Part shown: in pieces, positions 1-64,000 of the stretch
Position numbering within the stretch: the first letter of the stretch is position 1
Layout of the letters: each line of letters starts with the position of its first letter
NCBI RefSeq assembly: GCF_017313265.1
Contig: NZ_JAFLQZ010000001.1
Coordinates: 124,001 to 188,000 of the forward strand
Direction: 5' to 3'
From: Hymenobacter telluris
Lineage (GTDB): Bacteria > Bacteroidota > Bacteroidia > Cytophagales > Hymenobacteraceae
DNA length: 64,000 nucleotides
Notes under the pieces: generated by a model
What the model was told of the DNA's origin: nothing
The model's database searches: none
The model's input: the letters and a program-made list of their open reading frames with translations, nothing else
Made by a program: the position numbers and the translations under genes

Positions 1-1
1 C

Positions 2-748
2 TACGGCATCTGGAACTACTCCGACTGGAACGGCCTGGCCGACCAGCTCAAAAAAGGCTACGACTACGGCAAGCAGCGCTGCACCGCCTACGTGCGCTTT
101 GTGGTGGAGCGTCAGCTGTTTCCGCAGTTCCTGGAAACGTATTGGGAAGCCATCCGGAGCCTGAAAGTGGGCAACCCCACACTGGTTGACAACCCCGACG
201 ACAAGCTGCCCGACTTGGCTTTCGGCCCGGTTATTAATGCCACGCAAGCCCAGGAACTGGACCGGCTCTACGCCAACGCCCTGAAAACCGGCGCCACTCC
301 TATCTACGAAGGCAAGCTCGACGAGAACCTGTTCCTGCCTGGCCAGGACCGCTCGGCCTACCGCGCCCCGCGGGCTCTCGTGAATTTGCCGCGCCAGAGC
401 GAGCTGTACTTCAAAGAGCCCTTCGGCCCGATTGACAGCATTGTGCTGGTGGATCGGGTGGAGGAACTGGTGGGAGAAATGAACATCAGCAATGGCGCCC
501 TAGTAGCCGCCGTAGCCAGTGACGACCAAAAATGGGCCGCCCGCACCGCCAAGGAAGTACGCGCCTTCAAAGTCGGCATCAACAAGCTGCGCTCCCGCGG
601 CGACCGGGACGAAGTATTCGGTGGCCTCGGCGAATCGTGGAAAGGAGCTTTCGTAGGCGGCGCGCTGCTGATAGAAGCCGTAACCCAAGGCGACAAACCC
701 GTACTGGGTAATTACCAAGACTCCACGTTGCTACCCGAGAAAATATAG
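2..748 (+). CDS. Aldehyde dehydrogenase family protein, 3' part
   Basis: The reading frame is open from the window edge, so the N-terminal half is missing and 248 residues are visible. It is an NAD(P)-dependent aldehyde dehydrogenase, oxidising an aldehyde to a carboxylate. The motif GKQRCTAYVRF near the start carries the catalytic cysteine (visible residue 27), in the place of the GQxCT motif of the family. FKEPFGPID at about residue 137 matches the conserved EEPFGP motif that contributes to cofactor binding. Families of this kind are about 500 residues long, so roughly half is seen. A strong hairpin follows the stop. The substrate cannot be told from this fragment. Confidence 0.88.
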   Translation, partial: YGIWNYSDWNGLADQLKKGYDYGKQRCTAYVRFVVERQLFPQFLETYWEAIRSLKVGNPTLVDNPDDKLPDLAFGPVINATQAQELDRLYANALKTGATPIYEGKLDENLFLPGQDRSAYRAPRALVNLPRQSELYFKEPFGPIDSIVLVDRVEELVGEMNISNGALVAAVASDDQKWAARTAKEVRAFKVGINKLRSRGDRDEVFGGLGESWKGAFVGGALLIEAVTQGDKPVLGNYQDSTLLPEKI

Positions 749-771
749 CTCCGGCGTATAACTGTAGCGGT

Positions 772-820
772 AAGCCTGCTTGTCCTACTCGATTTCGAGC
801 GGAGCAAGCAGGCTTTTCTT
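772..820. terminator. Bidirectional terminator hairpin
   Basis: An 11-bp perfect stem (AAGCCTGCTTG at 772-782 with CAAGCAGGCTT at 805-815) is followed by a T-rich run. It lies between the convergent aldehyde dehydrogenase and 2H phosphoesterase genes and probably serves both. Confidence 0.75.
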
Positions 821-837
821 TTATCGATATTGCTGCT

Positions 838-1371
838 TCACCCCGAAAAGTTAAAAGTCTGTAATGCTTCCCACGGGCCGTTGCGGTAGGCCCATAGATG
901 CAAGCCGGTGCCGGTAGCCTCAAAAGGCTGAAAGCCAACGGATAATTGCTGGTGCAGGGTGCGGCCCACGGCGGGGTCTACCTTGTTTTGAACCGTGACG
1001 TGTGGGTTGAGCTTCTGCTGATCCTGAGGTGTAAGGTGAGGCTGCCAGGTGGTTTGGAGCGCGCGGTGCAATGCTTGCAGCGGCGGGCATTCCAGCGTGT
1101 AGGCCACGCCGCGGCCCAGGAACCGCACGCCCGTAACGGCTAAGTCCAAGGGCGGCTGCGTTGTGGCCAGTTGGGCTAGCTGCTCGGTGATGGTGGCGTA
1201 GTCGGCGCCGGGCAGGTGGTGGAACAGCGTAAGGTGCGCCGCTAAGTAGTTGCGTTCGGGCGGGAAATGCTGCTGCCGGAGTTCATCGAAAAACAGCTGC
1301 GTTTCGGCGTCGAGGGCCAGGGTGAGGATAAGCGGAGTGGCGGCCGAAACCGAAGGCGAGGAAATGGGCAT
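838..1371 (-). CDS. 2'-5' RNA ligase / 2H phosphoesterase family protein
   Basis: A 177-residue cytoplasmic protein with the two HxTx motifs that define the LigT-like 2H phosphoesterases: HLTL at residues 46-49 and HVTV at residues 124-127. In this superfamily the paired histidines act on cyclic phosphodiesters or 2'-5' linkages in RNA-type substrates. Length is normal for the family. The ATG at 1371 lies 98 bp from the divergent hutI start. The true substrate is unknown; members range from RNA ligases to cyclic nucleotide phosphodiesterases. Confidence 0.82.
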   Translation of the reverse strand: MPISSPSVSAATPLILTLALDAETQLFFDELRQQHFPPERNYLAAHLTLFHHLPGADYATITEQLAQLATTQPPLDLAVTGVRFLGRGVAYTLECPPLQALHRALQTTWQPHLTPQDQQKLNPHVTVQNKVDPAVGRTLHQQLSVGFQPFEATGTGLHLWAYRNGPWEALQTFNFSG

Positions 1372-1469
1372 GCAGGTAATACCGCAACCGCCGCGGCGGA
1401 GTTGCCGCCATCCGCCGATATTGCGCCACCACTTGCACCTACCGTTTTAACCGCTTCGCCTATCAACTT

Positions 1470-2723
1470 ATGCCCTACACGCTTCTCGTTCGTAACTGTG
1501 GCCAGCTGCTTACGTTGGCTGGTGGCCCTACCCACCGGCCGCTTACCGGCCCGCACATGCAAGACTGGCCGATTCTTGCGGATGCCTACGTAGCCTGTGA
1601 AAACGACCGAATCGTGGCCGTGGGGCCAATGGCAGAGCTAGACGAAACCCAGGTAACCACTGAAACGCAGGTGCTGGAAGCGGCGGGGCGGGTGGTGATG
1701 CCGGGCTTGGTGGAGTGCCATACGCACCTGGTATTCGGCGGCAACCGGGCCCACGAGTTTCAGCGCAAGCTTCAAGGCGAATCTTACCTCGACATTCTGG
1801 CGTCGGGTGGTGGTATCCAAAGCACCGTGCGCGCCACCCGCGCCGCCCCCGATGAAACGTTGCTTGCCAACGCGCTGCACCACTTAGCCGGTTTCCAGCG
1901 CTACGGCGTAACTACGGTAGAGGCCAAAAGCGGCTACGGCCTGGATGCGGAAACCGAGTTACGGCTAGTACGAATTGCCCGGGAAGCCAGCCGGCGGCAG
2001 CCTGTGCGCGTGGTGCCTACCTGCCTCGGGGCTCACGTGCCCGGCCCCGAGTACAAGGGCCGCCCGGCCGAGTATCTGCACATGCTGGTTACGGAGGTAT
2101 TGCCGCAGCTTAGCCCCGCTGAGGTGCCGTTCGTGGATATTTTCTGTGAGGAAGGGGCGTTCAGCGTGGAACAGTCGCGCCACTACTTAGCTCAAGCGAA
2201 AGAGCTGGGCTTCAAGCTGAAAATCCACGCCGAGCAGCTGCACGATTTGGGCGGCTGCCGCATGGCCGCCGAGCTGGGCGCCATCAGCATCGACCATTGC
2301 GACTACCTTAACCCAGCCGATGCCGCCCAGGTAGCCGCCAACGGCCGCACTGTAGCGGTACTGCTGCCGCTGGTGCCCTTGTTTCTGCGGCAGGAGGTGT
2401 ACGCGCCCGGCCGGCAGCTTCTTGAGGCCGGCGTGCCAGTGGCCGTCAGCACTGATTTCAACCCCGGCTCGTGTCCCAGCAAAAACCTCTGGCTGGCGCT
2501 GTCTATGGCCTGCCTGAAAATGGGCCTGACTCCGAAAGAGGCGCTGGCCGCCGTTACGCTCAACGCCGCCTGGGCCTTGGACCTGCAAGCGGAAGTAGGC
2601 AGCCTGGAGCCCGGTAAGCGCGCCGACCTGCTGGTGCTCGACGTGGCCGACTACCAGGAAATACCCTACTGGCTAGGCGAAAACCCGGTGCGGGATGTGG
2701 TAATTGGCGGTATTCAACAGTAG
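1470..2723 (+). CDS. hutI: Imidazolonepropionase
   Basis: A 417-residue metal-dependent amidohydrolase that hydrolyses 4-imidazolone-5-propanoate to N-formimino-L-glutamate, the third step of histidine degradation. The HTHLVF motif (about residues 84-89) supplies two metal-binding histidines. FCEEGAF, HAEQLHDLGG, DHCDYL and STDFNPGSCPS follow in the order and spacing expected for HutI, including the metal-binding Asp of STDFNPGS. The length matches the family. No hutH, hutU or hutG lies nearby in this window, so the pathway must be completed elsewhere. A hairpin follows the stop and overlaps a degenerate sigma factor gene on the other strand. Confidence 0.95.
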   Translation: MPYTLLVRNCGQLLTLAGGPTHRPLTGPHMQDWPILADAYVACENDRIVAVGPMAELDETQVTTETQVLEAAGRVVMPGLVECHTHLVFGGNRAHEFQRKLQGESYLDILASGGGIQSTVRATRAAPDETLLANALHHLAGFQRYGVTTVEAKSGYGLDAETELRLVRIAREASRRQPVRVVPTCLGAHVPGPEYKGRPAEYLHMLVTEVLPQLSPAEVPFVDIFCEEGAFSVEQSRHYLAQAKELGFKLKIHAEQLHDLGGCRMAAELGAISIDHCDYLNPADAAQVAANGRTVAVLLPLVPLFLRQEVYAPGRQLLEAGVPVAVSTDFNPGSCPSKNLWLALSMACLKMGLTPKEALAAVTLNAAWALDLQAEVGSLEPGKRADLLVLDVADYQEIPYWLGENPVRDVVIGGIQQ

Positions 2724-3212
2724 CCGTAAACAACAAAGCGCCGCCAGTATTGGCCGCGCTTTGCGTATAACAATAGGTGAGTAGCTGATCAATGCTATGG
2801 CGTAGAGGTTGAGCACGGCCCGGTAACCCGGCGGCAACGTATTAATCAAAGCAACCAAGTCGTCGGCGGAAAGCTGGTCGAACGGCGTGCCGTCGGGGTG
2901 GTGCAGCTCGGCGGCTTCGTCGGGTTCCACTTGGGGGCCGCGCAATTGGTGCTGGTGCCAGAGGTTGAGCGAGGTGGTAACGGCAATGCGGCGCGCCCAG
3001 GCCTCGAAAGGCCCCTGCCCCCGAAACTGGTCGAGGCGGGTGAATATTTTTACAAACGTGAGCTGTAAGGCGTCTTCGGCTTCGGCCCTGGATGGGCAGT
3101 AGCGCAAGCACACCCCCATCAGGCGGTACGCCAGCTGGTCGTAGAGGGCCCGCTGCGCCGAGGGGCGGCCCCGCCGACAGCCTTCCAGAACAGCATCAAG
3201 AGTATGGGCCAT
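2673..3212 (-). pseudogene. Truncated ECF-type RNA polymerase sigma factor
   Basis: The N-terminal 140 residues read as a normal sigma-70 family ECF factor. Region 2 is complete (LMGVCLRYCPSRAEAEDALQ, then FEAWARRIAVTT), and region 4 begins with LINTLPPGYRAVLNLYAI. Homology then stops at about position 2796. The helix-turn-helix that should recognise the -35 element is replaced by about 40 unrelated residues, encoded partly by the hutI terminator and the hutI 3' end. The ATG at 3212 is preferred over the TTG two codons upstream. The gene appears to have lost its 3' end by deletion. It could still make a protein that binds core polymerase without promoter recognition, but a decaying gene is more likely. 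Confidence 0.7.
2734..2763 (+). terminator. Terminator hairpin after hutI
   Basis: A 12-bp stem with one mismatch (CAAAGCGCCGCCA paired with TGGCCGCGCTTTG) starts 11 bp after the hutI stop. There is no long T run. It sits inside the aberrant C-terminal end of the opposing sigma factor remnant. Confidence 0.6.
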
Positions 3213-3431
3213 CGGCAACCTGGATAGAGAAATAAAGATGTAATCCGCTAGCGTTCTGCCCCCATGACCGGCCCCGGCTTGGTAGCGTTGCGTCGGGTAG
3301 TAAGTTTATTTCTATAGGCTGTAAAATAACGTGTTACGCAAGGTAGTGCGACCCTGCCTGGTGCAGAAACAGCCACTAGTTTCTAGCTTCACCGTTTCAT
3401 CAGCGGCTTGCCGCCCCATTCTCGTTCTGCC

Positions 3432-4226
3432 ATGACCCTGCCCATCTACCAAATCGACGCCTTCTCCGACCGGCCCTTTGCTGGCAACCCCGCCGCCGTG
3501 TGCCCGCTGCCCGAGTGGCTGCCCACCGAAACCATGCAGGCCATAGCCGCCGAAAACAACCTCGCCGAAACGGCCTTCTTCGTGCCCAAAACCGGCCACG
3601 AGTACGAAATCAGGTGGTTTACGCCCGCCGTGGAAGTGGAGCTGTGCGGCCACGCCACGCTGGCGTCGGCGCACGTGCTGTACCAGCATCTGGGTTTTAC
3701 AGGCCCCGAAATTGTGTTTCAGTCGGCCAGCGGCCCGTTACGGGTGCTGCGCGAAACCGATGGCCGCCTCACGCTGGATTTCCCGAGCCGCCCGCCTCAG
3801 TTGCTGGCCACCCACCCCGATGGGTTGCTGGATGGCCTGGGTGCTACGCCTTTGCAGGTGCTGGCCGGCCCCGACCTGATTGCCCTGTTTGCCAATGAGG
3901 CCGAAGTGCGCGCCATTCAACCCAACCAAGCGCAGCTGGCCCAAGTAGAGTACCGCGGCATCGTCGTCACGGCGCCGGCCGCCGATGCGGAAACCGACTT
4001 TGTATCCCGCTTTTTCGGGCCCCGCGTGGGCGTACCCGAAGACCCGGTAACCGGCTCGGCGCACACCACACTCGTACCGTACTGGGCGGCAAAGCTCGGC
4101 AAAACCACTCTCAAGGCCCGGCAGGTATCGGCGCGGGGCGGCGAGCTATGGTGCGAGTTGCGCGGCGAGCGGGTGCTTATTGGTGGCTACGCCGTCACGT
4201 ACCTGCACGGCGAAATAGCGGTGTAA
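3432..4226 (+). CDS. PhzF family isomerase/epimerase
   Basis: A 264-residue cytoplasmic protein of the PhzF family (diaminopimelate-epimerase fold). It opens with the usual MTLPIYQIDAFSDRPFAGNP. AAENNLAETAFF contains the glutamate that acts as acid/base in PhzF, and the C-terminal half has DPVTGSAH, the second-lobe signature. The ATG at 3432 was chosen over a TTG 24 bp upstream because it gives the canonical N-terminus. Most PhzF proteins outside phenazine producers have unknown substrates. No phenazine genes are nearby, so a housekeeping isomerase role is more likely. Confidence 0.9.
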   Translation: MTLPIYQIDAFSDRPFAGNPAAVCPLPEWLPTETMQAIAAENNLAETAFFVPKTGHEYEIRWFTPAVEVELCGHATLASAHVLYQHLGFTGPEIVFQSASGPLRVLRETDGRLTLDFPSRPPQLLATHPDGLLDGLGATPLQVLAGPDLIALFANEAEVRAIQPNQAQLAQVEYRGIVVTAPAADAETDFVSRFFGPRVGVPEDPVTGSAHTTLVPYWAAKLGKTTLKARQVSARGGELWCELRGERVLIGGYAVTYLHGEIAV

Positions 4227-4258
4227 ACGGCCAGCAGAAAGAACAACTGTTAACTCAA

Positions 4259-4328
4259 AAAGCAGCACAACGGCCATTCAACAGTAGAGGAATTAATCCC
4301 CGCTATTGAATGGCCATTGTGCTGCTTT
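4259..4328. terminator. Long bidirectional hairpin between convergent genes
   Basis: Arms at 4259-4284 and 4303-4328 pair over 26 bp with two mismatches (AAAGCAGCACAA on the left, TTGTGCTGCTTT on the right). It separates the PhzF gene from the opposing outer-membrane-like gene and probably terminates both. The stem resembles the heptad-type hairpins elsewhere in the window but its periodicity is less clear. Confidence 0.7.
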
Positions 4329-4351
4329 CGGTACTAAGTGGAAGGGTTAAA

Positions 4352-5068
4352 TTAGCGCAACGCTACGCCTATTTTAATACCGGCCGGGAAGTAAAATCCT
4401 TCGTGGCCGTAGTTGGAAGAACCGGAACTGTAGCGGCTACTTGTTTTCCAGGAGTCGCCGCGGCTCTGGCTTTCGCGCCAGCCGAACCCCACGTACAGGT
4501 CCAGAAAAACGGGGCCGGGCGGCAGTGGGGCCTGGTAGCCTAGCTGCACGCTGCCGCCGTAGCGGTTAATGGTTTCGGTGTGGCGGCCGTTGCGCAGCTC
4601 ATATACGGGCGCGCCATTCGGTCCTTCCACTTCCTCCCAGCCCAGTCCGTCATACGACAAGGCAAAGTGCTGGAACTGCGGCCCGTAGCTCACGTACCAG
4701 CCCGATGGATAGTCAGTGGAAAAGGCAGGGTCCAGGTACAGGCGGTGATGCACTTGCAGGCCCGCGCCGCGCACCTGCCGGTTCTGGTCGGGGGAGAAGG
4801 GGTTGTCAATAAGGATATTGCCATTGGGGTTGCCGGCAGGGCCGGCGTAGGCCTGCGCCGTAACGGCGAAACTTTGGTTCGGGTGCTGCTTCCAACTCTG
4901 CTCAGCTTCCAGCCAATAGCCACTTACCACCACATACTGAGGCACGGCTTTCAGCAGCAACGTTCGGGTGGGCGGCGCACTCTGCCCCTGCGCGCCGCCC
5001 GCTATACCAAGTAGCAACGCGGGCAGCAACAGCCACTGGCAATGGTGGCCCGCACGAGTAGCCGGCAT
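4352..5068 (-). CDS. Exported hypothetical protein, outer-membrane barrel-like
   Basis: A 238-residue protein with a Sec signal peptide (hydrophobic residues 12-25, cleavage probably after GGAQGQ). The mature part alternates aromatic and polar residues and ends in a strand-like FYFPAGIKIGVALR, as in small outer-membrane beta-barrels. No catalytic motif is visible. The start overlaps the stop of the upstream lipoprotein gene (TGATG), so the two are probably translationally coupled and may act together at the cell envelope. I do not recognise the family. The barrel assignment is an inference from composition only. Confidence 0.6.
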   Translation of the reverse strand: MPATRAGHHCQWLLLPALLLGIAGGAQGQSAPPTRTLLLKAVPQYVVVSGYWLEAEQSWKQHPNQSFAVTAQAYAGPAGNPNGNILIDNPFSPDQNRQVRGAGLQVHHRLYLDPAFSTDYPSGWYVSYGPQFQHFALSYDGLGWEEVEGPNGAPVYELRNGRHTETINRYGGSVQLGYQAPLPPGPVFLDLYVGFGWRESQSRGDSWKTSSRYSSGSSNYGHEGFYFPAGIKIGVALR

Positions 5069-6345
5069 CAGAGCTGTGGCGTAATCGGCAACAAGCTCAG
5101 TTGCTGAAGCGTGGTGCCTGTGTAGCTGTACTGGTAAAGCCCTTCGGTGCCGATGGCCAACAGCACGCCGCCGTCCGGAATTACGTCGAACACCTTAACG
5201 GGGAAGAACTGGCGCTGGGTGAGGGTGGGCGCTTGGCTGGTGTCAAACACCTTCAGGCCGTCTTTGTCGCAGATAAACAGATGGTTGCCATCAACGCCCA
5301 GGCCCTGCGGTCCGGTCATGGGGTAGGTGCGGGCCAGGCGCGGCTGGCTCAGATTGGTCAGGTCGATAACCTGGAGTTGGTTGGGGCCGCCGCCGCACGC
5401 CTGGCCGCTGCGCAGGGTCACGTAGGCGTACCGGTCGTCCACTACCACTGGGTCGCAGCTTACGGTGTGCTGATAGTAGGCCACCTGGCGGGGCGTTTGG
5501 GGTACGGCGGCATCGAAGATGTACATGCCGCGCTGGGTGCCCAAAAACAGGTATTGCCCTTTGGGAAAGATGGTTTCGACGCCGAATTGCAGGGCGAAGT
5601 TCGAGCCGGAAGAAGGCTGCGCTGGGTTGCTTAAATCAAATAAGCGCAGGCTCTGCTCGTCCACGGTGTAAAGCGTTTGCCCCAGAATAGCAAACCGGGC
5701 CAGGGAGCCGCCTTTGCCTACCGCGCCGGGCGAAGCCGAAGTAGACGATGCGTTGGCCATAAAGACGCGGCCGTCTCCCCACCACCGCGGGTCGATGCTT
5801 GGGTTGGGGTTAACGGTGTACGGAATCTGCACCTTTTTCCAGCCGACTACCACCGAGTTGGCCGGGCGGTTTTCGGGCAGCGACTCGGTGGGGATGCTGG
5901 CCCACCGCACGGGCATCGGCAGCTCGCGGAAAGCGTTGCGTACGCGCCCTCTCACCTGCACGGCTTCGGGGTTGCTGATGTCGATGGTTACCAGGTCGGG
6001 GCCATTGTCGGCGTAGAGCAAGTTGCCTTTCACGGCCAAATCTACGTTGCCGGGAATGCGCAGGAAGCTTATTGGGCGCGGCTGAGCGGGGTTCTGATTG
6101 TCGATGATGTGAATACCCTCGAACCGCTCATTTACAAAGAGGTAGCGCCCCCACAGGTAGATTTTGCCTGCCTCGTGCATGGGCCGGGCCGGCAGCGCAC
6201 TCACCGACTGCTCCAGCGCCGTGCGGTCCATGAGGATGGGGGCGTAGCCGTCGTAGTAGGCAATGGTGGGGTCCTCTTTTTTGCCGCAGGCCAGCAGCCC
6301 CAACAGCAGCAGCCAGCTGAATAGGTAAGTAGATAATCTGGTCAT
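5068..6345 (-). CDS. LVIVD repeat-containing lipoprotein
   Basis: A 425-residue protein with a lipoprotein signal peptide ending in the lipobox LLAC (cysteine at residue 20). The mature part contains repeated blades such as GIHIIDNQNPAQP, LVTIDISNP, SLRLFDLSNP, LQVIDLTNLSQP and LKVFDTSQAP, typical of the LVIVD repeat, which folds into a beta-propeller. Such proteins are surface or periplasmic lipoproteins of unclear function. It is first in a two-gene unit with the barrel-like protein downstream (one-base TGATG overlap). No Bacteroidota-type promoter is obvious upstream. Confidence 0.85.
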   Translation of the reverse strand: MTRLSTYLFSWLLLLGLLACGKKEDPTIAYYDGYAPILMDRTALEQSVSALPARPMHEAGKIYLWGRYLFVNERFEGIHIIDNQNPAQPRPISFLRIPGNVDLAVKGNLLYADNGPDLVTIDISNPEAVQVRGRVRNAFRELPMPVRWASIPTESLPENRPANSVVVGWKKVQIPYTVNPNPSIDPRWWGDGRVFMANASSTSASPGAVGKGGSLARFAILGQTLYTVDEQSLRLFDLSNPAQPSSGSNFALQFGVETIFPKGQYLFLGTQRGMYIFDAAVPQTPRQVAYYQHTVSCDPVVVDDRYAYVTLRSGQACGGGPNQLQVIDLTNLSQPRLARTYPMTGPQGLGVDGNHLFICDKDGLKVFDTSQAPTLTQRQFFPVKVFDVIPDGGVLLAIGTEGLYQYSYTGTTLQQLSLLPITPQL

Positions 6346-6542
6346 ATAATAAAGCAGTAAAGAGTGGAAGGAAAAGGAACGGAGGTTGGCCTCTTACTCT
6401 TCAGAGCCAAAGGTTTGCTGGAAAGTTGCAAGCCAATCCGTGGATTTTTATGCGGCTCTTCCCAGCCCGCTCGTACCCCATTGCGGTGGCAACCAAACCA
6501 CACGCCAACTGCCTATCGACGTACTACCTGCTAGACAGAAAA

Positions 6543-6574
6543 AAAGCAGTCAGGCCACCTGGCCTGACTGCTTT
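6543..6574 (-). terminator. Intrinsic terminator of the beta-helix gene
   Basis: A perfect 15-bp stem (AAAGCAGTCAGGCCA, two-base loop) is followed on the minus strand by seven T residues. It lies 69 bp beyond the stop of the 1430-residue protein. The rest of the 297-bp gap 6346-6642 shows nothing else that I can support. Confidence 0.88.
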
Positions 6575-6642
6575 AAACGCTACCTGCCCTGGTGCGCCGA
6601 CCGAAGTCAGCTAACAGGCTGGTAGTCTAAGAATGGAAGCGG

Positions 6643-9600
6643 TTATTGCAGTACCACTTTGCGGGTGAGCACCTGACCGGCCACCTGCACGCGCAGCGTG
6701 TAGAGGCCGGTAGCCAAGCCACGGGTGGAAAGCTGCTGCTCGCCGGTGGCCGCCAACGGCTGCGCTAGTACCCGCTGGCCGAGTGCGTTAACCAGCTCCA
6801 CGGTGCCAGCTCCTTTCAGCTCAGTGAGGCGCAGGGTAAGCTGGCCGGTAGCGCTGGGGTTCGGAAACACCGACAGCGCCGCGCTGTTGCTGCTGCTGCG
6901 GGTGCTGAGCGGCGTAGTGCTGATGGTGAAAGCGCCCGTGAAGTCGTTGCTGCCGTAACCTGATACTGCTACGTAGTACAACTGACCCGACGTGAGGCCC
7001 GTGATGTTTACGGTGCCTACGCTGGTGTTGGAAAGGTTGCTGCCTTGGCAAAATACCTGCGTAAATGGTCCGGCCGAGCAGCTAGGGCTGCTGAACACGC
7101 GCACCATACCGGCGGGGTTGCCCGCCAAGTACAGGGTCCGGCTAGCACTGGCAGCAGTGAAGGTGAACCATACATCCCGAGGGGCGCTGGCTGGTGAGCA
7201 GCTAGGTGCCGTCAGAAGGCCCGGCTGCACGCTGGTGCTGGAGCCGCTGTTCGACCCGGTAATGCTACCCGTGCCAAGTGCTATGGCCGTGCAAGGCTCA
7301 TCGTTGTTGGGCGTCGGCTGGTTGAAAGTCGCGGTTTTGGTGTTGTTGCTAGGGTCACTATCGGTGCCGCCGTTGGGCAAACTGGCCGTAACCACAATGG
7401 TATTGGGGCCACTTGGCGCTACTACGCCCTGCGTGAAGGTAAGCTGCTGCGTAGCGCCCGACGCCAGCGTCAGGGCAGTGAATACTTGCTGCTGCGGCGT
7501 GCCACCGTTCAGCGCGTAACTCAACGTAACCGAGGTAAGCGTAACGGTGCCGTTGTTGCGAATAGTTACCGTTACGGGGTTGGTGCCCGGCGTAGCAGGC
7601 GTCACCGGCGAATCGATGCTCAGTAACTCCACGTCGTTGGCCGACGGCGAGAATTCGTAAGCCCCGATGTCGGGTGGGTTGTTGCGCGTAACTCCGGCAA
7701 AGTCGAGCGGTACGCGCGTGAGCGTGGTGGGCGTGCCCGTGTTGTTGAGGTTGGCCGCCGAAGGCCGCAGGTCGGAGCTAGACCGGAAACGTGGGTCCAC
7801 AGACACCGAGTTCTGGTCGAAGGCGCTGTTGTTGAGGACCTGCCAGGCCGTGAGGGTGGCCGCGCCGCCGCTGGTAGCGGTGGTGGCGGTGCCGTAGTAA
7901 CCCACGTAAGCATTGGTGCCCGTGCCCACGTACAAGTCGTTGTAGTTCGACGTCATAGTAGGTGGCGCAGCGGCGGTGTAGTACACGTACACGGCGTAGG
8001 CTGCCGTGCTGGAAGGGCGCGTTACCGAGAAGATGTTGTTGCGCAGCGTGATATTAGAGGCGGCGTACTGGCTGTAGGCTCGTATAGCCGTTCCCGTAGA
8101 AGTGTCGTCCAGGGAAACCGAGTTGTGGTAATAATCAACGTAATCGGAGTAGTAGTTGTAGATACCGTACGTGATATTGCCGCCATTAACGTTGTAAATC
8201 AAGTTGTTGGCCACCAGAATAGGCGACGCTGCCGTACCGTCGGAATAGTAGATGTACAGGCCGTACATGGTCGACGTGGAAGCGGAAGTACCCGTAAACG
8301 GATCATGAATGCGGTTGCCCACTACCGTCGCGCCCAGGTTGTAGTACACATACAGGCCGTAGAAGGTACTTACCCCGCTACGAGTGAGCCGGCTGATGTC
8401 GTTGCCCACGTACTGCGCGTCGGCCTGGTAGGCGGCATACACGCCGTAGAAGTAGAAGTTGCCGATGGTGTTGTTGCGCACGATGTTGCCCGTGGAGCGG
8501 GTGGTGGTGCTGGTGCCCATCAGCGTCAGGCCGTAGTAGCCGCCGTTGATGGTGTTGCCTTCCAGCAGCAGGTTGTTGGCCGCGTTGCCGCCCGAGGTAG
8601 CCGACGTGGCACTACCACTCACCACGACGCCCGCGAAGAAGCTGCTGGTTGAGGCCTCGGAAGTGGTGATGGTGCAGTTGCGCACAATGTTGTTGTCGGC
8701 CTGGTTCGTAATAAACAAGCCCCAGCCATACGTACCCGGCGAGCCGGCATTGGTCGCATCGATAGTGAGGCTGTCGAGCGTTACATAATCAGCACCGTTC
8801 AGGGTAACTACGGCCCGTTGGTTGGTGTTGCTTGAGCCGAACCGGATGGTGCTGCCGTTGCCGTTAAAGGTTACACGGTTGGTGGCGCTGGCCCCGCTGA
8901 TGGGCGACAAGCTGAACTGCTCGGTATAAGGGCCACCACTCACGTTAAAGGTCACGGCCGCAGCTACTCCGCTCTGGTTCAAGGCCGTAGCTGCATCTGT
9001 GAAGCTGGCAAAGTTGGTGCCGCTCGTTGGTTGGGCGCTGTTGATGGTGTAGATGCCGGTTAAGGACGTGTAGAGCGTAACCGTTTGGGTGTTGTTGCTG
9101 GCATTGGTATCGGGGTTGCCGTTGGGCAGGCTACCCGTTACTGTCAGGGTATTTGCACCTGTTACCAGATTGGCTGGGGTAGTAAAGGTGAGGGCGCGAC
9201 TAGTGCCGGAGGCCAGGCCACCCGTCAGCGTGAACGTCTGAGCCACCGGCGTACCGCCATTCAGCACATAAGCCAGGCGCACCGTATTCAGCACCGAGCC
9301 GCCGTTGTTGAGTACCGTAACTGTTACCGGGCGGGCACCAGCCAGCACTGGCGCAGTGGGCGAGTCGATGCTGACTACCGCTACATCATCGGCCACAGGC
9401 GAAAACTCATAGGCACCTATATCGGGCGTAGTGCCACGGGGTGCCCCGGTAATATCCTGCGTAACGCGGGCGAGTGGGGTTGCTGTATTGTTGAGTGGGC
9501 TGGCCGTGGGTTGCAGGTTGCCGGTAGCCACATTCACAAACTGCGGGTCGGCGTCCACGCTGTTCTGGTCGTAGGCACTGTTGTTGGCCGTTTTCCAGGT

Positions 9601-10935
9601 GGTCAGGGTGGCATACTCCGTACCAACGTAGTAGCCGGTCTGGGCATCGGTGCCGCCTACTACCAGGTCGTTGTTGTTGGACACAATGCCGTTGCCAGTA
9701 GCCGAGGAGAAATACAAGGCGAAGTTGGTGCCGCTGCCCGAGCGGGTTACCTGCACCACGTTGTTACGGAACTCGGCAGCCAGCCCGGTGGTGTGATAAA
9801 ACCCGTACGCCGTGGAGGTGCCAGTAGTGGTTTGGTTGTCAATGCTGACAGTGTTGTGGTAGTAGCGGGCTGAACCCGAGGCGCCGTTGTAAAGGCCGTA
9901 CACTGTGCCACTGCCATCCAGGTTGTACACCAGGTTATTGATAATGAAGTTGGGGCTGTTGGCCACGGTGGCGGCGGTGCTGGTGGTCAGGTAGATGCCG
10001 TACGTGGCGGCAGTAGAGGCAGATGCTCCGCCAAAAGGCCGGTGAATTCGGTTCTTCTCTACGGCCGCGCCGCTGGTGCCAGCCCCTAGCGAAATACCGT
10101 AAAATGTGCTGACCGTAGTCCGGGTTGGGCGGCTGATATCATTGCCGATAACTTGCAGGCTACTGGTATAGTCAGCATCAATTCCATATAGATAGAAATT
10201 CTGCACCGTGTTGCCCTGAATAAGGTAGCCGTCCAGGATGTTAGTAGCATTGCCCACTACCTTAATGCCGTAGTAACCACCCTGAATGGTGTTGTTCTGT
10301 ACCGTGAGGTTACTGCCCGCGTTGCCGCCGGTGGTAAGCGAGGTAGCAGAGTTGTTGGCCACAATCCCCACAAAGTTGGTGGATGACGTGGACGACGTGC
10401 TGCTGGTAATAGTGCAGTTGTTGATGGTTACGTTGTCGGCGTCGTTGAGCACCTGCACGCCCCAGCCGTAGGTAGCGGTGCTGGTGCCGCCCACCGTGGC
10501 ATCCACCGCCAGGTTGCTGAGGGTCACGAAGTCGGCGCCGTTCAGCGTAATAACCGCCCGCTGCGCCGAGGTGCCCGACCCGAACTGAATGATACTGCCA
10601 CCCCCGTTGAACGTAACGCGGTTGGTGGCGCTGCTGCCTGCAAATTGGTTTAGCGTTATTTGTTCAGTGTAAGGTCCGCCGCTCACCGTAAACGTGACCG
10701 GGCCGCTCACACCGCTGGTATTCAAGGCATTTGCAGCGGCCGTGAAGCTGGCGTAGTTGGTACCGCTAGTAGGCTGCGCACTATTAATGGTATAAGCGCC
10801 AGAAAGCTGCGCCATTGCCATTGGGCTGGTAAGTAGCAGCAAGGCCACCAGCCAGTTTCTAAGGCCGAGTCTCAGGGTGATCCTCCGGCCTCGGCCAGCC
10901 TGGGAGGAGGTAAGCGTAAGAGTAGAGTTGTGCAT
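6643..10935 (-). CDS. Secreted right-handed beta-helix protein with T9SS sorting domain
   Basis: A 1430-residue exported protein. After an N-terminal signal (hydrophobic stretch LVALLLLTSPMAMA) it has two homologous halves, each opening with YTINSAQPTSGTN (about residues 43 and 623). Each half has parallel beta-helix repeats (NNTIQGGYYGIKV, VGNDISR) followed by a CARDB-like domain (SIDSP...LNNGG; about 510-620 and 1098-1205). Then comes a PPC-like region (about 1210-1345) with PRDVWFTFTA and YYVAVSGYG. The last 80 residues form a type A T9SS sorting domain (LSVFPNPSATGQL ... ATGLYTLRVQVAG ... RKVVLQ). It is probably carried to the cell surface or released. Beta-helices of this kind bind or cleave polysaccharide, but no catalytic triad is evident. 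A perfect terminator follows. Confidence 0.9.
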   Translation of the reverse strand: MHNSTLTLTSSQAGRGRRITLRLGLRNWLVALLLLTSPMAMAQLSGAYTINSAQPTSGTNYASFTAAANALNTSGVSGPVTFTVSGGPYTEQITLNQFAGSSATNRVTFNGGGSIIQFGSGTSAQRAVITLNGADFVTLSNLAVDATVGGTSTATYGWGVQVLNDADNVTINNCTITSSTSSTSSTNFVGIVANNSATSLTTGGNAGSNLTVQNNTIQGGYYGIKVVGNATNILDGYLIQGNTVQNFYLYGIDADYTSSLQVIGNDISRPTRTTVSTFYGISLGAGTSGAAVEKNRIHRPFGGASASTAATYGIYLTTSTAATVANSPNFIINNLVYNLDGSGTVYGLYNGASGSARYYHNTVSIDNQTTTGTSTAYGFYHTTGLAAEFRNNVVQVTRSGSGTNFALYFSSATGNGIVSNNNDLVVGGTDAQTGYYVGTEYATLTTWKTANNSAYDQNSVDADPQFVNVATGNLQPTASPLNNTATPLARVTQDITGAPRGTTPDIGAYEFSPVADDVAVVSIDSPTAPVLAGARPVTVTVLNNGGSVLNTVRLAYVLNGGTPVAQTFTLTGGLASGTSRALTFTTPANLVTGANTLTVTGSLPNGNPDTNASNNTQTVTLYTSLTGIYTINSAQPTSGTNFASFTDAATALNQSGVAAAVTFNVSGGPYTEQFSLSPISGASATNRVTFNGNGSTIRFGSSNTNQRAVVTLNGADYVTLDSLTIDATNAGSPGTYGWGLFITNQADNNIVRNCTITTSEASTSSFFAGVVVSGSATSATSGGNAANNLLLEGNTINGGYYGLTLMGTSTTTRSTGNIVRNNTIGNFYFYGVYAAYQADAQYVGNDISRLTRSGVSTFYGLYVYYNLGATVVGNRIHDPFTGTSASTSTMYGLYIYYSDGTAASPILVANNLIYNVNGGNITYGIYNYYSDYVDYYHNSVSLDDTSTGTAIRAYSQYAASNITLRNNIFSVTRPSSTAAYAVYVYYTAAAPPTMTSNYNDLYVGTGTNAYVGYYGTATTATSGGAATLTAWQVLNNSAFDQNSVSVDPRFRSSSDLRPSAANLNNTGTPTTLTRVPLDFAGVTRNNPPDIGAYEFSPSANDVELLSIDSPVTPATPGTNPVTVTIRNNGTVTLTSVTLSYALNGGTPQQQVFTALTLASGATQQLTFTQGVVAPSGPNTIVVTASLPNGGTDSDPSNNTKTATFNQPTPNNDEPCTAIALGTGSITGSNSGSSTSVQPGLLTAPSCSPASAPRDVWFTFTAASASRTLYLAGNPAGMVRVFSSPSCSAGPFTQVFCQGSNLSNTSVGTVNITGLTSGQLYYVAVSGYGSNDFTGAFTISTTPLSTRSSSNSAALSVFPNPSATGQLTLRLTELKGAGTVELVNALGQRVLAQPLAATGEQQLSTRGLATGLYTLRVQVAGQVLTRKVVLQ

Positions 10936-11584
10936 ACGGGGTGATGGGAAAGGTGAAAAAAACGGGAAGTAAGTAGCCGGATGGCGCTTATTGAAGGGCG
11001 GGACACACCATCTTGCTCAGCCATAGTTACATAAATAGTAGCCCATTTTCAGCATTAAATTGACATTAAACAGGAAAATGTGTAATGTTTTTGTATTATT
11101 AGATGAATTATTATCGTGCTATATAAGTGGCTATTCGCCGCACAGCAAGCGGCTCAAAGAGGATAATATATAGCTAACGGTATGCTGTGGCCACTGCCAG
11201 GCAATGCCGCCTGATAGCACACGCATGCGCCTGTACGCAGCCCCAAAGCCCAACGCCAAGGCCGCCTTAGTGCAATCTGCTGCTAACCAAAAAGGAGGTG
11301 AGAACAAGCATCACCAACGGCATTTGCCGCCTATCCAAAAGCCGGATGCCCGCACACTGCTTGAAATGGCAACGGCAACCACATAAGCTGCCCATAGGTA
11401 GCCCTGAATTCAACCACAGGCACGGCGCAAAAAACCGTCGGCAACGTATGTTGGAGCGGCCAAGTGCAGCATACCGGGAAACATGACGCAATTCCATGAA
11501 CCACGTATTCCTGCACGAAGTCTGGTTGGCCTGAGAGCCGGCAAGCCTTAGCAGCAGTTGAGGTAAGCCTGCGTGTTGTGCAGG
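10936..11584. other. 649-bp intergenic region without a supported gene
   Basis: The stretch 11030-11180 is visibly A+T-rich compared with its surroundings and probably holds the promoter of the large minus-strand gene, but I see no exact TAnnTTTG box on that strand. Short overlapping frames between 11200 and 11500 have no start context, no recognisable protein and unfavourable codon use. A small hairpin (AAGCCTGC at 11565, GCAGGCT at 11580) spans the stop of the KTSC gene. Confidence 0.5.
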
Positions 11585-11803
11585 CTACTTGCGCACCTGT
11601 TCACGCCCGTAGCCACCCCGTTCTATCACCTGCTCTACAAACATAGCTTTGCCCGGCACTGCCAGCAGTGCCTGATACACCGGTTCGGCAACACCTGTAT
11701 AGCGCACAATGCTGCCGTTGCGCCACTCTATTTCCAAGGTTAGCGTAGCCGCATCGTAACCAACAGATTTCAGGGAAGTGGAACGAACCGGCCGCCGCTG
11801 CAT
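11585..11803 (-). CDS. KTSC domain-containing protein
   Basis: A 72-residue protein consisting almost entirely of a KTSC domain: VRSTSLKSVGYDAATLTLEIEWRNG at the N-terminal side, then IVRYTGVAEPVYQALLAVPG and GYGREQV at the end. KTSC domains are small, widespread, sometimes fused to nucleic-acid enzymes, and of unknown molecular role. Length is usual for stand-alone members. It is 105 bp downstream of ruvC on the opposite side of a gap and may be an independent gene. Confidence 0.85.
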   Translation of the reverse strand: MQRRPVRSTSLKSVGYDAATLTLEIEWRNGSIVRYTGVAEPVYQALLAVPGKAMFVEQVIERGGYGREQVRK

Positions 11804-11908
11804 AGAACGAATGGTACGATGTATACTGTTGTGCTTGCTAATTGGACAATAAAAAGGCGGCCGATTTAAGCGCCTCCATCTGCATGTACAGCCGCAAACG
11901 TTGACGCG

Positions 11909-12532
11909 TTATTTGGAGGTGGCCTTCTTTTTTTTGCCGGCCACCGGCCCCGCTACTTTGTCTGGATTATCAGCCAGAAACTTGCCCCAGCTTTTGCCGC
12001 CGGCCTTTTGGTTGTTGCCTTTCTGGTAGTGGTGGCAGAGAGCCACGGCCAGGGCGTCGGTAGCATCCAGAAACTTGGACGCCTCGGCAATGGGCGGCAG
12101 CGTAAGCGTCTGGCGCAGCATGTGGGCCACCTGCTCCTTGGTAGCCGTGCCCGTCCCCGTCACCGACTGCTTTACTTTGGTAGGCGCATACTCCACGTAC
12201 GGAATCTGGCGGGAAAGGCAGGCGGCAATGGCCATGCCCTGCGCCCGGCCCAGTTTCAGCATGCTCTGTACGTTCACGCCGTAGAAGGGCGCTTCAATGG
12301 CCAATTCGTCGGGCAGAAATTCATCAATCAGCTCCAACATCCGCTCGAATATCTTCTTCAGCTTCAGGGCGTGGTTCGAGCCCATCTTCTGCATGTCAAT
12401 CACATCATAGCGCAGCACCTTCACGCGCTGGCCCTGCACCTCAATCAGGGCGTAGCCCATAATATTGGTACCAGGGTCGACGCCCATAATAATCTTGGGC
12501 AGTAAATCGGTGGGAGCGAGGGGCAGAATCAT
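11909..12532 (-). CDS. ruvC: Crossover junction endodeoxyribonuclease RuvC
   Basis: A 207-residue RNase H-fold nuclease that resolves Holliday junctions with RuvAB. The four acidic catalytic residues can be placed: Asp in IIMGVDPGT, Glu in LAIEAPFYG, and the paired Asp in LDATDALAVALCHH. The core matches RuvC in length, with a basic, lysine-rich tail of about 35 residues (ending GKKKKATSK) that is longer than in Proteobacteria and could add DNA affinity. The gene starts 42 bp from the divergent flippase-like gene. ruvA and ruvB are not in the window. Confidence 0.95.
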   Translation of the reverse strand: MILPLAPTDLLPKIIMGVDPGTNIMGYALIEVQGQRVKVLRYDVIDMQKMGSNHALKLKKIFERMLELIDEFLPDELAIEAPFYGVNVQSMLKLGRAQGMAIAACLSRQIPYVEYAPTKVKQSVTGTGTATKEQVAHMLRQTLTLPPIAEASKFLDATDALAVALCHHYQKGNNQKAGGKSWGKFLADNPDKVAGPVAGKKKKATSK

Positions 12533-12574
12533 GAGCGGTAACGGATAGGGGGAGAGAATAGGAAGGCGGCGGTT

Positions 12575-13690
12575 GTGCGTAGTGTAGGTAAATTGCCGAC
12601 GCTAACCGCTCTTGCTGCTGCCATCTTGCCCGACCACCTTCTACAAAACTACGCTGAAAAGCCGGAACGCACCACGCGCCGCAAGTGGCTGGTGATAGGG
12701 GGCAAGCTCCTGATAACCCTGCTCACGCTGGGGCTGCTCTGGTATTCGGTGGTGGCCGACGCGGCTACAGCGGCAGCCTGGCGCCGGCTGCTCACGTCCA
12801 CGCTTACCGGGGAAGGGCGCATGCCGGTGCTGCTGGCCCTGGCGCTGGTGCCCGTCAACTGGGGCGTGGAAGCCTGGAAGTGGTGGCGGCTGGCTCGGCA
12901 CTTAGAACCCGTTTCGTTCCGGCGTAGTTTCCGGGCGGTGCTGGTGGGCCTCACGTTGGGCTTCGTCACCCCCAACCGCGTAGGCGACTACGCCGGCCGC
13001 ATCATCGAGCTTCAACACCGCCGCCTCGATGCGCTGGGCGCCGTGTTCCTGGGCCGCTACGGCCAGCTGGTGGTTACGGTGCTGGCCGGCACGGCGGGCC
13101 TGGTGTACTTCCTGCTGACCTTTTACCTGCGCGATTATCCGGCCACCGGGCTGGGCGTGGTGGTGGCCGCGGTGCTGGTAAATGCCGGCGTGCTGCTGCC
13201 GCTGTATCGCTCCCGGCTGCTGCTGGCCGTGCTCATGGCCGTGCCGCCGCTGCGCCGCTTCCGCCGGTTTCTGGCCGTCATGCCCACCTATCCAGCCCGC
13301 GCCATTCACGTGGTACTGGCGCTGTCGGGGCTGCGGTACGTGGTGTTTTGCGCGCAGTTTGGGTTGTTGCTGCGCGCTTACGGCGCCCACGCGCCATTGG
13401 GGCCGGGGGCTGCCGCTATTGCCGGCACGTTTCTGCTGAAGTCGTTGGTGCCCTCGCTCAATGCCCTGGCCGATGTAGGAGTGCGGGAGTTGTCGGCCAC
13501 GCATTTGTTTGGTTTGCTTGGTGAGCCAATGTTGCCGGTGCTCAGTGCCAGCCTGAGCTTGTGGGTGCTGAACATTGCACTGCCCAGCGCCGCCGGGCTG
13601 GGTTTTGTGCTGCGCCTGAAAGTCTTCCGCAAAAAGCAACCAGCTCTTGCCCGCCCGGCCCCGGCCCCCGAATCTTCCGCTGCCTCATGA
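12575..13690 (+). CDS. Lysylphosphatidylglycerol synthase TM-region/flippase-like membrane protein
   Basis: An integral membrane protein of up to 371 residues with about eight hydrophobic segments. The motif GFVTPNRVGDYAGRIIEL (about residues 129-146) is the hallmark of the LPG_synthase_TM (UPF0104) family, which includes lipid flippase-like proteins. There is no C-terminal aminoacyl-transferase domain, so it is not a full MprF. The start is uncertain: the frame begins with GTG at 12575 and no ATG is near. Its stop overlaps the next gene by 4 bp (ATGA), indicating translational coupling to the GT2 glycosyltransferase. A joint role in moving or modifying a lipid-linked glycan is an inference. 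Confidence 0.8.
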   Translation: MRSVGKLPTLTALAAAILPDHLLQNYAEKPERTTRRKWLVIGGKLLITLLTLGLLWYSVVADAATAAAWRRLLTSTLTGEGRMPVLLALALVPVNWGVEAWKWWRLARHLEPVSFRRSFRAVLVGLTLGFVTPNRVGDYAGRIIELQHRRLDALGAVFLGRYGQLVVTVLAGTAGLVYFLLTFYLRDYPATGLGVVVAAVLVNAGVLLPLYRSRLLLAVLMAVPPLRRFRRFLAVMPTYPARAIHVVLALSGLRYVVFCAQFGLLLRAYGAHAPLGPGAAAIAGTFLLKSLVPSLNALADVGVRELSATHLFGLLGEPMLPVLSASLSLWVLNIALPSAAGLGFVLRLKVFRKKQPALARPAPAPESSAAS

Positions 13691-14916
13691 AAAGCACTCT
13701 TATCGGCCTGTTGCTGCTAGCCGCGCCAGCCGCTTATGCGCTCCGGATGCTGCAATTCCGCCGGGCATGGACCTCACCCCCTAGCCCCCTCTCCTCAGGA
13801 GAGGGGGAACTAGACTTAATATCTAGCTCTATTGAATTAGAAGCTAGTTCTCCCTCTCCTGAGGAGAGGGGGCCAGGGGGGGAGGTCAACCGGGAGGTTC
13901 AACCACAGCTCTCCGTACTAATAGCCGCCCGCAACGAAGCCACTAACCTGCCGTTGCTGCTGGCTGACTTGCAGGCGCAGCACCTACCGGCCACCGCTTT
14001 CGAGGTTATCGTCATCGACGACCATTCCACCGACGATACGGCGGCCCTAGTAACTGACGCGGCCCGCACCAGTGCCTTCCGGCTACGCCTATTGCGGTTG
14101 GCCGACTTGCCTGGTCCCGCCCGAACCGGTAAAAAAGCCGCCTTGCAAGCCGCCATTGCCGTGGCCCAAGCCCCGTGGATTGTTTGCACCGATGCCGACT
14201 GCCGCGTGCAACCCCACTGGCTGGCCACCCACCAGCAAGCCCACGACCCGGCGGCCCATTTCGTAAGTGGCCCCGTGTTGCTTACCGGGCAGGGCGTGCT
14301 GGCCGAGCTGCAAGGGCTGGAACTGGCTGGGCTGGTGGCCAGCGGCGCGGCGGGTATCCTGCTGGGAGCCCCCACCATGTGCAACGGCGCCAACCTCAGC
14401 TACCGCCGGGCCAGTTTCCACGCGGTAGGCGGCTACGCCGGCAACGCCCAAGTAGCCAGCGGCGACGACGAGTTTCTGCTGCACAAGCTGCACGCGGCGT
14501 TTCCGGCAGGCATTCGTTTCCTGCAAACCCCGCTGGCCACGGTGCGTACCGCTGCCCAGCCCACGGTGCGGCAGCTGCTACGGCAGCGGGTGCGGTGGGC
14601 CAGCAAGTGGCAGCACTACCAAGCCGCTGCTCCCCGCCAACTGGCTGTGCTGGTGCTGGCGGCCAACGTAGCCTTGGCCGGTGGAACTGTGGCCCTGCTG
14701 GCACAGCCCGCTCTGGCGCCCTGGGTGGCCGCCGCCTGGACCGTTAAGCTAGGGGCCGATGTGCTATTTCTGACGCCGGTACTGCGGTTTTTCCGGCGGC
14801 AGCGCTGGCTGGCCTGGGTGCCGGTGCTGCAACTGGCGTATGCGCCGTATGCGCTGCTGGTGGGCTTGGCGGGCCTGCGCGGCGGCTACGAGTGGAAGGG
14901 CCGGCAGCTGCGGTAG
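13687..14916 (+). CDS. Glycosyltransferase family 2 membrane protein
   Basis: A 409-residue processive-type GT2. An N-terminal membrane helix is followed by the catalytic domain: LSVLIAARNEATN, VIVIDDHSTDDTA, the metal-binding DAD in IVCTDADCR, the acceptor Asp in SGDDEFLLH, and RQRVRW, corresponding to QxxRW. At least three C-terminal membrane segments follow. The ATG at 13687 overlaps the stop of the upstream membrane protein. Between the first helix and the catalytic domain, residues about 29-67 are encoded by a 116-bp palindromic element, translated in frame. The polymer made is unknown; a second GT2 of similar build lies at 25.7 kb. Confidence 0.88.
   Translation: MKSTLIGLLLLAAPAAYALRMLQFRRAWTSPPSPLSSGEGELDLISSSIELEASSPSPEERGPGGEVNREVQPQLSVLIAARNEATNLPLLLADLQAQHLPATAFEVIVIDDHSTDDTAALVTDAARTSAFRLRLLRLADLPGPARTGKKAALQAAIAVAQAPWIVCTDADCRVQPHWLATHQQAHDPAAHFVSGPVLLTGQGVLAELQGLELAGLVASGAAGILLGAPTMCNGANLSYRRASFHAVGGYAGNAQVASGDDEFLLHKLHAAFPAGIRFLQTPLATVRTAAQPTVRQLLRQRVRWASKWQHYQAAAPRQLAVLVLAANVALAGGTVALLAQPALAPWVAAAWTVKLGADVLFLTPVLRFFRRQRWLAWVPVLQLAYAPYALLVGLAGLRGGYEWKGRQLR
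13771..13886. repeat. 116-bp palindromic repeat element inserted in frame in a gene
   Basis: Inverted arms of 44 bp at 13771-13814 and 13843-13886 match with about four mismatches. Each arm contains its own shorter palindrome, CCCTCTCCT followed by AGGAGAGGG. The element looks like a small non-autonomous REP/MITE-type repeat. It lies in the linker between the first membrane helix and the catalytic domain of the GT2 gene, where all its codons are open (residues rich in Ser, Pro, Glu and Gly). No second copy is seen in the window. Confidence 0.8.
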
Positions 14917-14946
14917 TTGCTACCGGTAGCCGCCCGCTGGTAGCAA
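14917..14946 (+). terminator. Hairpin after the GT2 gene
   Basis: An 8-bp stem (TTGCTACC with GGTAGCAA) begins directly after the stop codon and is followed by an A-rich rather than T-rich stretch. It is a possible terminator of the flippase-like/GT2 unit. Confidence 0.45.
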
Positions 14947-15036
14947 AGAAATAAAAAGGTGGAAATAATAGGGATGCTGGCGTTTGGCAACTACTTTTTC
15001 CGGTAAGTCGAACAGTTACCATCTACTCTCTGTGCT

Positions 15037-15591
15037 ATGTCTAATTTCAGCCTGAAAATGATGCTTCCCCTGTTGGTCGTGGTGTTGGTATTTACTATGG
15101 GCGGGATATTCTTCGCCGCCACTGGTCTGGTTACTCCTCTTGCCGATGCGGATGCGGCCCGAGCCGCCACCGATAAACTGGCGCTGGCTGAACAATCATT
15201 GTGTGCAGGCTCCGGAGGGGATAGCACTATCCAGTCTTTAGAAAATCGACCTCCTGTTTCTCCTGAACAAGCTGTAGCTATTGCCGCTGGCGACGCCCTT
15301 TTCAAAGGCAACTGCGCCCAATGCCACGCTGTGAATGATGTGGTGGTAGGGCCGGCGCTGGCTGGCTTGCACAAGCGCCGCCCGGTTTCCTGGCTGATTC
15401 CCTGGATCAAGAACTCCAGCAAAGTGGTAGCCAGTGGCGACGAGTACGCTGTGAAGCTATTCAACCAGTACCAGAAGCAGCAAATGCCCAGCTTCGCCCT
15501 CTCCGATCAGGAAATCCGTCAGATTCTCGCTTATCTGGAAGTTGAAAGCAATTCCGGCATGACTAAAACTTCTGCGGTTGCCCTCAACTAG
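15037..15591 (+). CDS. Membrane-anchored cytochrome c
   Basis: A 184-residue protein with an N-terminal hydrophobic segment (residues 7-30) that acts as anchor or signal. A class I cytochrome c domain has the haem attachment motif CAQCH at residues 93-97 and a likely distal ligand Met150 in QQMPSFA. VGPALAGLHKRRP after the haem site is typical of the family. It acts in the periplasm in electron transfer. The partner is not evident: the adjacent genes encode a small DNA-binding-like protein and a transporter permease. Confidence 0.88.
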   Translation: MSNFSLKMMLPLLVVVLVFTMGGIFFAATGLVTPLADADAARAATDKLALAEQSLCAGSGGDSTIQSLENRPPVSPEQAVAIAAGDALFKGNCAQCHAVNDVVVGPALAGLHKRRPVSWLIPWIKNSSKVVASGDEYAVKLFNQYQKQQMPSFALSDQEIRQILAYLEVESNSGMTKTSAVALN

Positions 15592-15633
15592 CCATCGTGC
15601 GCCCGGCAGGCCGCTAATCCGGCCGGTGCGCGC

Positions 15634-15641
15634 TACCTTTG
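15634..15641 (+). promoter_or_regulatory. Bacteroidota -7 promoter element TACCTTTG
   Basis: An exact match to TAnnTTTG, 16-25 bp upstream of the possible starts of the 88-residue protein and downstream of the cytochrome stop. Confidence 0.6.
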
Positions 15642-15657
15642 CCTGTACTCCCCGTTC

Positions 15658-15924
15658 TTGTTACCCGTGACTGACCCCGAATTCGACATTCTCGACGAAC
15701 TGTATTTCGTCACTTCTTTTCGTGATTTACTCCAGAAAACCGGCCTTTCGGAAGTGGCTCTGAAACAGGGGCTGCGTGGCTTGCTGGAACAGGGCCTCGT
15801 CCGCAGCTTCTGGCCCGACCCCGACACCGAGCTGGCCTACGAGGAAAGCTCGTTCGGCGCCATCAGCCAAGACTGCTACTATCTGGCCTCCAAAGAAGGT
15901 CTGCTTCAGCATAATACCCGCTAG
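15658..15924 (+). CDS. Small conserved hypothetical protein, winged-helix-like
   Basis: An 88-residue protein with no signal or membrane segment. The central part FRDLLQKTGLSEVALKQGLRGLLEQGLVRSF alternates helices in a manner resembling a winged helix-turn-helix, and YYLASKEGLLQHNTR resembles the end of such a domain. I do not recognise a named family. The start may be TTG at 15658 or GTG at 15667; no ATG is available. A -7 promoter box lies just upstream, and the next gene begins 2 bp after the stop, so the pair probably forms an operon with the ABC permease. Confidence 0.6.
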   Translation: MLPVTDPEFDILDELYFVTSFRDLLQKTGLSEVALKQGLRGLLEQGLVRSFWPDPDTELAYEESSFGAISQDCYYLASKEGLLQHNTR

Positions 15925-15926
15925 CA

Positions 15927-17117
15927 GTGGCGGGGGGCGTTATATCGGGGCAGCCAAGCGCCGCGGCCATTGCCCGGCCGCCGGGCTACTACGTGCGCCA
16001 GCGCCTGCTCCAGAACCGGCCGGCAATGGCGGGGCTGGGCTTTATTGTGCTATGCACGTTGATAGCCGTACTCGGCTACTGGGTACTGCCCGATAATTCG
16101 CCGAACGCCAACAACAGCCTCGTGCAGTTGCAAAAGGAGCCGCCCGGCTTCCAGGCCACCATCCTGCGTCTGCCGCTCCCCGAAGCCGCCCGCTCTTCCG
16201 CCGCCGACAACCCCTTAACCACCTGGCTGCACGGCCGGGCGCCCCGCTACCAAGAGGTGCCCATCAGCAGCTACCGTTTCGTGGGCGACTCGCTCTTCAC
16301 CGAGCCCTACCGCAACCATTCCGCCCTGGCTGACCAGCCCCGCCGCTATGCGCTAACCACGCTAGCTGGCCGGGCCGGCTCCGCTGCTGAGTTGCGCCAA
16401 GCGGTAGAGCAAGCGCAACTTATCAAGCGCACGTACTGGCTGGGCACCGACAAAGCCGGCCGCGACGAGCTGAGTCGTTTGTTGCTTGGTACGCGTATCT
16501 CGCTGGGAATCGGGCTGGTAGCCGTGCTGATTTCGCTGGTGCTGGGCATGACCATTGGCGCAGTGGCCGGCTACGTGGGCGGCTGGCTCGACAGCCTGTT
16601 GCTGGGTCTGATGACCGTGGTGTGGAGCATTCCGGGCATCATGCTGGTTATTGCCATTTCGTTGGCCCTGGATTCCAAAGGCGTCTGGACGTCCTTCGTG
16701 GCGGTGGGCCTGACCATGTGGGTGGATGTAGCCCGCGTAGTGCGCGGCCAGATGCTGAGCCTGCGCGAAAAAACCTTTGTGGAAGCCGGCCGGGTACTAG
16801 GCTTGCCCCAGAGCCGCCTGATTGCCCGCCACTTATTGCCCAACATGACCGGGCCGCTGATTGTCATTGCAACCAGTAATTTTGCGGCGGCTATATTGCT
16901 CGAAGCAGGGCTGAGCTTTTTGGGGTTGGGCGTGCAGCCACCGGCCCCATCGTGGGGGCTGATGGTGAACGAGGGGTTCCAGCTACTGGGTACCGAAGCC
17001 GGCTTGTGGCTCACGCTGCTGCCAGGCTTAGCCATCAGCTTGCTGGTGCTCAGCTTCAACCTGCTCGGTAATGGCCTCCGCGACGCCTACGACCCGAAAA
17101 CGCCCTTGAATAGCTAA
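15927..17117 (+). CDS. ABC transporter permease, OppC/DppC type
   Basis: A 396-residue inner-membrane permease of the peptide/nickel uptake family. The N-terminal segment RQRLLQNRPAMAGLGFIVL is the OppC_N-type first helix. A periplasmic loop of about 150 residues follows, then the binding-protein-dependent transport domain (about 185-390) with GRDELSRLLLGTRISLGIGL and the EAA-like loop EAGRVLGLPQSRLIARHLLPN that docks the ATPase. The start is GTG at 15927. The partner permease, ATPase and binding protein are not in the window. Confidence 0.9.
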   Translation: MAGGVISGQPSAAAIARPPGYYVRQRLLQNRPAMAGLGFIVLCTLIAVLGYWVLPDNSPNANNSLVQLQKEPPGFQATILRLPLPEAARSSAADNPLTTWLHGRAPRYQEVPISSYRFVGDSLFTEPYRNHSALADQPRRYALTTLAGRAGSAAELRQAVEQAQLIKRTYWLGTDKAGRDELSRLLLGTRISLGIGLVAVLISLVLGMTIGAVAGYVGGWLDSLLLGLMTVVWSIPGIMLVIAISLALDSKGVWTSFVAVGLTMWVDVARVVRGQMLSLREKTFVEAGRVLGLPQSRLIARHLLPNMTGPLIVIATSNFAAAILLEAGLSFLGLGVQPPAPSWGLMVNEGFQLLGTEAGLWLTLLPGLAISLLVLSFNLLGNGLRDAYDPKTPLNS

Positions 17118-17203
17118 ATGGCTGACTTAACAAATGGTTGGTCATTCAACCAGATAACAGAGCAAGCAACCATTTAGCCATTCAATAATTCAACAAGCAA
17201 ACT
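17118..17203. repeat. Heptad-type inverted repeat (site A)
   Basis: The gap between the permease and phosphatase genes is built of degenerate 7-nt units. The unit pair AATGGCT and AAATGGT appears in the reverse complement of the right half, and AATGGCT and AAATGGT-like units also occur on the left, so the strand can fold back on itself. No other signal is visible. Confidence 0.5.
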
Positions 17204-17205
17204 AT

Positions 17206-18444
17206 ATGTCAAACGCTGCCCCTATCACTGCTGAAAAGCGGCTCTTCCTGAAAGACCGGGAGCTGGGCGCGCTGCTGGAAATTACGCAGGCCATCAACCA
17301 GGACTTGGGAGAAACAGCCCTCTATAAAATATTCCAGTTTACACTACTCGGGCAACTCAATATCCGGCGCGTGGTGCTCTACGTGAAGGAAGAAGGGGAG
17401 TGGCAGTGCATGGTGTCGTTCGGGCAGCACCTACCCGATTACCGCCGCATTCCACTGCCCGAGGTGATTATCAAGAACTGTACTTCAGCTCCGGCTGCGG
17501 TTGCCAGCCTCGCGCTGAACGATAGTTGGAAGCTGCTGGAAACCTTGATTCCGGTGGTGCGCAACGACGAAGTGGTGGCCTACGTGTTCATCGGCAACAT
17601 GCACGACGATTACGCCAGCGGCGAGGCCACCAAGTTTCTGGAAACCCTTAGTAACATTCTGTTCGGGGCCATTGAAAATCGGCGGTTGGGCCGGCAGCGC
17701 ATTGCCGCCGCCGCCATGCGCAAGGAAATTGAAATTGCGCAGGAAGTGCAAACCATGCTGTTTCCGCGCTCCTTGCCCAACGATGCCCACGTAGCCGTAG
17801 CCGCTTCCTACGTGCCCCACACCGCCGTCGGCGGCGACTACTACGACGTGGTGCCGCTGGATGCCAACCGGTTTATGTTCTGCATTGCCGACGTGTCGGG
17901 CAAGGGCGTGGCGGCTTCGTTGCTGATGTCGAACTTTCAGGCGGGGCTGCGCACCTTGCTGCGGCAGCAGGCCGACATAGCCACGGTAGCCAACGAACTA
18001 AACAACCTGATTTTTCGCAACGCCGGCGGCGACAAGTTCATTACGGTGTTTTTCGGGCTCTACGACCGGACTACGCGCAAGCTGCAATTCGTGAATGCCG
18101 GCCACAACGACCCCCTGCTACTCGCCGACGACAATTCGGTGCAGTTGCTCAAGGAAGGCACCATTATGCTGGGCGTGATGGACGAACTGCCGATGCTGAA
18201 AGTGGGAGAGGTGGATATCCCGCCGCACACCTTGCTCCTGACCTACACTGATGGCCTAACCGAAGTGTTTGACGACAACTACAACGAGTTTGGCGAGGAG
18301 GGGGTACTGCGCGTTATTCGGCACAACCGCTACCTGCCGCTGCCACGCCTGCACGAAGAACTCCTGCGCGAAATCAAAGAGTTCAACGTCAATGGCAGCC
18401 AGTTTGCCGATGACATTACTATCCTAAGCTGCCGATTTAAGTAA
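17206..18444 (+). CDS. GAF domain-containing SpoIIE/RsbU-type protein phosphatase
   Basis: A 412-residue cytoplasmic regulator. Residues about 20-170 form a GAF-like sensor domain. A short linker with AMRKEIEIAQEVQTMLFPRSLP precedes a PP2C-like SpoIIE domain (about 200-410). The metal-binding motifs are present: VGGDYYDVV (Asp210), IADVSGKGVAASLLMSN, FVNAGHNDPLLL, LTYTDGLTEVF and FADDITIL. Such enzymes dephosphorylate anti-anti-sigma (STAS) proteins in partner-switching pathways. No kinase or STAS partner is adjacent. The ATG at 17206 is clear. Confidence 0.9.
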   Translation: MSNAAPITAEKRLFLKDRELGALLEITQAINQDLGETALYKIFQFTLLGQLNIRRVVLYVKEEGEWQCMVSFGQHLPDYRRIPLPEVIIKNCTSAPAAVASLALNDSWKLLETLIPVVRNDEVVAYVFIGNMHDDYASGEATKFLETLSNILFGAIENRRLGRQRIAAAAMRKEIEIAQEVQTMLFPRSLPNDAHVAVAASYVPHTAVGGDYYDVVPLDANRFMFCIADVSGKGVAASLLMSNFQAGLRTLLRQQADIATVANELNNLIFRNAGGDKFITVFFGLYDRTTRKLQFVNAGHNDPLLLADDNSVQLLKEGTIMLGVMDELPMLKVGEVDIPPHTLLLTYTDGLTEVFDDNYNEFGEEGVLRVIRHNRYLPLPRLHEELLREIKEFNVNGSQFADDITILSCRFK

Positions 18445-18549
18445 GACGTTGGAAGGTAGAAGCTGGAAATTGAAGCTTTGTCTCTGTCGTCCGGTTTCTG
18501 TCTGCTAACACCTAACTCCTTGCTGGCTTCTGCCTTCTAACTCCTTATA
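18445..18549. repeat. Heptad-type inverted repeat (site B)
   Basis: The left part carries units such as GTTGGAA and GGTAGAA. The reverse complement of the right part carries GTTAGAA and GGCAGAA in the same order and phase. The arms can pair around a loop of about 40 bp. The array ends next to the ATG of the methyltransferase gene. Confidence 0.6.
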
Positions 18550-18550
18550 C

Positions 18551-19270
18551 ATGCTCAAAGAACTTGCGAAGAAGTTAATCAAGAGTTTACCCTTCGCTTT
18601 CACTCAGAACCAGAAGTACGACCGGCAGACGGCCGAGGTAATCCGGCGCAGCTGTAAGCCCGATAGCACTTGCATCGATGTGGGTTGCCACAAAGGCGAG
18701 GTGCTGGACATGCTGTTGGCGGCCAGCCCGGCCGGCAAACACTACGGCTTCGAGCCGATTCCGGTGCTGTACGAGGCACTGCGCGCCAAGTACAATCAAC
18801 CCAACATCACCATCTCCAATATTGCTCTCAGCAACAAGCGCGGCGAAACCTCTTTCAACTACGTGGTTTCCAACCCGGCCTATAGCGGCCTGATCAAGCG
18901 CAAGTACGACCGGGAAGACGAGCAGGATACCTCCATTCAGGTACAGACCGACAAGCTGGATGACGTGCTGCCCGCCAACGAGCGGGTTGATTTTGTGAAG
19001 ATAGACGTGGAAGGCGGGGAGCTACTAGTGCTGCAAGGCGCCCGCCAAACCCTCACCCGGTGCAAGCCAATTGTTATTTTCGAGTGCGGCTTGGGGGCGT
19101 CCGAATTCTACGGTTCCACCCCGGATATGGTATTCAGCCTGCTAGCCGAGTGTGGCCTAAAACTCTCTCTGATGGAAAATTGGCTGAACGGCCGGCCAGC
19201 CCTCACCCAAAAGCAATTCGAGCAGCACTACCAAAACAAGTCACACTACTATTTCATAGCATATTCCTGA
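18551..19270 (+). CDS. FkbM family methyltransferase
   Basis: A 239-residue SAM-dependent methyltransferase. STCIDVGCHKGEVLDMLL (about residues 37-54) is the SAM-binding motif I, and VDFVKIDVEGGELLVLQGA is the characteristic second motif of FkbM proteins. These enzymes usually O-methylate sugars or polyketides. Its place beside O-antigen-type genes suggests modification of a surface glycan sugar, which is an inference. Starts at ATG 18551. A strong terminator follows. Confidence 0.88.
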   Translation: MLKELAKKLIKSLPFAFTQNQKYDRQTAEVIRRSCKPDSTCIDVGCHKGEVLDMLLAASPAGKHYGFEPIPVLYEALRAKYNQPNITISNIALSNKRGETSFNYVVSNPAYSGLIKRKYDREDEQDTSIQVQTDKLDDVLPANERVDFVKIDVEGGELLVLQGARQTLTRCKPIVIFECGLGASEFYGSTPDMVFSLLAECGLKLSLMENWLNGRPALTQKQFEQHYQNKSHYYFIAYS

Positions 19271-19293
19271 GCGTAAGACACTTGCCTCTAAGC

Positions 19294-19350
19294 GCCGCTG
19301 CCCTCCAGTAAGCCTGAGCGAAATACTCGGGTTTACTGGAGGGCAGCGGT
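19294..19350. terminator. Bidirectional terminator hairpin
   Basis: A perfect 18-bp stem (GCCGCTGCCCTCCAGTAA at 19294-19311, complement at 19333-19350) lies between the convergent methyltransferase and O-antigen ligase genes. Confidence 0.85.
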
Positions 19351-19366
19351 GTGTTGAGGGTCGTTC

Positions 19367-20833
19367 TTATTCTGGGCTGGCTGGCTCTTCGGGGGCTTCT
19401 GCTCTAATCCACATGCCCGCGCGCATCAGTACGGCCAGGGAAATGTAGAAAAACGAGCCAATCTTATCCACTTCAATCAGCTCGTTGAGTAATAAGTGGA
19501 AGATGATAACAACCAAGCACAGCCCTGCCGCCATTACCACCCGCCGGTGCACCACCGACCGGCTCCGGTGATAAATCCGCTCCACCATAATCAGGGCCGA
19601 GCTGATGAGGGCCGTGAACAGCACAAAACCCGGTACGCCCTGCTCGGCCAGTTGCAGCAGAAAGTAATTGTGCGTAGTAGATTTCTCTAAGTTGTTGCTC
19701 ACGTACGTGCGGAAGCTCTTGACGGTGTAGCGCTTATACTCCGGATAAAAAGTAGCGGGGCCGCTGCCAGTCAGCGGCTTATCGGAAATCATGCGGGCGG
19801 CGGCCACCCAGCGGTACACCCGCTCCATGCCCGATACGTCTTGGAGCTTGTAGGTGGCTTCCAGGTGCTTTTCGAAGTTCTTGCCGTTGAAAATAGTCTT
19901 CTCGAAATCAGGGGCGTAGAGCATGTAATTGTTCTCGCTCATGAAATAGGACGCCCCACTAAGCGCCGCCACGGCAGCGGCAAGGAGTACCAGCCGCACT
20001 AGCCCCAACCGAATCACGGCGTAGAACAAGCCCGCTACTATCAAGGACAGCATGGAAGCCCGGGTGTACGACAGAAACACGCCCGCTACCAGTATGGCTA
20101 GGGCGGTGTACCACAGCCAGCGTGCCCACGTGGTAGCGGCGCTGCGGCCCGCAAAATAGGCGTAGGGCACTAGCAGTGCCGCCGTGGTAGCATAAATTAC
20201 GTGGTTGATGTAGAAAGGCTGAATGGCTTTGTTGATGGTGTCGAAGCCGAAGCTGAGGGCCGCGTGCCGCTTCATCGTGTAGAGAATGGTAGCCACCACG
20301 CCCACCGCAAAAAAGCCCACCAGCCGCCATACGTCGCGCGGACGCCGCACAATGGCCAGCGTCCCGAACACAAATGGGCCGATGTACCAGGTTTTGGCCA
20401 GCAGGTACTTTACCGATTTTACGCCACTCACCGAAAACAGCGCGGAAATCACCGACCACAATAGCGCCAGCCCCATAATTACTACCAGCGGATGCACCCA
20501 GAGTTGCCGGGGCACCTCTTCCCGGCCCAGTAGCACACTCACAACTATGCACACCAGCAGTACCAGCATCAGTGGCTCGGAAGGTACGTCCATGCTGAGC
20601 CCACCGGGCAGCGGAAACTCGCGCGAGAAAGCCAGGGTAAGCAGCAAGATGTAGTACACCCAGCGCCAATCAACCAGCAGCACTGCCACGCCCAGCGCCA
20701 CTACCGGCAGGGCCAGCCAGCCAATCGAATCAGCAAGCAATGCCACAACGCCGGACGCCATTAGCAAGCCGATAAACGCTATAAACAAGCGCTGATCGGA
20801 GTTTTGGGGGCGCAGGCGAGCCAGAAAGTTCAA
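19367..20833 (-). CDS. O-antigen ligase/polymerase family membrane protein
   Basis: A 488-residue polytopic inner-membrane protein with about twelve hydrophobic segments and a large periplasmic loop (about residues 310-400) between late helices. That loop contains RVYRWVAAARMISDKPLTGSGPATF and STTHNYFLLQLAEQGVPG, the usual Wzy_C/WaaL signature with the conserved His. It polymerises or ligates lipid-linked glycan at the periplasmic face. The start reads TTG at 20833; no ATG fits better. It is 78 bp downstream of the Wzz-type gene in the same direction, so the two probably form one transcript. Confidence 0.88.
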   Translation of the reverse strand: MNFLARLRPQNSDQRLFIAFIGLLMASGVVALLADSIGWLALPVVALGVAVLLVDWRWVYYILLLTLAFSREFPLPGGLSMDVPSEPLMLVLLVCIVVSVLLGREEVPRQLWVHPLVVIMGLALLWSVISALFSVSGVKSVKYLLAKTWYIGPFVFGTLAIVRRPRDVWRLVGFFAVGVVATILYTMKRHAALSFGFDTINKAIQPFYINHVIYATTAALLVPYAYFAGRSAATTWARWLWYTALAILVAGVFLSYTRASMLSLIVAGLFYAVIRLGLVRLVLLAAAVAALSGASYFMSENNYMLYAPDFEKTIFNGKNFEKHLEATYKLQDVSGMERVYRWVAAARMISDKPLTGSGPATFYPEYKRYTVKSFRTYVSNNLEKSTTHNYFLLQLAEQGVPGFVLFTALISSALIMVERIYHRSRSVVHRRVVMAAGLCLVVIIFHLLLNELIEVDKIGSFFYISLAVLMRAGMWIRAEAPEEPASPE

Positions 20834-20911
20834 ACGGACAAGGAGTTAGCAAGCAATACAAATAACCGGCCGCTGAATTATTTACGGCTTCATGCACCGG
20901 TTTATAACGCT

Positions 20912-21988
20912 CTAGCTTCGGCTTTTCCCCACGCTCAGGTTGCCGCGGTACAGCTCCAACAGGGTAACAAAGATGACCGACAGCGCGAACGTAATCAGCA
21001 CTGAAGAGGCCACAATGAGCCAGCGTACGGGCTTGGATTTTTTGGTGGCCGGATACGCTTCCTGCACTACGTAGATGCTGGAAATCTTGCCGCTGATGCC
21101 CAGGCGGGCCGTTTCGTAAGCACTACGAGCACCCAACAGGCGCCCCTGAATGTCGTTGAAGCGGGCGTAGAGCGTATTCATCCGGTCGATGCCGGTCGTG
21201 TAGCTTTCCAGGTTGAAAATGTTGCCGCCGTCGGTTTTGGTGAGGGCGCGCAATGCCCGGCGTAACCCAGCAGCTTTGCCGCTGTTGCCTTCTCCTTCGG
21301 CTCGGCGCAGTTCGCTTTCCGTCTCGATAATTTCCTTGGCCAGGTAGCGGGATTCCAGCGCTAACCCGTAGATACCGTAGCGCTTCCGACCCGCCAGTAA
21401 ACTGTCGTAGGTGAGTTGGTATTCACGCTCCAAAAAGTTGCGGCGTTGGGCGTACAGCTCCAGTACTTTGCCCCGGTTTGCAAAAGTAAGTTGCTGGTTC
21501 ACTGAGTCGATGCTTTGAACCAAGGCATTGGCGATACGGGCCGCCAGTTCTTTGTCTTTGTCCTGAAAAGTCAACTCAATAGCGTCCCGGTCGTTGTGGA
21601 CGATGGTCAGACTGCCTGCAAATTCGTCGAGCGCGGCCTGGTCGGCGGCATCGTCGCCGGGCTTCCCAGCCTTGTAGTGCTCGTGCAAATGAAAGCGGCG
21701 AATGACGCCTTCTGCCACCGGCTGCGATTCGCCAATAGTAATTACCCGGTCTAAGTCCTCACTTCGGCCGCCCAGTTCCAGTTTGCCGCCTTCCGTCACA
21801 ATGCGGTCAGGGTCAGTGGTTTGTGGGTTGGTCGGATAGAAAACAGTGGTTGATTTGTAGATGTTTGGCAGCACTAGGGCTACCACTACACTAACTACCA
21901 GGGCCAGCGCTACAGCCGCCAGAACCAAAAACTTCCAACGGTTGATAACGGGCCACAGACCCAAAAGCGAATAAGATCGGGATGACAT
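20912..21988 (-). CDS. Wzz-type polysaccharide chain-length determinant
   Basis: A 358-residue polysaccharide co-polymerase. It has an N-terminal helix (about residues 17-38, FLVLAAVALALVVSVVVALVL), a periplasmic Wzz/FepE/Etk domain with coiled coil (about 150-280, rich in Glu, Arg and Leu) and a C-terminal helix (about 322-345). SKPVRWLIVASS before the last helix is the proline-containing motif of the family. No tyrosine kinase domain is attached. The ATG at 21988 was chosen because the longer frame adds 65 residues lying across the promoter at 22048. It sets glycan chain length together with the neighbouring polymerase. Confidence 0.88.
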   Translation of the reverse strand: MSSRSYSLLGLWPVINRWKFLVLAAVALALVVSVVVALVLPNIYKSTTVFYPTNPQTTDPDRIVTEGGKLELGGRSEDLDRVITIGESQPVAEGVIRRFHLHEHYKAGKPGDDAADQAALDEFAGSLTIVHNDRDAIELTFQDKDKELAARIANALVQSIDSVNQQLTFANRGKVLELYAQRRNFLEREYQLTYDSLLAGRKRYGIYGLALESRYLAKEIIETESELRRAEGEGNSGKAAGLRRALRALTKTDGGNIFNLESYTTGIDRMNTLYARFNDIQGRLLGARSAYETARLGISGKISSIYVVQEAYPATKKSKPVRWLIVASSVLITFALSVIFVTLLELYRGNLSVGKSRS

Positions 21989-22047
21989 ATAGGCGGAAAA
22001 AGACAACCAAGCAGCACGGCCAGCCAACCGGTAGTACCACAACGCGG

Positions 22048-22055
22048 CAAATCTA
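22048..22055 (-). promoter_or_regulatory. Promoter -7 element TAGATTTG for wzz-like gene
   Basis: Reads TAGATTTG on the minus strand, about 60 bp upstream of the preferred ATG. A TTG at 22074-22076 lies 18 bp further upstream, at the distance of the -33 element. Confidence 0.65.
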
Positions 22056-22232
22056 CTCGGAAAATGCGTTAGGCAAGCGGCCAATTGCTGGATTGATGGC
22101 GCGTTTACTACTACAAAGACAGAAGACCGATGGCGTAGCTGCTCTTGCTGGCCCATACTGGTTCGGAGGATGCGTGGCGCCAAGCCGGTAGCTATTCGCG
22201 CGCCTGGCTTTACAACAACGCGCCTTTTCGCC

Positions 22233-22240
22233 TACTTTTG
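22233..22240 (+). promoter_or_regulatory. Promoter -7 element TACTTTTG for flippase gene
   Basis: An exact TAnnTTTG match. Transcription would begin around 22245, which leaves almost no leader before the flippase frame. Confidence 0.6.
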
Positions 22241-22278
22241 CGCACATCAAACGCTTTTTCGGAAATATTAGCTTCGTC

Positions 22279-23667
22279 GTGCTGCTCAACCTACTGGTGA
22301 AACCAGCTTGGGTGGTAGTGGAAAACCTGGTGCAGGACCGGCTGGGGCACGTGGCGTTTGGCACCTTCGGGGCGTTGTTCACGCTGGCTACCATTGTGGC
22401 TTCCATCTCCGACCTGGGTACTACCCAGCTGACTACCAAGCGGGTAGCCGCCAGTCCGGAATTTCTGACCGAGTACTTTCCTACCTTGCTGCCCCTGAAA
22501 AGCGGATTGGCTTTGCTGTTTCTGGGGGGGCTGGTGGCTATTGGCTGGGTGTTGGGCTACCAGGGGCATCTGCTCACGCTGCTGGCTCTCACGGGCGCCG
22601 GTTTGCTCTTGGCGCAGTACACGCTGTTTTTGCGGGGCGTGTTGCAGGCGCATCAGCGCTTCAATACCGATGCGCTGCTGTCGGTGCTGGAAAAGCTGCT
22701 GCTCTTGGGGCTGGTGTTGGCCCTGATTCCGGTGGGTATTACGCTCAACAACTACGTGGTGGCCAGGTTAATAGCTATTGGCTTTACATTTGTGGTGCTG
22801 TATGCTCTGGTGGCGCGGCTCTACGGCTGGGTACGGTTTCAAGTGAACTGGAACAAGGCCCGGCTGGTGATGAAAGCCAGTTTGCCGCTGGCCTTTATTA
22901 CGCTGGTGTACGGGCTGAACGAGCGGATTGACATTCTGATGCTGGAGCGCCTCGTGTCGCCGCAGGAAGCCAGCTACTACCAGGCTTCCTACCGGCTGGT
23001 TGATACCGTGATGATGTACCTCTGGACGGTGCTGCCGCTGTTTTTTGCCAAGTTCGCCCACGCCACCGGCCGGCCCCAGGAGCAGCGCGACCTGCTGTGG
23101 TTTGGGCAGCGGGTGGTAACGGTGCCGCTGCTGCTGATGTGCGCTTTCGTGCTGTTTCGGGGCGAGCTGCTGTTCTTTCAGTTCAAGCACAGCACCCCCG
23201 AGGAAATTGCCCGCATGACGGTGTGCCTAAAAATTCTCTTCGTGAATGTGCTGGTACACGCCTTTTTCGCCATTTACAGCACCTTGCTCACCAGCACCAA
23301 CCACGAGCGGCCGGTCAGCTGGCTGGTGGCGGGCAGCGTGGCACTCAACGTGAGTTTGAACCTGCTGCTGCTGCCCAAGCTGGGCGCGGTGGCCGGAGCC
23401 ATCAACACGCTGGTGTGCGCCGTTTTTGTGTCGGTAGGGTATGTGTGGCTGGTGCGCCGCCGCACGGGCATTGCTATTCCGTGGGAGATGCTGAGCCGGT
23501 TGGCGCTGGCGTTTGGGCTGCTGTGCGCCGTATGGTACGGCCTGCAAGTTGGGCTGGCGCTGCACTGGCTCCCCGAATCGGTATTGGCGGGCGTGGCTTT
23601 CTTGGGCATCCTGTTTGCAACCGGGGTTGTGCAGGTTTCCGAAGTGCGTAGCCTGCTCCGTAGGTGA
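22279..23667 (+). CDS. Wzx-like polysaccharide flippase (MATE/MVF superfamily)
   Basis: A membrane protein of about 462 residues with 12-14 hydrophobic segments, of the oligosaccharide flippase (PST) type. LLNLLVKPAWVVVENLVQDRLG at the start and LNERIDILMLERLVSPQEASYYQASYRL in the middle are typical. It would move lipid-linked repeat units across the inner membrane for the Wzy/Wzz proteins encoded next door. The start is uncertain. GTG 22279 is used here, but the frame remains protein-like (HIKRFFGNISFV) back to about 22243, right up to the promoter, with no ATG. Confidence 0.85.
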   Translation: MLLNLLVKPAWVVVENLVQDRLGHVAFGTFGALFTLATIVASISDLGTTQLTTKRVAASPEFLTEYFPTLLPLKSGLALLFLGGLVAIGWVLGYQGHLLTLLALTGAGLLLAQYTLFLRGVLQAHQRFNTDALLSVLEKLLLLGLVLALIPVGITLNNYVVARLIAIGFTFVVLYALVARLYGWVRFQVNWNKARLVMKASLPLAFITLVYGLNERIDILMLERLVSPQEASYYQASYRLVDTVMMYLWTVLPLFFAKFAHATGRPQEQRDLLWFGQRVVTVPLLLMCAFVLFRGELLFFQFKHSTPEEIARMTVCLKILFVNVLVHAFFAIYSTLLTSTNHERPVSWLVAGSVALNVSLNLLLLPKLGAVAGAINTLVCAVFVSVGYVWLVRRRTGIAIPWEMLSRLALAFGLLCAVWYGLQVGLALHWLPESVLAGVAFLGILFATGVVQVSEVRSLLRR

Positions 23668-23796
23668 AGGAGTGAATGACTGGCTGAGTGGAGGAATGGA
23701 TGATTGGATGGGTTTGACGTTCTTGCGACGCATTGCCCGCGAATGATGTCGTATGGCATACTCGTTCCCGTATCCAATCAGCCCTTCAGCCACTCA
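23668..23796. repeat. Heptad-type inverted repeat (site C)
   Basis: The left part has units such as GAGTGGA and GATGGGT. The reverse complement of the right part has GAGTGGC and GATTGGA-like units. The right arm ends at the GTG preferred as start of the glycosyltransferase, and the in-frame extension upstream of that GTG is made of this repeat. Confidence 0.55.
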
Positions 23797-24927
23797 GTGA
23801 ACATAGCCGTCAACACCCGCTTTCTACTGCCCGGCGACCAACTGGAGGGGATTGGGCGCTTCACGTTCGAGACGCTGAAGCGGATGGTGGCCGCGCACCC
23901 CGAGCATACGTTCCACTTTTTATTCGACAGGCCCTTTGACGCGCGCTACGTGTTCGGGCCGAACGTGGTGCCGCACGTGCTGTTTCCGCCGGCGCGGCAC
24001 CCGTTTCTGTTTGTGGCGTGGTTTGAAGGGGCGGTGGCGTGGTGGCTGCGGCGGCATAAGCCGGCGGTGTTTCTCAGTACCGACGGCTTCACCACGTTGG
24101 CTACCACCGTCCCGCGCCTCACGGTAGTGCACGACCTGGCCTTCGAGCATTTCCCGCAGGACGTGGAACTGCTGCGCCGCAAGTACTACCATTACTTCTT
24201 TCCGCGCTTTGTGCGGGCCTCCGAGCGGTTGGTAGCCGTATCGGAAGCCACCAAGCAAGACCTGATTGCCACGTATCAGCTGCCCGCCAACAAAATTCAG
24301 GTGGTGTACAATGCCGCCGATGCGCATTTTCAGCCCCAGCCGGCCGAGGTACAGCAGGCCACGCGGGAGCGGTTTGCGGCCGGCAAGCCATACTTTCTGT
24401 TTGTAGGAGCCTTACAGCCGCGCAAAAACCTAGTGAATCTGCTCAAAGCTTTCGACGAGTTCAAGCAGCAAACCGGGGCGCCCACCAAACTGCTTGTCGT
24501 GGGCCGGACAGCCTGGAAAGCGGGCCCTATGTTCGATGTGTACCAGCAGATGCAGCACCGCCACGACGTACACCTCACCGGCCGCGTAACCGATGCGGAG
24601 CTGGTACACCTATATGCTGCCGCCCTGGCTACCGTGTATGTGCCTTACTTCGAAGGGTTTGGCATTCCCATCATCGAAGCCCAAGCCTGCGCTTCCCCCG
24701 TCCTGACGTCCGACCGAAGCTCTATGCCCGAAGTAGCCGGCGGCGCGGCTTTGCTCGTTGATCCGTACAGCCCGTCTGCCATTGCCAGCGCCCTGAGCCG
24801 GCTGTGGCAGGAGCCGGAGTTGCGGCAAGAACTGGTAAGCAAAGGGGAGGTGAACGTGCAGCGGTTTTCCTGGGATAAAAGCGCTGAGGCGCTGTGGGAA
24901 GCAATACTTTCGGTGGTTGAAAAATGA
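23797..24927 (+). CDS. Glycosyltransferase family 1 (GT4-type)
   Basis: A 376-residue cytoplasmic or peripheral GT-B glycosyltransferase. The N-terminal half begins VNIAVNTRFLLPGDQLEGIGRFT, the normal opening for this group. The C-terminal half has FLFVGALQPRKNL, VHLTGRVTDAEL and the donor-sugar EX7E motif in YFEGFGIPIIEAQACASPVL. The GTG at 23797 is preferred over ATG 23743 or TTG 23704 because only it leaves out the repeat-derived codons and gives the canonical N-terminus. It lies directly downstream of the flippase and upstream of the deacetylase and GT2, so it probably builds the same surface glycan. Confidence 0.87.
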   Translation: MNIAVNTRFLLPGDQLEGIGRFTFETLKRMVAAHPEHTFHFLFDRPFDARYVFGPNVVPHVLFPPARHPFLFVAWFEGAVAWWLRRHKPAVFLSTDGFTTLATTVPRLTVVHDLAFEHFPQDVELLRRKYYHYFFPRFVRASERLVAVSEATKQDLIATYQLPANKIQVVYNAADAHFQPQPAEVQQATRERFAAGKPYFLFVGALQPRKNLVNLLKAFDEFKQQTGAPTKLLVVGRTAWKAGPMFDVYQQMQHRHDVHLTGRVTDAELVHLYAAALATVYVPYFEGFGIPIIEAQACASPVLTSDRSSMPEVAGGAALLVDPYSPSAIASALSRLWQEPELRQELVSKGEVNVQRFSWDKSAEALWEAILSVVEK

Positions 24928-24964
24928 GTGTAACAGCTCCATTACTTTATTCTTACTCCTAAAC

Positions 24965-25603
24965 ATGCGCTTGCACCGTCTGCCTAAACTTCTGCAACGC
25001 CTGCTGCCGCATACGGAATGGCGCGGACCTGCGCCCGAGGGCAAAAAGCCGTTGTACCTGACGTTCGACGATGGTCCCATTCCCGAGCAAACGCCCTTTG
25101 TGCTGGAACAACTAGCCTGCCACGACGCCCGTGCTACCTTCTTCTGCGTGGGCGAAAATCTGGAAAAACACCCCAAGGTAGCTCAACAGGCCCTGGCCGC
25201 TGGGCACCGCCTCGCCAACCACACCTACCACCACGTCAGCGGCTGGCGGCTGCCCGATGCCGATTATCTGGCTGAGGTGGAGCAGTGCCAGCAGGCACTG
25301 GAGCACCTGACCGGAGTGCCGGAAAAACAGCCGTTGCTGCGGCCGCCGTATGGCCGCATCACCCGCGCCCAGGCCGCTGCCTTGCACCCCACCTACCGCC
25401 TCATTATGTGGGACGTGCTGACCTACGATTACGACGCTACCTATCCGGCCGACGTTTGCCTGAAGGCCGCTTTGGCTCACACCCGGCCGGGCTCCATTGT
25501 GGTGTTTCACGACAGCCAGAAGGCCCAGCGCAACCTGCGCGCCGTGCTGCCCCGCTACCTGGAAGCCTGCGCCGCCGCCGGGTATTCGTTTGAAGCGCTG
25601 TAG
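24965..25603 (+). CDS. Polysaccharide deacetylase (NodB homology) family protein
   Basis: A 212-residue carbohydrate esterase family 4-type enzyme. TFDDGP (residues 33-38) supplies the catalytic base and metal-binding Asp, and HTYHH the metal-binding histidines (HxxxH motif). RPPYGRIT and VFHDS complete motifs 3 and 5. It removes N- or O-acetyl groups from a glycan such as peptidoglycan or exopolysaccharide. There is no clear signal peptide. The ATG at 24965 is 37 bp after the glycosyltransferase stop, so co-transcription is likely. Confidence 0.88.
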   Translation: MRLHRLPKLLQRLLPHTEWRGPAPEGKKPLYLTFDDGPIPEQTPFVLEQLACHDARATFFCVGENLEKHPKVAQQALAAGHRLANHTYHHVSGWRLPDADYLAEVEQCQQALEHLTGVPEKQPLLRPPYGRITRAQAAALHPTYRLIMWDVLTYDYDATYPADVCLKAALAHTRPGSIVVFHDSQKAQRNLRAVLPRYLEACAAAGYSFEAL

Positions 25604-25698
25604 CCCGAAGCCTTTGCCTCGCGTATGATTCAGCGCCTGGCGTTGCGCCTAACCAGCTTTAACAACGATACACGAAGCGCAGGCGTGACGCTATAACT

Positions 25699-25706
25699 TA
25701 CCTTTG
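25699..25706 (+). promoter_or_regulatory. Promoter -7 element TACCTTTG for GT2 gene
   Basis: An exact TAnnTTTG match ending 16 bp before the GTG start of the second GT2 gene, which implies a very short leader. Confidence 0.6.
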
Positions 25707-25722
25707 CGCCGATAATTACGCT

Positions 25723-26829
25723 GTGCCCTTGCTGCTTCTCACGGTTCTTCTGGTTGGTTGGTTTCTGATTCTGGCCACTTCCACCACGCTGTTTGCCACC
25801 CGACCCGGTAGCCAGCCCAAGCCGCTGCCGGAACCGCTGCCGCGCGTCAGCATCCTGATTGCCGCCCGCAACGAGGAAGCTGCCATTGCCCGCTGCCTGA
25901 CGGCTATTCGCCAGCTTAACTACCCCGCGCACCTACTGGAAGTGCTGCTCGGCGACGATGCCTCCACCGATGCCACCAGCGCCCTAGCGGCCCGCACCAT
26001 GCAGGGCTTTGCAGGCAGCTTCTCCATCGTGCCCGTCCAGGAAACGCTAGGGCTGGCCCGCGGTAAAGCCAACGTGCTGGCCCACCTCACCCGCGCCGCT
26101 TCCAGTAACTACTTCTTCATTACTGACGCCGACATTGCCGTACCGCCCACCTGGATACAAGGAATGCTGGCGCACGCGGCTCCCGGCGTGGGCACCATCA
26201 CGGGCCTGACGCTGGTAGACGGGCCGCGCCTCTTTGATAAGCTCCAGGGCCTCGACTGGCTGATGTCGTTGGGGCTGGTGCAGGTGGTGTCCGACCTGGG
26301 GCGGCCCGTGACGGCCATGGGCAACAACATGCTGGTGACGCGCGCCGCGTATGAGGCCATCGGGGGGTACGAGGCGCTGCCGTTTTCCGTCACCGAAGAC
26401 TACGCCCTGTTTCAGGCCACCATCCGGCAGGGCTTTGGGTACCGCATTATTTTCCGGCCCGAGGTGTTGGCGGTTTCCTTACCGATGCGCACCCTGAGTA
26501 ACCTGCTGCAACAGCGCCGCCGCTGGATGCACGGCGCCGAAAGCCTGCCGTGGAGCCTGCGAGGCGGGGCGCTCTACTACACCGGCTTCTATCCGCTGCT
26601 GGTAGGGCTGGCCTGGGTGGCCGGCCCCGGCCCGGCCGCGCTGGTACTGGCTGTTAAGATGTTGCTGCAAGGCGCACTGGCGTACTTTTGCTACCGCCGG
26701 GCCGGCCGCCGCGCCCCCCTGTGGCTGATGCCGCTGGCTGAACTCTACAATTTCATTCTCACGTTCACCCTCACCACCTACCGCCTGCTGCCCCTCTCAT
26801 TTCAGTGGAAAGGCCGGCGGTATAAATGA
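25723..26829 (+). CDS. Glycosyltransferase family 2 membrane protein
   Basis: A 368-residue processive-type GT2. One N-terminal helix is followed by VSILIAARNEEAAI, LLGDDASTDAT, the DxD motif in FFITDADIAVP, TED in FSVTEDYALFQ and the QQRRRW (QxxRW) motif, then two to three C-terminal helices. It shares the plan and the closing SFQWKGRRYK with the GT2 at 13.7 kb (YEWKGRQLR), so the two are likely paralogues; this one lacks the palindromic insertion. Starts at GTG 25723. Confidence 0.88.
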   Translation: MPLLLLTVLLVGWFLILATSTTLFATRPGSQPKPLPEPLPRVSILIAARNEEAAIARCLTAIRQLNYPAHLLEVLLGDDASTDATSALAARTMQGFAGSFSIVPVQETLGLARGKANVLAHLTRAASSNYFFITDADIAVPPTWIQGMLAHAAPGVGTITGLTLVDGPRLFDKLQGLDWLMSLGLVQVVSDLGRPVTAMGNNMLVTRAAYEAIGGYEALPFSVTEDYALFQATIRQGFGYRIIFRPEVLAVSLPMRTLSNLLQQRRRWMHGAESLPWSLRGGALYYTGFYPLLVGLAWVAGPGPAALVLAVKMLLQGALAYFCYRRAGRRAPLWLMPLAELYNFILTFTLTTYRLLPLSFQWKGRRYK

Positions 26830-26938
26830 GTTTTTAGTCTTTGGTTGCTGGTTTTTGGCTATTACTCAACAAGTGCTTTTTGAAGCTTAACTAGCCCGAA
26901 ACTCCACCAAAAACAAAAAACCAACAACGAAAAACCAA
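26830..26938. repeat. Heptad-type inverted repeat (site D)
   Basis: Left units read TTTTTAG, TCTTTGG and similar. The reverse complement of the right half reads TGGTTTT, TCGTTGT and similar. T-rich on the left, A-rich on the right, so the strand can fold. The array fills the entire gap between the GT2 stop and the TatD start. Confidence 0.6.
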
Positions 26939-26939
26939 G

Positions 26940-27713
26940 ATGATCCTAGCTGATTCTCACGCCCACGTCTATTCCGAGCAGTTCAAAGCGGACCGGGACG
27001 ACATGCTGAACCGCGCCTACCAGGCCGGCGTCGAAACCATCTTCATGCCCAACATCGACCATTCCAGCATTGATGGGATGCTGGAAACCGAGGCCCGCTT
27101 CCCTAACCAGTGCTACCCGATGATGGGTTTGCACCCGTGCTCGGTGGGCAAGCACTTCGAGAAGCAGCTCTACGAAGTGGAAGAGTGGCTGGGTAAGCGC
27201 CCGTTTGCGGCGGTAGGGGAGTGCGGCATCGATTTGTACTGGGACAAAACCCACCTAGCCGAGCAGCAAGAAGCTCTCCGCATTCAAATCAGCCTGGCCA
27301 AGCAGCACAACCTACCGCTGGTGCTGCACACCCGCGACGCCTTCCGCGAAACCGCCGACCTCATTACGGCTGCCCAGGATGGCAGCCTGCGCGGCGTGTT
27401 TCACTGCTTTTCGGGTTCGGCGGCCGAAGCTGAAGAAGTTATCAAACTGGGTTTCAAGCTCGGCATTGGCGGGGTAGCCACGTTCAAAAACGGCGGCCTC
27501 GACAAGACCCTACCCGGCATTGGCCTCGAACACCTGCTCCTCGAAACCGACTGCCCCTACCTGGCCCCCATGCCGCACCGCGGCAAGCGCAACGAGCCCG
27601 CCTACCTGCCCCTCATCGCCCAGCGCGTAGCCGACATCCTGCAACAAGACGTGCAATTGATAGCCGAAGCCACCACCCGCAACACCAAGGAGCTGTTTGG
27701 CGCTAGTAAGTAA
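26940..27713 (+). CDS. TatD family metal-dependent DNase
   Basis: A 257-residue TIM-barrel hydrolase. Metal ligands are visible in order: HAHVY near the N-terminus, GECGID (Glu), LVLHTRDA, VFHCFSG and the closing LLETDCPYL. TatD proteins are 3'-5' exonucleases or endonucleases acting on DNA and RNA and are not part of Tat export. Length is standard. It stands alone between repeat sites. Confidence 0.92.
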   Translation: MILADSHAHVYSEQFKADRDDMLNRAYQAGVETIFMPNIDHSSIDGMLETEARFPNQCYPMMGLHPCSVGKHFEKQLYEVEEWLGKRPFAAVGECGIDLYWDKTHLAEQQEALRIQISLAKQHNLPLVLHTRDAFRETADLITAAQDGSLRGVFHCFSGSAAEAEEVIKLGFKLGIGGVATFKNGGLDKTLPGIGLEHLLLETDCPYLAPMPHRGKRNEPAYLPLIAQRVADILQQDVQLIAEATTRNTKELFGASK

Positions 27714-27744
27714 AACGCTAATAACCTGTATAATACAAAGCTCA

Positions 27745-27792
27745 AGACCGTCATGCCCATCTGGCGTCCGCGCAGTCGAAGCATGACGGTCT
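27745..27792. terminator. Hairpin terminator built from a palindromic repeat
   Basis: A 12-bp perfect stem (AGACCGTCATGC at 27745, complement at 27781) with a 24-base loop lies between the convergent TatD and GH28 genes and is followed by TTTT. Loop and stem resemble the CGTCATGCTTCGACTGCG-type intergenic repeats familiar from this group, which is from memory and not checked. Confidence 0.65.
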
Positions 27793-27804
27793 TTTCACCT
27801 AGCG

Positions 27805-29343
27805 CTACAGTTGGCCTTTCGCCATCTGCTTCACCTGCTTGTCGCGCAGCAGTTCACTGTCCTTGATGTCGAAGCCCGACACGGACTGTAGGGTGAAAGC
27901 CGGGACGGTGGCGGGGTGCTGGGCGTTGATGTTGCGCAGGCGCAGGTCTTTCACATCAATCAGCACGAAAGGTGGGCGCTGGTCTTCGGTCTTGTAGCGC
28001 AGGTCGATGTTGCGCATTTCCAGGTTCTTGACGTGCCGGATGAAGAAGCCGTAGGAGGGCATGTCGCCCATGTGGCCGGGGTCGGGGTAGTCCTTTTCGC
28101 CTTCGGCCGGCACAATGGCGGCCTGGGCTTTGGTACCGCCGCCCTGGAACTCGATGCGGATATTATCGAGCGTCACGTCCTCGATGTCGTGGCCGGGGAT
28201 GCCGCTGATGATGGAGCCGTACTTCACGTCGGCATTGTACACCACCACGTTGCTGATTTTCACGCGGCGCAGCACGCCCACCGGCGTACCTTCCGGCCCC
28301 CGCATCCGGGCCCCGAGGCGCAGGTAAAACGGCGAGTTTACAATGTCGCGCATGGTGAGGTTGGTGATGGTCACGTCTTCCAGAATGCCACCGTCCACGG
28401 TTTCCAGCGCCAGCCCGCGGCAGTACTCGAACACGCAGTTGGAGATGGTGATGTTCTTAAAGCCGCCGTTCGACTCAGTGCCGAACTTGATGCGGCCCGT
28501 CACGTCCATTTTGTCGGGCACCAAGGCGGCTTCCTTGCGCTGGTAGGTGCCATCGAAAGCGGTGCCTCGGTCGTAGCCCGTTACCTCGCAGTTGGTGATG
28601 GTCACGTTTTCGGTGGCGCGGGCGAAGCCCAGGGCGTAGGAGCTTTTCAGGCAAATGGCGTCGTCGAAGGGCGAGTTGATGGTGCAGTTGGAAATGCGCA
28701 CGTGCCGGCAGCAGTCCACGTCGATACCGTCGCGGTTGGTGTCCATCTTCACGTTGTCCACCGTGAAATTGTCGATGCCGGTAGCCAGAATACCGAAGTG
28801 TCCGCCGTAGAGTATCGTAATATCCCGAATCAGCACGTTGCGGCACAGCTTCAGGGCAATGGCTTTGTTGGCGACGCCCGGTGTGCGCGTGCCCTCCCGC
28901 GTCAAACCCATTTTGCCATCAATACTACCCGTGCCAAGGATGGATACGTTCACCAGATTTTCGCCCCAAATCAGGCTGTTGTGCCAGTGGCTGTGCCCGA
29001 AATCCTGGAACTTGGTTGATTCGTTTGGTTCGGCTACATCGTAGCCGCCGGGGCCGTTGGTAGGCGGCGCGGCGGCCAGCAGGGTAGCGCCCTGGTCGAG
29101 GAAAAGGGCAACGTTGCTTTTCAGATGTACCGAATAGCTGGCGTAGGTGCCGGCCGGCAAATACACCGTACCGCCGCCCACTGCCGCTGCCGCATCAATG
29201 GCTTTATTGATGGCCGGCGTGTCCAGCGTTTTGCCGTTGCCGGTAGCCCCATACGCCCGCACGTTGAAATACCCCGGCTGCGCCTGCGCGAGAAGCGAGA
29301 AACTGAAAAGCAACTGCGCAACAACAAGCAGAAAGCACCGCAT
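27805..29343 (-). CDS. Glycoside hydrolase family 28 protein
   Basis: A 512-residue exported pectinase-like enzyme with signal peptide MRCFLLVVAQLLFSFSLLAQA. FNVRAYGATGNGKTLDTPAINKAID opens the right-handed beta-helix. Catalytic aspartates fit in DGIDVDCCRHVRISNCTI and FDDAICLKS, and GRIKFGTESNGG occupies the place of the RxK/substrate region. The typical HG motif is not obvious, so it may belong to a divergent GH28 branch (for example acting on rhamnogalacturonan). The ATG at 29343 was chosen over an upstream ATG because it gives a clean signal peptide. It follows a second GH28 gene on the same strand. Confidence 0.85.
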   Translation of the reverse strand: MRCFLLVVAQLLFSFSLLAQAQPGYFNVRAYGATGNGKTLDTPAINKAIDAAAAVGGGTVYLPAGTYASYSVHLKSNVALFLDQGATLLAAAPPTNGPGGYDVAEPNESTKFQDFGHSHWHNSLIWGENLVNVSILGTGSIDGKMGLTREGTRTPGVANKAIALKLCRNVLIRDITILYGGHFGILATGIDNFTVDNVKMDTNRDGIDVDCCRHVRISNCTINSPFDDAICLKSSYALGFARATENVTITNCEVTGYDRGTAFDGTYQRKEAALVPDKMDVTGRIKFGTESNGGFKNITISNCVFEYCRGLALETVDGGILEDVTITNLTMRDIVNSPFYLRLGARMRGPEGTPVGVLRRVKISNVVVYNADVKYGSIISGIPGHDIEDVTLDNIRIEFQGGGTKAQAAIVPAEGEKDYPDPGHMGDMPSYGFFIRHVKNLEMRNIDLRYKTEDQRPPFVLIDVKDLRLRNINAQHPATVPAFTLQSVSGFDIKDSELLRDKQVKQMAKGQL

Positions 29344-29382
29344 AGGAGAGGGATAAAAGGGTATGCAAATAGGTTGAAAGTC

Positions 29383-29456
29383 TGTCATTCCGACGCAGGA
29401 GGAATCTGGGTGAAATCGTAAAACTCCACTCAGATTCCTCCTGGGTCGGAATGACA
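29383..29456. repeat. Palindromic intergenic repeat
   Basis: Arms 29383-29408 and 29431-29456 (26 bp, one mismatch; left arm starts TGTCATTCCGACGC) form a long hairpin between the two GH28 genes. It may act as a terminator or attenuator within the pair. The arm sequence resembles repeats common in Bacteroidota genomes, from memory. Confidence 0.75.
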
Positions 29457-29492
29457 GTTCCTTTGTGCCAAGCCGGGGTTTGACAGTACTTT

Positions 29493-30779
29493 CTATTGCG
29501 CATCGCGCCGCACAATGGCTTCGCCCTCGGCTACCGTTAGCTTCAGGCCGCTGGTATCCAAGCCGCGCACGTTTTCCAGCACCAGTCCTTTTTGGGCGGT
29601 AACCACGCAGTTCCGGAAGCTGACGTTTTCAATTGGGCTGTCCTTAAGACCGTGGATACGGCCCCCCGCCGTAACGGTGCCGGTGATGTTAATCAGCTTC
29701 ACGTTGCGCACCACGGGTAGCACTTGCGCGGGTGGGGCAACAGGCGGCACCATGCGCCACTCCATGTTGAACTCGAAAGCCTGACGGGTGTTGCGCAGCA
29801 CCATATCCCGGTAGGTAATATCCTCCACCACGCCCCCGCGGCTAGGCTGCGACTTAAACCGAATAGGGGCCCAGTTGTCGGCCTCGGCCACGCAGTTGCG
29901 CACCGTCACGCGCCGGATGCCGCCCGAAGTTTCGCTGCCCATGGCCACGCCGCCGTGCCCGTAGCCGAAGCGGGTTTTCTCGATGAGAATGTCCTCACTC
30001 GGCCGGTTCACCCGCAGACCGTCGGCGTCCTTGCCCGATTTGATACTGATACAGTCGTCGTTCACGTCAATGTCGCAGCCGCTGATGCGCACGTCGCGGC
30101 TGGAATCTACGTCAATGCCGTCGGAGCTAGGAATGTTGTGAGCCGCCCGGATGGTCAGGTTTTCTACTACCATGCCGGTGCAGTACAGAATATGCAGGCC
30201 CCACACCGCCTGGTTGTTCAATTTGAGGTTGGCAATGCGCGCCTTACGGCAGTTCTGAAAGCAAATCAGCCGCGGCCGACCCCGGCGGGGCGCGGTAGTA
30301 GAGACGGCGCCCTTTTCCTGTAGTCGCGCCTGCCGGGCCAGCTCCACCCATTCTTCGCCCGAGCCATCAATGGTTCCCGCGCCTTCGATGGTAACGTTGG
30401 TCAGGTCGGTGGCGTTTAGTAGCGCCGCCGTGAACTGCTGCTCGGTGCCTTCCCAACGGGTGGCTACCTGTGGGTAATCTTCGGGCCGGGTCGAGCCTTT
30501 CAACACGCCGTCTTTTTCAATCAACAGGTTCACCCCGCGTTTCAGGAAGATGGCGCCCGTCCGGAACGTGCCTTTGGGAACCACCACCGTGCCACCGCCC
30601 GCCGCCGAGCATTTATCGATGGTAGCCTGAATCGTCTGAGTGTTAATCGTCTGCCCGTCGGCTACGGCTCCGTAGGCGGCAATATCGTAGCGTTTGGCCG
30701 GCTGCCGGGCGCTGAACGACGCCAGCACGACCAGCACTATAAATTGCGCTGTTAAGAGGAGCCAGTTTCGTCGTATCAT
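29493..30779 (-). CDS. Glycoside hydrolase family 28 protein (polygalacturonase-like)
   Basis: A 428-residue exported beta-helix hydrolase. The N-terminal signal is MIRRNWLLLTAQFIVLVVLASFSA. YDIAAYGAVADGQTINTQTIQATID opens the fold. Catalytic motifs are complete: SDGIDVDSS, NDDCISIKSG (two Asp), GYGHGGVAMGSE (His) and IRFKSQ (RxK-like). It cleaves alpha-1,4-linked galacturonan or a related pectin backbone in the periplasm or outside the cell. ATG 30779 is preferred over a TTG 18 bp upstream. It is upstream of another GH28 gene with 149 bp containing a palindromic repeat between them. Confidence 0.9.
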   Translation of the reverse strand: MIRRNWLLLTAQFIVLVVLASFSARQPAKRYDIAAYGAVADGQTINTQTIQATIDKCSAAGGGTVVVPKGTFRTGAIFLKRGVNLLIEKDGVLKGSTRPEDYPQVATRWEGTEQQFTAALLNATDLTNVTIEGAGTIDGSGEEWVELARQARLQEKGAVSTTAPRRGRPRLICFQNCRKARIANLKLNNQAVWGLHILYCTGMVVENLTIRAAHNIPSSDGIDVDSSRDVRISGCDIDVNDDCISIKSGKDADGLRVNRPSEDILIEKTRFGYGHGGVAMGSETSGGIRRVTVRNCVAEADNWAPIRFKSQPSRGGVVEDITYRDMVLRNTRQAFEFNMEWRMVPPVAPPAQVLPVVRNVKLINITGTVTAGGRIHGLKDSPIENVSFRNCVVTAQKGLVLENVRGLDTSGLKLTVAEGEAIVRRDAQ

Positions 30780-30964
30780 CGGGTATCTGGATTTCAAGGA
30801 GCTATTCAGAGCTAGAAGGCTGGTGGTGTGTCGAAGATGGGGGCTTCAGCTAACCCAGCCGTTCTGCACTATCCTGTTGCTGCGTATAAACTCCTGGCGG
30901 TACGCTGCGCACATAGGTTGCCGGACGTCCTTAACTTGGCGCTTCCATCCCAACTGTATCCGCT

Positions 30965-32014
30965 TTGGCTTCTCCCGATAACCGCCCCCAAACCGCCGTC
31001 CTTGTTATCTATACCGGCGGCACGGCCGGCATGACTTACAACCAGCAGGGCGAGCTGGTCCCGACAAACTTCGAGCAGATTCGGGCAAAAATGCCGGAGC
31101 TAAGTCAGCTTAACATGCACGTGGAAGTGGTGAGCTTAGGGGAGCCCATAGATTCCAGCAACGTCACGCCCGATGATTGGTACAAAATGGCGGCCATCAT
31201 CGAGGAGAATTACAGCCGCTACGACGGATTTGTGGTGCTGCACGGCACCGATACCATGGCCTACTCGGCGGCGGCCCTAAGCTTCCTGCTCGAAAACCTG
31301 GGTAAAACGGTGGTGTTCACCGGCGCCCAGATTCCAGTGGGCCGCGTCCGGACTGATGCCCGCCGCAACCTGATGACGGCGCTGGAAATTGCCGTAGCGC
31401 GCCATCCTGCGGCCGGCACGGTGCGGGTGCCAGAGGTGTGCATCTTCTTCAACGACGTGCTCATCCGGGGCAACCGGGCCAAGAAAGTGGAAAGCCAGCA
31501 GTACAGCGCCTTCCGCTCGGAAAACTACCCGGCTTTGGCCCGCGCCGGTATCGAGCTGGAGTTCAACGACAAGCAGATTAGGCTGCTGCCCGCCGCCCGC
31601 CTGCACACCCACCAGCACCTCGACGACCGAGTAACGCTATTGTCGCTCTATCCGGGCCTGACCGAGCGCATGGTTCGGGCCCAACTAGAAGCACAGGGCC
31701 TGCGCGGCTGCGTACTCGAAACCTACGGCTCCGGCAACGCGCCTACCACCACCTGGTTTCTGAACTGCCTGCGCGAGGCGCGGGACCGGGGCGTACAGTT
31801 CCTCAACGTCAGCCAGTGCGAGGAAGGCCGCGTGATACAGGGTCGCTACGAAACCAGCGCCCACTTCACCGACCTCGGCATCATTGGCGGCGACGACATT
31901 ACTCGTGAAGCCGCTATTGCCAAGCTGATGTTCGTGCTGGGTCTGGGTGGCTCCGCCGTGGAAACCAGCCGCCTGCTCACCCACGACTTGCGCGGCGAAA
32001 TCACGCTAGATTGA
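30965..32014 (+). CDS. ansA: Type I L-asparaginase
   Basis: A 349-residue enzyme hydrolysing L-asparagine to aspartate and ammonia. The two catalytic threonines are in YTGGTAGMTY and VVLHGTDTMAYSA, and the lysine-type helper region is in the segment with GAQIPVGRVRTDARRNL. No signal peptide is seen, which fits a cytoplasmic type I enzyme. The frame starts with TTG at 30965 (SPDNRPQTAVLVIYTGGT), and no in-frame ATG lies close upstream. A tRNA-Ser gene follows 70 bp downstream. Confidence 0.92.
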   Translation: MASPDNRPQTAVLVIYTGGTAGMTYNQQGELVPTNFEQIRAKMPELSQLNMHVEVVSLGEPIDSSNVTPDDWYKMAAIIEENYSRYDGFVVLHGTDTMAYSAAALSFLLENLGKTVVFTGAQIPVGRVRTDARRNLMTALEIAVARHPAAGTVRVPEVCIFFNDVLIRGNRAKKVESQQYSAFRSENYPALARAGIELEFNDKQIRLLPAARLHTHQHLDDRVTLLSLYPGLTERMVRAQLEAQGLRGCVLETYGSGNAPTTTWFLNCLREARDRGVQFLNVSQCEEGRVIQGRYETSAHFTDLGIIGGDDITREAAIAKLMFVLGLGGSAVETSRLLTHDLRGEITLD

Positions 32015-32083
32015 AAGGTTGTTGCGGGCACAGCTTGCGTATCCAAAAAATCGGGTGCTATTTTGTGCCCGCTAACCGCACCT

Positions 32084-32171
32084 AGAGAGGTGTCCGAGTG
32101 GTTGAAGGAGCACGCCTGGAAAGTGTGTATGGGTCTAAAGCTCATCGTGGGTTCGAATCCCATCCTCTCTA
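32084..32171 (+). tRNA. tRNA-Ser (anticodon GGA)
   Basis: An 88-nt class II tRNA. The acceptor stem AGAGAGG (32084-32090) pairs with CCTCTCT (32164-32170). The anticodon loop CTGGAAA gives GGA, reading UCC and UCU. A long variable arm and the T-loop GTTCGAATC are present. CCA is not encoded. The base after the acceptor stem reads A, not the G usual for serine tRNAs. Confidence 0.93.
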
Positions 32172-32173
32172 CA

Positions 32174-32211
32174 ATAAACCCCGTTTCTGAATCAGAAACG
32201 GGGTTTTTGCT
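32174..32211 (+). terminator. Intrinsic terminator after tRNA-Ser
   Basis: A stem of about 15 bp (AAACCCCGTTTCTGA with its complement) is followed by a run of T. It directly follows the tRNA. The remaining stretch to 32532 is A+T-rich with no supported gene. Confidence 0.88.
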
Positions 32212-32532
32212 TTTGGTGGCACACCCAAGTGATAAGTCAACTTCGTAGCACGAAATCTTCGAAAGGTCGGGTATGAGGTTCTTTAGCTGGCTGTAATGCA
32301 CATAGGCTGGCTGGAATTGAGTAAGAATATCCATTTCCTGGCCTAGTAGTAAGCTGTAGTCAGCTATACGGTAAGAGCATAGGGTGTTTTGCCACTAGCT
32401 ATACGTAGCCTAAAGTGACTGTATAACCATCATTCTTCGATATGAATGTGAGTATGATATTCTGGGGTATTCTACATGATTATAATATTCCATTATTATT
32501 GTAAAATATGTTGTTATTGATAGGCTTATAAT

Positions 32533-32540
32533 TATGTTTG
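32533..32540 (+). promoter_or_regulatory. Promoter -7 element TATGTTTG
   Basis: An exact TAnnTTTG match 30 bp upstream of the 100-residue protein, in A+T-rich DNA. A TTG about 15 bp upstream of the box could be the -33 element. Confidence 0.65.
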
Positions 32541-32570
32541 TATATCGTTACATCTATTTAAGCAGAGGTC

Positions 32571-32873
32571 ATGAATTCACTGGCCCTTTGGTTCCGTTCC
32601 TTCTTTTCGTGGGTATTAGCTGTTGATACTCCTCCCTATCCGTATGAGTCGTGGCGTGACCTACCTAAGGAGCAGTGGCCCAAAGGCTATGACCCTATTA
32701 CGGATACCATTGAACGCGCAAAAGCAATGCTAGCAATTGAGCTTCAATTGCCAGTTGCAACGCTGGCCGAGCCGAAGCGCCACCTGGCCGAAACGCGCCG
32801 CCACGCTGTGGCCCGGTTCCGGAAGCATATGGCCCGTAAGCTGCGCAAACCACAAGTGTTTGCGCATCAATAA
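32571..32873 (+). CDS. Hypothetical protein, 100 residues
   Basis: Not recognised. The N-terminus MNSLALWFRSFFSWVLAV is amphipathic to hydrophobic and could be a membrane anchor. It is followed by an aromatic-rich stretch (PPYPYESWRDLPKEQWPKGYDP) and a basic, helical C-terminal half (RHLAETRRHAVARFRKHMARKLRK). A clear promoter lies just upstream and the start is ATG, which supports a real gene. It is isolated, between a tRNA and a poorly coding region. Confidence 0.55.
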   Translation: MNSLALWFRSFFSWVLAVDTPPYPYESWRDLPKEQWPKGYDPITDTIERAKAMLAIELQLPVATLAEPKRHLAETRRHAVARFRKHMARKLRKPQVFAHQ

Positions 32874-33136
32874 ATGGCCCCTTTTCTATGCGGTTCCTGG
32901 GTTCTTACACCTTGAACAGGCAAACAGGAACTGAGAAAGAGAACTGCCCTATTACCTGAGACCCTGGCACGACTGCTGGTGCAGCATAAGCATGCTACTC
33001 GACTTGGTTGTTGGGGTACAGGAGCTATTTCCTCAGCGCCCATGTGGAGAATTAGTGGAATCAACGGGCAAATTTTTGTATCTAGGCAGTTCAATCCAAT
33101 CAGGTATGGCTTGCGTAATTACAGAATATACTACCT

Positions 33137-33292
33137 ATGAGTCCGAACCTGTTACGTCTGTCCGAGCGCGCTCATTTGCGTCGCACCTGTCATAAGTCTT
33201 ATAGCCTTGCCAGTGGCTATTTTCCTACGCGCTGGGCCTGGTACTGCTGGCGTCGTCATAGCAAAGGCATTGCTGGCCTGCCCACCGAGTAA
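33137..33292 (+). CDS. Possible small protein, 51 residues
   Basis: An ATG-initiated frame of 51 residues, basic and Trp-rich (YFPTRWAWYCWRRHSKGIAG), in an otherwise empty stretch from 32874 to 33532. No promoter, ribosome site or family is recognised. It is listed because nothing else explains the region; the chance of it being spurious is high. Confidence 0.22.
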   Translation: MSPNLLRLSERAHLRRTCHKSYSLASGYFPTRWAWYCWRRHSKGIAGLPTE

Positions 33293-33532
33293 GCGTTGGG
33301 CTGGCTGGCTGCTATTATAAACCACTTGGCTTTCTGTACTTTGCGCTAATGGGTAAGTGCTGAGTGTAGGCTGGTATGTGAAGGGGATTTTCTGGGAGCA
33401 AAGCTGCCACTGAGCATGGGGTACAACCTGCAGTACGGCACTTGCGTAGATGGCTCGGCTGTTGCGCTGGCTTGTTTGGCGCAATAGCCTTTCAGGTTGC
33501 TTTTCCCACACTTCCCTCTCACAACATTTGTC

Positions 33533-33742
33533 ATGAAAAAAGCACTGTTCACCGCTGTCCTCTCTGCTTTCTTGCTCGGTACTGTAGCGCCTGCTTTTGC
33601 TCAGGGTGCACCCATTCAAGGCGACACGACCAAGATGAAAATGAACTCCAAGAAGGAAAAAGTGAAAGCCTCCGACGGTAAAGTGAAAATGAACAACAAG
33701 AAAGGCAAGGGCAAAATGAAGATGGATAAATCTAGTTCGTAG
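33533..33742 (+). CDS. Small exported Lys/Met-rich protein
   Basis: A 69-residue protein with a good Sec signal peptide (MKKALFTAVLSAFLLGTVAPAFA, cut before QGAP). The mature 46 residues are almost only Lys, Met, Asn, Ser, Gly and Asp in short repeats of the type KxKM (KMKMNSKK, KVKMNNKK, KMKMD). It is highly basic and probably unfolded in the periplasm. Such sequences could bind DNA, anionic polymer or, through Met, copper; none is proven. ATG 33533 is preferred because it gives the canonical signal peptide. A terminator follows. Confidence 0.75.
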   Translation: MKKALFTAVLSAFLLGTVAPAFAQGAPIQGDTTKMKMNSKKEKVKASDGKVKMNNKKGKGKMKMDKSSS

Positions 33743-33767
33743 TAGCCTGCTGCTTCTTAAAGTATTG

Positions 33768-33797
33768 CAACCCTTCTGCCCATCGGCGGAAGGGTTG
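33768..33797 (+). terminator. Intrinsic terminator of the small exported protein
   Basis: The stem CAACCCTTC...GAAGGGTTG with a short GC inner part is followed by T-rich sequence. It starts 25 bp after the stop. Confidence 0.78.
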
Positions 33798-33808
33798 TTT
33801 CGTTTAGA

Positions 33809-33851
33809 GCCTATAACTGCTAAGTGCAGCAGCTATATAGCAGTTATAGGC
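33809..33851. repeat. Perfect 14-bp inverted repeat
   Basis: GCCTATAACTGCTA at 33809-33822 is exactly mirrored at 33838-33851. It lies in the 336-bp gap between the small exported protein and the molybdenum enzyme operon. It could be an operator or a secondary terminator. Nothing else is evident in 33852-34078. Confidence 0.5.
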
Positions 33852-34078
33852 ACTATAATTCCTGCTATTCAGCTACTTCGATAAACTCAGCGCAGCAAGA
33901 TGCCGTATCGAAATAGTTGGCTTTCCGCGGCGCGGTACACCAGCGGAAACGCCTCAAATACAACTGAAATCAGCTAAACCTCTGTTCGATACTCGGGTTA
34001 TTTCAGCGGTAAGCTATTTGTTGCGTTTCTGGCTTGCTGGGCTGCCAATGGTCGGCTCGTATTCTTTCTTTTCTCCTC

Positions 34079-34717
34079 ATGTCAAATTATACCACTCCCG
34101 ACGATTCTGCCGGAACGCCATCGGGCGCCCGCCCCGACGATGGTTCGCGGCGCTCCTTTATGAAGCAGGCCGGCGGCATCTTGGGGCTGGCCCTCACGCC
34201 GCCGCTGGTGAGCCAGGCCGAGCGCCTGACGGCCTACTCTAAAACTGTAGAGGGCGTGTCGGAAATGACGTTGCGCGTAAACGGGACCACCCGTACCCTG
34301 CGCGCCGAGCCCCGCGTGACCTTGCTGGATGCCCTGCGCGAAAACCTGAACCTAACTGGCAGTAAGAAAGGCTGCGACCATGGCCAATGCGGTGCCTGCA
34401 CCGTGCTAGTAGATGGCCGCCGCATCAACAGCTGCCTGACCTTGGCGGTAATGAATCAAGGCAAGGAAATTACCACCATCGAAGGCTTGGCGAAGGGCGA
34501 GGAACTGCACCCCATGCAGGCCGCTTTCGTGAAGCACGACGGTTTTCAGTGCGGCTACTGCACGCCCGGCCAGATTATGTCGGGGGTGGCTTGCGTGCAG
34601 GAAGGCCACGCCACCACCGACGACCAGGTGCGGGAGTGGATGAGCGGCAACCTGTGCCGCTGCGGCGCTTACCCCAATATCACCGCCGCCGTGCGCGAAG
34701 TAGCAAAGAGTAGCTAG
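34079..34717 (+). CDS. Periplasmic aldehyde oxidoreductase, [2Fe-2S] subunit (PaoA-like)
   Basis: A 212-residue subunit with two [2Fe-2S] clusters, part of a molybdenum hydroxylase. The N-terminus has a Tat signal (SRRSFMKQAGGILGLAL), so the folded complex is exported. Plant-type ferredoxin cysteines are in GCDHGQCGACTVLVDG and, further on, the helical-domain cysteines in FQCGYCTPGQ and NLCRCGAYPN. In E. coli PaoABC the same subunit carries the only Tat signal and brings the others along. ATG 34079 is preferred. It is first in an operon with the FAD subunit, the molybdenum subunit, XdhC and MocA. Confidence 0.9.
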   Translation: MSNYTTPDDSAGTPSGARPDDGSRRSFMKQAGGILGLALTPPLVSQAERLTAYSKTVEGVSEMTLRVNGTTRTLRAEPRVTLLDALRENLNLTGSKKGCDHGQCGACTVLVDGRRINSCLTLAVMNQGKEITTIEGLAKGEELHPMQAAFVKHDGFQCGYCTPGQIMSGVACVQEGHATTDDQVREWMSGNLCRCGAYPNITAAVREVAKSS

Positions 34718-34820
34718 TAGTAAGTAGTTGGTAGTGAGACAAGGATGCTAATAATCGGTCATGCTACTACAACTTTCATTGCAGTCTAATTACTCCCTAC
34801 TCATTACTTGATACTACTTC
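34709..34820. repeat. Heptad-type inverted repeat (site E)
   Basis: The left part has units AGTAGTA and AGTAGTT. The reverse complement of the right part has AGTAGTA and similar. The array begins within the last codons of the paoA-like gene and ends at the start codon of the paoB-like gene. Confidence 0.6.
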
Positions 34821-35801
34821 ATGAACAACTTCAGCTACACCACGGCCACTACGGCCAAAGAAGCTACTGGCGCCCGCAAAAACAGTGTGCAATCGGCTTT
34901 CATTGCCGGGGGTACTACGCTGCTTGATTTGATGAAGCTCAACGTGGAGCAGCATCCGCAGCTGGTTGATATTAACATGGTGCCCTTCAAAGGCATCAGT
35001 GAAACCACGGACGGCCTGCGTATCGGGGCCTTGGAACGCATGAGCGACGTGGGCGAAAACCTGCTGGTAGTGCAGCAATTTCCGGCTATTTCGGAGGCGC
35101 TGTTGCTGAGTGCTTCGCCGCAGTTGCGCAACATGGCCAGCATTGGCGGCAACCTGATGCAGCGCACCCGCTGCTCGTACTTCCGCGACACGGCGTTTCC
35201 GTGCAACAAACGCAACCCCGGCTCCGGCTGCCCCGCCCAAACCGGCGACAACCGCGGCCTAGCCATTTTGGGTGGCAGCGCGGCCTGCATTGCTACCAAC
35301 CCCGGCGACATGGCCGTGGCCCTGGTTGCGCTGGATGCGGTGGTGCTCCTGGAAAACAGCAAAGGCAAGCAGCGCCGCGTTCCGCTCCTCGATTTTCACT
35401 TGCTACCTGGCACCACACCCCAGCGCGAAACCGTGCTGGAGCCCGACGAATTGATTGTAGCCGTAACGGTGCCCGCTGCTGCTCACGCCCGTAAGTCGCA
35501 CTACGTGAAGGTGCGCGACCGGGCCAGCTACGCCTTTGCGCTGGTGTCGGCGGCGGTGGGGCTCGATGTGCAAGGCGGCCAGATTCGGTCGGCGCGCCTT
35601 GCTATGGGCAGCGTGGGCACCAAGCCCTGGCGTGCCCTGGAAGCCGAAAAGCTGCTGGTAGGTAAGCCCGCCACCGAAGCCAGTTTTCAACTGGCGGCCG
35701 CTGTAGCAGTGCGCGGGGCCTCGCCACGAGAGCATAATCGGTTCAAAGTGGATATGGTGCAGAAAGCCATTGTGCGGGCCTTTCAGGAAATAGCAGCGTA
35801 A
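34821..35801 (+). CDS. Aldehyde oxidoreductase, FAD-binding subunit (PaoB-like)
   Basis: A 326-residue FAD subunit. The FAD-binding FIAGGTTLLDLMKLN and ASIGGNLMQRTRC are followed by a cysteine-rich insertion, YFRDTAFPCNKRNPGSGC and later ACIATNPGDMAVAL. In the PaoB type these cysteines hold an extra [4Fe-4S] cluster, which ordinary xanthine dehydrogenases lack. The C-terminal CO-dehydrogenase flavoprotein domain is complete. It transfers electrons from the [2Fe-2S] clusters of the PaoA-like partner to an acceptor. Starts at ATG 34821. Confidence 0.9.
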   Translation: MNNFSYTTATTAKEATGARKNSVQSAFIAGGTTLLDLMKLNVEQHPQLVDINMVPFKGISETTDGLRIGALERMSDVGENLLVVQQFPAISEALLLSASPQLRNMASIGGNLMQRTRCSYFRDTAFPCNKRNPGSGCPAQTGDNRGLAILGGSAACIATNPGDMAVALVALDAVVLLENSKGKQRRVPLLDFHLLPGTTPQRETVLEPDELIVAVTVPAAAHARKSHYVKVRDRASYAFALVSAAVGLDVQGGQIRSARLAMGSVGTKPWRALEAEKLLVGKPATEASFQLAAAVAVRGASPREHNRFKVDMVQKAIVRAFQEIAA

Positions 35802-35903
35802 CCCCAAACTACTGCGGCTTGTGCCACCAGCATTTAGGGCATCCTTATACCAGACATCGTTTAACGATTCACCGAGCAAGCGCTTGGTGTTGCATCCAAG
35901 CTC

Positions 35904-38240
35904 ATGGATACTGAACCTAGATTTTTTGAAACCAACGGCCCCGGAACCGGTGGGGTAGTGGGCCAGCCGCTCAACCGCGTTGACGGCCACGATAAAGTGA
36001 CCGGTAAAGCGCGTTATTCTGCCGAATTTCCGCAGCAAGGCTTGGTATATGGGGTGCTGAAAGGCAGTGAAATTGCGAAAGGCAAAATCCAGAGCATCGA
36101 CACGACGGCCGCTATGAAAGAGCCCGGCGTGTTGGCCGTACTCACGCACCAAAACCTGCCCAAGCTCGCCAAAACGCCCAACAGCCCCGAAGGTAAAAAG
36201 GCCATTGGCGCCCCCATGGGCTTTTTGCCGCTTACCTCTGATACGGTGCACTATGCCGGGCAACCGGTGGCGCTGGTAGTAGCCGATACGTTTGAGCGGG
36301 CTACCCATGCGGCCTCATTGGTACGGGTGCAATACGCCGCCGAAAAGCCCCTGGCTTCCTACCAAGACCCCAAAGCTGAACTCTTCAACCCTGAAAAGGT
36401 GCAGGATGGCAAAACCGATGGCTTCACCCGCCGCGGCGATGCGCGGGCTGCGTTGGCCGCCGCGCCCGTCAAGCACACGGCCACCTATACCCACGCCATC
36501 AACCACCACAACCCTATGGAGCCGGGCTCCACCACGGCGGTATGGGAAGCCCCCGACCGCCTGACGGTGTACGAGTCTACGCAGGGCATTACGCGCACCC
36601 AGAAGTCGTTGGCCACAATGCTGGGGCTGCCGCTGGAACAGGTGCGGGTAGTAACCAAATACTTGGGTGGCGGTTTCGGTTGCAAAGGGTCTAGCTGGCC
36701 CCATACGGTGCTCACGGTGCAAGCCGCTAAGGCTGTAAACCGGCCGGTGAAGCTGGTGCTCACGCGCCAGCAGATGTTTACGGGCATGGGCCACCGCGAA
36801 GACCAAACTCAAACCCTGCAAATAGGGGCCACCAGGGAGGGCAAGTTATTGGCTTTGGTGCACGAAAAAACTTCTACCACTTCGCCCTGGGACAACTACG
36901 CCGAGCCCAACAGCCGCATCATCAACCTGCTCTACGCCTGCCCCACGTTCGAGTCGAGCTACAAGCTGGCCCGCGCCAACGTGATGACGTCCACGTTTAC
37001 TCGCGCCCCCGGCGAAGCGCCCGGCTCGTTTGCCATTGAGTGCTCCATGGACGATATAGCCTCCCAGTTGGGCATCGATCCGCTGGAAATCCGGTTGCGC
37101 AACTATGCCGAAAAGGACCCCACCAACGGCAAGCCCTGGAGCAGCAAAAGCCTGAAGCAGTGCTACGCCCGCGGCGCTGAGCTGTTCGGCTGGAGCAAGC
37201 GCAACCCCCAAAACGGTGCCACCCGCGACGGTAAGTACTTGGTGGGCTACGGCATGGCTACGGCATCATACCCAGTGCACAACTCGCAAGGCACGGCCCG
37301 CGTCCGACTCTACGCCGATGGGCACGCCGTGGTGCAAAGCGGCGCTACCGACCTGGGCACCGGCACTTACACCGTCATGACGCAAGTAGCCGCCGATACG
37401 CTGGGCCTTACGCCCGATAAAGTGCGGTTCGAACTAGGCGACTCGCGTTTGCCTACGGCCCCCAACTCGGGCGGCTCAGTGGCTGGTGGTACGGTTTCGT
37501 CGTCGGTGTATGTGGCGGCGCAGGAGGTGTGGCAGAAGCTGAAAAAGCTGGCTATTGCCGATAAAAAGTCGCCGCTGTACCGGGCCAAGCTAGAGGACGT
37601 GGTGGTGGAGAAAAACCGCATGGTGCTCAAGACCAACAAGCAGAAAGGCGAGGACTTCATGGCCCTGATGAAGCGCAACGAAATGTCGGACATCGAAGGC
37701 ACGGGCAACGGCAAGTACGGCGCCGGCTACGAGTCGGGGCTGGCCGCGGGCGGCGCTGATTCCGGCCATCAGGACGATATGGCGGGGCATTCGATGCACT
37801 CATTTGGGGCGCACTTCTGCGAGGTGCGCGTTGATGCCGAGTTCGGCACGGTGCGCGTCACGCGCTGGGTGAGCGTGCACGCGGCCGGCCGAATTCTGAA
37901 TGCCAAAACGGCCCGTAGCCAGATTATCGGTGGCAGCATCTTCGGCATTGGCGCGGCGTTGATGGAGGAAACCTTCCGCGACCCAAACTTCGCCCGCTAC
38001 ACCAATGCCAGCCTCGGCGAGTACCACATTCCCGTTAATGCCGACATTCCGGAAATGACCGTGGAATTTATTGAGGAGCACGACCCGTACATCAATGCCA
38101 TGGGCGTGAAAGGCATCGGCGAAATTTCAATGGTAGGCGTGTCGGCGGCTGTGGCTAATGCCGTGTTCCACGCCACCGGTAAGCGAGTCCGTGACCTGCC
38201 CATCACCCCCGATAAAGTAATGGGCGCTATGGCGGTATAA
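35904..38240 (+). CDS. Aldehyde oxidoreductase, molybdopterin-binding subunit (PaoC-like)
   Basis: A 778-residue catalytic subunit of the xanthine oxidase family. The molybdopterin-cofactor motifs are visible: VTKYLGGGFGCKG, FTRAPGEAPGSFAIECSMDD, TDLGTGTYTVMTQVAADTLG, and the catalytic glutamate in GVKGIGEISMVGVSAAV near the C-terminus. A Gly/His-rich loop around residue 615 (AGGADSGHQDDMAGHSMHS) is unusual and may bind metal. It oxidises aldehydes or N-heterocycles in the periplasm. No signal peptide of its own is seen, in line with hitch-hiking on the Tat signal of the small subunit. Starts at ATG 35904. Confidence 0.92.
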   Translation: MDTEPRFFETNGPGTGGVVGQPLNRVDGHDKVTGKARYSAEFPQQGLVYGVLKGSEIAKGKIQSIDTTAAMKEPGVLAVLTHQNLPKLAKTPNSPEGKKAIGAPMGFLPLTSDTVHYAGQPVALVVADTFERATHAASLVRVQYAAEKPLASYQDPKAELFNPEKVQDGKTDGFTRRGDARAALAAAPVKHTATYTHAINHHNPMEPGSTTAVWEAPDRLTVYESTQGITRTQKSLATMLGLPLEQVRVVTKYLGGGFGCKGSSWPHTVLTVQAAKAVNRPVKLVLTRQQMFTGMGHREDQTQTLQIGATREGKLLALVHEKTSTTSPWDNYAEPNSRIINLLYACPTFESSYKLARANVMTSTFTRAPGEAPGSFAIECSMDDIASQLGIDPLEIRLRNYAEKDPTNGKPWSSKSLKQCYARGAELFGWSKRNPQNGATRDGKYLVGYGMATASYPVHNSQGTARVRLYADGHAVVQSGATDLGTGTYTVMTQVAADTLGLTPDKVRFELGDSRLPTAPNSGGSVAGGTVSSSVYVAAQEVWQKLKKLAIADKKSPLYRAKLEDVVVEKNRMVLKTNKQKGEDFMALMKRNEMSDIEGTGNGKYGAGYESGLAAGGADSGHQDDMAGHSMHSFGAHFCEVRVDAEFGTVRVTRWVSVHAAGRILNAKTARSQIIGGSIFGIGAALMEETFRDPNFARYTNASLGEYHIPVNADIPEMTVEFIEEHDPYINAMGVKGIGEISMVGVSAAVANAVFHATGKRVRDLPITPDKVMGAMAV

Positions 38241-38241
38241 T

Positions 38242-38319
38242 GAGTTGCCGGTTGTGAGTTACCAGTTGTCAGTTGAGAGGACTTCCAATTGACAACTGGT
38301 AACTCACAACCGGCAACTC
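38242..38319. repeat. Heptad-type inverted repeat with 34-bp stem (site F)
   Basis: Arms 38242-38275 and 38286-38319 pair over 34 bp with one mismatch and a 10-base loop. Units such as GAGTTGC and CGGTTGT repeat along each arm. It sits between the molybdenum subunit stop and the xdhC start and could reduce expression of the maturation genes relative to the enzyme. Confidence 0.8.
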
Positions 38320-38337
38320 ACAACTGACAACTGAAAT

Positions 38338-39525
38338 ATGACTGAGCTTCAACGACTTCTTATAGCCTACGACGAACACCGGACTGCTGGCCGCGCCTGT
38401 GCGCTGGCCTCGGTGGTTGACGTGGCAGGCTCGGCGTACCGGCGCCCCGGTGCTCGGATGCTGGTGACGGAAGACGGCCAACTAACGGGCGCCATCAGTG
38501 GGGGCTGCCTCGAAGGCGACGCCCGCCAACGCGCCCGCCGCACCATCCGGCAGGGCCGTCCCACCGTTGTTACCTACGACTCCACCGACCCCGACGACGA
38601 CTTGCAATTTGGGGCCGCGCTGGGCTGCCAGGGCATTGTGCAGATATTGCTGGAACCGCTGGACTTCAACAACCCCGACAACCCGCTGGAACTGTTGCGC
38701 CGCTGGGCGGAAGGCGTGGAAGCGCCGGCCGTAGTAGCCACCGTATTCAGCCTAGCCGGTACCGACGTAGCCGCCCAAGTAGGGGAGCGGCTGCTTTTGC
38801 TTTCGGATGGCACCGTGCAAGGCACTCTCCCAACTGCTTCTGAGCTTTACGACACCATTCTGGCCGATGCCCGCGCCGCGTTGCAGGCGGCCCAACCTGC
38901 CACCCGGCACTATCCGGTGGGTGCGGGTACGGTGCGGGTGAGTCTGGAAATTCTGCGCCCCCCGGTACGTCTCACGGTGTACGGAGCCGGCAACGACGTG
39001 CAGCCTTTGGTGCGCTTGGCCGCTGGCTTGGGCTGGCGCGTGCAAGTGGTGGACGGCCGCCCGGCGCAGGCCCAGCCCCAGCGCTTCCCCGAAGCCGAGC
39101 AGGTACGGGTGCTGCCGCTGGCCGAAGTGCAAAACGAGCCCCACGATGCCCGTTTTGCGTTGCTCATGACCCACAACTACTACTACGATTTGGCAGTGCT
39201 GCGCCACTTATTGCACGCACCTACTCGCTATATCGGCCTGCTGGGGCCCCGCAAGAAATACGAGCGGCTACTCACCGATTTGCACAAGCAGGAGCCTGCA
39301 GCAGCCGAATTGCTAGCCGCTCGGCTACACAGCCCAATTGGCCTCAACATCGGTGCCGAAACTCCCGAGGAAATAGCGCTGTCGGTGGTAGCCGAAATCC
39401 AAGCCGTGCTGGCCGGCCGCCCCGCGGGTTTCCTGCGCGACTCGCCGCATCCTATTCATCCTTCTCTGCATTCCAATGCTGCATTGGTTCCGGAGGGTCG
39501 GGTAGATGCCGTTTGTGGTTTGTAA
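38338..39525 (+). CDS. XdhC/CoxI family molybdenum cofactor maturation protein
   Basis: A 395-residue protein of the XdhC family, which binds, modifies (sulfurates) and inserts the molybdenum cofactor into xanthine-oxidase-type enzymes. The N-terminal domain has RRPGARMLVTEDGQLTGAISGGCLEGD, and the C-terminal Rossmann domain begins LTVYGAGNDVQPLVRLA and includes YIGLLGPRKKYERLL. In E. coli the equivalent is PaoD. ATG 38338 follows the site F hairpin, and the mocA-like gene starts 14 bp after its stop. Confidence 0.9.
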   Translation: MTELQRLLIAYDEHRTAGRACALASVVDVAGSAYRRPGARMLVTEDGQLTGAISGGCLEGDARQRARRTIRQGRPTVVTYDSTDPDDDLQFGAALGCQGIVQILLEPLDFNNPDNPLELLRRWAEGVEAPAVVATVFSLAGTDVAAQVGERLLLLSDGTVQGTLPTASELYDTILADARAALQAAQPATRHYPVGAGTVRVSLEILRPPVRLTVYGAGNDVQPLVRLAAGLGWRVQVVDGRPAQAQPQRFPEAEQVRVLPLAEVQNEPHDARFALLMTHNYYYDLAVLRHLLHAPTRYIGLLGPRKKYERLLTDLHKQEPAAAELLAARLHSPIGLNIGAETPEEIALSVVAEIQAVLAGRPAGFLRDSPHPIHPSLHSNAALVPEGRVDAVCGL

Positions 39526-39539
39526 ACTAACGCGGCGGT

Positions 39540-40130
39540 ATGTCTATGGCTATTATTTTGCTGGCAGCCGGGTCTTCGTCGCGCCTCGGTCAGCCCAAGC
39601 AGCTACTCCAATACCAAGGCCAAACCCTGCTGCGCCGCGCCGCCGAAACCGCAGTAACGGCAGCAGCTGGTACCCCGGTGGTAGTGGTGACGGGGGCTTT
39701 GCACGAAGAGTTATTGCCAGAACTTGCTGGGTTGCTGGTACAAACGGTGCGCTGCCATACCTGGCAATTAGGCATGGGCGCTTCATTGAAAACGGGCCTC
39801 GCCGCGTTGGAAAACAAAGGCCCTGCTTTGCACAGCGTACTGGTTATGCTCTGCGACCAGCCATTTGTTACGCCGACTTTATTACAGCAATTACTGACTG
39901 CGCACAACACCACCGGTCAGCCGATTGTAGCTGCTCAGTACGGTGAGGTGCGCGGAGTGCCGGTTCTGTTCGGAGCCGAAGCACTGCCGCTACTTCATCA
40001 GCTACCCGACGCCGCTGGCGCCAATCAACTCCTGAAACAGCATCCGCAACTGGTAGCCACTGTGCCGTTTCCGGAAGGAGCCATTGATGTGGATACGCCT
40101 GAGCAGTATGCGGCGCTGCTAGCCAAGTAG
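39540..40130 (+). CDS. Molybdenum cofactor cytidylyltransferase-like nucleotidyltransferase (MocA-like)
   Basis: A 196-residue nucleotidyltransferase of the MobA/MocA type. The nucleotide-binding signature AIILLAAGSSSRLGQPKQLL opens the protein and the metal-binding Asp lies in VMLCDQPFVT. Next to a PaoC-like enzyme and XdhC it most likely attaches CMP to molybdopterin, giving the MCD cofactor used by Pao-type enzymes. The cofactor form is inferred from context. It is last in the operon. Confidence 0.85.
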   Translation: MSMAIILLAAGSSSRLGQPKQLLQYQGQTLLRRAAETAVTAAAGTPVVVVTGALHEELLPELAGLLVQTVRCHTWQLGMGASLKTGLAALENKGPALHSVLVMLCDQPFVTPTLLQQLLTAHNTTGQPIVAAQYGEVRGVPVLFGAEALPLLHQLPDAAGANQLLKQHPQLVATVPFPEGAIDVDTPEQYAALLAK

Positions 40131-40223
40131 CAGCTTGTGGGCAGCATGGCTGCCCGCCTTGTGTTGCAACTACTGTGGCGAATTATCGAACTTGGGGCAC
40201 TTTGGCTTCCTTGCCCATTCATT

Positions 40224-41597
40224 ATGCCTGAAAAGACGCAAACCCCGCCGCCCGCCTACTTCCTCTCCCTTAGCCTGGAAAACGTGCGCAGCTTCGGCGA
40301 GAAGCAGACGATTTCCTTCGCCCGCCCCGACGGCCGTCCCGCTCAATGGACGATTATTCTTGGTGATAATGGGGTGGGTAAAACAACGGTTTTGAAGTCG
40401 TTGGCGGCATTAATGCCAACTGAACAACCGCCACCGGCTGGTAAATATGGTCCAGCTTATTTTAGCTTTCGTCGCCCAGAGTGGCAGTTGAGAAGAAATA
40501 AAGGTGAGAAGCCGACTTTCATGTATTTCACTGCACGTGGTGGTGCATTACTTTCTGATCCGGATTGGTTGGAAAAAGCATCTCGTGAAATAGGAATGAT
40601 ATTGGAATTTCTAAGTCCTAGTTCTAAACTTAGATCTTCTAATGAGTTCATGGATAAAGATTATCCCGAAGCAAAAACGATAATTTGCTATGGTTATGGT
40701 GCAGGAAGATCAATAGGTAATTCTACACTAGGGCAAGTACAGGATATGGCCGATACATGCATAAGTTTATTTAACGATAAGGCAGATTTACTTAATCCTG
40801 AAGAGTGGTTTTTGCAAGCTGATTATCGTGTTAAATCTGACTCATATGATAGGCGTACTAAACAGAATTTTATACAATTACATACTGCTTTGCTCAAGGT
40901 GTTAGAGGATGTAGATATGATAAAAGTTTCCCCTGCGACTTCAGGCGGTAATCCTGAACAAGGGTTGCAATTTCATACTCCCTACGGCTGGGTACGCCTG
41001 CGCGACATGAGCTTGGGCTACCAGACGCTGGCAGTGTGGCTAACGGACTTCGCCAGCAAGCTCTTTATTCGCTACCCCGACAGCCCTAATCCGCTGGAAG
41101 AACCAGCCATTGTGCTCATCGACGAAATCGACCTGCACCTGCACCCCAGCTGGCAGCGCAAGCTCATCGGCTTCCTGAGTGGTATCTTCAAGAACACGCA
41201 GTTCATAGCTACCGCTCATAGCCCGTTGGTGGTACAAGCCGCCGGCGACCAGCCCAGCGGGGCCAACGTCGTCTTGCTTAAGCGTGAAGGCGACCAGACC
41301 ATCGTGTACCAGGGCGAAGACCTGCCCGACGTGCGCAGCTGGCGGCTGGATCAGATTCTGAGCAGCGAACTGTTCGACGAAGTGCCGGCCCATTCGCCTG
41401 ATACGGAGAAGAAACTCCAGCGCCGTGATGCGCTGCTGGCGAAGTCGCGCCTTTCAGCCAGCGAGAAGAAGGAGTTGACTGAGTTAAACGAATGGGACAA
41501 CATGCAGCCAGTGGGCGACTCACAACCCGAGCGCAAAGCCGCTGACGTGCTGCGTGAGCTGGCTCGCAAGCTGGGCAAACAGGACCTTCTTGACTAG
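40224..41597 (+). CDS. AAA/ABC-type ATPase of a Septu-like defence pair (PtuA-like)
   Basis: A 457-residue SMC/OLD-type ATPase. The Walker A motif GDNGVGKTT is at residues 47-55, an ABC-type signature region around SLGYQTLAVWLTDF at about 263-276, Walker B VLIDEID at 297-303, and the H-loop TAHSP at 330-334. No TOPRIM domain follows, so it is not OLD. An HNH nuclease gene starts 8 bp downstream, the arrangement of Septu PtuAB and of retron-linked ATPase/HNH modules. In those systems the pair senses phage and degrades nucleic acid. The stretch 40350-40985, between the Walker A and signature lobes, is strikingly A+T-rich compared with both ends. Assignment to Septu is tentative. Confidence 0.78.
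   Translation: MPEKTQTPPPAYFLSLSLENVRSFGEKQTISFARPDGRPAQWTIILGDNGVGKTTVLKSLAALMPTEQPPPAGKYGPAYFSFRRPEWQLRRNKGEKPTFMYFTARGGALLSDPDWLEKASREIGMILEFLSPSSKLRSSNEFMDKDYPEAKTIICYGYGAGRSIGNSTLGQVQDMADTCISLFNDKADLLNPEEWFLQADYRVKSDSYDRRTKQNFIQLHTALLKVLEDVDMIKVSPATSGGNPEQGLQFHTPYGWVRLRDMSLGYQTLAVWLTDFASKLFIRYPDSPNPLEEPAIVLIDEIDLHLHPSWQRKLIGFLSGIFKNTQFIATAHSPLVVQAAGDQPSGANVVLLKREGDQTIVYQGEDLPDVRSWRLDQILSSELFDEVPAHSPDTEKKLQRRDALLAKSRLSASEKKELTELNEWDNMQPVGDSQPERKAADVLRELARKLGKQDLLD
40350..40985. other. A+T-rich foreign-looking segment within the ATPase gene
   Basis: Codon use switches from C/G-ending to A/T-ending codons just before the Walker A lysine and switches back at the YGWVRLRDMSLGYQ segment. The frame is intact throughout. 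The segment encodes about residues 43-254, the variable middle of the ATPase. Confidence 0.75.
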
Positions 41598-41605
41598 CTG
41601 CCCGC

Positions 41606-42430
41606 ATGATCAGAATCCGGAAGCGGGCCACCGCGCCCGCCATGCTCACCACGTTGGGTACCGCCGACCGGCAGCGGTTGGAAGGTATCTTCGCCGCCGA
41701 CCCGGCTGCTTGTCAGGTGCCGCGTAACCAACAACTGGTTGCCAAGCCCGCCATCTACGGGGCGGCGGCCGTGAAAGCCGCGCTGGCTGCCGATCAACGC
41801 GGCAAGTGCTGCTACTGCGAATCGAAATTTGAGGCCACGGGCTTTGGCGATGTAGAGCACTTCCGTCCCAAGGCCGGAGTGCGGCAGCAGCCGAAATCGG
41901 CTCTGGAAAAGCCAGGTTACTACTGGCTGGCATATGAGTGGTCGAACCTGCTATACAGCTGCGAAATTTGTAACCGCCGCCACAAAAGTAACTGGTTCCC
42001 TTTACTGAACCCCGCGCGGCGTGCCCGCCAACACGACGACCAATTGTGGCAGGAGCGGCCTTTGTTGCCCCACCCATGCCGCACCGACCCGGCCACCGAG
42101 TTGACCTTTAATCGGCACGTAGCCGTGGAGAAGAACTTGTCTGCGCGGGGTGTGGCCTGCATCCGGGCATACGGCCTGAACCGCCCGCCGCTACGCCAGC
42201 GCCGCTACGAATTTCTGGAAACTCTCAAGCTAATTCGCTTCGCCGCCTCTCTGGATATCGACGGAATGACGCCGACCGACCTGCGCCTTACGCTTACCGA
42301 CCTACACATGACCAAGACGGAAGCACGACGGTACGTAGCACGGGCGCGGCAGGTCTGGGAGCAAGCGGCCTTCGACGCAGCTGAATATGCGGGCATGATG
42401 CGGGCTAACTTTCCGCATTTGCCACATTAG
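41606..42430 (+). CDS. HNH endonuclease of a Septu-like defence pair (PtuB-like)
   Basis: A 274-residue nuclease. A zinc-binding CCYC (about residues 68-71) is followed by the HNH core DVEHFRPKAGV (His of the beta-beta-alpha-metal fold), then YEWSNLLYSCEICNRRHKSNWFP with the second cysteine pair and the Asn and His of the motif. This arrangement matches the HNH proteins found with retrons and with PtuA. The C-terminal 120 residues are helical and basic. It would cut nucleic acid once activated by the ATPase encoded 8 bp upstream. Codon use is G+C-rich like the chromosome. A strong terminator follows. Confidence 0.82.
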   Translation: MIRIRKRATAPAMLTTLGTADRQRLEGIFAADPAACQVPRNQQLVAKPAIYGAAAVKAALAADQRGKCCYCESKFEATGFGDVEHFRPKAGVRQQPKSALEKPGYYWLAYEWSNLLYSCEICNRRHKSNWFPLLNPARRARQHDDQLWQERPLLPHPCRTDPATELTFNRHVAVEKNLSARGVACIRAYGLNRPPLRQRRYEFLETLKLIRFAASLDIDGMTPTDLRLTLTDLHMTKTEARRYVARARQVWEQAAFDAAEYAGMMRANFPHLPH

Positions 42431-42436
42431 AATGCA

Positions 42437-42469
42437 ACAAAAAGCCGCTTTGTTCAAAGCGGCTTTTTG
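42437..42469. terminator. Bidirectional intrinsic terminator
   Basis: The stem AAAAAGCCGCTTTG with complementary CAAAGCGGCTTTTT-type arm has A and T tails on both strands. It serves the HNH gene and the convergent lipoprotein gene. Confidence 0.88.
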
Positions 42470-42490
42470 CTTTCTGAAACCGTTCATTGC

Positions 42491-43294
42491 TTAGCGCATT
42501 ACCATGTTTTTCAGCGAGATGATATACTCGTGAGCGGCGGCATCGTGGCGAATGGTGTAAGTGGTGGGGAAGTATTTGCCCGTTACCTCATACACAGCGG
42601 GCTGCTTGATGGCCTGTTCAATGCTGACGCCCGGTACTAGCAAGGCCTTGGTGAACATAGGTTCAATGAACGTAACGCGGCCATCGTAGGTGCCATAGAT
42701 GAAGGTGTGCGAGAAAGTGCCACTAGGGGCGTATTCGGGGCTGGTGGGGTCCACCCAGTGGCGGCCCATCATGGGCACGGTACGGCCCGGCGCAACGTTA
42801 GGTGGCGTGATGTAGCCAGCTGGTAGTTTGCTGGCCGCCGGAAAAATGTCGCCTTTCGGGTCGTCGAGCGTGATGCTGTGCTGCACTGCGGTAGGCTGCA
42901 TGTAGAAGTGGGCATCAAAATGCGGAAGCGTATAAATCTGATTTGGTTCGTGGCCGGTAGGGTTCCAGTCAAGCGAAATGTGGTCGAATGGCATTGCAGC
43001 AGTGGCCTTGGCGGTGGGTAGCGCTACGTCGTACATGGTACCTATAGCCGGGGTGGCGGGCAGGCTGTTCAAAGAAGCCTCCGACACGGCCACGCCAATT
43101 TCGGTGGGGGTGCCGTTGGCGTCAGTAGCCACAAAGCTGCGGGCCGTACCGCTGCCTACTTGCACCTTGGGGCCGTAAGCCGTGGCGGGTTCGTCGTTGT
43201 CTTTGTCGCAGGCCACCAGCAGTGGGCTCGTACATGCCAGTACCGCCAGCGCAAAGCGGCAACTTGTAAAGAGAGAGGGGGTAAAGTTGTTCAT
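42491..43294 (-). CDS. Lipoprotein, TTHB210-like/DUF5602-type (tentative)
   Basis: A 267-residue protein with a lipoprotein signal peptide and lipobox LLVAC (cysteine at residue 29). The mature part contains NQIYTLPHFDAHFYM, GRHWVDPTSPEY and a C-terminal FPTTYTIRHDAAAHEYIISL. The HFDxHFY motif suggests a metal-binding family I recall as TTHB210-like/DUF5602; this name is from memory. Location is the periplasm or outer membrane. A TAnnTTTG promoter lies 20 bp upstream of the ATG. Confidence 0.7.
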   Translation of the reverse strand: MNNFTPSLFTSCRFALAVLACTSPLLVACDKDNDEPATAYGPKVQVGSGTARSFVATDANGTPTEIGVAVSEASLNSLPATPAIGTMYDVALPTAKATAAMPFDHISLDWNPTGHEPNQIYTLPHFDAHFYMQPTAVQHSITLDDPKGDIFPAASKLPAGYITPPNVAPGRTVPMMGRHWVDPTSPEYAPSGTFSHTFIYGTYDGRVTFIEPMFTKALLVPGVSIEQAIKQPAVYEVTGKYFPTTYTIRHDAAAHEYIISLKNMVMR

Positions 43295-43313
43295 AGCGAG
43301 TAAAGTGAGGACG

Positions 43314-43321
43314 CAAAAATA
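43314..43321 (-). promoter_or_regulatory. Promoter -7 element TATTTTTG for the lipoprotein gene
   Basis: An exact TAnnTTTG match on the minus strand, 20 bp upstream of the ATG, at the edge of an A+T-rich intergenic stretch (43316-43400). That stretch also carries TACTTTG on the plus strand, one base short of the consensus. Confidence 0.65.
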
Positions 43322-43510
43322 CTGTTTATTAAATATAGTTATTTGTTAATAAATGATTAATTAATGTCGCTGAGCAGTAGAATTACTTTGTAATAAGATG
43401 GTATAATTCGCCTTCTTGATGTGCAGGAAGAATGGGCCGATAGGGTCCACCCCAACCTGAACCTTGGAAACCCGTTACTTACTCGTTGCCACGCTGCTAT
43501 TCCTTATTTC

Positions 43511-44956
43511 ATGACCCCAATCCCTACTGCTCCTTCGGCGCCAGCCGCCCACACCGCCGCCGACATTCCCAAAGACAACAAGCGTATCACTACCGGCTGG
43601 ACCTTCTATGATTGGGCCAATTCGGTGTATCCGCTGGTAATTACTTCCAGCATTTTCCCCATCTATTGGGGCTCCATGGTCAAGGCCGTTACGGGCACCG
43701 ACAGCGGCAAGTCGCCAGTGGAATTTCTGGGCCTGCACGTTCCCGGCACGTCGTTGCAGAACTACTCGGTATCGGCTGCCTTCCTAATTATTGCCCTTAT
43801 CAGTCCGCTGCTCACTTCTTTAGCTGACTACTCGGGCCGCAAAAAGCTGTTCCTCCAGATTTTCTGCTACATCGGGGCCATTTCCTGCGCGGGCTTGTAT
43901 TTCTTCGAGCCCAATACATTCACCATCAGCGTGTTTGTATTTATCATGGCAACAGTAGGCTTCTCGGGCTCTATCGTCTTCTACAATTCCTACCTGCCCG
44001 ATATTTCCTCGGAAGAGAAGTTCGATTCTCTGTCGGCGCGGGGCTTTTCTATGGGCTATATTGGGTCGGTGCTGTTGCTGGTCATGTGCTTGATGCTGAT
44101 TCAGGGGCCCACACTGTCGGGTACGCCTATGTTTGGGCTTACTGCGGGCGAAGCCACCCGGTACAGCTTTCTGCTCACCGGCGTTTGGTGGGCCGGTTTC
44201 GCCCAGATTCCCTTCTTCACGCTGCCACCCGACCGAGGCCGCCCCGCGGGTGCCGCTTCCGAGTCGGGTTGGCTGCTCAACGGTTTCCGGGAACTGGGCA
44301 AAGTGTGGGAAGAAACCAAGCATCAGCCCAACCTAAAGCGTTTCTTACTGGCCTACTTCACTTACAACATGGGTGTGCAAACGGTAATGTACGTGGCCAC
44401 GCTGTTCGGCGACGAAGAACTGCATTTGGATAGTAAGTCGCTCATCATCACCATTCTATTACTTCAGATTGTAGGCATTCTGGGCGCTTATCTATTCGCC
44501 AAGCTCTCGGAGCGCATTGGCAATACGCGCGCCCTCAGCTGGGCGGTATTCATCTGGATGCTGATTTGTATTGCCGGCTATTTCGTGCAGGCTGGCTGGA
44601 CTTTCTACGCCTTGGCAGCCGTAATCGGCCTCACCATGGGCGCCGTACAAAGTCTCTCGCGCTCCACCTATTCCAAGATTATTCCGGAAAATACGCCCAA
44701 CTCTGCTGCTTACTTCAGCTTTTTCGATGTAACCGAGAAAGTAGGTATCGTAATTGGCCTGGTAGTATTTGGCGGTATCTCGCAGATAATGGGGGGCAAT
44801 ATGCGCTACAGCATTCTGGCCCTGATTGTGTTCTTCATTCTGGGGCTGATATTCCTGCTCCAACTCCGTGGCCGCAAGCTCCGCGAGGATGCCGATGAAA
44901 CGCTGGCACCACCGCCCGCCACCCCCAATGCAGGCATGCCCGCCACCAGAAAATAA
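43511..44956 (+). CDS. MFS transporter, UMF1 (Atg22-like) family
   Basis: A 481-residue transporter with about twelve membrane segments. TGWTFYDWANSVYPLVITSSIFP at the first helix is the signature of the UMF1/vacuole-effluxer-like family. SLSRSTYSKIIPENTPNSAAYFSFFD between helices 9 and 10 is also typical. Substrates are unknown; eukaryotic relatives export amino acids. ATG 43511 is preferred over a frame start 90 bp upstream because it places the helix at the usual distance. A hairpin (CACGAGCACC at 44980, complement at 44999) terminates it. Confidence 0.88.
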   Translation: MTPIPTAPSAPAAHTAADIPKDNKRITTGWTFYDWANSVYPLVITSSIFPIYWGSMVKAVTGTDSGKSPVEFLGLHVPGTSLQNYSVSAAFLIIALISPLLTSLADYSGRKKLFLQIFCYIGAISCAGLYFFEPNTFTISVFVFIMATVGFSGSIVFYNSYLPDISSEEKFDSLSARGFSMGYIGSVLLLVMCLMLIQGPTLSGTPMFGLTAGEATRYSFLLTGVWWAGFAQIPFFTLPPDRGRPAGAASESGWLLNGFRELGKVWEETKHQPNLKRFLLAYFTYNMGVQTVMYVATLFGDEELHLDSKSLIITILLLQIVGILGAYLFAKLSERIGNTRALSWAVFIWMLICIAGYFVQAGWTFYALAAVIGLTMGAVQSLSRSTYSKIIPENTPNSAAYFSFFDVTEKVGIVIGLVVFGGISQIMGGNMRYSILALIVFFILGLIFLLQLRGRKLREDADETLAPPPATPNAGMPATRK

Positions 44957-44979
44957 TGTCAATTGATTTTAGATTCTTG

Positions 44980-45008
44980 CACGAGCACCTAAGTTTTCGG
45001 TGCTCGTG
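44980..45008 (+). terminator. Terminator of the UMF1 gene
   Basis: A perfect 10-bp stem CACGAGCACC/GGTGCTCGTG with a 9-base loop, 24 bp after the stop. Confidence 0.75.
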
Positions 45009-45048
45009 TTACTTCTGGGCTTACACCTGCTTTTCCACATCATCAGCA

Positions 45049-45561
45049 ATGTATACTTCTTCCCTCCAACAGAACATTCTGGCTGAACTCCACCATGAGC
45101 TAGCCAGTACCCGCCGCATTCTTGAACGGGTGCCCTTCGACCAAGCCGACTTCAAGCCGCACCCTAAAAGCATGAGCTTGTGGCAGCTAGCTACCCACGT
45201 GGTCAATCTGTTAGCCTTCAAGACGCTTTTTGTCACCCACGACTCGCGCGACTTCCTCGACCCAAACGCGCCCAAACCCGGCCCAACGCCTACGAGCCAT
45301 GCCGAACTGCTGGAACGTTTTGAGGAGTACAGCACAACGTTGCGGAAGGAACTACAGGCCAGTACCAACGAGCATCTGACTCATAATTTCAAACTGCACC
45401 GCGGTGAGCAGGTCATCTTCGACCATCCCAAGGGTACCGCCCTCCGCATTATGGGCCTCAACCACAGCATCCATCACCGGGGGCAACTAACGGTGTATCT
45501 GCGCCTGCTCGATATTCCCGTGCCCGGCCTCTATGGCCCCAGCGCCGATGATAAGAATTAG
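45049..45561 (+). CDS. DinB family protein
   Basis: A 170-residue four-helix-bundle protein of the DinB/YfiT-like superfamily. The three metal-binding histidines can be placed: LATHVVN at about residue 48, and NHSIHHRGQLTVYLR near the C-terminus, which is the family hallmark. Members include thiol-dependent S-transferases and damage-inducible proteins; the reaction of this one is unknown. ATG 45049 gives the canonical length. Its stop codon lies within the left arm of the site G hairpin. Confidence 0.87.
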   Translation: MYTSSLQQNILAELHHELASTRRILERVPFDQADFKPHPKSMSLWQLATHVVNLLAFKTLFVTHDSRDFLDPNAPKPGPTPTSHAELLERFEEYSTTLRKELQASTNEHLTHNFKLHRGEQVIFDHPKGTALRIMGLNHSIHHRGQLTVYLRLLDIPVPGLYGPSADDKN

Positions 45562-45629
45562 GAAGTAAAAATTGACCGTTCACCATCGTACTTGGAGTCG
45601 TTGAACGGCCAATTTTTACTTTTTAATTC
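45555..45629. repeat. Heptad-type inverted repeat (site G) over two stop codons
   Basis: Arms 45555-45582 and 45602-45629 pair over 28 bp with three mismatches. In the reverse complement of the right arm, units such as TTAAGAA and TTAAAAA follow each other. The left arm includes the DinB stop codon and the right arm the stop of the convergent amidohydrolase, so it may terminate both genes. Confidence 0.75.
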
Positions 45630-47272
45630 TTAATTGAAAACACCTGCTCGCCGGCAATCCAAGTCTGCTGCACTTTGGCGCCGCGTAGCTTCTCTTTCGG
45701 GGCCTCCAGCAGGTCGGTGTCCAGTACCACAAAGTCGGCGGCCATGCCGGGTTGGATGCTGCCTTTCTGCTTGTCCTGGAAGGCGGCGTGGGCGGCCCAG
45801 GTGGTCATGCCGCGCAAGGCGTCGGGGCGGCTGAGGGCGTTTTCCATCTGGAAGCCGCTAGCTGGGTAGTTCTTGGCATCCTGCCGGGCCACGGCCGAGT
45901 GAAAGCCGAACAGCGGGTTGATGTCTTCCACCGGAAAGTCGGAGCCAATGGCTACCTGGCCATATTGCTCACGCAGGGCGCGGTAGGCGTAAGCGGTTTT
46001 CAGGCGCTCAGCCCCGAGCCGTTCCCCGGCCCAGTACATATCAGAAGTGGCGTGCGTGGGCTGCACCGAAGGCACAATGCTGAACTGTCCGAACTTCACC
46101 ATATCGGCCTTGCTCACCACCTGGGCGTGCTCGATGCGCCAGCGCCGGTCGTTTTTGCCCTTTAGCACTTCGCCGTAAATGTCAAGCAGCAGGCGGTTGC
46201 TGGAGTCGCCGATGGCGTGGGTGTTCATCTGGAACTTGCTGGCGGCTAGCTCTTTCGCCAAGGTTCGATAATCGGCAATGGACGAAAGCAGAAAGCCGGT
46301 TTCCCGAGGCTTGTCGGTGTAGGGGTGCAGCAGGCAGGCCCCGCGGGAGCCCAAAGCGCCATCGGCGTACACCTTGAAGCTGCACACCGTCAGGCGGTCT
46401 TCCATCACCGGGCCGTTCTTCAGATAATAGTCCTTGTTGGCCTTGGTGGGATTGAGCATGGCGTACAGGCGCAGCTTCAGCTTGCCTTGCTGCTGCAACG
46501 CCGCCATCTGGTCGATGTTGGCCTTATCAAGGCCGGCGTCGGCGAGGCTGGTAAGGCCCACGGCTAAGCAGCGCTGCTGGCCTTCCAGCAGCAACGTACT
46601 GGCTTCGGCCGCCGTCGGCTCCGGAATCTTCACTGCTACCAGGTCCACCGCATTGTCAACCAGCAAGCCAGTCAGGCGGCCAGTGGCGTCTTTAGTAATG
46701 GTGCCGCCGCTGATGGGAGTGCGGGTGGAAACGCCCGCTAAATCCAGCGCCTTCTGGTTGACGAGGGCCGCATGCCCATCCACCCGCACGATAAATACCG
46801 GCGTGTCCGGAAACAGCACATCCAGCGTGTCTTTGGTTGGGAACTGCTTGCCGGGCCAGTCGTTTTGGTCCCAGCCGCGGCCGGTAAGCCAGGCGGCCTG
46901 CGGGTATTGCCGGCGTTGCTCTTGCAGCTTCTGTACCACCTGCTCCCATGAGGCGGTACCCACCAAATCAGCATCGCGCAAGCCCAGGGCGTAGCGGTAA
47001 AAGTGGCAATGCGCGTCGTAGAAGCCCGGGTAGATGAATTGCCCGTGCGCGTCAACCTCCTGCTTGGCTTCGAATTTCTTTCGCACTTCGTCGGCCGTGC
47101 CCACCGCCACAAACTTGCCATCCTGCACAGCAAAGGCCGTGGCTTTGCTGAAAGCGGAATCGACGGTGTACACGGTGGCATTATACACCACCAAATCAAC
47201 GGGCCGCCGCGACTGGCAACCACTCAGCAGACTTACCAACAAGCCTGCGGCAAACAAGAAAATCCGGTTCAT
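45623..47272 (-). CDS. YtcJ-like amidohydrolase lipoprotein
   Basis: A 549-residue exported amidohydrolase with a lipobox LLSGC (cysteine at residue 19). Metal ligands are in YPGFYDAHCHFYRYALG (HxH), the motif GRGWDQNDWPGKQFPTK is diagnostic of the YtcJ/Nfd group, and IGSDFPVEDINP near the C-terminus gives the last Asp. The substrate is unknown for most members. ATG 47272 gives the signal peptide. It lies 20 bp downstream of the 149-residue gene and is probably co-transcribed with it. Confidence 0.88.
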   Translation of the reverse strand: MNRIFLFAAGLLVSLLSGCQSRRPVDLVVYNATVYTVDSAFSKATAFAVQDGKFVAVGTADEVRKKFEAKQEVDAHGQFIYPGFYDAHCHFYRYALGLRDADLVGTASWEQVVQKLQEQRRQYPQAAWLTGRGWDQNDWPGKQFPTKDTLDVLFPDTPVFIVRVDGHAALVNQKALDLAGVSTRTPISGGTITKDATGRLTGLLVDNAVDLVAVKIPEPTAAEASTLLLEGQQRCLAVGLTSLADAGLDKANIDQMAALQQQGKLKLRLYAMLNPTKANKDYYLKNGPVMEDRLTVCSFKVYADGALGSRGACLLHPYTDKPRETGFLLSSIADYRTLAKELAASKFQMNTHAIGDSSNRLLLDIYGEVLKGKNDRRWRIEHAQVVSKADMVKFGQFSIVPSVQPTHATSDMYWAGERLGAERLKTAYAYRALREQYGQVAIGSDFPVEDINPLFGFHSAVARQDAKNYPASGFQMENALSRPDALRGMTTWAAHAAFQDKQKGSIQPGMAADFVVLDTDLLEAPKEKLRGAKVQQTWIAGEQVFSIKN

Positions 47273-47292
47273 AAGCGCGAAGGTACGCGCCT

Positions 47293-47742
47293 CTAAGCGG
47301 TTTTGCGGCGGCGAATTTTGGCATCCTGCTGGCGGCAATCCTGAAGCCAGGCCAGCGCTTCTTCTTGCACCGTGAACCGTTCTATGCGGTAAGAACGGTC
47401 GTCGTAGTACGCGGCATTCGGAACGTTAGGGTCGGCCAGGGAACCGGCCAGCTGGTGCGGCGCCATCAGATAGGCAATGTACACCGGCCGCCGCAGCCGC
47501 AAAGGCAGCTGAGGAAAAAACTCTTCCAATATCCATTGCAGGTCGGCAGCACTTACGCCGCTGGCCCGGCCACTCAGATTGATCAGCCAAAAGCGGCAGC
47601 GGCGCGATACTGCCTCGTCGAGCATGGCCTTGTAGCCACGCTGTAATTCAAAAGGCATAACCCCACGGCGCCAGTGGGCTGCCAGCACCCGCGGTATAGC
47701 CTGATACTCAATATCAAGGTAGGTAGAGGAAAAAGAACCCAT
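47293..47742 (-). CDS. Hypothetical STAS/SpoIIAA-like protein
   Basis: A 149-residue cytoplasmic protein. The pattern GYKAMLDEAVSRRCRFWLINLSGRASGVSAADLQWILEEFFPQL alternates strands and helices in a manner like SpoIIAA-like/STAS domains, with RIERFTVQEEALAWLQDC as the final helix. This fold is an inference; no phospho-acceptor serine can be assigned. ATG 47742 was selected over a longer frame whose extra 43 residues look like non-coding DNA. It is directly upstream of the amidohydrolase. Confidence 0.6.
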   Translation of the reverse strand: MGSFSSTYLDIEYQAIPRVLAAHWRRGVMPFELQRGYKAMLDEAVSRRCRFWLINLSGRASGVSAADLQWILEEFFPQLPLRLRRPVYIAYLMAPHQLAGSLADPNVPNAAYYDDRSYRIERFTVQEEALAWLQDCRQQDAKIRRRKTA

Positions 47743-47895
47743 GCAGAATAGTTGTCTCGGCGGATAGGAAATCAGAATGAATAAGGAAAAGTAAGAAGAA
47801 AGTAAACTGCAAAAAAATCCCCGGTAACTACAAGTCACCGGGGAGCGTCTTTTAAGCTTGGTTGCAAGCAAGTACAGTCTGGTTATTGGGTTGCA

Positions 47896-48669
47896 CTATT
47901 CAAAGCGCATATGCTTCACCGATTCACCGGAGTTTTTCAGCTCCAACAGCGAGTCGATACCGATTTGGAGGTGGGCCTTCACAAAATCGGCTGTTACTTT
48001 CTTGTCACTTTCCGACGTTTTCACTCCCTCGGGCGTCATTGGGTTGTCGCTCACGAGCAGCAGCGCACCGTGCGGAATTTCGTTCACGAAGCCCACCGTG
48101 AAGATGGTAGCCGTTTCCATATCCACGGCCATAGCCCGAATCTGGCGCAGATACTCTTTGAAGTTCTCGTCGTGCTCCCACACGCGGCGGTTGGTGGTGT
48201 ACACGGTGCCGGTCCAGTAGTCTTTCTCGTGCTTCTTGATCATGCTGCTCACGGCCCGCTGCAAACGGAAGGAGGGCAGCGCCGGAATTTCGGCGGGCAG
48301 GTAGTCGTCGGAAGTACCTTCGCCGCGAATAGCGGCAATCGGCAGGATCAGGTCACCGAGTTTGGTTTTGCTTTTCAAGCCGCCGCACTTGCCCAGAAAA
48401 AGCGCCGCTTTCGGCTTGATGGCCGACAGCAAATCCATGACGGTAGCGGCCATGGGGGAGCCCATGCCGAAATTGATGATGGTAATACCGCCGGCTGTAG
48501 CCGTTTGCATCGGCTTATCGAGGCCGTGTACTTCTACGCCGAACTGCTCGGCAAACATGTGCACGTAGTTGAGGAAGTTGGTGAGCAGAATATACTGGCC
48601 GAACTCTTTCAGCGGTACGCCGGTGTAGCGGGGCAGCCAGTTTTCTACGATGTCTGATTTGTTCTTCAT
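47896..48669 (-). CDS. amn: AMP nucleosidase
   Basis: A 257-residue nucleoside phosphorylase-fold enzyme that splits AMP into adenine and ribose 5-phosphate. It has GGITIINFGMGSPMAATVMDLL (phosphate/ribose binding), AALFLGKCGGLK, and AVDMETATIFTVGF with the conserved Glu. VSDNPMTPEGVKTSESD near the end is typical of Bacteroidota Amn. It matches the short bacterial form and lacks the N-terminal domain of the E. coli enzyme. ATG 48669 is the canonical start (MKNKSDIVENWLPRYTG). Upstream lies repeat site H. Confidence 0.9.
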   Translation of the reverse strand: MKNKSDIVENWLPRYTGVPLKEFGQYILLTNFLNYVHMFAEQFGVEVHGLDKPMQTATAGGITIINFGMGSPMAATVMDLLSAIKPKAALFLGKCGGLKSKTKLGDLILPIAAIRGEGTSDDYLPAEIPALPSFRLQRAVSSMIKKHEKDYWTGTVYTTNRRVWEHDENFKEYLRQIRAMAVDMETATIFTVGFVNEIPHGALLLVSDNPMTPEGVKTSESDKKVTADFVKAHLQIGIDSLLELKNSGESVKHMRFE

Positions 48670-48765
48670 GTATTGAATTGTTGAAATTGCTGCAATATTG
48701 AATGGCTGCTTGTTCTCAAGGCTTACTGCACTGTCAGCCATTTAACAATGCAGCCATTAAAATAA
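48670..48765. repeat. Heptad-type inverted repeat (site H)
   Basis: Units such as TGAAATT and GCTGCAA occupy the left side. AATGGCTGC at 48701-48709 pairs with GCAGCCATT at 48750-48758. The array is directly upstream of amn, in its probable 5' leader. Confidence 0.5.
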
Positions 48766-48830
48766 AAAACCGCCGACCCTGCTAGAGGGCGACGGTACGG
48801 AATTGAAAGGCGGGAACAGTACCCAGGCCG

Positions 48831-48838
48831 TACCTTTG
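48831..48838 (+). promoter_or_regulatory. Promoter -7 element TACCTTTG placed just before an ATG
   Basis: An exact TAnnTTTG match ending 6 bp before the ATG at 48845. The predicted transcription start falls on or next to the start codon, so the mRNA may be leaderless. Confidence 0.7.
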
Positions 48839-48844
48839 GAGGTG

Positions 48845-49300
48845 ATGCAAGAGCTAAACCTGCCGCCTTTCGAGTACAAAGTTACGCAAACCGGCGAAAT
48901 TCTATATATCTGGGACGTGTTGCGCCGCAAGAACGTGGTGCTGACGCCCGAAGAATGGGTGCGCCAGCACATTCTTCATTATTTGATAAACCACCGGGGC
49001 TATCCGCGCGGCTTGCTGAGCATCGAGCGGGGCCACCGCTACAACCAGCGCCAGAAGCGCACCGACCTCTGGGCCCTCGGCCCCGACGGCACCCCGCTGC
49101 TGCTGGTGGAGTGCAAGCGCCCCACCGTGCCCATTACCGCCGCCGTGGCTCAGCAGGCCGCTATTTACAACCAAACCATTGGGGCGCCGCTGCTGCTGCT
49201 TACCAACGGCTTGCAGCATTTCTGCTGGCGCGTAAACCTCGCGCAGCGCACCAACGAGCGCCTAAGCGAAGTGCCGAGGTATGGTGAGATGGTGAAATAG
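48845..49300 (+). CDS. HsdR N-terminal domain protein (orphan)
   Basis: A 151-residue protein equal to the N-terminal nuclease domain of type I restriction R subunits. The PD-(D/E)xK elements are visible: RGLLSIERG, then RTDLWAL (Asp) and PLLLVECKRP (ExK). VVLTPEEWVRQHILHYLINHRGYP is strongly conserved among Bacteroidota stand-alone versions. There is no helicase domain, HsdM or HsdS nearby, so it is not a working type I system. Its role is unknown; a nuclease acting with other partners is possible. The last codons are part of the 8-nt repeat array of site I. Confidence 0.82.
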   Translation: MQELNLPPFEYKVTQTGEILYIWDVLRRKNVVLTPEEWVRQHILHYLINHRGYPRGLLSIERGHRYNQRQKRTDLWALGPDGTPLLLVECKRPTVPITAAVAQQAAIYNQTIGAPLLLLTNGLQHFCWRVNLAQRTNERLSEVPRYGEMVK

Positions 49301-49410
49301 TGAATTGGTGAGATGGTGAAGTGGTGAGTTTGATGTTCTGGTCGAGTGGTTTTGCGCAAGTGGCGCCAGCAGAACATCAAACTCACCACCTCACCACTTC
49401 ACCATCTCAC
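49281..49410. repeat. Octad-type inverted repeat (site I)
   Basis: An array of 8-nt units (for example GGTGAGAT then GGTGAAAT) runs from inside the end of the HsdR-N gene. Arms 49308-49340 and 49370-49410 pair, the right arm having one additional unit. It ends at the stop codon of the convergent sulfatase gene. Confidence 0.8.
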
Positions 49411-51302
49411 TACTTATAAAGCGTATTGTCGGCGAGGCCGTTGAGGTAGAACTGCACGCAGGCTTTTAGCTCGTTGCCGTATTGGCGGAGCTTCTGCGGG
49501 TCGGGGGCGGCGAGGGGCAGGGCGGGCAGGGCGTGGTTCTGGTAGGGGTAGAGGCGCACCTGGTTGTCGGCAGTGAGTTCGGCCACGTAGTCGGAGTGAA
49601 CGAGAAAGTAGCTGCCGCCGCTCAGAAACAGGGCGCGGCCGGTGGTACCGGCATCAAACACGGAGTAGCCGAACGGCAGCAGCGGCTGGCCCGGCGCCAA
49701 ACCCAGGTAGTCGAGGACGGTGGCCGGAATGTCGGCTTGCTGGGTGATGCGCTGCACGTTGGCGGCCGGTAAGGCGTGGCCGGGGTGAAACAGTAAGAGC
49801 GGCGTTTTGTAGGAGCCCAAGGTGTTCTGGTACTCGGGCCGCAGGGTTTGGGAAGTGTGGTCGGCCAGCACAATAAACAGCGTATTCTGGTACCACGGCT
49901 GCCGGGCGGCGGCTTTGAAAAACTGCCGCAGCGCAAAATCAGTGTACTGCACGGAAGCGTGAATCGGCAGCTCGCCGGCCGTGAACTTGCCTTTGTACTG
50001 CGCCGGCACCGGGAACGGCTCGTGCGAAGTCAGGGTGAAAACCGTGGAGAAGAACGGCTGTTTCTGTTGCCCCAGCTTCTGGGCGAAGTACTGCAAATAC
50101 GGCTCATCAAAAATACCCCAGTGCCCATCGAAATCCGGGCTGGCGGTGCCGCCGGGGTATTCGCTCAGGCCGTAGTACTGCTGAATGCCCGTAATGCCGG
50201 CGAAGGTATTGAAGCCCATGGTACCGTTGGTAGCCCCGTGAAACACCGAGGTAGCATAGCCCTGCCGGCCCAGCAGCTCACCCAGCCCGTGCAGCTCATC
50301 GGTTTGGAAGTCGGAGGTGATAAACGAGTTTTCGGTGAGGGCCGGCAAGCCCGCCAGCACGGCCGGCAGGGCCTCAATGGAGCGGCGGCCGTTGGCGTAG
50401 TGCTGCCGAAAAAACAGGCCCTGCGTAGCCAGCGAATCGAAGAACGGCGTGTAGCCCTGGCCGCCGTTTTCAATACCGTTGTACTCGGACGCAAAGCTTT
50501 CAATCAGCAGAATCACCACATTATCACGCGGCGCACCGGGGCGCGGGCCGGGCGGGCGGGCCGCCAGCGCCGGCTTCAGGGCTGCCATTGAGGGGAAATA
50601 CGTGCGGCGTTCCGGTGGTTCGGCACGCAAGCTTTTCAGGAAGGTGAATGTGCTGTTTAAGGCCACGTGGCCCAGAATAGGCGGGGTTTGCATGAAGGCA
50701 TGGCCGGTGCGCAGCGGCTTGAGTTGCACCCCGCCCCGGATGCCCAGCACCGTAAGGCCCACCAACAGCAGCACCTCTACAATCGGCTGCCACACTCGCC
50801 GCTTGGGGTGGGCCTGGTAATAGGTGGCGTCGGCTTCGGAAGGCATGGGGTAGAAGTACCACACCAGCCCAGAAAGCACCGCAAACGGAATCAGCAGAAA
50901 CCAGTAGTGCCCTGCCAGCTGCCCCGCCTGCCGCTGAATATCATCGGTGATGGTGAACAGCTCGTTGGTGGTGCGGCGCCCAATAAACTTGAAATACTGC
51001 GTGTCAATCAGGTTCAGGGCAATACCAATGGCATTGAGGATCAGGTAGAAGCCGCGTAGAAACCCTTGCCAGCGGGAGCTGAAAACCGGCACCAACGACA
51101 GCCCCAGAAACGGCACGTTGAGCAGCAGCAGCGCCGAAATATCATACCGGAAGCCGTGCCAGAATGCCAGCAGCACCTGCCCCGTAGGGGCCTCCTGGAA
51201 TACGCTGCGGTTAGCCCAGTAAAAGCCCAGCCGGAGCAGCACATACACGCCCATCAGTAGCAGCAACCGACGCAGCAACAGGCGCAAAAGCGGTGAAATC
51301 AT
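49410..51302 (-). CDS. LTA synthase-like membrane sulfatase (alkaline phosphatase superfamily)
   Basis: A 630-residue protein with five N-terminal membrane helices (about residues 8-190) and a periplasmic sulfatase-type domain. NVVILLIESFASEYNG binds metal (Glu). The likely nucleophile is the serine of GRRSIEALPAVLAG. Metal ligands recur in FHGATNGTMGFNTF and LFIVLADHTSQ. This is the plan of LtaS and of MdoB-type phosphoglycerol transferases, which move polar head groups from lipids to glycans. In a Gram-negative it probably decorates a periplasmic or surface glycan. ATG 51302. Confidence 0.9.
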   Translation of the reverse strand: MISPLLRLLLRRLLLLMGVYVLLRLGFYWANRSVFQEAPTGQVLLAFWHGFRYDISALLLLNVPFLGLSLVPVFSSRWQGFLRGFYLILNAIGIALNLIDTQYFKFIGRRTTNELFTITDDIQRQAGQLAGHYWFLLIPFAVLSGLVWYFYPMPSEADATYYQAHPKRRVWQPIVEVLLLVGLTVLGIRGGVQLKPLRTGHAFMQTPPILGHVALNSTFTFLKSLRAEPPERRTYFPSMAALKPALAARPPGPRPGAPRDNVVILLIESFASEYNGIENGGQGYTPFFDSLATQGLFFRQHYANGRRSIEALPAVLAGLPALTENSFITSDFQTDELHGLGELLGRQGYATSVFHGATNGTMGFNTFAGITGIQQYYGLSEYPGGTASPDFDGHWGIFDEPYLQYFAQKLGQQKQPFFSTVFTLTSHEPFPVPAQYKGKFTAGELPIHASVQYTDFALRQFFKAAARQPWYQNTLFIVLADHTSQTLRPEYQNTLGSYKTPLLLFHPGHALPAANVQRITQQADIPATVLDYLGLAPGQPLLPFGYSVFDAGTTGRALFLSGGSYFLVHSDYVAELTADNQVRLYPYQNHALPALPLAAPDPQKLRQYGNELKACVQFYLNGLADNTLYK

Positions 51303-51305
51303 GAG

Positions 51306-51428
51306 TTTTTAGTGCTTGGTGCTTGGAGCATAGTGCATAGGGCTTTGTTGTTAGTGCTTGGAGCATAGTATTCGGTAGAGCAGTCTGAGCGCCAGGTACT
51401 AAGCACTAGGCACGAGGCACCAAGCACT
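51306..51428. repeat. Heptad-type inverted repeat (site J)
   Basis: Units TAGTGCT and TGGTGCT recur on the left. The reverse complement of the right part has TAGTGCT, TGGTGCC and further units in strict 7-nt phase up to the stop codon of the SUKH-like gene. It closely resembles site L in sequence. Confidence 0.75.
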
Positions 51429-52032
51429 AGTTTTGGTCGGGCGTGAAGCGGATGGATTGGCCGTCGGGCAAATCCTTGATCTGACGGTAGAAGTTAGCCA
51501 GCCAAGCCAGGCGCTCAGCAGCACTTATTGCCTTGGTGCTAGAGGGCTGCTGGTCGTTGGTAGCCATGCAGAACGGTGGATACACGCTCAGGAGCTGGCC
51601 CGGCCGCAGCACGCCGCCACTTTGCTGAAAAGCCCGCAACGGCTCCATGCTTAGCGCATCCAGCGGAAACTTTTCAACCCCAAACAGAAAATGCTTGAAA
51701 TCCACTTCCAGATCGGCCAGCTCGCCGGTTTCGGTGTCCAGCCACAGCACCGCGTCGCCGCGCAGCAGGAACTGGTTGCCCACGCAGTCTTGCCCGAATG
51801 GAATATCGGATTCCATTACTTCGTCGTAGGTGCGCCAGAAGGCCTCTTCGCCGTGCCAGGCTGCGTCCAGTGAGTGCCAGGTGGGTTCGGCCACGCAGCC
51901 CCGGATGTGCAGGCCGCCGAAATACGCCACCACGCCGTTTTGCTCGCGCAGGAAGGTTTGCAGGTAAACCGGAAGCTGGGCAAACGTGACGAGGTCGGTT
52001 AGCTCGCCGCCAGTGAACAGAATACCTTTCAA
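51427..52032 (-). CDS. SUKH/SMI1-KNR4-like protein
   Basis: A 201-residue cytoplasmic protein. LPVYLQTFLREQNGVVAYFGGLHIRGC and DIPFGQDCVGNQFLLRGDAVLWLDTETGE follow the pattern of the SMI1/KNR4 (SUKH) superfamily. SUKH proteins often act as immunity proteins against contact-dependent toxins, but no toxin is seen nearby. The frame starts with TTG at 52032, directly against repeat site K; no ATG is available, so the start is uncertain. Confidence 0.65.
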   Translation of the reverse strand: MKGILFTGGELTDLVTFAQLPVYLQTFLREQNGVVAYFGGLHIRGCVAEPTWHSLDAAWHGEEAFWRTYDEVMESDIPFGQDCVGNQFLLRGDAVLWLDTETGELADLEVDFKHFLFGVEKFPLDALSMEPLRAFQQSGGVLRPGQLLSVYPPFCMATNDQQPSSTKAISAAERLAWLANFYRQIKDLPDGQSIRFTPDQN

Positions 52033-52035
52033 ATC

Positions 52036-52199
52036 AATTAAGAATTAAGAATTGAAAATTAAAAATGATGGCTTTACGGAGGTTGTCAGTTGCATTACAG
52101 AGCATCACCAAATGCAGAATTGAATTAAAAATTGGGCGTCCTAACAACCATAAAGTCGTCAGAACGCCCAATTTTCAATTTCTAATTCTTGATCTTTAA
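52036..52199. repeat. Heptad-type arrays (site K), two blocks
   Basis: The first block (52036-52070) consists of units such as TTAAGAA and TTGAAAA. The second block forms a hairpin around AAATTGGGCGT (52129-52139) and ACGCCCAATTT (52164-52174), with arms continuing as TTAGAAA and TTGAAAA units. The region between the blocks (52071-52115) shows nothing. The array fills the gap between the SUKH-like start and the alanine dehydrogenase stop. Confidence 0.7.
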
Positions 52200-53327
52200 T
52201 TACACGGTAGCGCCTTCCAGCACGTTTTGTACGTCTACCAAAGGCAGGTTCCAGGCTTCGGCTACGCCTTTGTACACCACTTCGCCATGTACCACGTTCA
52301 GGCCGAGGCGCAGGGCCTCGTCGCGGCGGCAGGCTTCCTGCCAGCCCAGGTTGGCCAGCTTCACGGCGTAGGGCAGCGTGGCGTTGGTCAGGGCCAGGGT
52401 AGAGGTGTACGGTACCGCGCCCGGCATGTTGGCCACGCAGTAGTGCACAATGTCGTCGATGATGAAGGTGGGGTTTTCGTGGGTGGTGGGCTTGCAGGTT
52501 TCGATGCAGCCACCCTGGTCCACGGCCACGTCCACGAGCACCGTGCCGGGCTTCATGGTTTTCAGCATCTCGCGGGTGATGAGGTGCGGTGCCTTAGCGC
52601 CCGGAATCAATACGGCCCCGATGATGAGGTCGGCAGTTTTGATGGCGGCCCGGATGTTGTACTCGTTGGAATACTGCGTCACCACGTTTTTCGGCATGAA
52701 GTCGTCCAGCTCGCGCAGGCGGTTCAGGCTGATGTCCATGATGGTAACCTGGGCACCCAAACCGGCCGCAATTTTAGCGGCCTGCGTACCCACAATGCCG
52801 GCACCCAGCACCAGTACTTCGGCCGGCTTCACGCCGGGTACGCCGCCCAGCAAAATGCCGCGGCCTTTCAATGGCTTCTCCAGGTACTTGGCACCTTCCT
52901 GCGGCGCCATGCGGCCGGCTACTTCGCTCATCGGAATGAGCAGGGGCAGAGCGCGGCTCGGCAATTCCACGGTTTCGTAGGCCAGGCAAACAGCCTTGCG
53001 CTCAATCATGGCGTGAGTCAGTTCCTCGCCGGATGCAAAGTGGAAGTACGTGAACAGCAGTTGGTTTTCCTTGATGAGCGGATATTCCTGCGCAATTGGC
53101 TCCTTCACCTTTACTATCATCTCGGCTTTGGCATACACCTCCTCGATGGTAGCTAATACGGTAGCGCCGGCCTCTTCATACTCGGCGTCCTGGAAGCCGC
53201 TGCCTAGGCCAGCAGTGCTTTGCACGTACAGCTCGTGGCCATGCTTGCGGAGTTCAGCTACGCCAGCGGGCGTCAAGCCCACGCGGTTTTCGTTGTTCTT
53301 GATTTCTTTCGGGACGCCGATAATCAT
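52200..53327 (-). CDS. ald: Alanine dehydrogenase
   Basis: A 375-residue NAD-dependent enzyme interconverting L-alanine and pyruvate plus ammonia. Catalytic and substrate residues are in place: Arg15 in [10 protein letters not shown], Lys in VKVKEP, His in [11 protein letters not shown] and Asp in DVAVDQGGC. The NAD-binding loop reads [20 protein letters not shown] 53327 is preferred over a frame start 54 bp upstream because it yields the canonical [16 protein letters not shown] TAnnTTTG promoter lies about 52 bp upstream. Confidence 0.95.
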
Positions 53328-53378
53328 GTGAGAGCAGGATGGTGAGGAGGGGAAAATATTCTGGCTTGAAAACGGCAG

Positions 53379-53386
53379 CAAAGATA
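53379..53386 (-). promoter_or_regulatory. Promoter -7 element TATCTTTG for ald
   Basis: An exact consensus match on the minus strand, 52 bp before the ATG. Confidence 0.68.
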
Positions 53387-53978
53387 AGCGAACCGGTTGG
53401 CATTGCGCGTCTCTGAGGCGTCCTTCCTTTCCGCAGGCAGTGGGTCATCACCGGGTAGCTTGCCGTTGCGGCCAGCCCAGAACGCCAGCGCGTGGCCGCT
53501 GCCGAACAGAGCCGTAACCATAAACAATGCGCTGGCTGAAACAAGCTGTCAAACTGCCTGAAATAGGAGCCACCGAATAGCCTATGAGCTTCCTGCTTTA
53601 GCGTTGTAGCCTTGAATACAGAGGATTGAGAGGGATGCTGACGAATTATTACCCCCAAAAAAGCTGATTCGTGCCACGTCGGCTATTGATAAGCAAGCCA
53701 CCTTGCAACCGGCAGGAAACGGCGTGTAATTGCTACCGGTAAGCCGCTTCTTGTTAGTTTCTTTTGCTCGTTTTAACCTGGCTTTCAGAGAGTGCTCATA
53801 GTTTGAGCCTTGGTATCAGGTGTCTGAATTCATAAGCACAATCGATTGTGCGAAAAATAATCATCTTTGCAAGCAAGGTGCAGCTTAGCTAACCAGAAAG
53901 CAGCCTACGGCACTAACCGTTAGCCATCTGTGCCTTGCGCTCTTCGCTCCGATAGTACACTTCTTTTATCCCACCCAT
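53387..53978. other. Intergenic region between ald and the CAZyme operon
   Basis: No gene is supported. The first 270 bp contain only a short, unconvincing frame. The last 150 bp hold the likely control region of the CAZyme operon: a perfect palindrome at 53836-53851 and a weak -7 box, CATCTTTG at 53862-53869, about 110 bp before the GH29 start. Confidence 0.55.
53836..53851. promoter_or_regulatory. Perfect 16-bp palindrome, putative operator of the CAZyme operon
   Basis: GCACAATCGATTGTGC is fully self-complementary. It lies 10 bp upstream of the -7-like box CATCTTTG, over the position expected for the -33 element. This is the geometry of a dimeric repressor or activator site. No regulator gene is adjacent. 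Confidence 0.55.
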
Positions 53979-55646
53979 ATGAATCGTCGGACTGTTCTGA
54001 AAAATCTGGCTTTGGTTGCTCCCGCTGCCTGGCTACCCAGCGTAGTAGCTGGTTTAAACTGGTCGCCGCTGGCCCCGGCAGGTAGCACAGCGTTGGCGGC
54101 TGGTCGTTTTCAGCCTACCTGGGATTCCTTGGCCCACTATCAAACGCCCGACTGGTACCGCGACGCCAAGTTTGGCCTGTGGGCGCACTGGGGGCCGCAG
54201 TGCCAGCCCGAGCGCGGCGACTGGTACGCCCGCGGCATGTATCAGGAGGGCTCCGACCAATACAAGTACCACGTTGAAAAGTACGGCCACCCCTCCAAGT
54301 TCGGCTTCAAGGATGTGATAAACGAGTGGAAGGCCGAGGAGTGGAACCCCGATGAGTTGCTGGCTTTGTATAAAAAGGCCGGGGCCAAGTACTTCGTGGC
54401 CCTGGCCAACCACCACGACAACTTCGACCTCTACGACAGCCGCCATCAGCCCTGGAATTCCACCCGCCTCGGCCCCAAGAAAGACTTGGTGGGCGGCTGG
54501 GCCAAGGCCGCCAAAAAGCAGGGTTTGCGCTTCGGGGTGAGCGTGCACGCGGCCCACACCTGGAGCTGGCTGGAAACAGCCCAACGCGCCGACAAAGCAG
54601 GCCTGCTGGCCGGCGTGCCCTACGATGGCCACGTGACCACCGCCGACGGCCAGGGCACCTGGTGGCAGGGCTACGATCCGCAGGCTCTCTACGCCCAAAA
54701 TCACCCGCTCAGTGAGAACAGCCAGGATAACGGCATGATCCATCGGCAGTGGGACTGGGGCAACGGCGTGACACCGCCCAGCAAAGAGTATTGCGAGAAA
54801 TTCTATAACCGCACCATCGAGCTGCTGGACAAATACAAGCCCGACCTGGTGTACTTCGACGATACCGCCCTGCCGCTCTGGCCCGTGAATGACGCCGGCC
54901 TGCGCATTGCAGCGCATATGTACAACGAGAGCATGAAGCGCCACGGCGGCCGCAACGAGGCCGTGATAAATGGCAAAATCCTGACGCCCGAGCAGCGTAA
55001 GTGCATGGTCTGGGACATCGAGCGGGGCCAAAGCAACGAAATCGAGCCCTTGCCCTGGCAAACCTGCACCTGCCTGGGCCAATGGCACTACGACCGCCGC
55101 ATCTACGACCGCCACGGCTACAAAAGCGCCCAAACCGTCGTCCACACCCTCATCGACGTGGTGAGCAAAAACGGCAACCTGCTGCTGAGCGTGCCCGTGC
55201 GCGGCAACGGCAGCATCGACGAGCAGGAGCGGGCCGTGGTAGAAGGCATTGCTAGTTGGATGCAGGTCAATGGCGAGAGTATCTACGGCACCCGGCCCTG
55301 GAAAATATTCGGCGAGGGTCCGGCCCAGCAGGGTGCCGCCGCCCTTAGTGCTCAGGGCTTCAATGAGGGCAAAGGCAAGCCGTTCGGGGCGCAGGATATT
55401 CGCTTTGTGGTGAAAGGGGAGGTGCTGTACGCCACGGCCTTGGGCTGGCCCGCCGATGGGCAGCTGCTGATTACTGCGCTGGCAACGGGCAGCCCGCACC
55501 GGCCGCAGCCCGTGCGCCGCGTTGAGTTGCTGGGCCACACGGGCGGGCCGCTGGCTTTCGAGCGCACGGCGCAGGGCTTACGGCTAACGATGCCAGCCTC
55601 AGCCCCAAAGACCGGGCTGGCTTATGCCTTCAAAATTCTGTCCTGA
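53979..55646 (+). CDS. Glycoside hydrolase family 29 alpha-L-fucosidase
   Basis: A 555-residue exported enzyme. The N-terminus NRRTVLKNLALVAPAAW is a Tat-type signal. The GH29 catalytic barrel has WYRDAKFGLWAHWGPQ, YFVALANHHDNFDLYDS and the nucleophile region KPDLVYFDDTALPLWP. DVVSKNGNLLLSVPVRGNGSIDEQE closes the barrel, and a small C-terminal beta domain follows. It removes alpha-linked fucose, for example from xyloglucan or rhamnogalacturonan side chains. It is first in a four-gene operon with GH31, GH43-GH43 and GH51, preceded by a palindromic operator candidate. Confidence 0.92.
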   Translation: MNRRTVLKNLALVAPAAWLPSVVAGLNWSPLAPAGSTALAAGRFQPTWDSLAHYQTPDWYRDAKFGLWAHWGPQCQPERGDWYARGMYQEGSDQYKYHVEKYGHPSKFGFKDVINEWKAEEWNPDELLALYKKAGAKYFVALANHHDNFDLYDSRHQPWNSTRLGPKKDLVGGWAKAAKKQGLRFGVSVHAAHTWSWLETAQRADKAGLLAGVPYDGHVTTADGQGTWWQGYDPQALYAQNHPLSENSQDNGMIHRQWDWGNGVTPPSKEYCEKFYNRTIELLDKYKPDLVYFDDTALPLWPVNDAGLRIAAHMYNESMKRHGGRNEAVINGKILTPEQRKCMVWDIERGQSNEIEPLPWQTCTCLGQWHYDRRIYDRHGYKSAQTVVHTLIDVVSKNGNLLLSVPVRGNGSIDEQERAVVEGIASWMQVNGESIYGTRPWKIFGEGPAQQGAAALSAQGFNEGKGKPFGAQDIRFVVKGEVLYATALGWPADGQLLITALATGSPHRPQPVRRVELLGHTGGPLAFERTAQGLRLTMPASAPKTGLAYAFKILS

Positions 55647-55686
55647 GCCTTCTGCTAACCTTCCTTCGATACCCACCCCAAACCAA

Positions 55687-58077
55687 ATGTTCCCTACTTC
55701 CTTTCGACCCCTGGCGGGCCTGGGGTTGCTGCTGACCACCGCCGCCCACGCCCAACGCTACCAGCCAACCGCTACCGGCCTCAAACTCAACACCGACTCG
55801 CTGACGGTGGAAGTGCAGTTCTACTCACCTGACATTGTGCGGGTGGTGAAATATCCAAAGAGCCGGGAAACCGAGAAAAAGAGCTTGGCAGTGGTACTGG
55901 CGCCCGCGCCGGGCAAGCTGAAATACAGTGAAAAGAACGGCGTAGCCACCGTGGGCAGCGCGAGCACGCAAGTGCTGGTCAACCAGCAAACCGGCCAGGT
56001 CAGCTTCCGGACGGCCAAGGGCCAGCCGCTGCTGAGCGAAAAGGCGTACGGGTCGCGTTTCAGTGCCAAAACCGATGTCGACCAGCCCACCTACCGGGTA
56101 CGCCAGCAGTTTCAGCTGGCTCCCGATGAGGCGGTGTACGGCCTGGGGCAGCACCAGGACGGCACCTTTAATTATCGGGGCAAGCAGCTGACGCTCAAGC
56201 AGAACAACATGGTTATTGCCGTGCCAGTGCTGCATTCCAGCAAGGGCTACGGCGTGTTCTGGGACAACTACTCGACCACCAAATTCGAGGACAACGCCCA
56301 AGCCACCACCTTCGACTCGGAAATTGGGGACTGTGCCGATTACTATGTACTCAACGGCGGCGGCACGGCCGATGGCGTGGTGGCCCACTACCGCCAGCTC
56401 ACCGGCCCGGCCCCTATGTTTCCGCGCTGGACGCTGGGCTACTGGCAAAGCAAGGAGCGCTACAAAGGGCAGGAGGAACTGATTGACGTGGTGAAGAAAT
56501 ACCGCAGCCTGGGCATTCCGCTCGATGGTATTGTGCAGGACTGGCAGTATTGGGGCGAAAACAACGACTTCTGGAACTCCATGGAGTTCGGCAACCCGCG
56601 CTTCCCCAAGCCGCAACGCATGGTGGACGAGGTGCATGAACTGCACGCCCACCAGATGATTTCGGTGTGGCCTTCCTTTGGCAAGAAAACCAAGCCCTAC
56701 CAGGAGTTTGCCGCCAAGGATATGCTCTTCGACTTCATTACCTGGCCCCGCACGCCGCATGTGAAAGTGTACGATGCCTTCGACCCCGAAGCCCGCGACA
56801 TCTACTGGAAGTACTTGAACAGCGGCATCTTCAAGCTGGGCATGGACGGCTGGTGGTTGGATGCCACCGAGCCCGACCAGCTCACCCCCTTTGACACCGA
56901 CGACGACAACGAAACCGCCCTGGGCAGCTTCCGCAAGGTGCGCAACGCCTACCCGCTCATGAGCACCAAGGGCGTGTACGAGCACCAGCGCCAAGCCAGT
57001 GAGGCCAAGCGGGTGTTCATCCTCACGCGCTCGGCCTTTGCCGGGCAGCAGCGCTACGGCACCATGGTGTGGTCGGGCGACGTGAATTCGCGCTGGGACG
57101 TGCTGGCCAAGCAGGTGCCGGCCGCCCTCAACCTGAGCTTGGCGGGGTTTCCGTACTGGAACAGCGACATTGGCGGGTTCTTTCCGTCGGGCACCTACCC
57201 CAAAGGCGTGAGCGACCCGGCGTTTCAGGAGCTATACACGCGCTGGCAGCAGTTTGCGGCTTTCACGCCCATGATGCGCAGCCACGGCGAGTTCACGCCC
57301 CGCGAAATCTACCGGTTCGGCGAGCGGGGCACCTGGTCGTTTGATGCGCAGGAAAAGTTTATCCACCTGCGCTACCGGCTGCTGCCATATCTGTACTCCA
57401 ACATGTGGACCGTGACGCACCACGCCGGCACGCTGCTACGCGCCCTGCCCATGGATTTCCCCCGCGACCCAAAAACAGCCAGCCTGGGCAGCGAGTACAT
57501 GTTTGGTCCGGCCTTTCTGGTGCGCCCCGTGACGGATGCGCAGTACGTGAACCGCCCCGACAAGAACGCGCCCGTACCCGCCGATTTCGCGCAAACGAAA
57601 AGCGTGAACGTGTACCTGCCGGCTGGTACCACCTGGGTTGATTTCTGGACGGGCAAGCGCCAAGCCGGCAACCAAACCGTGCAGCGCGAAACCCCCATCG
57701 ACCTGATGCCGCTGTACGTGCGGGCCGGCTCGGTGCTGCCGCTGGCTCCGCGCCAGCAGTACATCGGCGAAAAAGACGGTGCGCCGCTGGAAATCAGAGT
57801 GTATCCCGGTGCCGATGGCGAATTCACGCTCTACGAAGACGAAAACGACAATTACAACTACGAGAAGGGCGCCTACGCCACCATCCGGATGCGCTGGAAC
57901 GATAAAGCCCGGCAATTGACCTTTGAGGACCGCGCGGGCAACTTCCCCGGCATGCAGGCCAGCCGCACGTTCCGGGTGGTGCTGGTAGATGAACAGCACG
58001 GCACCGGGCTAGGCGAGGATAACGCGCCGGCCAAGGCAGTGCAGTACGCCGGCCGCAAAACCAGCGTGAAGCTTTAA
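55687..58077 (+). CDS. Glycoside hydrolase family 31 alpha-xylosidase/alpha-glucosidase
   Basis: A 796-residue exported enzyme with Sec signal MFPTSFRPLAGLGLLLTTAAHA. It has an N-terminal beta-sandwich (residues 25-230), then the (beta/alpha)8 barrel with LGYWQSKERYKGQEELIDVV, the nucleophile in GMDGWWLDATEPD and the acid/base Asp in MVWSGDVNSRWD. C-terminal beta domains include a DUF5110-like part (GADGEFTLYEDENDNY). WLDATEPD is common among alpha-xylosidases, so xyloglucan side chains are a likely target; this is an inference. ATG 55687, 40 bp after the fucosidase stop. Confidence 0.92.
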   Translation: MFPTSFRPLAGLGLLLTTAAHAQRYQPTATGLKLNTDSLTVEVQFYSPDIVRVVKYPKSRETEKKSLAVVLAPAPGKLKYSEKNGVATVGSASTQVLVNQQTGQVSFRTAKGQPLLSEKAYGSRFSAKTDVDQPTYRVRQQFQLAPDEAVYGLGQHQDGTFNYRGKQLTLKQNNMVIAVPVLHSSKGYGVFWDNYSTTKFEDNAQATTFDSEIGDCADYYVLNGGGTADGVVAHYRQLTGPAPMFPRWTLGYWQSKERYKGQEELIDVVKKYRSLGIPLDGIVQDWQYWGENNDFWNSMEFGNPRFPKPQRMVDEVHELHAHQMISVWPSFGKKTKPYQEFAAKDMLFDFITWPRTPHVKVYDAFDPEARDIYWKYLNSGIFKLGMDGWWLDATEPDQLTPFDTDDDNETALGSFRKVRNAYPLMSTKGVYEHQRQASEAKRVFILTRSAFAGQQRYGTMVWSGDVNSRWDVLAKQVPAALNLSLAGFPYWNSDIGGFFPSGTYPKGVSDPAFQELYTRWQQFAAFTPMMRSHGEFTPREIYRFGERGTWSFDAQEKFIHLRYRLLPYLYSNMWTVTHHAGTLLRALPMDFPRDPKTASLGSEYMFGPAFLVRPVTDAQYVNRPDKNAPVPADFAQTKSVNVYLPAGTTWVDFWTGKRQAGNQTVQRETPIDLMPLYVRAGSVLPLAPRQQYIGEKDGAPLEIRVYPGADGEFTLYEDENDNYNYEKGAYATIRMRWNDKARQLTFEDRAGNFPGMQASRTFRVVLVDEQHGTGLGEDNAPAKAVQYAGRKTSVKL

Positions 58078-58137
58078 AATCAAGTCAACGGCAACCTGGC
58101 CACGGCTGATGCGCCATTCTTCTTCCAATCCGCTTTA

Positions 58138-60309
58138 ATGAAACGTTCCATTCCCCTGCTGTTGCTGCTGAGCGCCCTAGCGCTGACCAATCCGGCCAGT
58201 GCCCAGTCTGCTAAAGCTGCGAAAACCGCCACTGCCGCGCCCTATAGCGCCTACCTTTTCGCCTACTTCACCGGCAACGACAACAAGAAACAGGAAGAAG
58301 CTATCCGCTTCGCCCTCAGCCCCGACGGCTACCACTACACCGCCCTCAACGGCAACCGGCCCATCATCAATTCAGCCACCATCAGCGAAACCGGCGGCGT
58401 GCGTGACCCCCATATTCTGCGCGGGGCCGATGGCAAAACGTTCTACATGGTGGCCACCGACATGGTATCGGCCAAGGGCTGGAGCTCCAACCGCGGCATG
58501 GTGCTCCTGAAGTCCACCGACCTGATTAACTGGACCCACAGCGTCATCAACTTCCAGAAGCGCTACGCCAAGCAAGACGACCTGAAACGGGTGTGGGCCC
58601 CGCAAACCATCTACGACGCCAAAGCCGGTAAGTACCTGGTGTACTTCTCCTTGCAATACGGCTCGGAGCCCGATAAAATCTACTACGCCTACGCCAACAA
58701 GGACTTCACCGACCTGGAAGGCGAGCCGAAGCAGCTGTTTTTCAGCCCCACCAACGGCTCGTGCATTGATGGCGACATCGTGGCCAAGGATGGCAAGTAC
58801 TACCTGTTCTTCAAAACCGAAGGCCAGGGCAACGGCATCAAAATAGCCGTGTCCGACAAGCTGACGGAAGGCTACGTGCTCGGCGACAAATACGTGCAGC
58901 AAACCACCAACCCAGTGGAGGGCGCGGGCACGTTCAAGCTCAACAACTCGCCCGACTACATCCTGATGTACGACATGTACACCAGCGGCAAATACCAGTT
59001 CACGCGCACCCGCGACCTGCAAAGCTTTACGGTAGTAGACCAGGACATCCGCATGAATTTCCACCCCCGGCACGGCACCGTCATGCCCATTACGGCCGCC
59101 GAAGCCACCCGCTTGGCGCAGCGCTGGATGACGCCTTCCGACGTGCTGCTGGCAGCTAGCAACCCAGCCATCCGGCAAAACAATACGGTGGTAGACAGCG
59201 CCGCCGGCAAAGTGGCGTTCATTGTGCCGGCGGGTAATAACCTGAAATCGTTTGACTTGCAGCTCCGTAGCCCCGCGCTGCCCGTCACGCCCAGCGGCCC
59301 GCAGAATTTCGCGAAGGTCCCCGTGACGTACACGGTAGGGCAGGGGGCCACCAAGCGCGCCTACCAGGTGAGCGTAACCGAAACCCACAACCCCGCGCTA
59401 ACCGGCTACTACGCCGACCCGGACATTCTGTATTCGCAGAAAACCGGCAAATTCCACCTGTACCCCACCTCCGACGGGTTCAATGGCTGGTCGGGTACGT
59501 ACTTCAAGTCGTTTTCGTCGCCGGATTTGGTGAACTGGAAGGATGAAGGCGTGCTACTGGATTTGCCCAAAGACGTGAGCTGGTCCAAGAAAAACGCCTG
59601 GGCCCCTACCATTCTTGAGCAGAAAACGCCCACCGGCTACCAGTACGCCTACTATTTCTGCGCCGGCGCCAAGATTGGGGTGGCCCTGGCCGACAGCCCC
59701 ACCGGCCCGTTCAAGGATTCCGGTCAGCCCTTGCTCGACAAGCTGCCCGAGGGCGTGAAAGGCGGCCAGCAGATTGACCCGGCAGCCTTCCGCGACCCTA
59801 AAACCGGCAAGCTCTACCTGTACTGGGGCAACGGCTACATGGCTGGCGCCGAGCTGAACGACGACCTAACCAGCCTCAAGCCCGGCACCACGCAAGTCAT
59901 GACGCCCGACGCCACGTTCCGCGAAGGGGCCTACGCCTTTTTCCGCAACGGCAAATACTACTTCCTGTGGAGCGAGGACGACACGCGCAGCCCCAATTAC
60001 CAAGTGCGCTACGGCACCTCCGATACGCCGCTGGGCAAGATTACGGTGCCCGCCAACAACTCGGTACTCGCCAAAGACCCGGCCGCGGGCATCTACGGCA
60101 CCGGCCATAACTCGGTTATTCAGATACCAGGCAAGGATGAATGGTACATTGTGTATCACCGCTTCACGTACCCCAAGGGCATAGCAATGGGCGGGGATGC
60201 CGGCTTCCACCGCGAAGTGTGCATCGACAAGCTGGAGTTCAACGCCGACGGCAGCATCAAGCCCGTGAAACCCACCCACGCCGGTATCCAGCCGGTGAAA
60301 CTGAAATAA
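58138..60309 (+). CDS. Double-domain glycoside hydrolase family 43 protein
   Basis: A 723-residue exported protein with signal MKRSIPLLLLLSALALTNPASA. It holds two five-bladed propellers. The first (about 35-330) has GGVRDPHILRGADGKTFYMVATD and VWAPQTIYDAKAGKYLVYFS. The second (about 415-715) has the clear GH43 triad: GYYADPDILYSQ (base), QQIDPAAFRDPKTGKLYLYWG (pKa modulator) and FREGAYAFFRNGKYYFLWSE (acid). A linker of about 80 residues, with a CBM/Ig-like strand pattern, joins them. It likely acts as alpha-L-arabinofuranosidase or beta-xylosidase. The first domain may be active on a second linkage or act in binding. Confidence 0.9.
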   Translation: MKRSIPLLLLLSALALTNPASAQSAKAAKTATAAPYSAYLFAYFTGNDNKKQEEAIRFALSPDGYHYTALNGNRPIINSATISETGGVRDPHILRGADGKTFYMVATDMVSAKGWSSNRGMVLLKSTDLINWTHSVINFQKRYAKQDDLKRVWAPQTIYDAKAGKYLVYFSLQYGSEPDKIYYAYANKDFTDLEGEPKQLFFSPTNGSCIDGDIVAKDGKYYLFFKTEGQGNGIKIAVSDKLTEGYVLGDKYVQQTTNPVEGAGTFKLNNSPDYILMYDMYTSGKYQFTRTRDLQSFTVVDQDIRMNFHPRHGTVMPITAAEATRLAQRWMTPSDVLLAASNPAIRQNNTVVDSAAGKVAFIVPAGNNLKSFDLQLRSPALPVTPSGPQNFAKVPVTYTVGQGATKRAYQVSVTETHNPALTGYYADPDILYSQKTGKFHLYPTSDGFNGWSGTYFKSFSSPDLVNWKDEGVLLDLPKDVSWSKKNAWAPTILEQKTPTGYQYAYYFCAGAKIGVALADSPTGPFKDSGQPLLDKLPEGVKGGQQIDPAAFRDPKTGKLYLYWGNGYMAGAELNDDLTSLKPGTTQVMTPDATFREGAYAFFRNGKYYFLWSEDDTRSPNYQVRYGTSDTPLGKITVPANNSVLAKDPAAGIYGTGHNSVIQIPGKDEWYIVYHRFTYPKGIAMGGDAGFHREVCIDKLEFNADGSIKPVKPTHAGIQPVKLK

Positions 60310-60315
60310 CTAGCT

Positions 60316-62265
60316 ATGAATCTGTTACAAATAGGTGCAGCAGCGTTAGCGCTGCTCGCCGCATTACCCGCTGTTGCGCAGAAGGTTGCCGCCAACAAAC
60401 CCATCAGCCCTGACTTGTTCGGTATCTTCATCGAGGACATCAACTACACTGCTGATGGGGGGCTGTACGCCGAGTTGGTGCAGAACCGCTCCTTCGAGTA
60501 CAGCCCGAGTGACCGGGGCGGCTGGCACCCGCTCACCAGCTGGGACTACCTGCATGAGGGATATGCTATGGGCAGTTTGTCGGTGGAAAGCGCCGCGCCG
60601 CTGCACGCCAACAACCCCCACTACGTGCAGCTGCGGGTGGAGAATCCGTTTCAGAAAGGCCTGGGCATCAAAAACTCCGGCTTTGATGGCATAGCGCTGA
60701 AAGCCGGCGAGAAGTATGATTTCTCGCTGTGGGCGCGCAGTAAAGGCGGTGCCGCTATGCCGCTACTGGTGCAGCTGCGCGATGCCAAAGGCGCCGTATT
60801 GGCCGAAACCACGCTGTCGGCAAAAGTGGGGGAGTGGCAGCAATACCGCGCTACGCTGGCCCCCAACGCCAGCGCCCCCGATGCCAGCCTAGTGGTGCTG
60901 GCGACCGGCAAGGGCGTGGTGGATCTGGACATGATTTCGCTGTTTCCGCAGAAAACGTTCCGCAACCACCCCAACGGCCTGCGCGCCGACCTCACCCAGG
61001 CCCTGGCCGACCTTAAGCCCCGTTTCGTGCGCTTTCCCGGCGGCTGCCTGGCCCACGGCGACGGCCTCGATAATCTGTATGACTGGAAGAAAACCATCGG
61101 GCCGGTGGAGCAGCGCGTGGCGCAGCGCAACATCTGGGGCTACCACCAAACGGCCGGGTTGGGCTACTTCGAGTATTTTCAGCTGTGCGAAGACCTGGGC
61201 GCCCGGGCACTGCCCGTGGTGGCGGCCGGCGTGAGCTGCCAGAACTCGGGCGGCTCGTGGCGCATTGGCGGAACGGGGCAGCAGTGCGTGCCGCTGGCCG
61301 ACATGGCCGCCTACACCCAGGACATACTTGATTTGATTGAGTATGCCAACGGCCCGGCGACGTCCACCTGGGGCGCGAAACGGGCGGCAGCTGGCCACCC
61401 GGCTCCGTTCAACCTCCACTATATCGGCATCGGCAACGAAGACAAGCAGACCCCGGAATTTCGGGAGCGGTTCCAGCTGATCTATGATGCCGTGCGGACC
61501 AAATACCCCAACATCGAGGTAATTGGCACGGTGGGCCCCGCCCCAAAAGGCGAAGACTTCGAGCAGGGCTGGGCCTTTGCCAACCAACTGAACGTGCCAT
61601 TGGTTGACGAGCACTACTACGAAAACCCGGAGTGGTTTCTGGCCAACAACCGCCGCTACGACAGCTACGACCGGAGCAAATCCAAAGTGTACCTAGGCGA
61701 ATACGCCTCGCGGGGCAACACGCTGTTCAATGCTCTGGCCGAAGCCGCTTACATGACTTCTTTGGAGCGCAACGGCGACGTAGTGCGGCTGGCTTCTTAC
61801 GCCCCGCTGCTGGCCAAGGAAAACCACACCCAGTGGAACCCCGACCTTATCTACTTCAACAACAGCACCGTAGTGCCCACCGCCAACTACTACGTGCAGG
61901 CCTTGTTCGGGCAGAACACCGGCACTGAATACTGTGCCAACGTGGTAACGCTGCCTACCACCGTGGCCGCCGATACCGTGGCGGCTTCCTGTGTGCGCGA
62001 CGCCCGCAGCGGCGACATTATTGTGAAGCTGGTGAATGTAGGCGGCAGTGCCCAGTCGTTCACAGTGGACCTGTCGCGCTTCAAAGGAGTAAATTCCGCG
62101 GCTACCCTTATCACCTTTGCTGGCCCCAAAACCGCGAAAAACACCTTCGCCACCCCGCAGGCGGTGCAGCCCAAAACCACCGCCTACAAAGCCAGCCGCA
62201 ATTTCACCTACACCGCCGCGCCATACTCGCTAACCGTGATTCGGATGCGGGCTAAGCGGGGATGA
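60316..62265 (+). CDS. Glycoside hydrolase family 51 alpha-L-arabinofuranosidase
   Basis: A 649-residue exported enzyme with signal MNLLQIGAAALALLAALPAVAQ. A carbohydrate-binding-like insertion (about 95-215) precedes the barrel. The acid/base Glu is in YIGIGNEDKQT and the nucleophile Glu in VYLGEYASRGN. FGIFIEDINYTADGGLYAELVQNRSFE at the start is strongly conserved in GH51. A C-terminal beta domain closes the protein. It removes arabinose from arabinan or arabinoxylan. It starts 6 bp after the GH43 stop, and a terminator follows, so it ends the operon. Confidence 0.93.
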   Translation: MNLLQIGAAALALLAALPAVAQKVAANKPISPDLFGIFIEDINYTADGGLYAELVQNRSFEYSPSDRGGWHPLTSWDYLHEGYAMGSLSVESAAPLHANNPHYVQLRVENPFQKGLGIKNSGFDGIALKAGEKYDFSLWARSKGGAAMPLLVQLRDAKGAVLAETTLSAKVGEWQQYRATLAPNASAPDASLVVLATGKGVVDLDMISLFPQKTFRNHPNGLRADLTQALADLKPRFVRFPGGCLAHGDGLDNLYDWKKTIGPVEQRVAQRNIWGYHQTAGLGYFEYFQLCEDLGARALPVVAAGVSCQNSGGSWRIGGTGQQCVPLADMAAYTQDILDLIEYANGPATSTWGAKRAAAGHPAPFNLHYIGIGNEDKQTPEFRERFQLIYDAVRTKYPNIEVIGTVGPAPKGEDFEQGWAFANQLNVPLVDEHYYENPEWFLANNRRYDSYDRSKSKVYLGEYASRGNTLFNALAEAAYMTSLERNGDVVRLASYAPLLAKENHTQWNPDLIYFNNSTVVPTANYYVQALFGQNTGTEYCANVVTLPTTVAADTVAASCVRDARSGDIIVKLVNVGGSAQSFTVDLSRFKGVNSAATLITFAGPKTAKNTFATPQAVQPKTTAYKASRNFTYTAAPYSLTVIRMRAKRG

Positions 62266-62352
62266 GCGGTTTACCAGTTAAGCGCAGTTTCTAGTATCTG
62301 CCAGCATCGAGTAAATCGAGAAGTTGGTTCCAAGTATCATCAGTTTAAATAC

Positions 62353-62390
62353 AAATCGGCCGCGTCAGATGCTTCTGGCGCGGCCGATTT
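62353..62390. terminator. Bidirectional terminator at the end of the CAZyme operon
   Basis: The 12-bp stem AAATCGGCCGCG with CGCGGCCGATTT and a 14-base loop, partly paired, is followed by TTGTTG. It separates the GH51 gene from the convergent DUF1573 gene. Confidence 0.85.
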
Positions 62391-62426
62391 GTTGTGTGAT
62401 GTTAGCAGCTTAGGCTACTCTGTGTC

Positions 62427-63200
62427 TTACTTAAACGGCACCGTGGCGCTGCTTTCCTTCACCATGCTGCTGTTGTTCAGGTCGCGCACGATGTTGGCTT
62501 TCAGCGTAATCTTTACGTCGCCATTCAGGTCGTTGGAGCTGAGCGTGGCCACGTCCGACATCTGGCCGGTCTGGCGCTGGGCGTACAACAGTTCTACCGT
62601 GGCACTCTGGCCGGGCTTGATAACCGGCGGCACCGATTTGTAGCCCACGCAGTTGCAGGCCGAGGTAATCATACCCAGTTCCAAAGGCTGCTTGCCGGGG
62701 TTTTTCACCGTGAACTTGGCCACTGGCTGCTGGCCTGATTCAATTTTACCGAAGTCGTGGGCGGTGCGGTCCAGCACCAGGCGCGGCGACTGAGCCAGTT
62801 GGGCGGGCGTCATGCTGGCTTTAGCCTGCTCCTTGTTCACCACGTCGCCTTTGATGCTGAGCACCACGCTGGGCACGGTAGCGTTGCTGGTAACCGTAAC
62901 GGTTTTGTTGAACACGCCTGGCCGGCCGGCGCTGCTGTACATGGCCTTCACAATGCCAAACTTGCCGGGCATCACTGGCGTTTTGGTCCAGTCGGGGGTG
63001 GTGCAGCCGCAGCTGGCTTGCACGTTGGCAATAACCACGGGCTGGTTGCCGGTGTTCTTGAATTTGAACTCGTGCGTGGCCATCGTGCCTTCGGGCACGC
63101 TGCCAAAGTCGTGCATGTCTTTCTCGAAGGTAATAACCCCTTGGGCACGGGCGCCGAGGCTAAGCAGCACGGCAATGAAAAGGGAGGCGAAGTGTTTCAT
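62427..63200 (-). CDS. Exported DUF1573 tandem-domain protein
   Basis: A 257-residue protein with Sec signal MKHFASLFIAVLLSLGARA and two DUF1573 (Ig-like, ASPM/SPD-2/Hydin-type) domains. The first has MHDFGSVPEGTMATHEFKFKNTG and ASCGCTTPDW; the second has AHDFGKIESGQQPVAKFTVKNPG and SACNCVGYKSVPP. The paired cysteines are characteristic. The proteins are periplasmic or surface-exposed; the function is not known. Its probable leader contains the perfect 34-bp hairpin of site L. Confidence 0.9.
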   Translation of the reverse strand: MKHFASLFIAVLLSLGARAQGVITFEKDMHDFGSVPEGTMATHEFKFKNTGNQPVVIANVQASCGCTTPDWTKTPVMPGKFGIVKAMYSSAGRPGVFNKTVTVTSNATVPSVVLSIKGDVVNKEQAKASMTPAQLAQSPRLVLDRTAHDFGKIESGQQPVAKFTVKNPGKQPLELGMITSACNCVGYKSVPPVIKPGQSATVELLYAQRQTGQMSDVATLSSNDLNGDVKITLKANIVRDLNNSSMVKESSATVPFK

Positions 63201-63216
63201 AGAGGTAAGTTATTGG

Positions 63217-63310
63217 TAGTGCTTGGTGCCTAGTGCCTGGTGCTTAGGTTGTTTTCAAGGTGAAAGGTAGTGGAATAACCTAAGCACCAGGCACTAGGCA
63301 CCAAGCACTA
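63217..63310. repeat. Heptad-type inverted repeat with perfect 34-bp stem (site L)
   Basis: Arms 63217-63250 and 63277-63310 are exact reverse complements. Each arm reads as consecutive 7-nt units such as TAGTGCT then TGGTGCC. It lies between a minus-strand promoter at 63321 and the DUF1573 start, so it would be transcribed as a leader hairpin. Confidence 0.88.
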
Positions 63311-63320
63311 ATCTGTTTCC

Positions 63321-63328
63321 CAAAGATA
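63321..63328 (-). promoter_or_regulatory. Promoter -7 element TATCTTTG for the DUF1573 gene
   Basis: An exact consensus match on the minus strand, 121 bp before the ATG at 63200. The intervening leader contains the site L hairpin. Confidence 0.62.
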
Positions 63329-63378
63329 AACAAAAACACCCCTCGTTGGGTCTCAACGAAACCTCCCGGCCAAATCCG

Positions 63379-63386
63379 TACTTTTG
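63379..63386 (+). promoter_or_regulatory. Promoter -7 element TACTTTTG for the E1 gene
   Basis: An exact TAnnTTTG match 64 bp upstream of the ATG at 63451, facing away from the minus-strand box at 63321. Confidence 0.65.
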
Positions 63387-63450
63387 TGGCTCCTACTTCC
63401 GCGGCCGGCTTTCCATCCGGCTTCGGTATCAACATCCGCCCCATCCGTTT

Positions 63451-64000
63451 ATGCCCACTACCGAAGCTACCGACCTGCTGGCCACCCCTGCCACTCTCAG
63501 TAAAGACGAACTTCTGCGCGACTACCGCCTCGGGTGGGAAAGCCGGTACGCCTCCCTGGCGGGCCGCAAAGAGGTGTTTATGGGCAAAGCCAAGTTTGGC
63601 ATCTTCGGCGACGGCAAAGAGTTGCCCCAGCTGGCCATGGCCCGCGCCTTTCGGGCCGGCGACTGGCGCGCCGGCTACTACCGCGACCAAACGTTTATGC
63701 TGGCCATCGGCGAGCTGACCTTGCAGCAGTATTTCGCGCAGCTCTACGCCCACACCGATGTGGAAGCCGAGCCCGCCACGGCCGGCCGGGCCATGAACGG
63801 CCACTTCGCCACCCGTATTTTAGATGAAGACGGCAACTTCAAAAACCTGGCAACCAGCAAGAACTCGTCGGCGGATATTTCGCCCACGGCCGGCCAGATG
63901 CCCCGTTTGGTAGGCCTGGCGTATGCGTCCAAGCTGTTCCGCCAGAACCCGGAGCTGCATCAGTACGAGCAGTTTTCGGTGAATGGCAACGAGGTGGCGT
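63451..64000 (+). CDS. Thiamine-diphosphate-dependent 2-oxoacid dehydrogenase E1, 5' part
   Basis: The frame starts at ATG 63451 and runs off the window after 183 complete codons without a stop. FRAGDWRAGYYRDQTFMLAIGELTLQQYFAQLYAHTD and GRAMNGHFATRILDEDGN match the N-terminal part of E1 components of the branched-chain/pyruvate type, where YYRDQ marks the cofactor-side entry of the alpha subunit. Bacteroidota often carry a fused alpha-beta E1. The lipoamide-linked partners and the exact 2-oxoacid are outside the window. Confidence 0.82.
   Translation, partial: MPTTEATDLLATPATLSKDELLRDYRLGWESRYASLAGRKEVFMGKAKFGIFGDGKELPQLAMARAFRAGDWRAGYYRDQTFMLAIGELTLQQYFAQLYAHTDVEAEPATAGRAMNGHFATRILDEDGNFKNLATSKNSSADISPTAGQMPRLVGLAYASKLFRQNPELHQYEQFSVNGNEVA

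What the first reader, a model, noticed from the sequence alone, without database searches (positions are those of the whole stretch)
40350..40985. A+T-rich middle segment in the defence ATPase gene
The gene has host-like G+C-rich codons at both ends but clearly A/T-ending codons from just before the Walker A motif to just before the ABC signature region. The frame is unbroken. The middle domain of such ATPases varies between relatives and may take part in recognising the trigger or partner. The pattern suggests that only this module was exchanged by recombination with a low-G+C donor.
Basis: partly seen in the sequence, partly recalled or inferred. Interest (0 to 1): 0.7.

Follow-up and report, generated by a model that had tools for sequence, protein, structure and literature searches.

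The report
Swappable hypervariable module in Septu ATPase
A bacterial anti-phage ATPase (PtuA of a Septu system) keeps a nearly fixed engine but carries a central cassette that differs almost completely from species to species and is unusually A+T-rich, as expected of an exchangeable recognition part like those of restriction enzymes.

Summary
The A+T-rich stretch is real: GC3 0.28 in PtuA residues 47-246, about 0.75 on either side; the strongest within-gene contrast of 168 genes tested. The swap idea survives in a broader form. Residues 61-153 (HVR1) are hypervariable: 20 types in 21 genes, median pairwise identity 0.14, against 0.88 (residues 1-60) and 0.87 (253-370). HVR1, a second allelic module (199-252) and the Walker B block reassort almost freely; the C-terminal tail co-varies with PtuB (Mantel r 0.87). 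The hypervariability recurs in other genera of the same PtuA clade and is absent from two small control families. Restriction specificity genes of the genus are also low in GC3. Best reading: a stand-alone Septu whose ATPase carries an exchangeable cassette, probably for trigger recognition; in this strain the exchanged tract runs through HVR1 to residue 252. Exchange is well supported, sensing is inferred, the donor is unknown.

The parts
40224..41597 (+). ptuA, ABC-type ATPase of a Septu system (457 aa from the conserved ATG)
   Evidence: PADLOC PDLC00304 PtuA E 9e-131; AAA_21/AAA_15/AAA_23 above cut-off; model matches solved PtuA structures at Z 19.6-25.6
40224..40403 (+). N block (residues 1-60) with Walker A at 40362-40388; conserved, G+C-rich up to about residue 38
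   Evidence: median pairwise identity 0.88 in 21 genes; motif read from the sequence
40335..40979 (+). A+T-rich tract (residues 38-252), taken as the exchanged block in this strain
   Evidence: change-point fit, GC3 0.28 inside and 0.77 outside
40404..40682 (+). HVR1 (residues 61-153), hypervariable cassette
   Evidence: 20 types at 40% identity in 21 genes; median identity 0.14; GC3 0.28
40683..40817 (+). Q block (residues 154-198, with CYGYGAGR and SLFNDKADLLNPEEWFL), conserved in protein, A+T-rich here
   Evidence: median identity 0.73; GC3 0.24 here, 0.20-0.82 in the 20 orthologues
40818..40979 (+). Module 2 (residues 199-252), three allele types in the genus
   Evidence: types at 40% identity; GC3 0.26 here, 0.33-0.84 in the 20 orthologues
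40980..41333 (+). C1 block (residues 253-370): ABC signature region and Walker B; conserved, G+C-rich
   Evidence: median identity 0.87, GC3 0.80
41334..41594 (+). C-terminal tail (residues 371-457), co-varies with PtuB
   Evidence: Spearman 0.85 over 21 genes; Mantel 0.87, p 0.0005 over 19 taxa
41606..42430 (+). ptuB, nuclease partner (HNH-type by its family)
   Evidence: PADLOC PDLC00339 PtuB E 5e-81; no Pfam match

Best explanation
This is a stand-alone Septu (PtuA-PtuB) defence system at a fixed chromosomal site. PtuA is built from modules: a conserved ATPase engine (N and C1 blocks), a hypervariable cassette between the Walker A helix and the YGYGAGR block (HVR1), an allelic second module, and a tail inherited together with PtuB. 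Homologous recombination through the conserved blocks replaces HVR1, with more or less flanking sequence, from a pool of A+T-rich alleles. SHOWN here by comparison: hypervariability, reassortment, mosaic edges, low GC3, tail-PtuB coupling. INFERRED: HVR1 is the part that recognises the phage trigger (or a phage product acting on the complex), diversity is kept because phages escape common alleles, and trigger binding alters the ATPase so that PtuB cuts nucleic acid and infection aborts. In this strain the last exchange seems to have brought in HVR1, the Q block and module 2 as one tract (about 40335-40979).
For: Identity: PADLOC, Pfam and structure matches. Hypervariable against conserved: among pairs with C1 identity above 0.6, HVR1 is below 0.30 in 208 of 210 Hymenobacter pairs and 53 of 54 pairs of 16 other clade members, against 0 of 10 and 0 of 9 pairs in two other PtuA families. 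Clean swap: L066/L069 are 91-98% identical in DNA over aa 1-60 and 84-100% beyond aa 165, but 31-42% over aa 61-135. Reassortment: HVR1 distances do not correlate with any other segment, PtuB or host rpoB (Mantel r -0.04 to 0.14, all p above 0.13), while tail-PtuB r is 0.87. Segment trees are rejected for one another by AU; SH spares tail against PtuB. Tract edges: left edge at residue 59-70 in 16 of 21, right edge anywhere from 151 to 253. Closest host pair (rpoB printed 1.00; L007/L008): N 0.97, C1 0.91, PtuB 0.88, HVR1 0.19. Not junk: the one cassette shared at high identity (L003/L014, aa 58-105) has dS 0.62 and dN 0.01. Same mark in restriction specificity: hsdS ORFs GC3 0.49 against 0.75 for flanking ORFs, lower in 27 of 29 loci, one tie, one higher; type IIL-like enzyme, presumed recognition part about 0.5-0.6 against about 0.87 elsewhere. 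Sensor precedent: AriA of PARIS matches by profile (E 2.4e-8) and by fold (AriA-Ocr complex Z 16.7; an entry titled 'sensory subunit' Z 14.9).
Against: No donor was found: among the 44 clade members in hand, HVR1 relatives (blastp E below 1e-3) were only within one genus. HVR1 GC3 is below C1 in 42 of 44, also at low-G+C loci, so a low-G+C donor is not the only way to the pattern. The controls are small (5 sequences each; L024-L026 nearly identical), and in them the HVR1 region is also below C1 in GC3 in 8 of 10, though by less (-0.05 to 0.24; in Hymenobacter means 0.33 against 0.81) and below both N and C1 in only 2 of 10. HVR1 has low model confidence (10-residue means 31-51), so its fold and surface are unknown. 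AriA's Z (16.7) is little above that of SMC/Rad50 heads (up to 15.0). L007 and L008 come from metagenome-assembled genomes (L039, L037). The second part of the L003/L014 cassette (aa 106-150) is much less kept (dN/dS 0.35). Some linkage exists: M2-C1 r 0.31, p 0.0035; N follows the host (r 0.46, p 0.0005), and M2, tail and PtuB do weakly (r 0.20-0.22, p 0.015-0.027). AU rejects even tail against PtuB; SH does not reject the M2 tree on C1 data (0.18). Nothing here measures sensing or phage defence.
Confidence: 0.6

Rival explanations
1. The low GC3 arises in place. HVR1 alleles are too different to pair in recombination, so they miss the G+C-raising effect of gene conversion (or selection on codons) that acts on the conserved blocks, and drift to an A+T-rich mutational balance; no low-G+C donor is needed.
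For: HVR1 GC3 is lower than C1 in 42 of 44 clade members, including loci of 32-48% G+C, and rises only weakly with locus G+C (slope 0.62 against 2.22 for C1). A milder drop against C1 is seen in 8 of 10 control-family genes. hsdS and a type IIL-like recognition region are also low. An L003/L014 cassette is A+T-rich in both although dS is 0.62.
Against: Right edges of the tract vary widely between species (residues 151-253) and often run into conserved blocks that align well. Module 2 of one type is GC-rich in Hymenobacter (0.58-0.84) but A+T-rich in L195, another genus of the family (about 0.2-0.35 in 20-codon blocks), which looks like two sources rather than one local process.
Confidence: 0.25
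2. HVR1 varies not to sense triggers but to escape phage-coded inhibitors (or decoys) that bind PtuA, or to keep separate PtuA assemblies from mixing.
For: The same comparative pattern would result. The ATPase head is a plausible target: in PMC13096335 (passages seen) a phage protein is predicted, with medium confidence, to cover the Walker motifs of the OLD ATPase.
Against: Replacement by unalignable cassettes with strong constraint inside a shared cassette part (dN/dS 0.01 for L003/L014 aa 58-105) fits discrete binding specificities better than point-by-point escape; not decisive.
Confidence: 0.2
3. One recent import of the middle from a low-G+C donor, in this strain only.
For: The window's module 2 has the lowest GC3 of the 21 genes (0.26) and its Q block is low too (0.24); the tract edge at residue 252 is sharp.
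Against: All 20 close orthologues have a low-GC3 tract covering most of HVR1.
Confidence: 0.05
4. HVR1 is an unconstrained linker that drifted.
For: Low model confidence; of residues 62-152 only W87, R91 and G107 have one residue in half of the 44 members (22-24); the second part of the L003/L014 cassette is less constrained (dN/dS 0.35).
Against: dN/dS 0.01 in the first part of that cassette; 39% hydrophobic and 12% aromatic residues on average over the clade, unlike a typical disordered linker; no such variability in two other PtuA families.
Confidence: 0.04

Closest known systems
Septu (PtuA-PtuB), E. coli, PDB 8ee4/8eea/8sux
   Same: Two-gene system, ABC ATPase plus nuclease; PADLOC PtuA/PtuB models; fold Z 21.9-23.4
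   Different: No account of a hypervariable exchangeable cassette in PtuA turned up in the listings of six paper searches (two of them capped); the main structure papers are not held
Retron I-A effectors (Ec78/Eco7, Ec83 PtuA-PtuB)
   Same: Best structural matches to the PtuA model, Z up to 25.6
   Different: The genes on either side here are not a reverse transcriptase, so control through msDNA is not expected
Type I restriction hsdS and type IIG/IIL target-recognition domains; domain movement (DOMO, PMC3077401, abstract and outline read)
   Same: Conserved frame with specificity cassettes exchanged by recombination at flanking sequence; low GC3 in the same genus
   Different: PtuA has no Methylase_S match; what HVR1 recognises is unknown; DOMO moves domains between two positions at repeats, not seen here
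PARIS AriA
   Same: ABC ATPase partner of a nuclease, called a sensory subunit in a PDB title; profile E 2.4e-8, Z up to 16.7
   Different: More distant than PtuA; its variation was not examined here
Diversity-generating retroelement targets in conflict systems (PMC10907252, abstract and outline read)
   Same: Diversified putative sensors of NTPase defence systems
   Different: No second copy of the region found in the own genome; whole-cassette replacement with length change rather than point mutations

Membership tests
Septu | PtuA ABC-type ATPase with Walker A and B | tested here: met
   PDLC00304 E 9e-131; GDNGVGKTT and VLIDEIDLHLHP in the alignment
Septu | PtuB nuclease gene next to ptuA | tested here: met
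   PDLC00339 E 5e-81; 8 bases lie between the ptuA stop and the ptuB start. The HNH residues themselves were not mapped
Septu | PtuA-PtuB complex and phage defence | not testable with these tools
   needs experiment
Retron I-A | reverse transcriptase gene next to ptuAB | tested here: not met
   direct neighbours are a MobA-like NTP transferase and a TTHB210-like gene
Retron I-A | msr-msd RNA | not tested
   no RNA family search was run
Diversity-generating retroelement target | template repeat: a second near-copy of the variable region in the genome | tested here: inconclusive
   search of the own genome (47 contigs) with 40000-41500 found only itself at E 0.001, with 40 of 58 candidates scored; short repeats could be missed; no reverse transcriptase search was run
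Type I restriction specificity subunit | Methylase_S domain (PF01420) | tested here: not met
   no such Pfam match in PtuA at E 0.001; only the evolutionary pattern is shared

The most novel reading that the evidence does not exclude
One clade of Septu ATPases is an allele-based bacterial immune receptor. A conserved motor carries an interchangeable recognition cassette drawn from a long-lived, A+T-rich pool of alleles, plus a separately reassorting tail-nuclease unit, so lineages re-target the same resident system by recombination, much as restriction systems re-target their specificity domains.
Probability: 0.45. Interest if true: 0.8.

Novelty: new variant of a known kind. Interest (0 to 1): 0.66.

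Why it matters
How stand-alone Septu systems recognise infection is, as far as the passages seen here go, not settled. A natural set of about 20 cassettes on an almost constant engine makes it directly testable: swap the cassette and see whether phage range follows. It also offers a simple scan, an A+T-rich hypervariable island inside a gene with host-like ends, for exchanged recognition parts in other defence genes.

Tried and rejected
A single import in this strain: rejected as the full account by the orthologues. Hypermutation by a diversity-generating retroelement or a silent copy store: no second copy seen in the own genome (40 of 58 candidates scored). Unconstrained linker: disfavoured by dN/dS 0.01 in part of a shared cassette and by two control families. 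Assembly error: the pattern is in 21 separate assemblies with open frames.

Led nowhere: the first structure job (16 sequences, pLDDT 48.6) was not used for fold searches. The first orthologue extraction missed loci on the minus strand and was replaced. Viral contig scans: 1 relative with A1, none with two other queries, 33 mostly distant ones with A2. Plasmid search with the whole protein: 91 records, all under 60% identity, best rows about 28%. HVR1 against HVR1 within the 44 clade members: no relative outside the genus; no database search with HVR1 alone was run. The structure of HVR1 stays unresolved.

Rows dropped or left out: 1 of 30 hsdS loci (L105) gave no usable pair of ORFs, and flanking ORFs were not named. 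Two genomes had no rpoB hit, so the Mantel tests use 19 of 21 taxa. The type IIL-like control uses 17 sequences (own, L126, L129-L143) of those listed. The control family L071-L076 is counted without L075. The family-wide pair counts leave out L154-L159 and L195. Of 33 distant viral loci 31 gave an ORF and 26 of these went into A3. Around the MFS gene 30 loci were fetched from 61 genomes with a match.

Full report
WHAT IT IS. The gene is ptuA of a Septu system with ptuB directly after it. The genus is Hymenobacter: named Hymenobacter records (for example H. daecheongensis, L033) carry the same coding sequences as the unnamed same-genus genomes. The pair sits between a MobA-like gene and a TTHB210-like gene followed by an MFS transporter ('MFS' is my label). 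In 19 of the 20 close orthologues at least one gene of this neighbourhood lies within the flank held (1.5-3 kb); the exception, L022, had 1.5 kb. Of 29 other loci around the MFS gene (30 fetched, 61 genomes with a match), 17 have a mobA match within 1.5 kb and no ptuAB match, 3 have ptuA or ptuB, 3 show only the TTHB210-like gene and 6 none of these. So ptuAB comes and goes at one resident site.

THE OBSERVATION. GC3 along the protein is about 0.75, then 0.28, then 0.75. The ptuA contrast is the largest of 168 genes, and 0 of 2000 permutations reach it. Two of 197 genes of at least 200 codons have a 200-codon stretch at or below GC3 0.285; ptuA reaches 0.28, the other was not looked up.

ALL CLOSE ORTHOLOGUES HAVE IT. 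A genus search (120 genomes, own included) gave 20 close orthologues. In all 20 the middle has lower GC3 (0.32-0.60) than both ends (N 0.61-0.83, C 0.61-0.85). A per-gene change-point fit finds a low-GC3 tract covering most of HVR1 in all 21, starting at residue 34-89 (16 of 21 at 59-70) and ending at 151-253. The other (agreeing segment trees) is not met: trees of HVR1, module 2, C1, tail and PtuB are each rejected on the others' data by AU, tail against PtuB included. The milder SH test does not reject tail and PtuB for each other (0.38, 0.28), nor the module 2 tree on C1 data (0.18). Short segments make these tests rough.

WHAT VARIES. Median pairwise identity over 21 genes: N 0.88, HVR1 0.14, Q 0.73, module 2 0.25, C1 0.87, tail 0.51. 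At 40% identity there are 20 HVR1 types and 3 module 2 types. Segment identities are nearly uncorrelated (Spearman -0.22 to 0.31), while tail and PtuB correlate at 0.85, which shows that the method can see linkage. With host rpoB as reference (19 taxa) the N block follows the host partly (r 0.46), module 2, tail and PtuB weakly (0.20-0.22) and HVR1 not (0.06, p 0.26). Pairs show it directly: window/L003, C1 0.94, tail 0.93, HVR1 0.21, module 2 0.21; L003/L014, HVR1 0.71, tail 0.45; L007/L008, rpoB printed 1.00, HVR1 0.19 (both from metagenome-assembled genomes).

BEYOND THE GENUS. Family and phylum searches with the clade profile gave 27 of 204 and 8 of 395 genomes at E 1e-70, Hymenobacter and own included; five of the 27 (G028, G071, G081, G088, G109) belong to a control family instead. 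In a 44-member alignment HVR1 has lower GC3 than C1 in 42 and than N in 41. Two members of another genus (L066/L069) are 91-98% identical in DNA over aa 1-60 and 84-100% beyond aa 165, but 31-42% over aa 61-135. Two other PtuA families (L023-L027; L071-L074 with L076) lack the hypervariability (0 of 10 and 0 of 9 pairs). Their composition is a weaker control: the region is below C1 in 8 of 10 by at most 0.24, and below both N and C1 in 2 of 10.

WHY A+T-RICH. Recognition parts in this genus share the mark: 29 hsdS ORFs average GC3 0.49 against 0.75 for flanking ORFs, and the second most contrasted gene of the sample is a type IIL-like restriction enzyme whose presumed target-recognition region (about residues 626-800) has GC3 0.50-0.61 against about 0.87 over the first 475 residues, 17 sequences (the name and the place of its recognition part rest on my knowledge). 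I favour recombination tracts from an A+T-rich pool because tract ends vary and cross conserved protein, and because a module 2 type that is GC-rich in Hymenobacter is A+T-rich in L195. An in-place cause is not excluded: HVR1 is low even at low-G+C loci, its GC3 rises little with locus G+C (slope 0.62 against 2.22), control families show a mild drop, and an old shared cassette is A+T-rich in two hosts.

HOW IT MAY WORK. The second AlphaFold model (pLDDT 70, pTM 0.69) is an ABC head matching retron and Septu PtuA at Z 19.6-25.6 and the PARIS protein AriA at up to 16.7, little above SMC/Rad50 heads at up to 15.0; AriA also matches by profile. HVR1 is the poorly predicted part. It lies between the Walker A helix and the YGYGAGR block, where a bound ligand could act on the ATPase. 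From passages read: an E. coli Septu needs the Walker motifs of PtuA and the HNH motif of PtuB and cleaves tRNA-Tyr (PMC13096335); retron-Eco7 PtuA and PtuB together deplete tRNA-Tyr, while another Septu was reported to act on nicked DNA (PMC11555353). Sensing by HVR1 is inference. The shared L003/L014 cassette (dS 0.62, dN 0.01 over aa 58-105; dS 1.06, dN 0.37 over aa 106-150) suggests that alleles are old and, at least in part, strongly kept, as with specificity types, not that they mutate fast.

NOVELTY. The listings of six searches of the held papers (two searches listed 25 of 229 and 10 of 1,076) brought up no account of a hypervariable exchangeable cassette in PtuA. The main structure papers (Li 2024, Wang 2025) were not held, so prior mention there is possible. 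I file it as a new variant of a known kind.

Noticed in passing
L082:951-3788 (-), own genome: A 946-aa type IIL-like restriction enzyme whose presumed target-recognition part is A+T-rich (25-codon GC3 0.32-0.76 over residues 526-800, mostly 0.8-1.0 elsewhere); used as a control.
   Followed up: partly
window 40130-43421: Fixed site between a MobA-like gene and an MFS transporter that holds ptuAB in some Hymenobacter and lacks it in others.
   Followed up: partly
G100:C211:7915-8016 and 9112-10554: A short piece matching PtuA residues 1-34 (74%, one stop) lies about 1.1 kb before the MFS gene: looks like a remnant of the system at the same site.
   Followed up: no
G028:C7, G071:C13, G081:C2, G109:C495: Two different PtuA-like ATPases about 7 kb apart in four genomes: perhaps a composite defence island.
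   Followed up: no
L155 and L159 (genome G734): Two members of the hypervariable PtuA clade in one genome; their HVR1 parts found no relative at E 1e-3 among the 44 members.
   Followed up: no
L044:3001-4297: Verrucomicrobiota MAG relative whose match is in two separate pieces (query 7-71 and 125-450); possibly broken, left as it is.
   Followed up: no
window 41334-42430: PtuA tail and PtuB behave as one inherited unit (Mantel r 0.87), a hint at the docking surface.
   Followed up: yes
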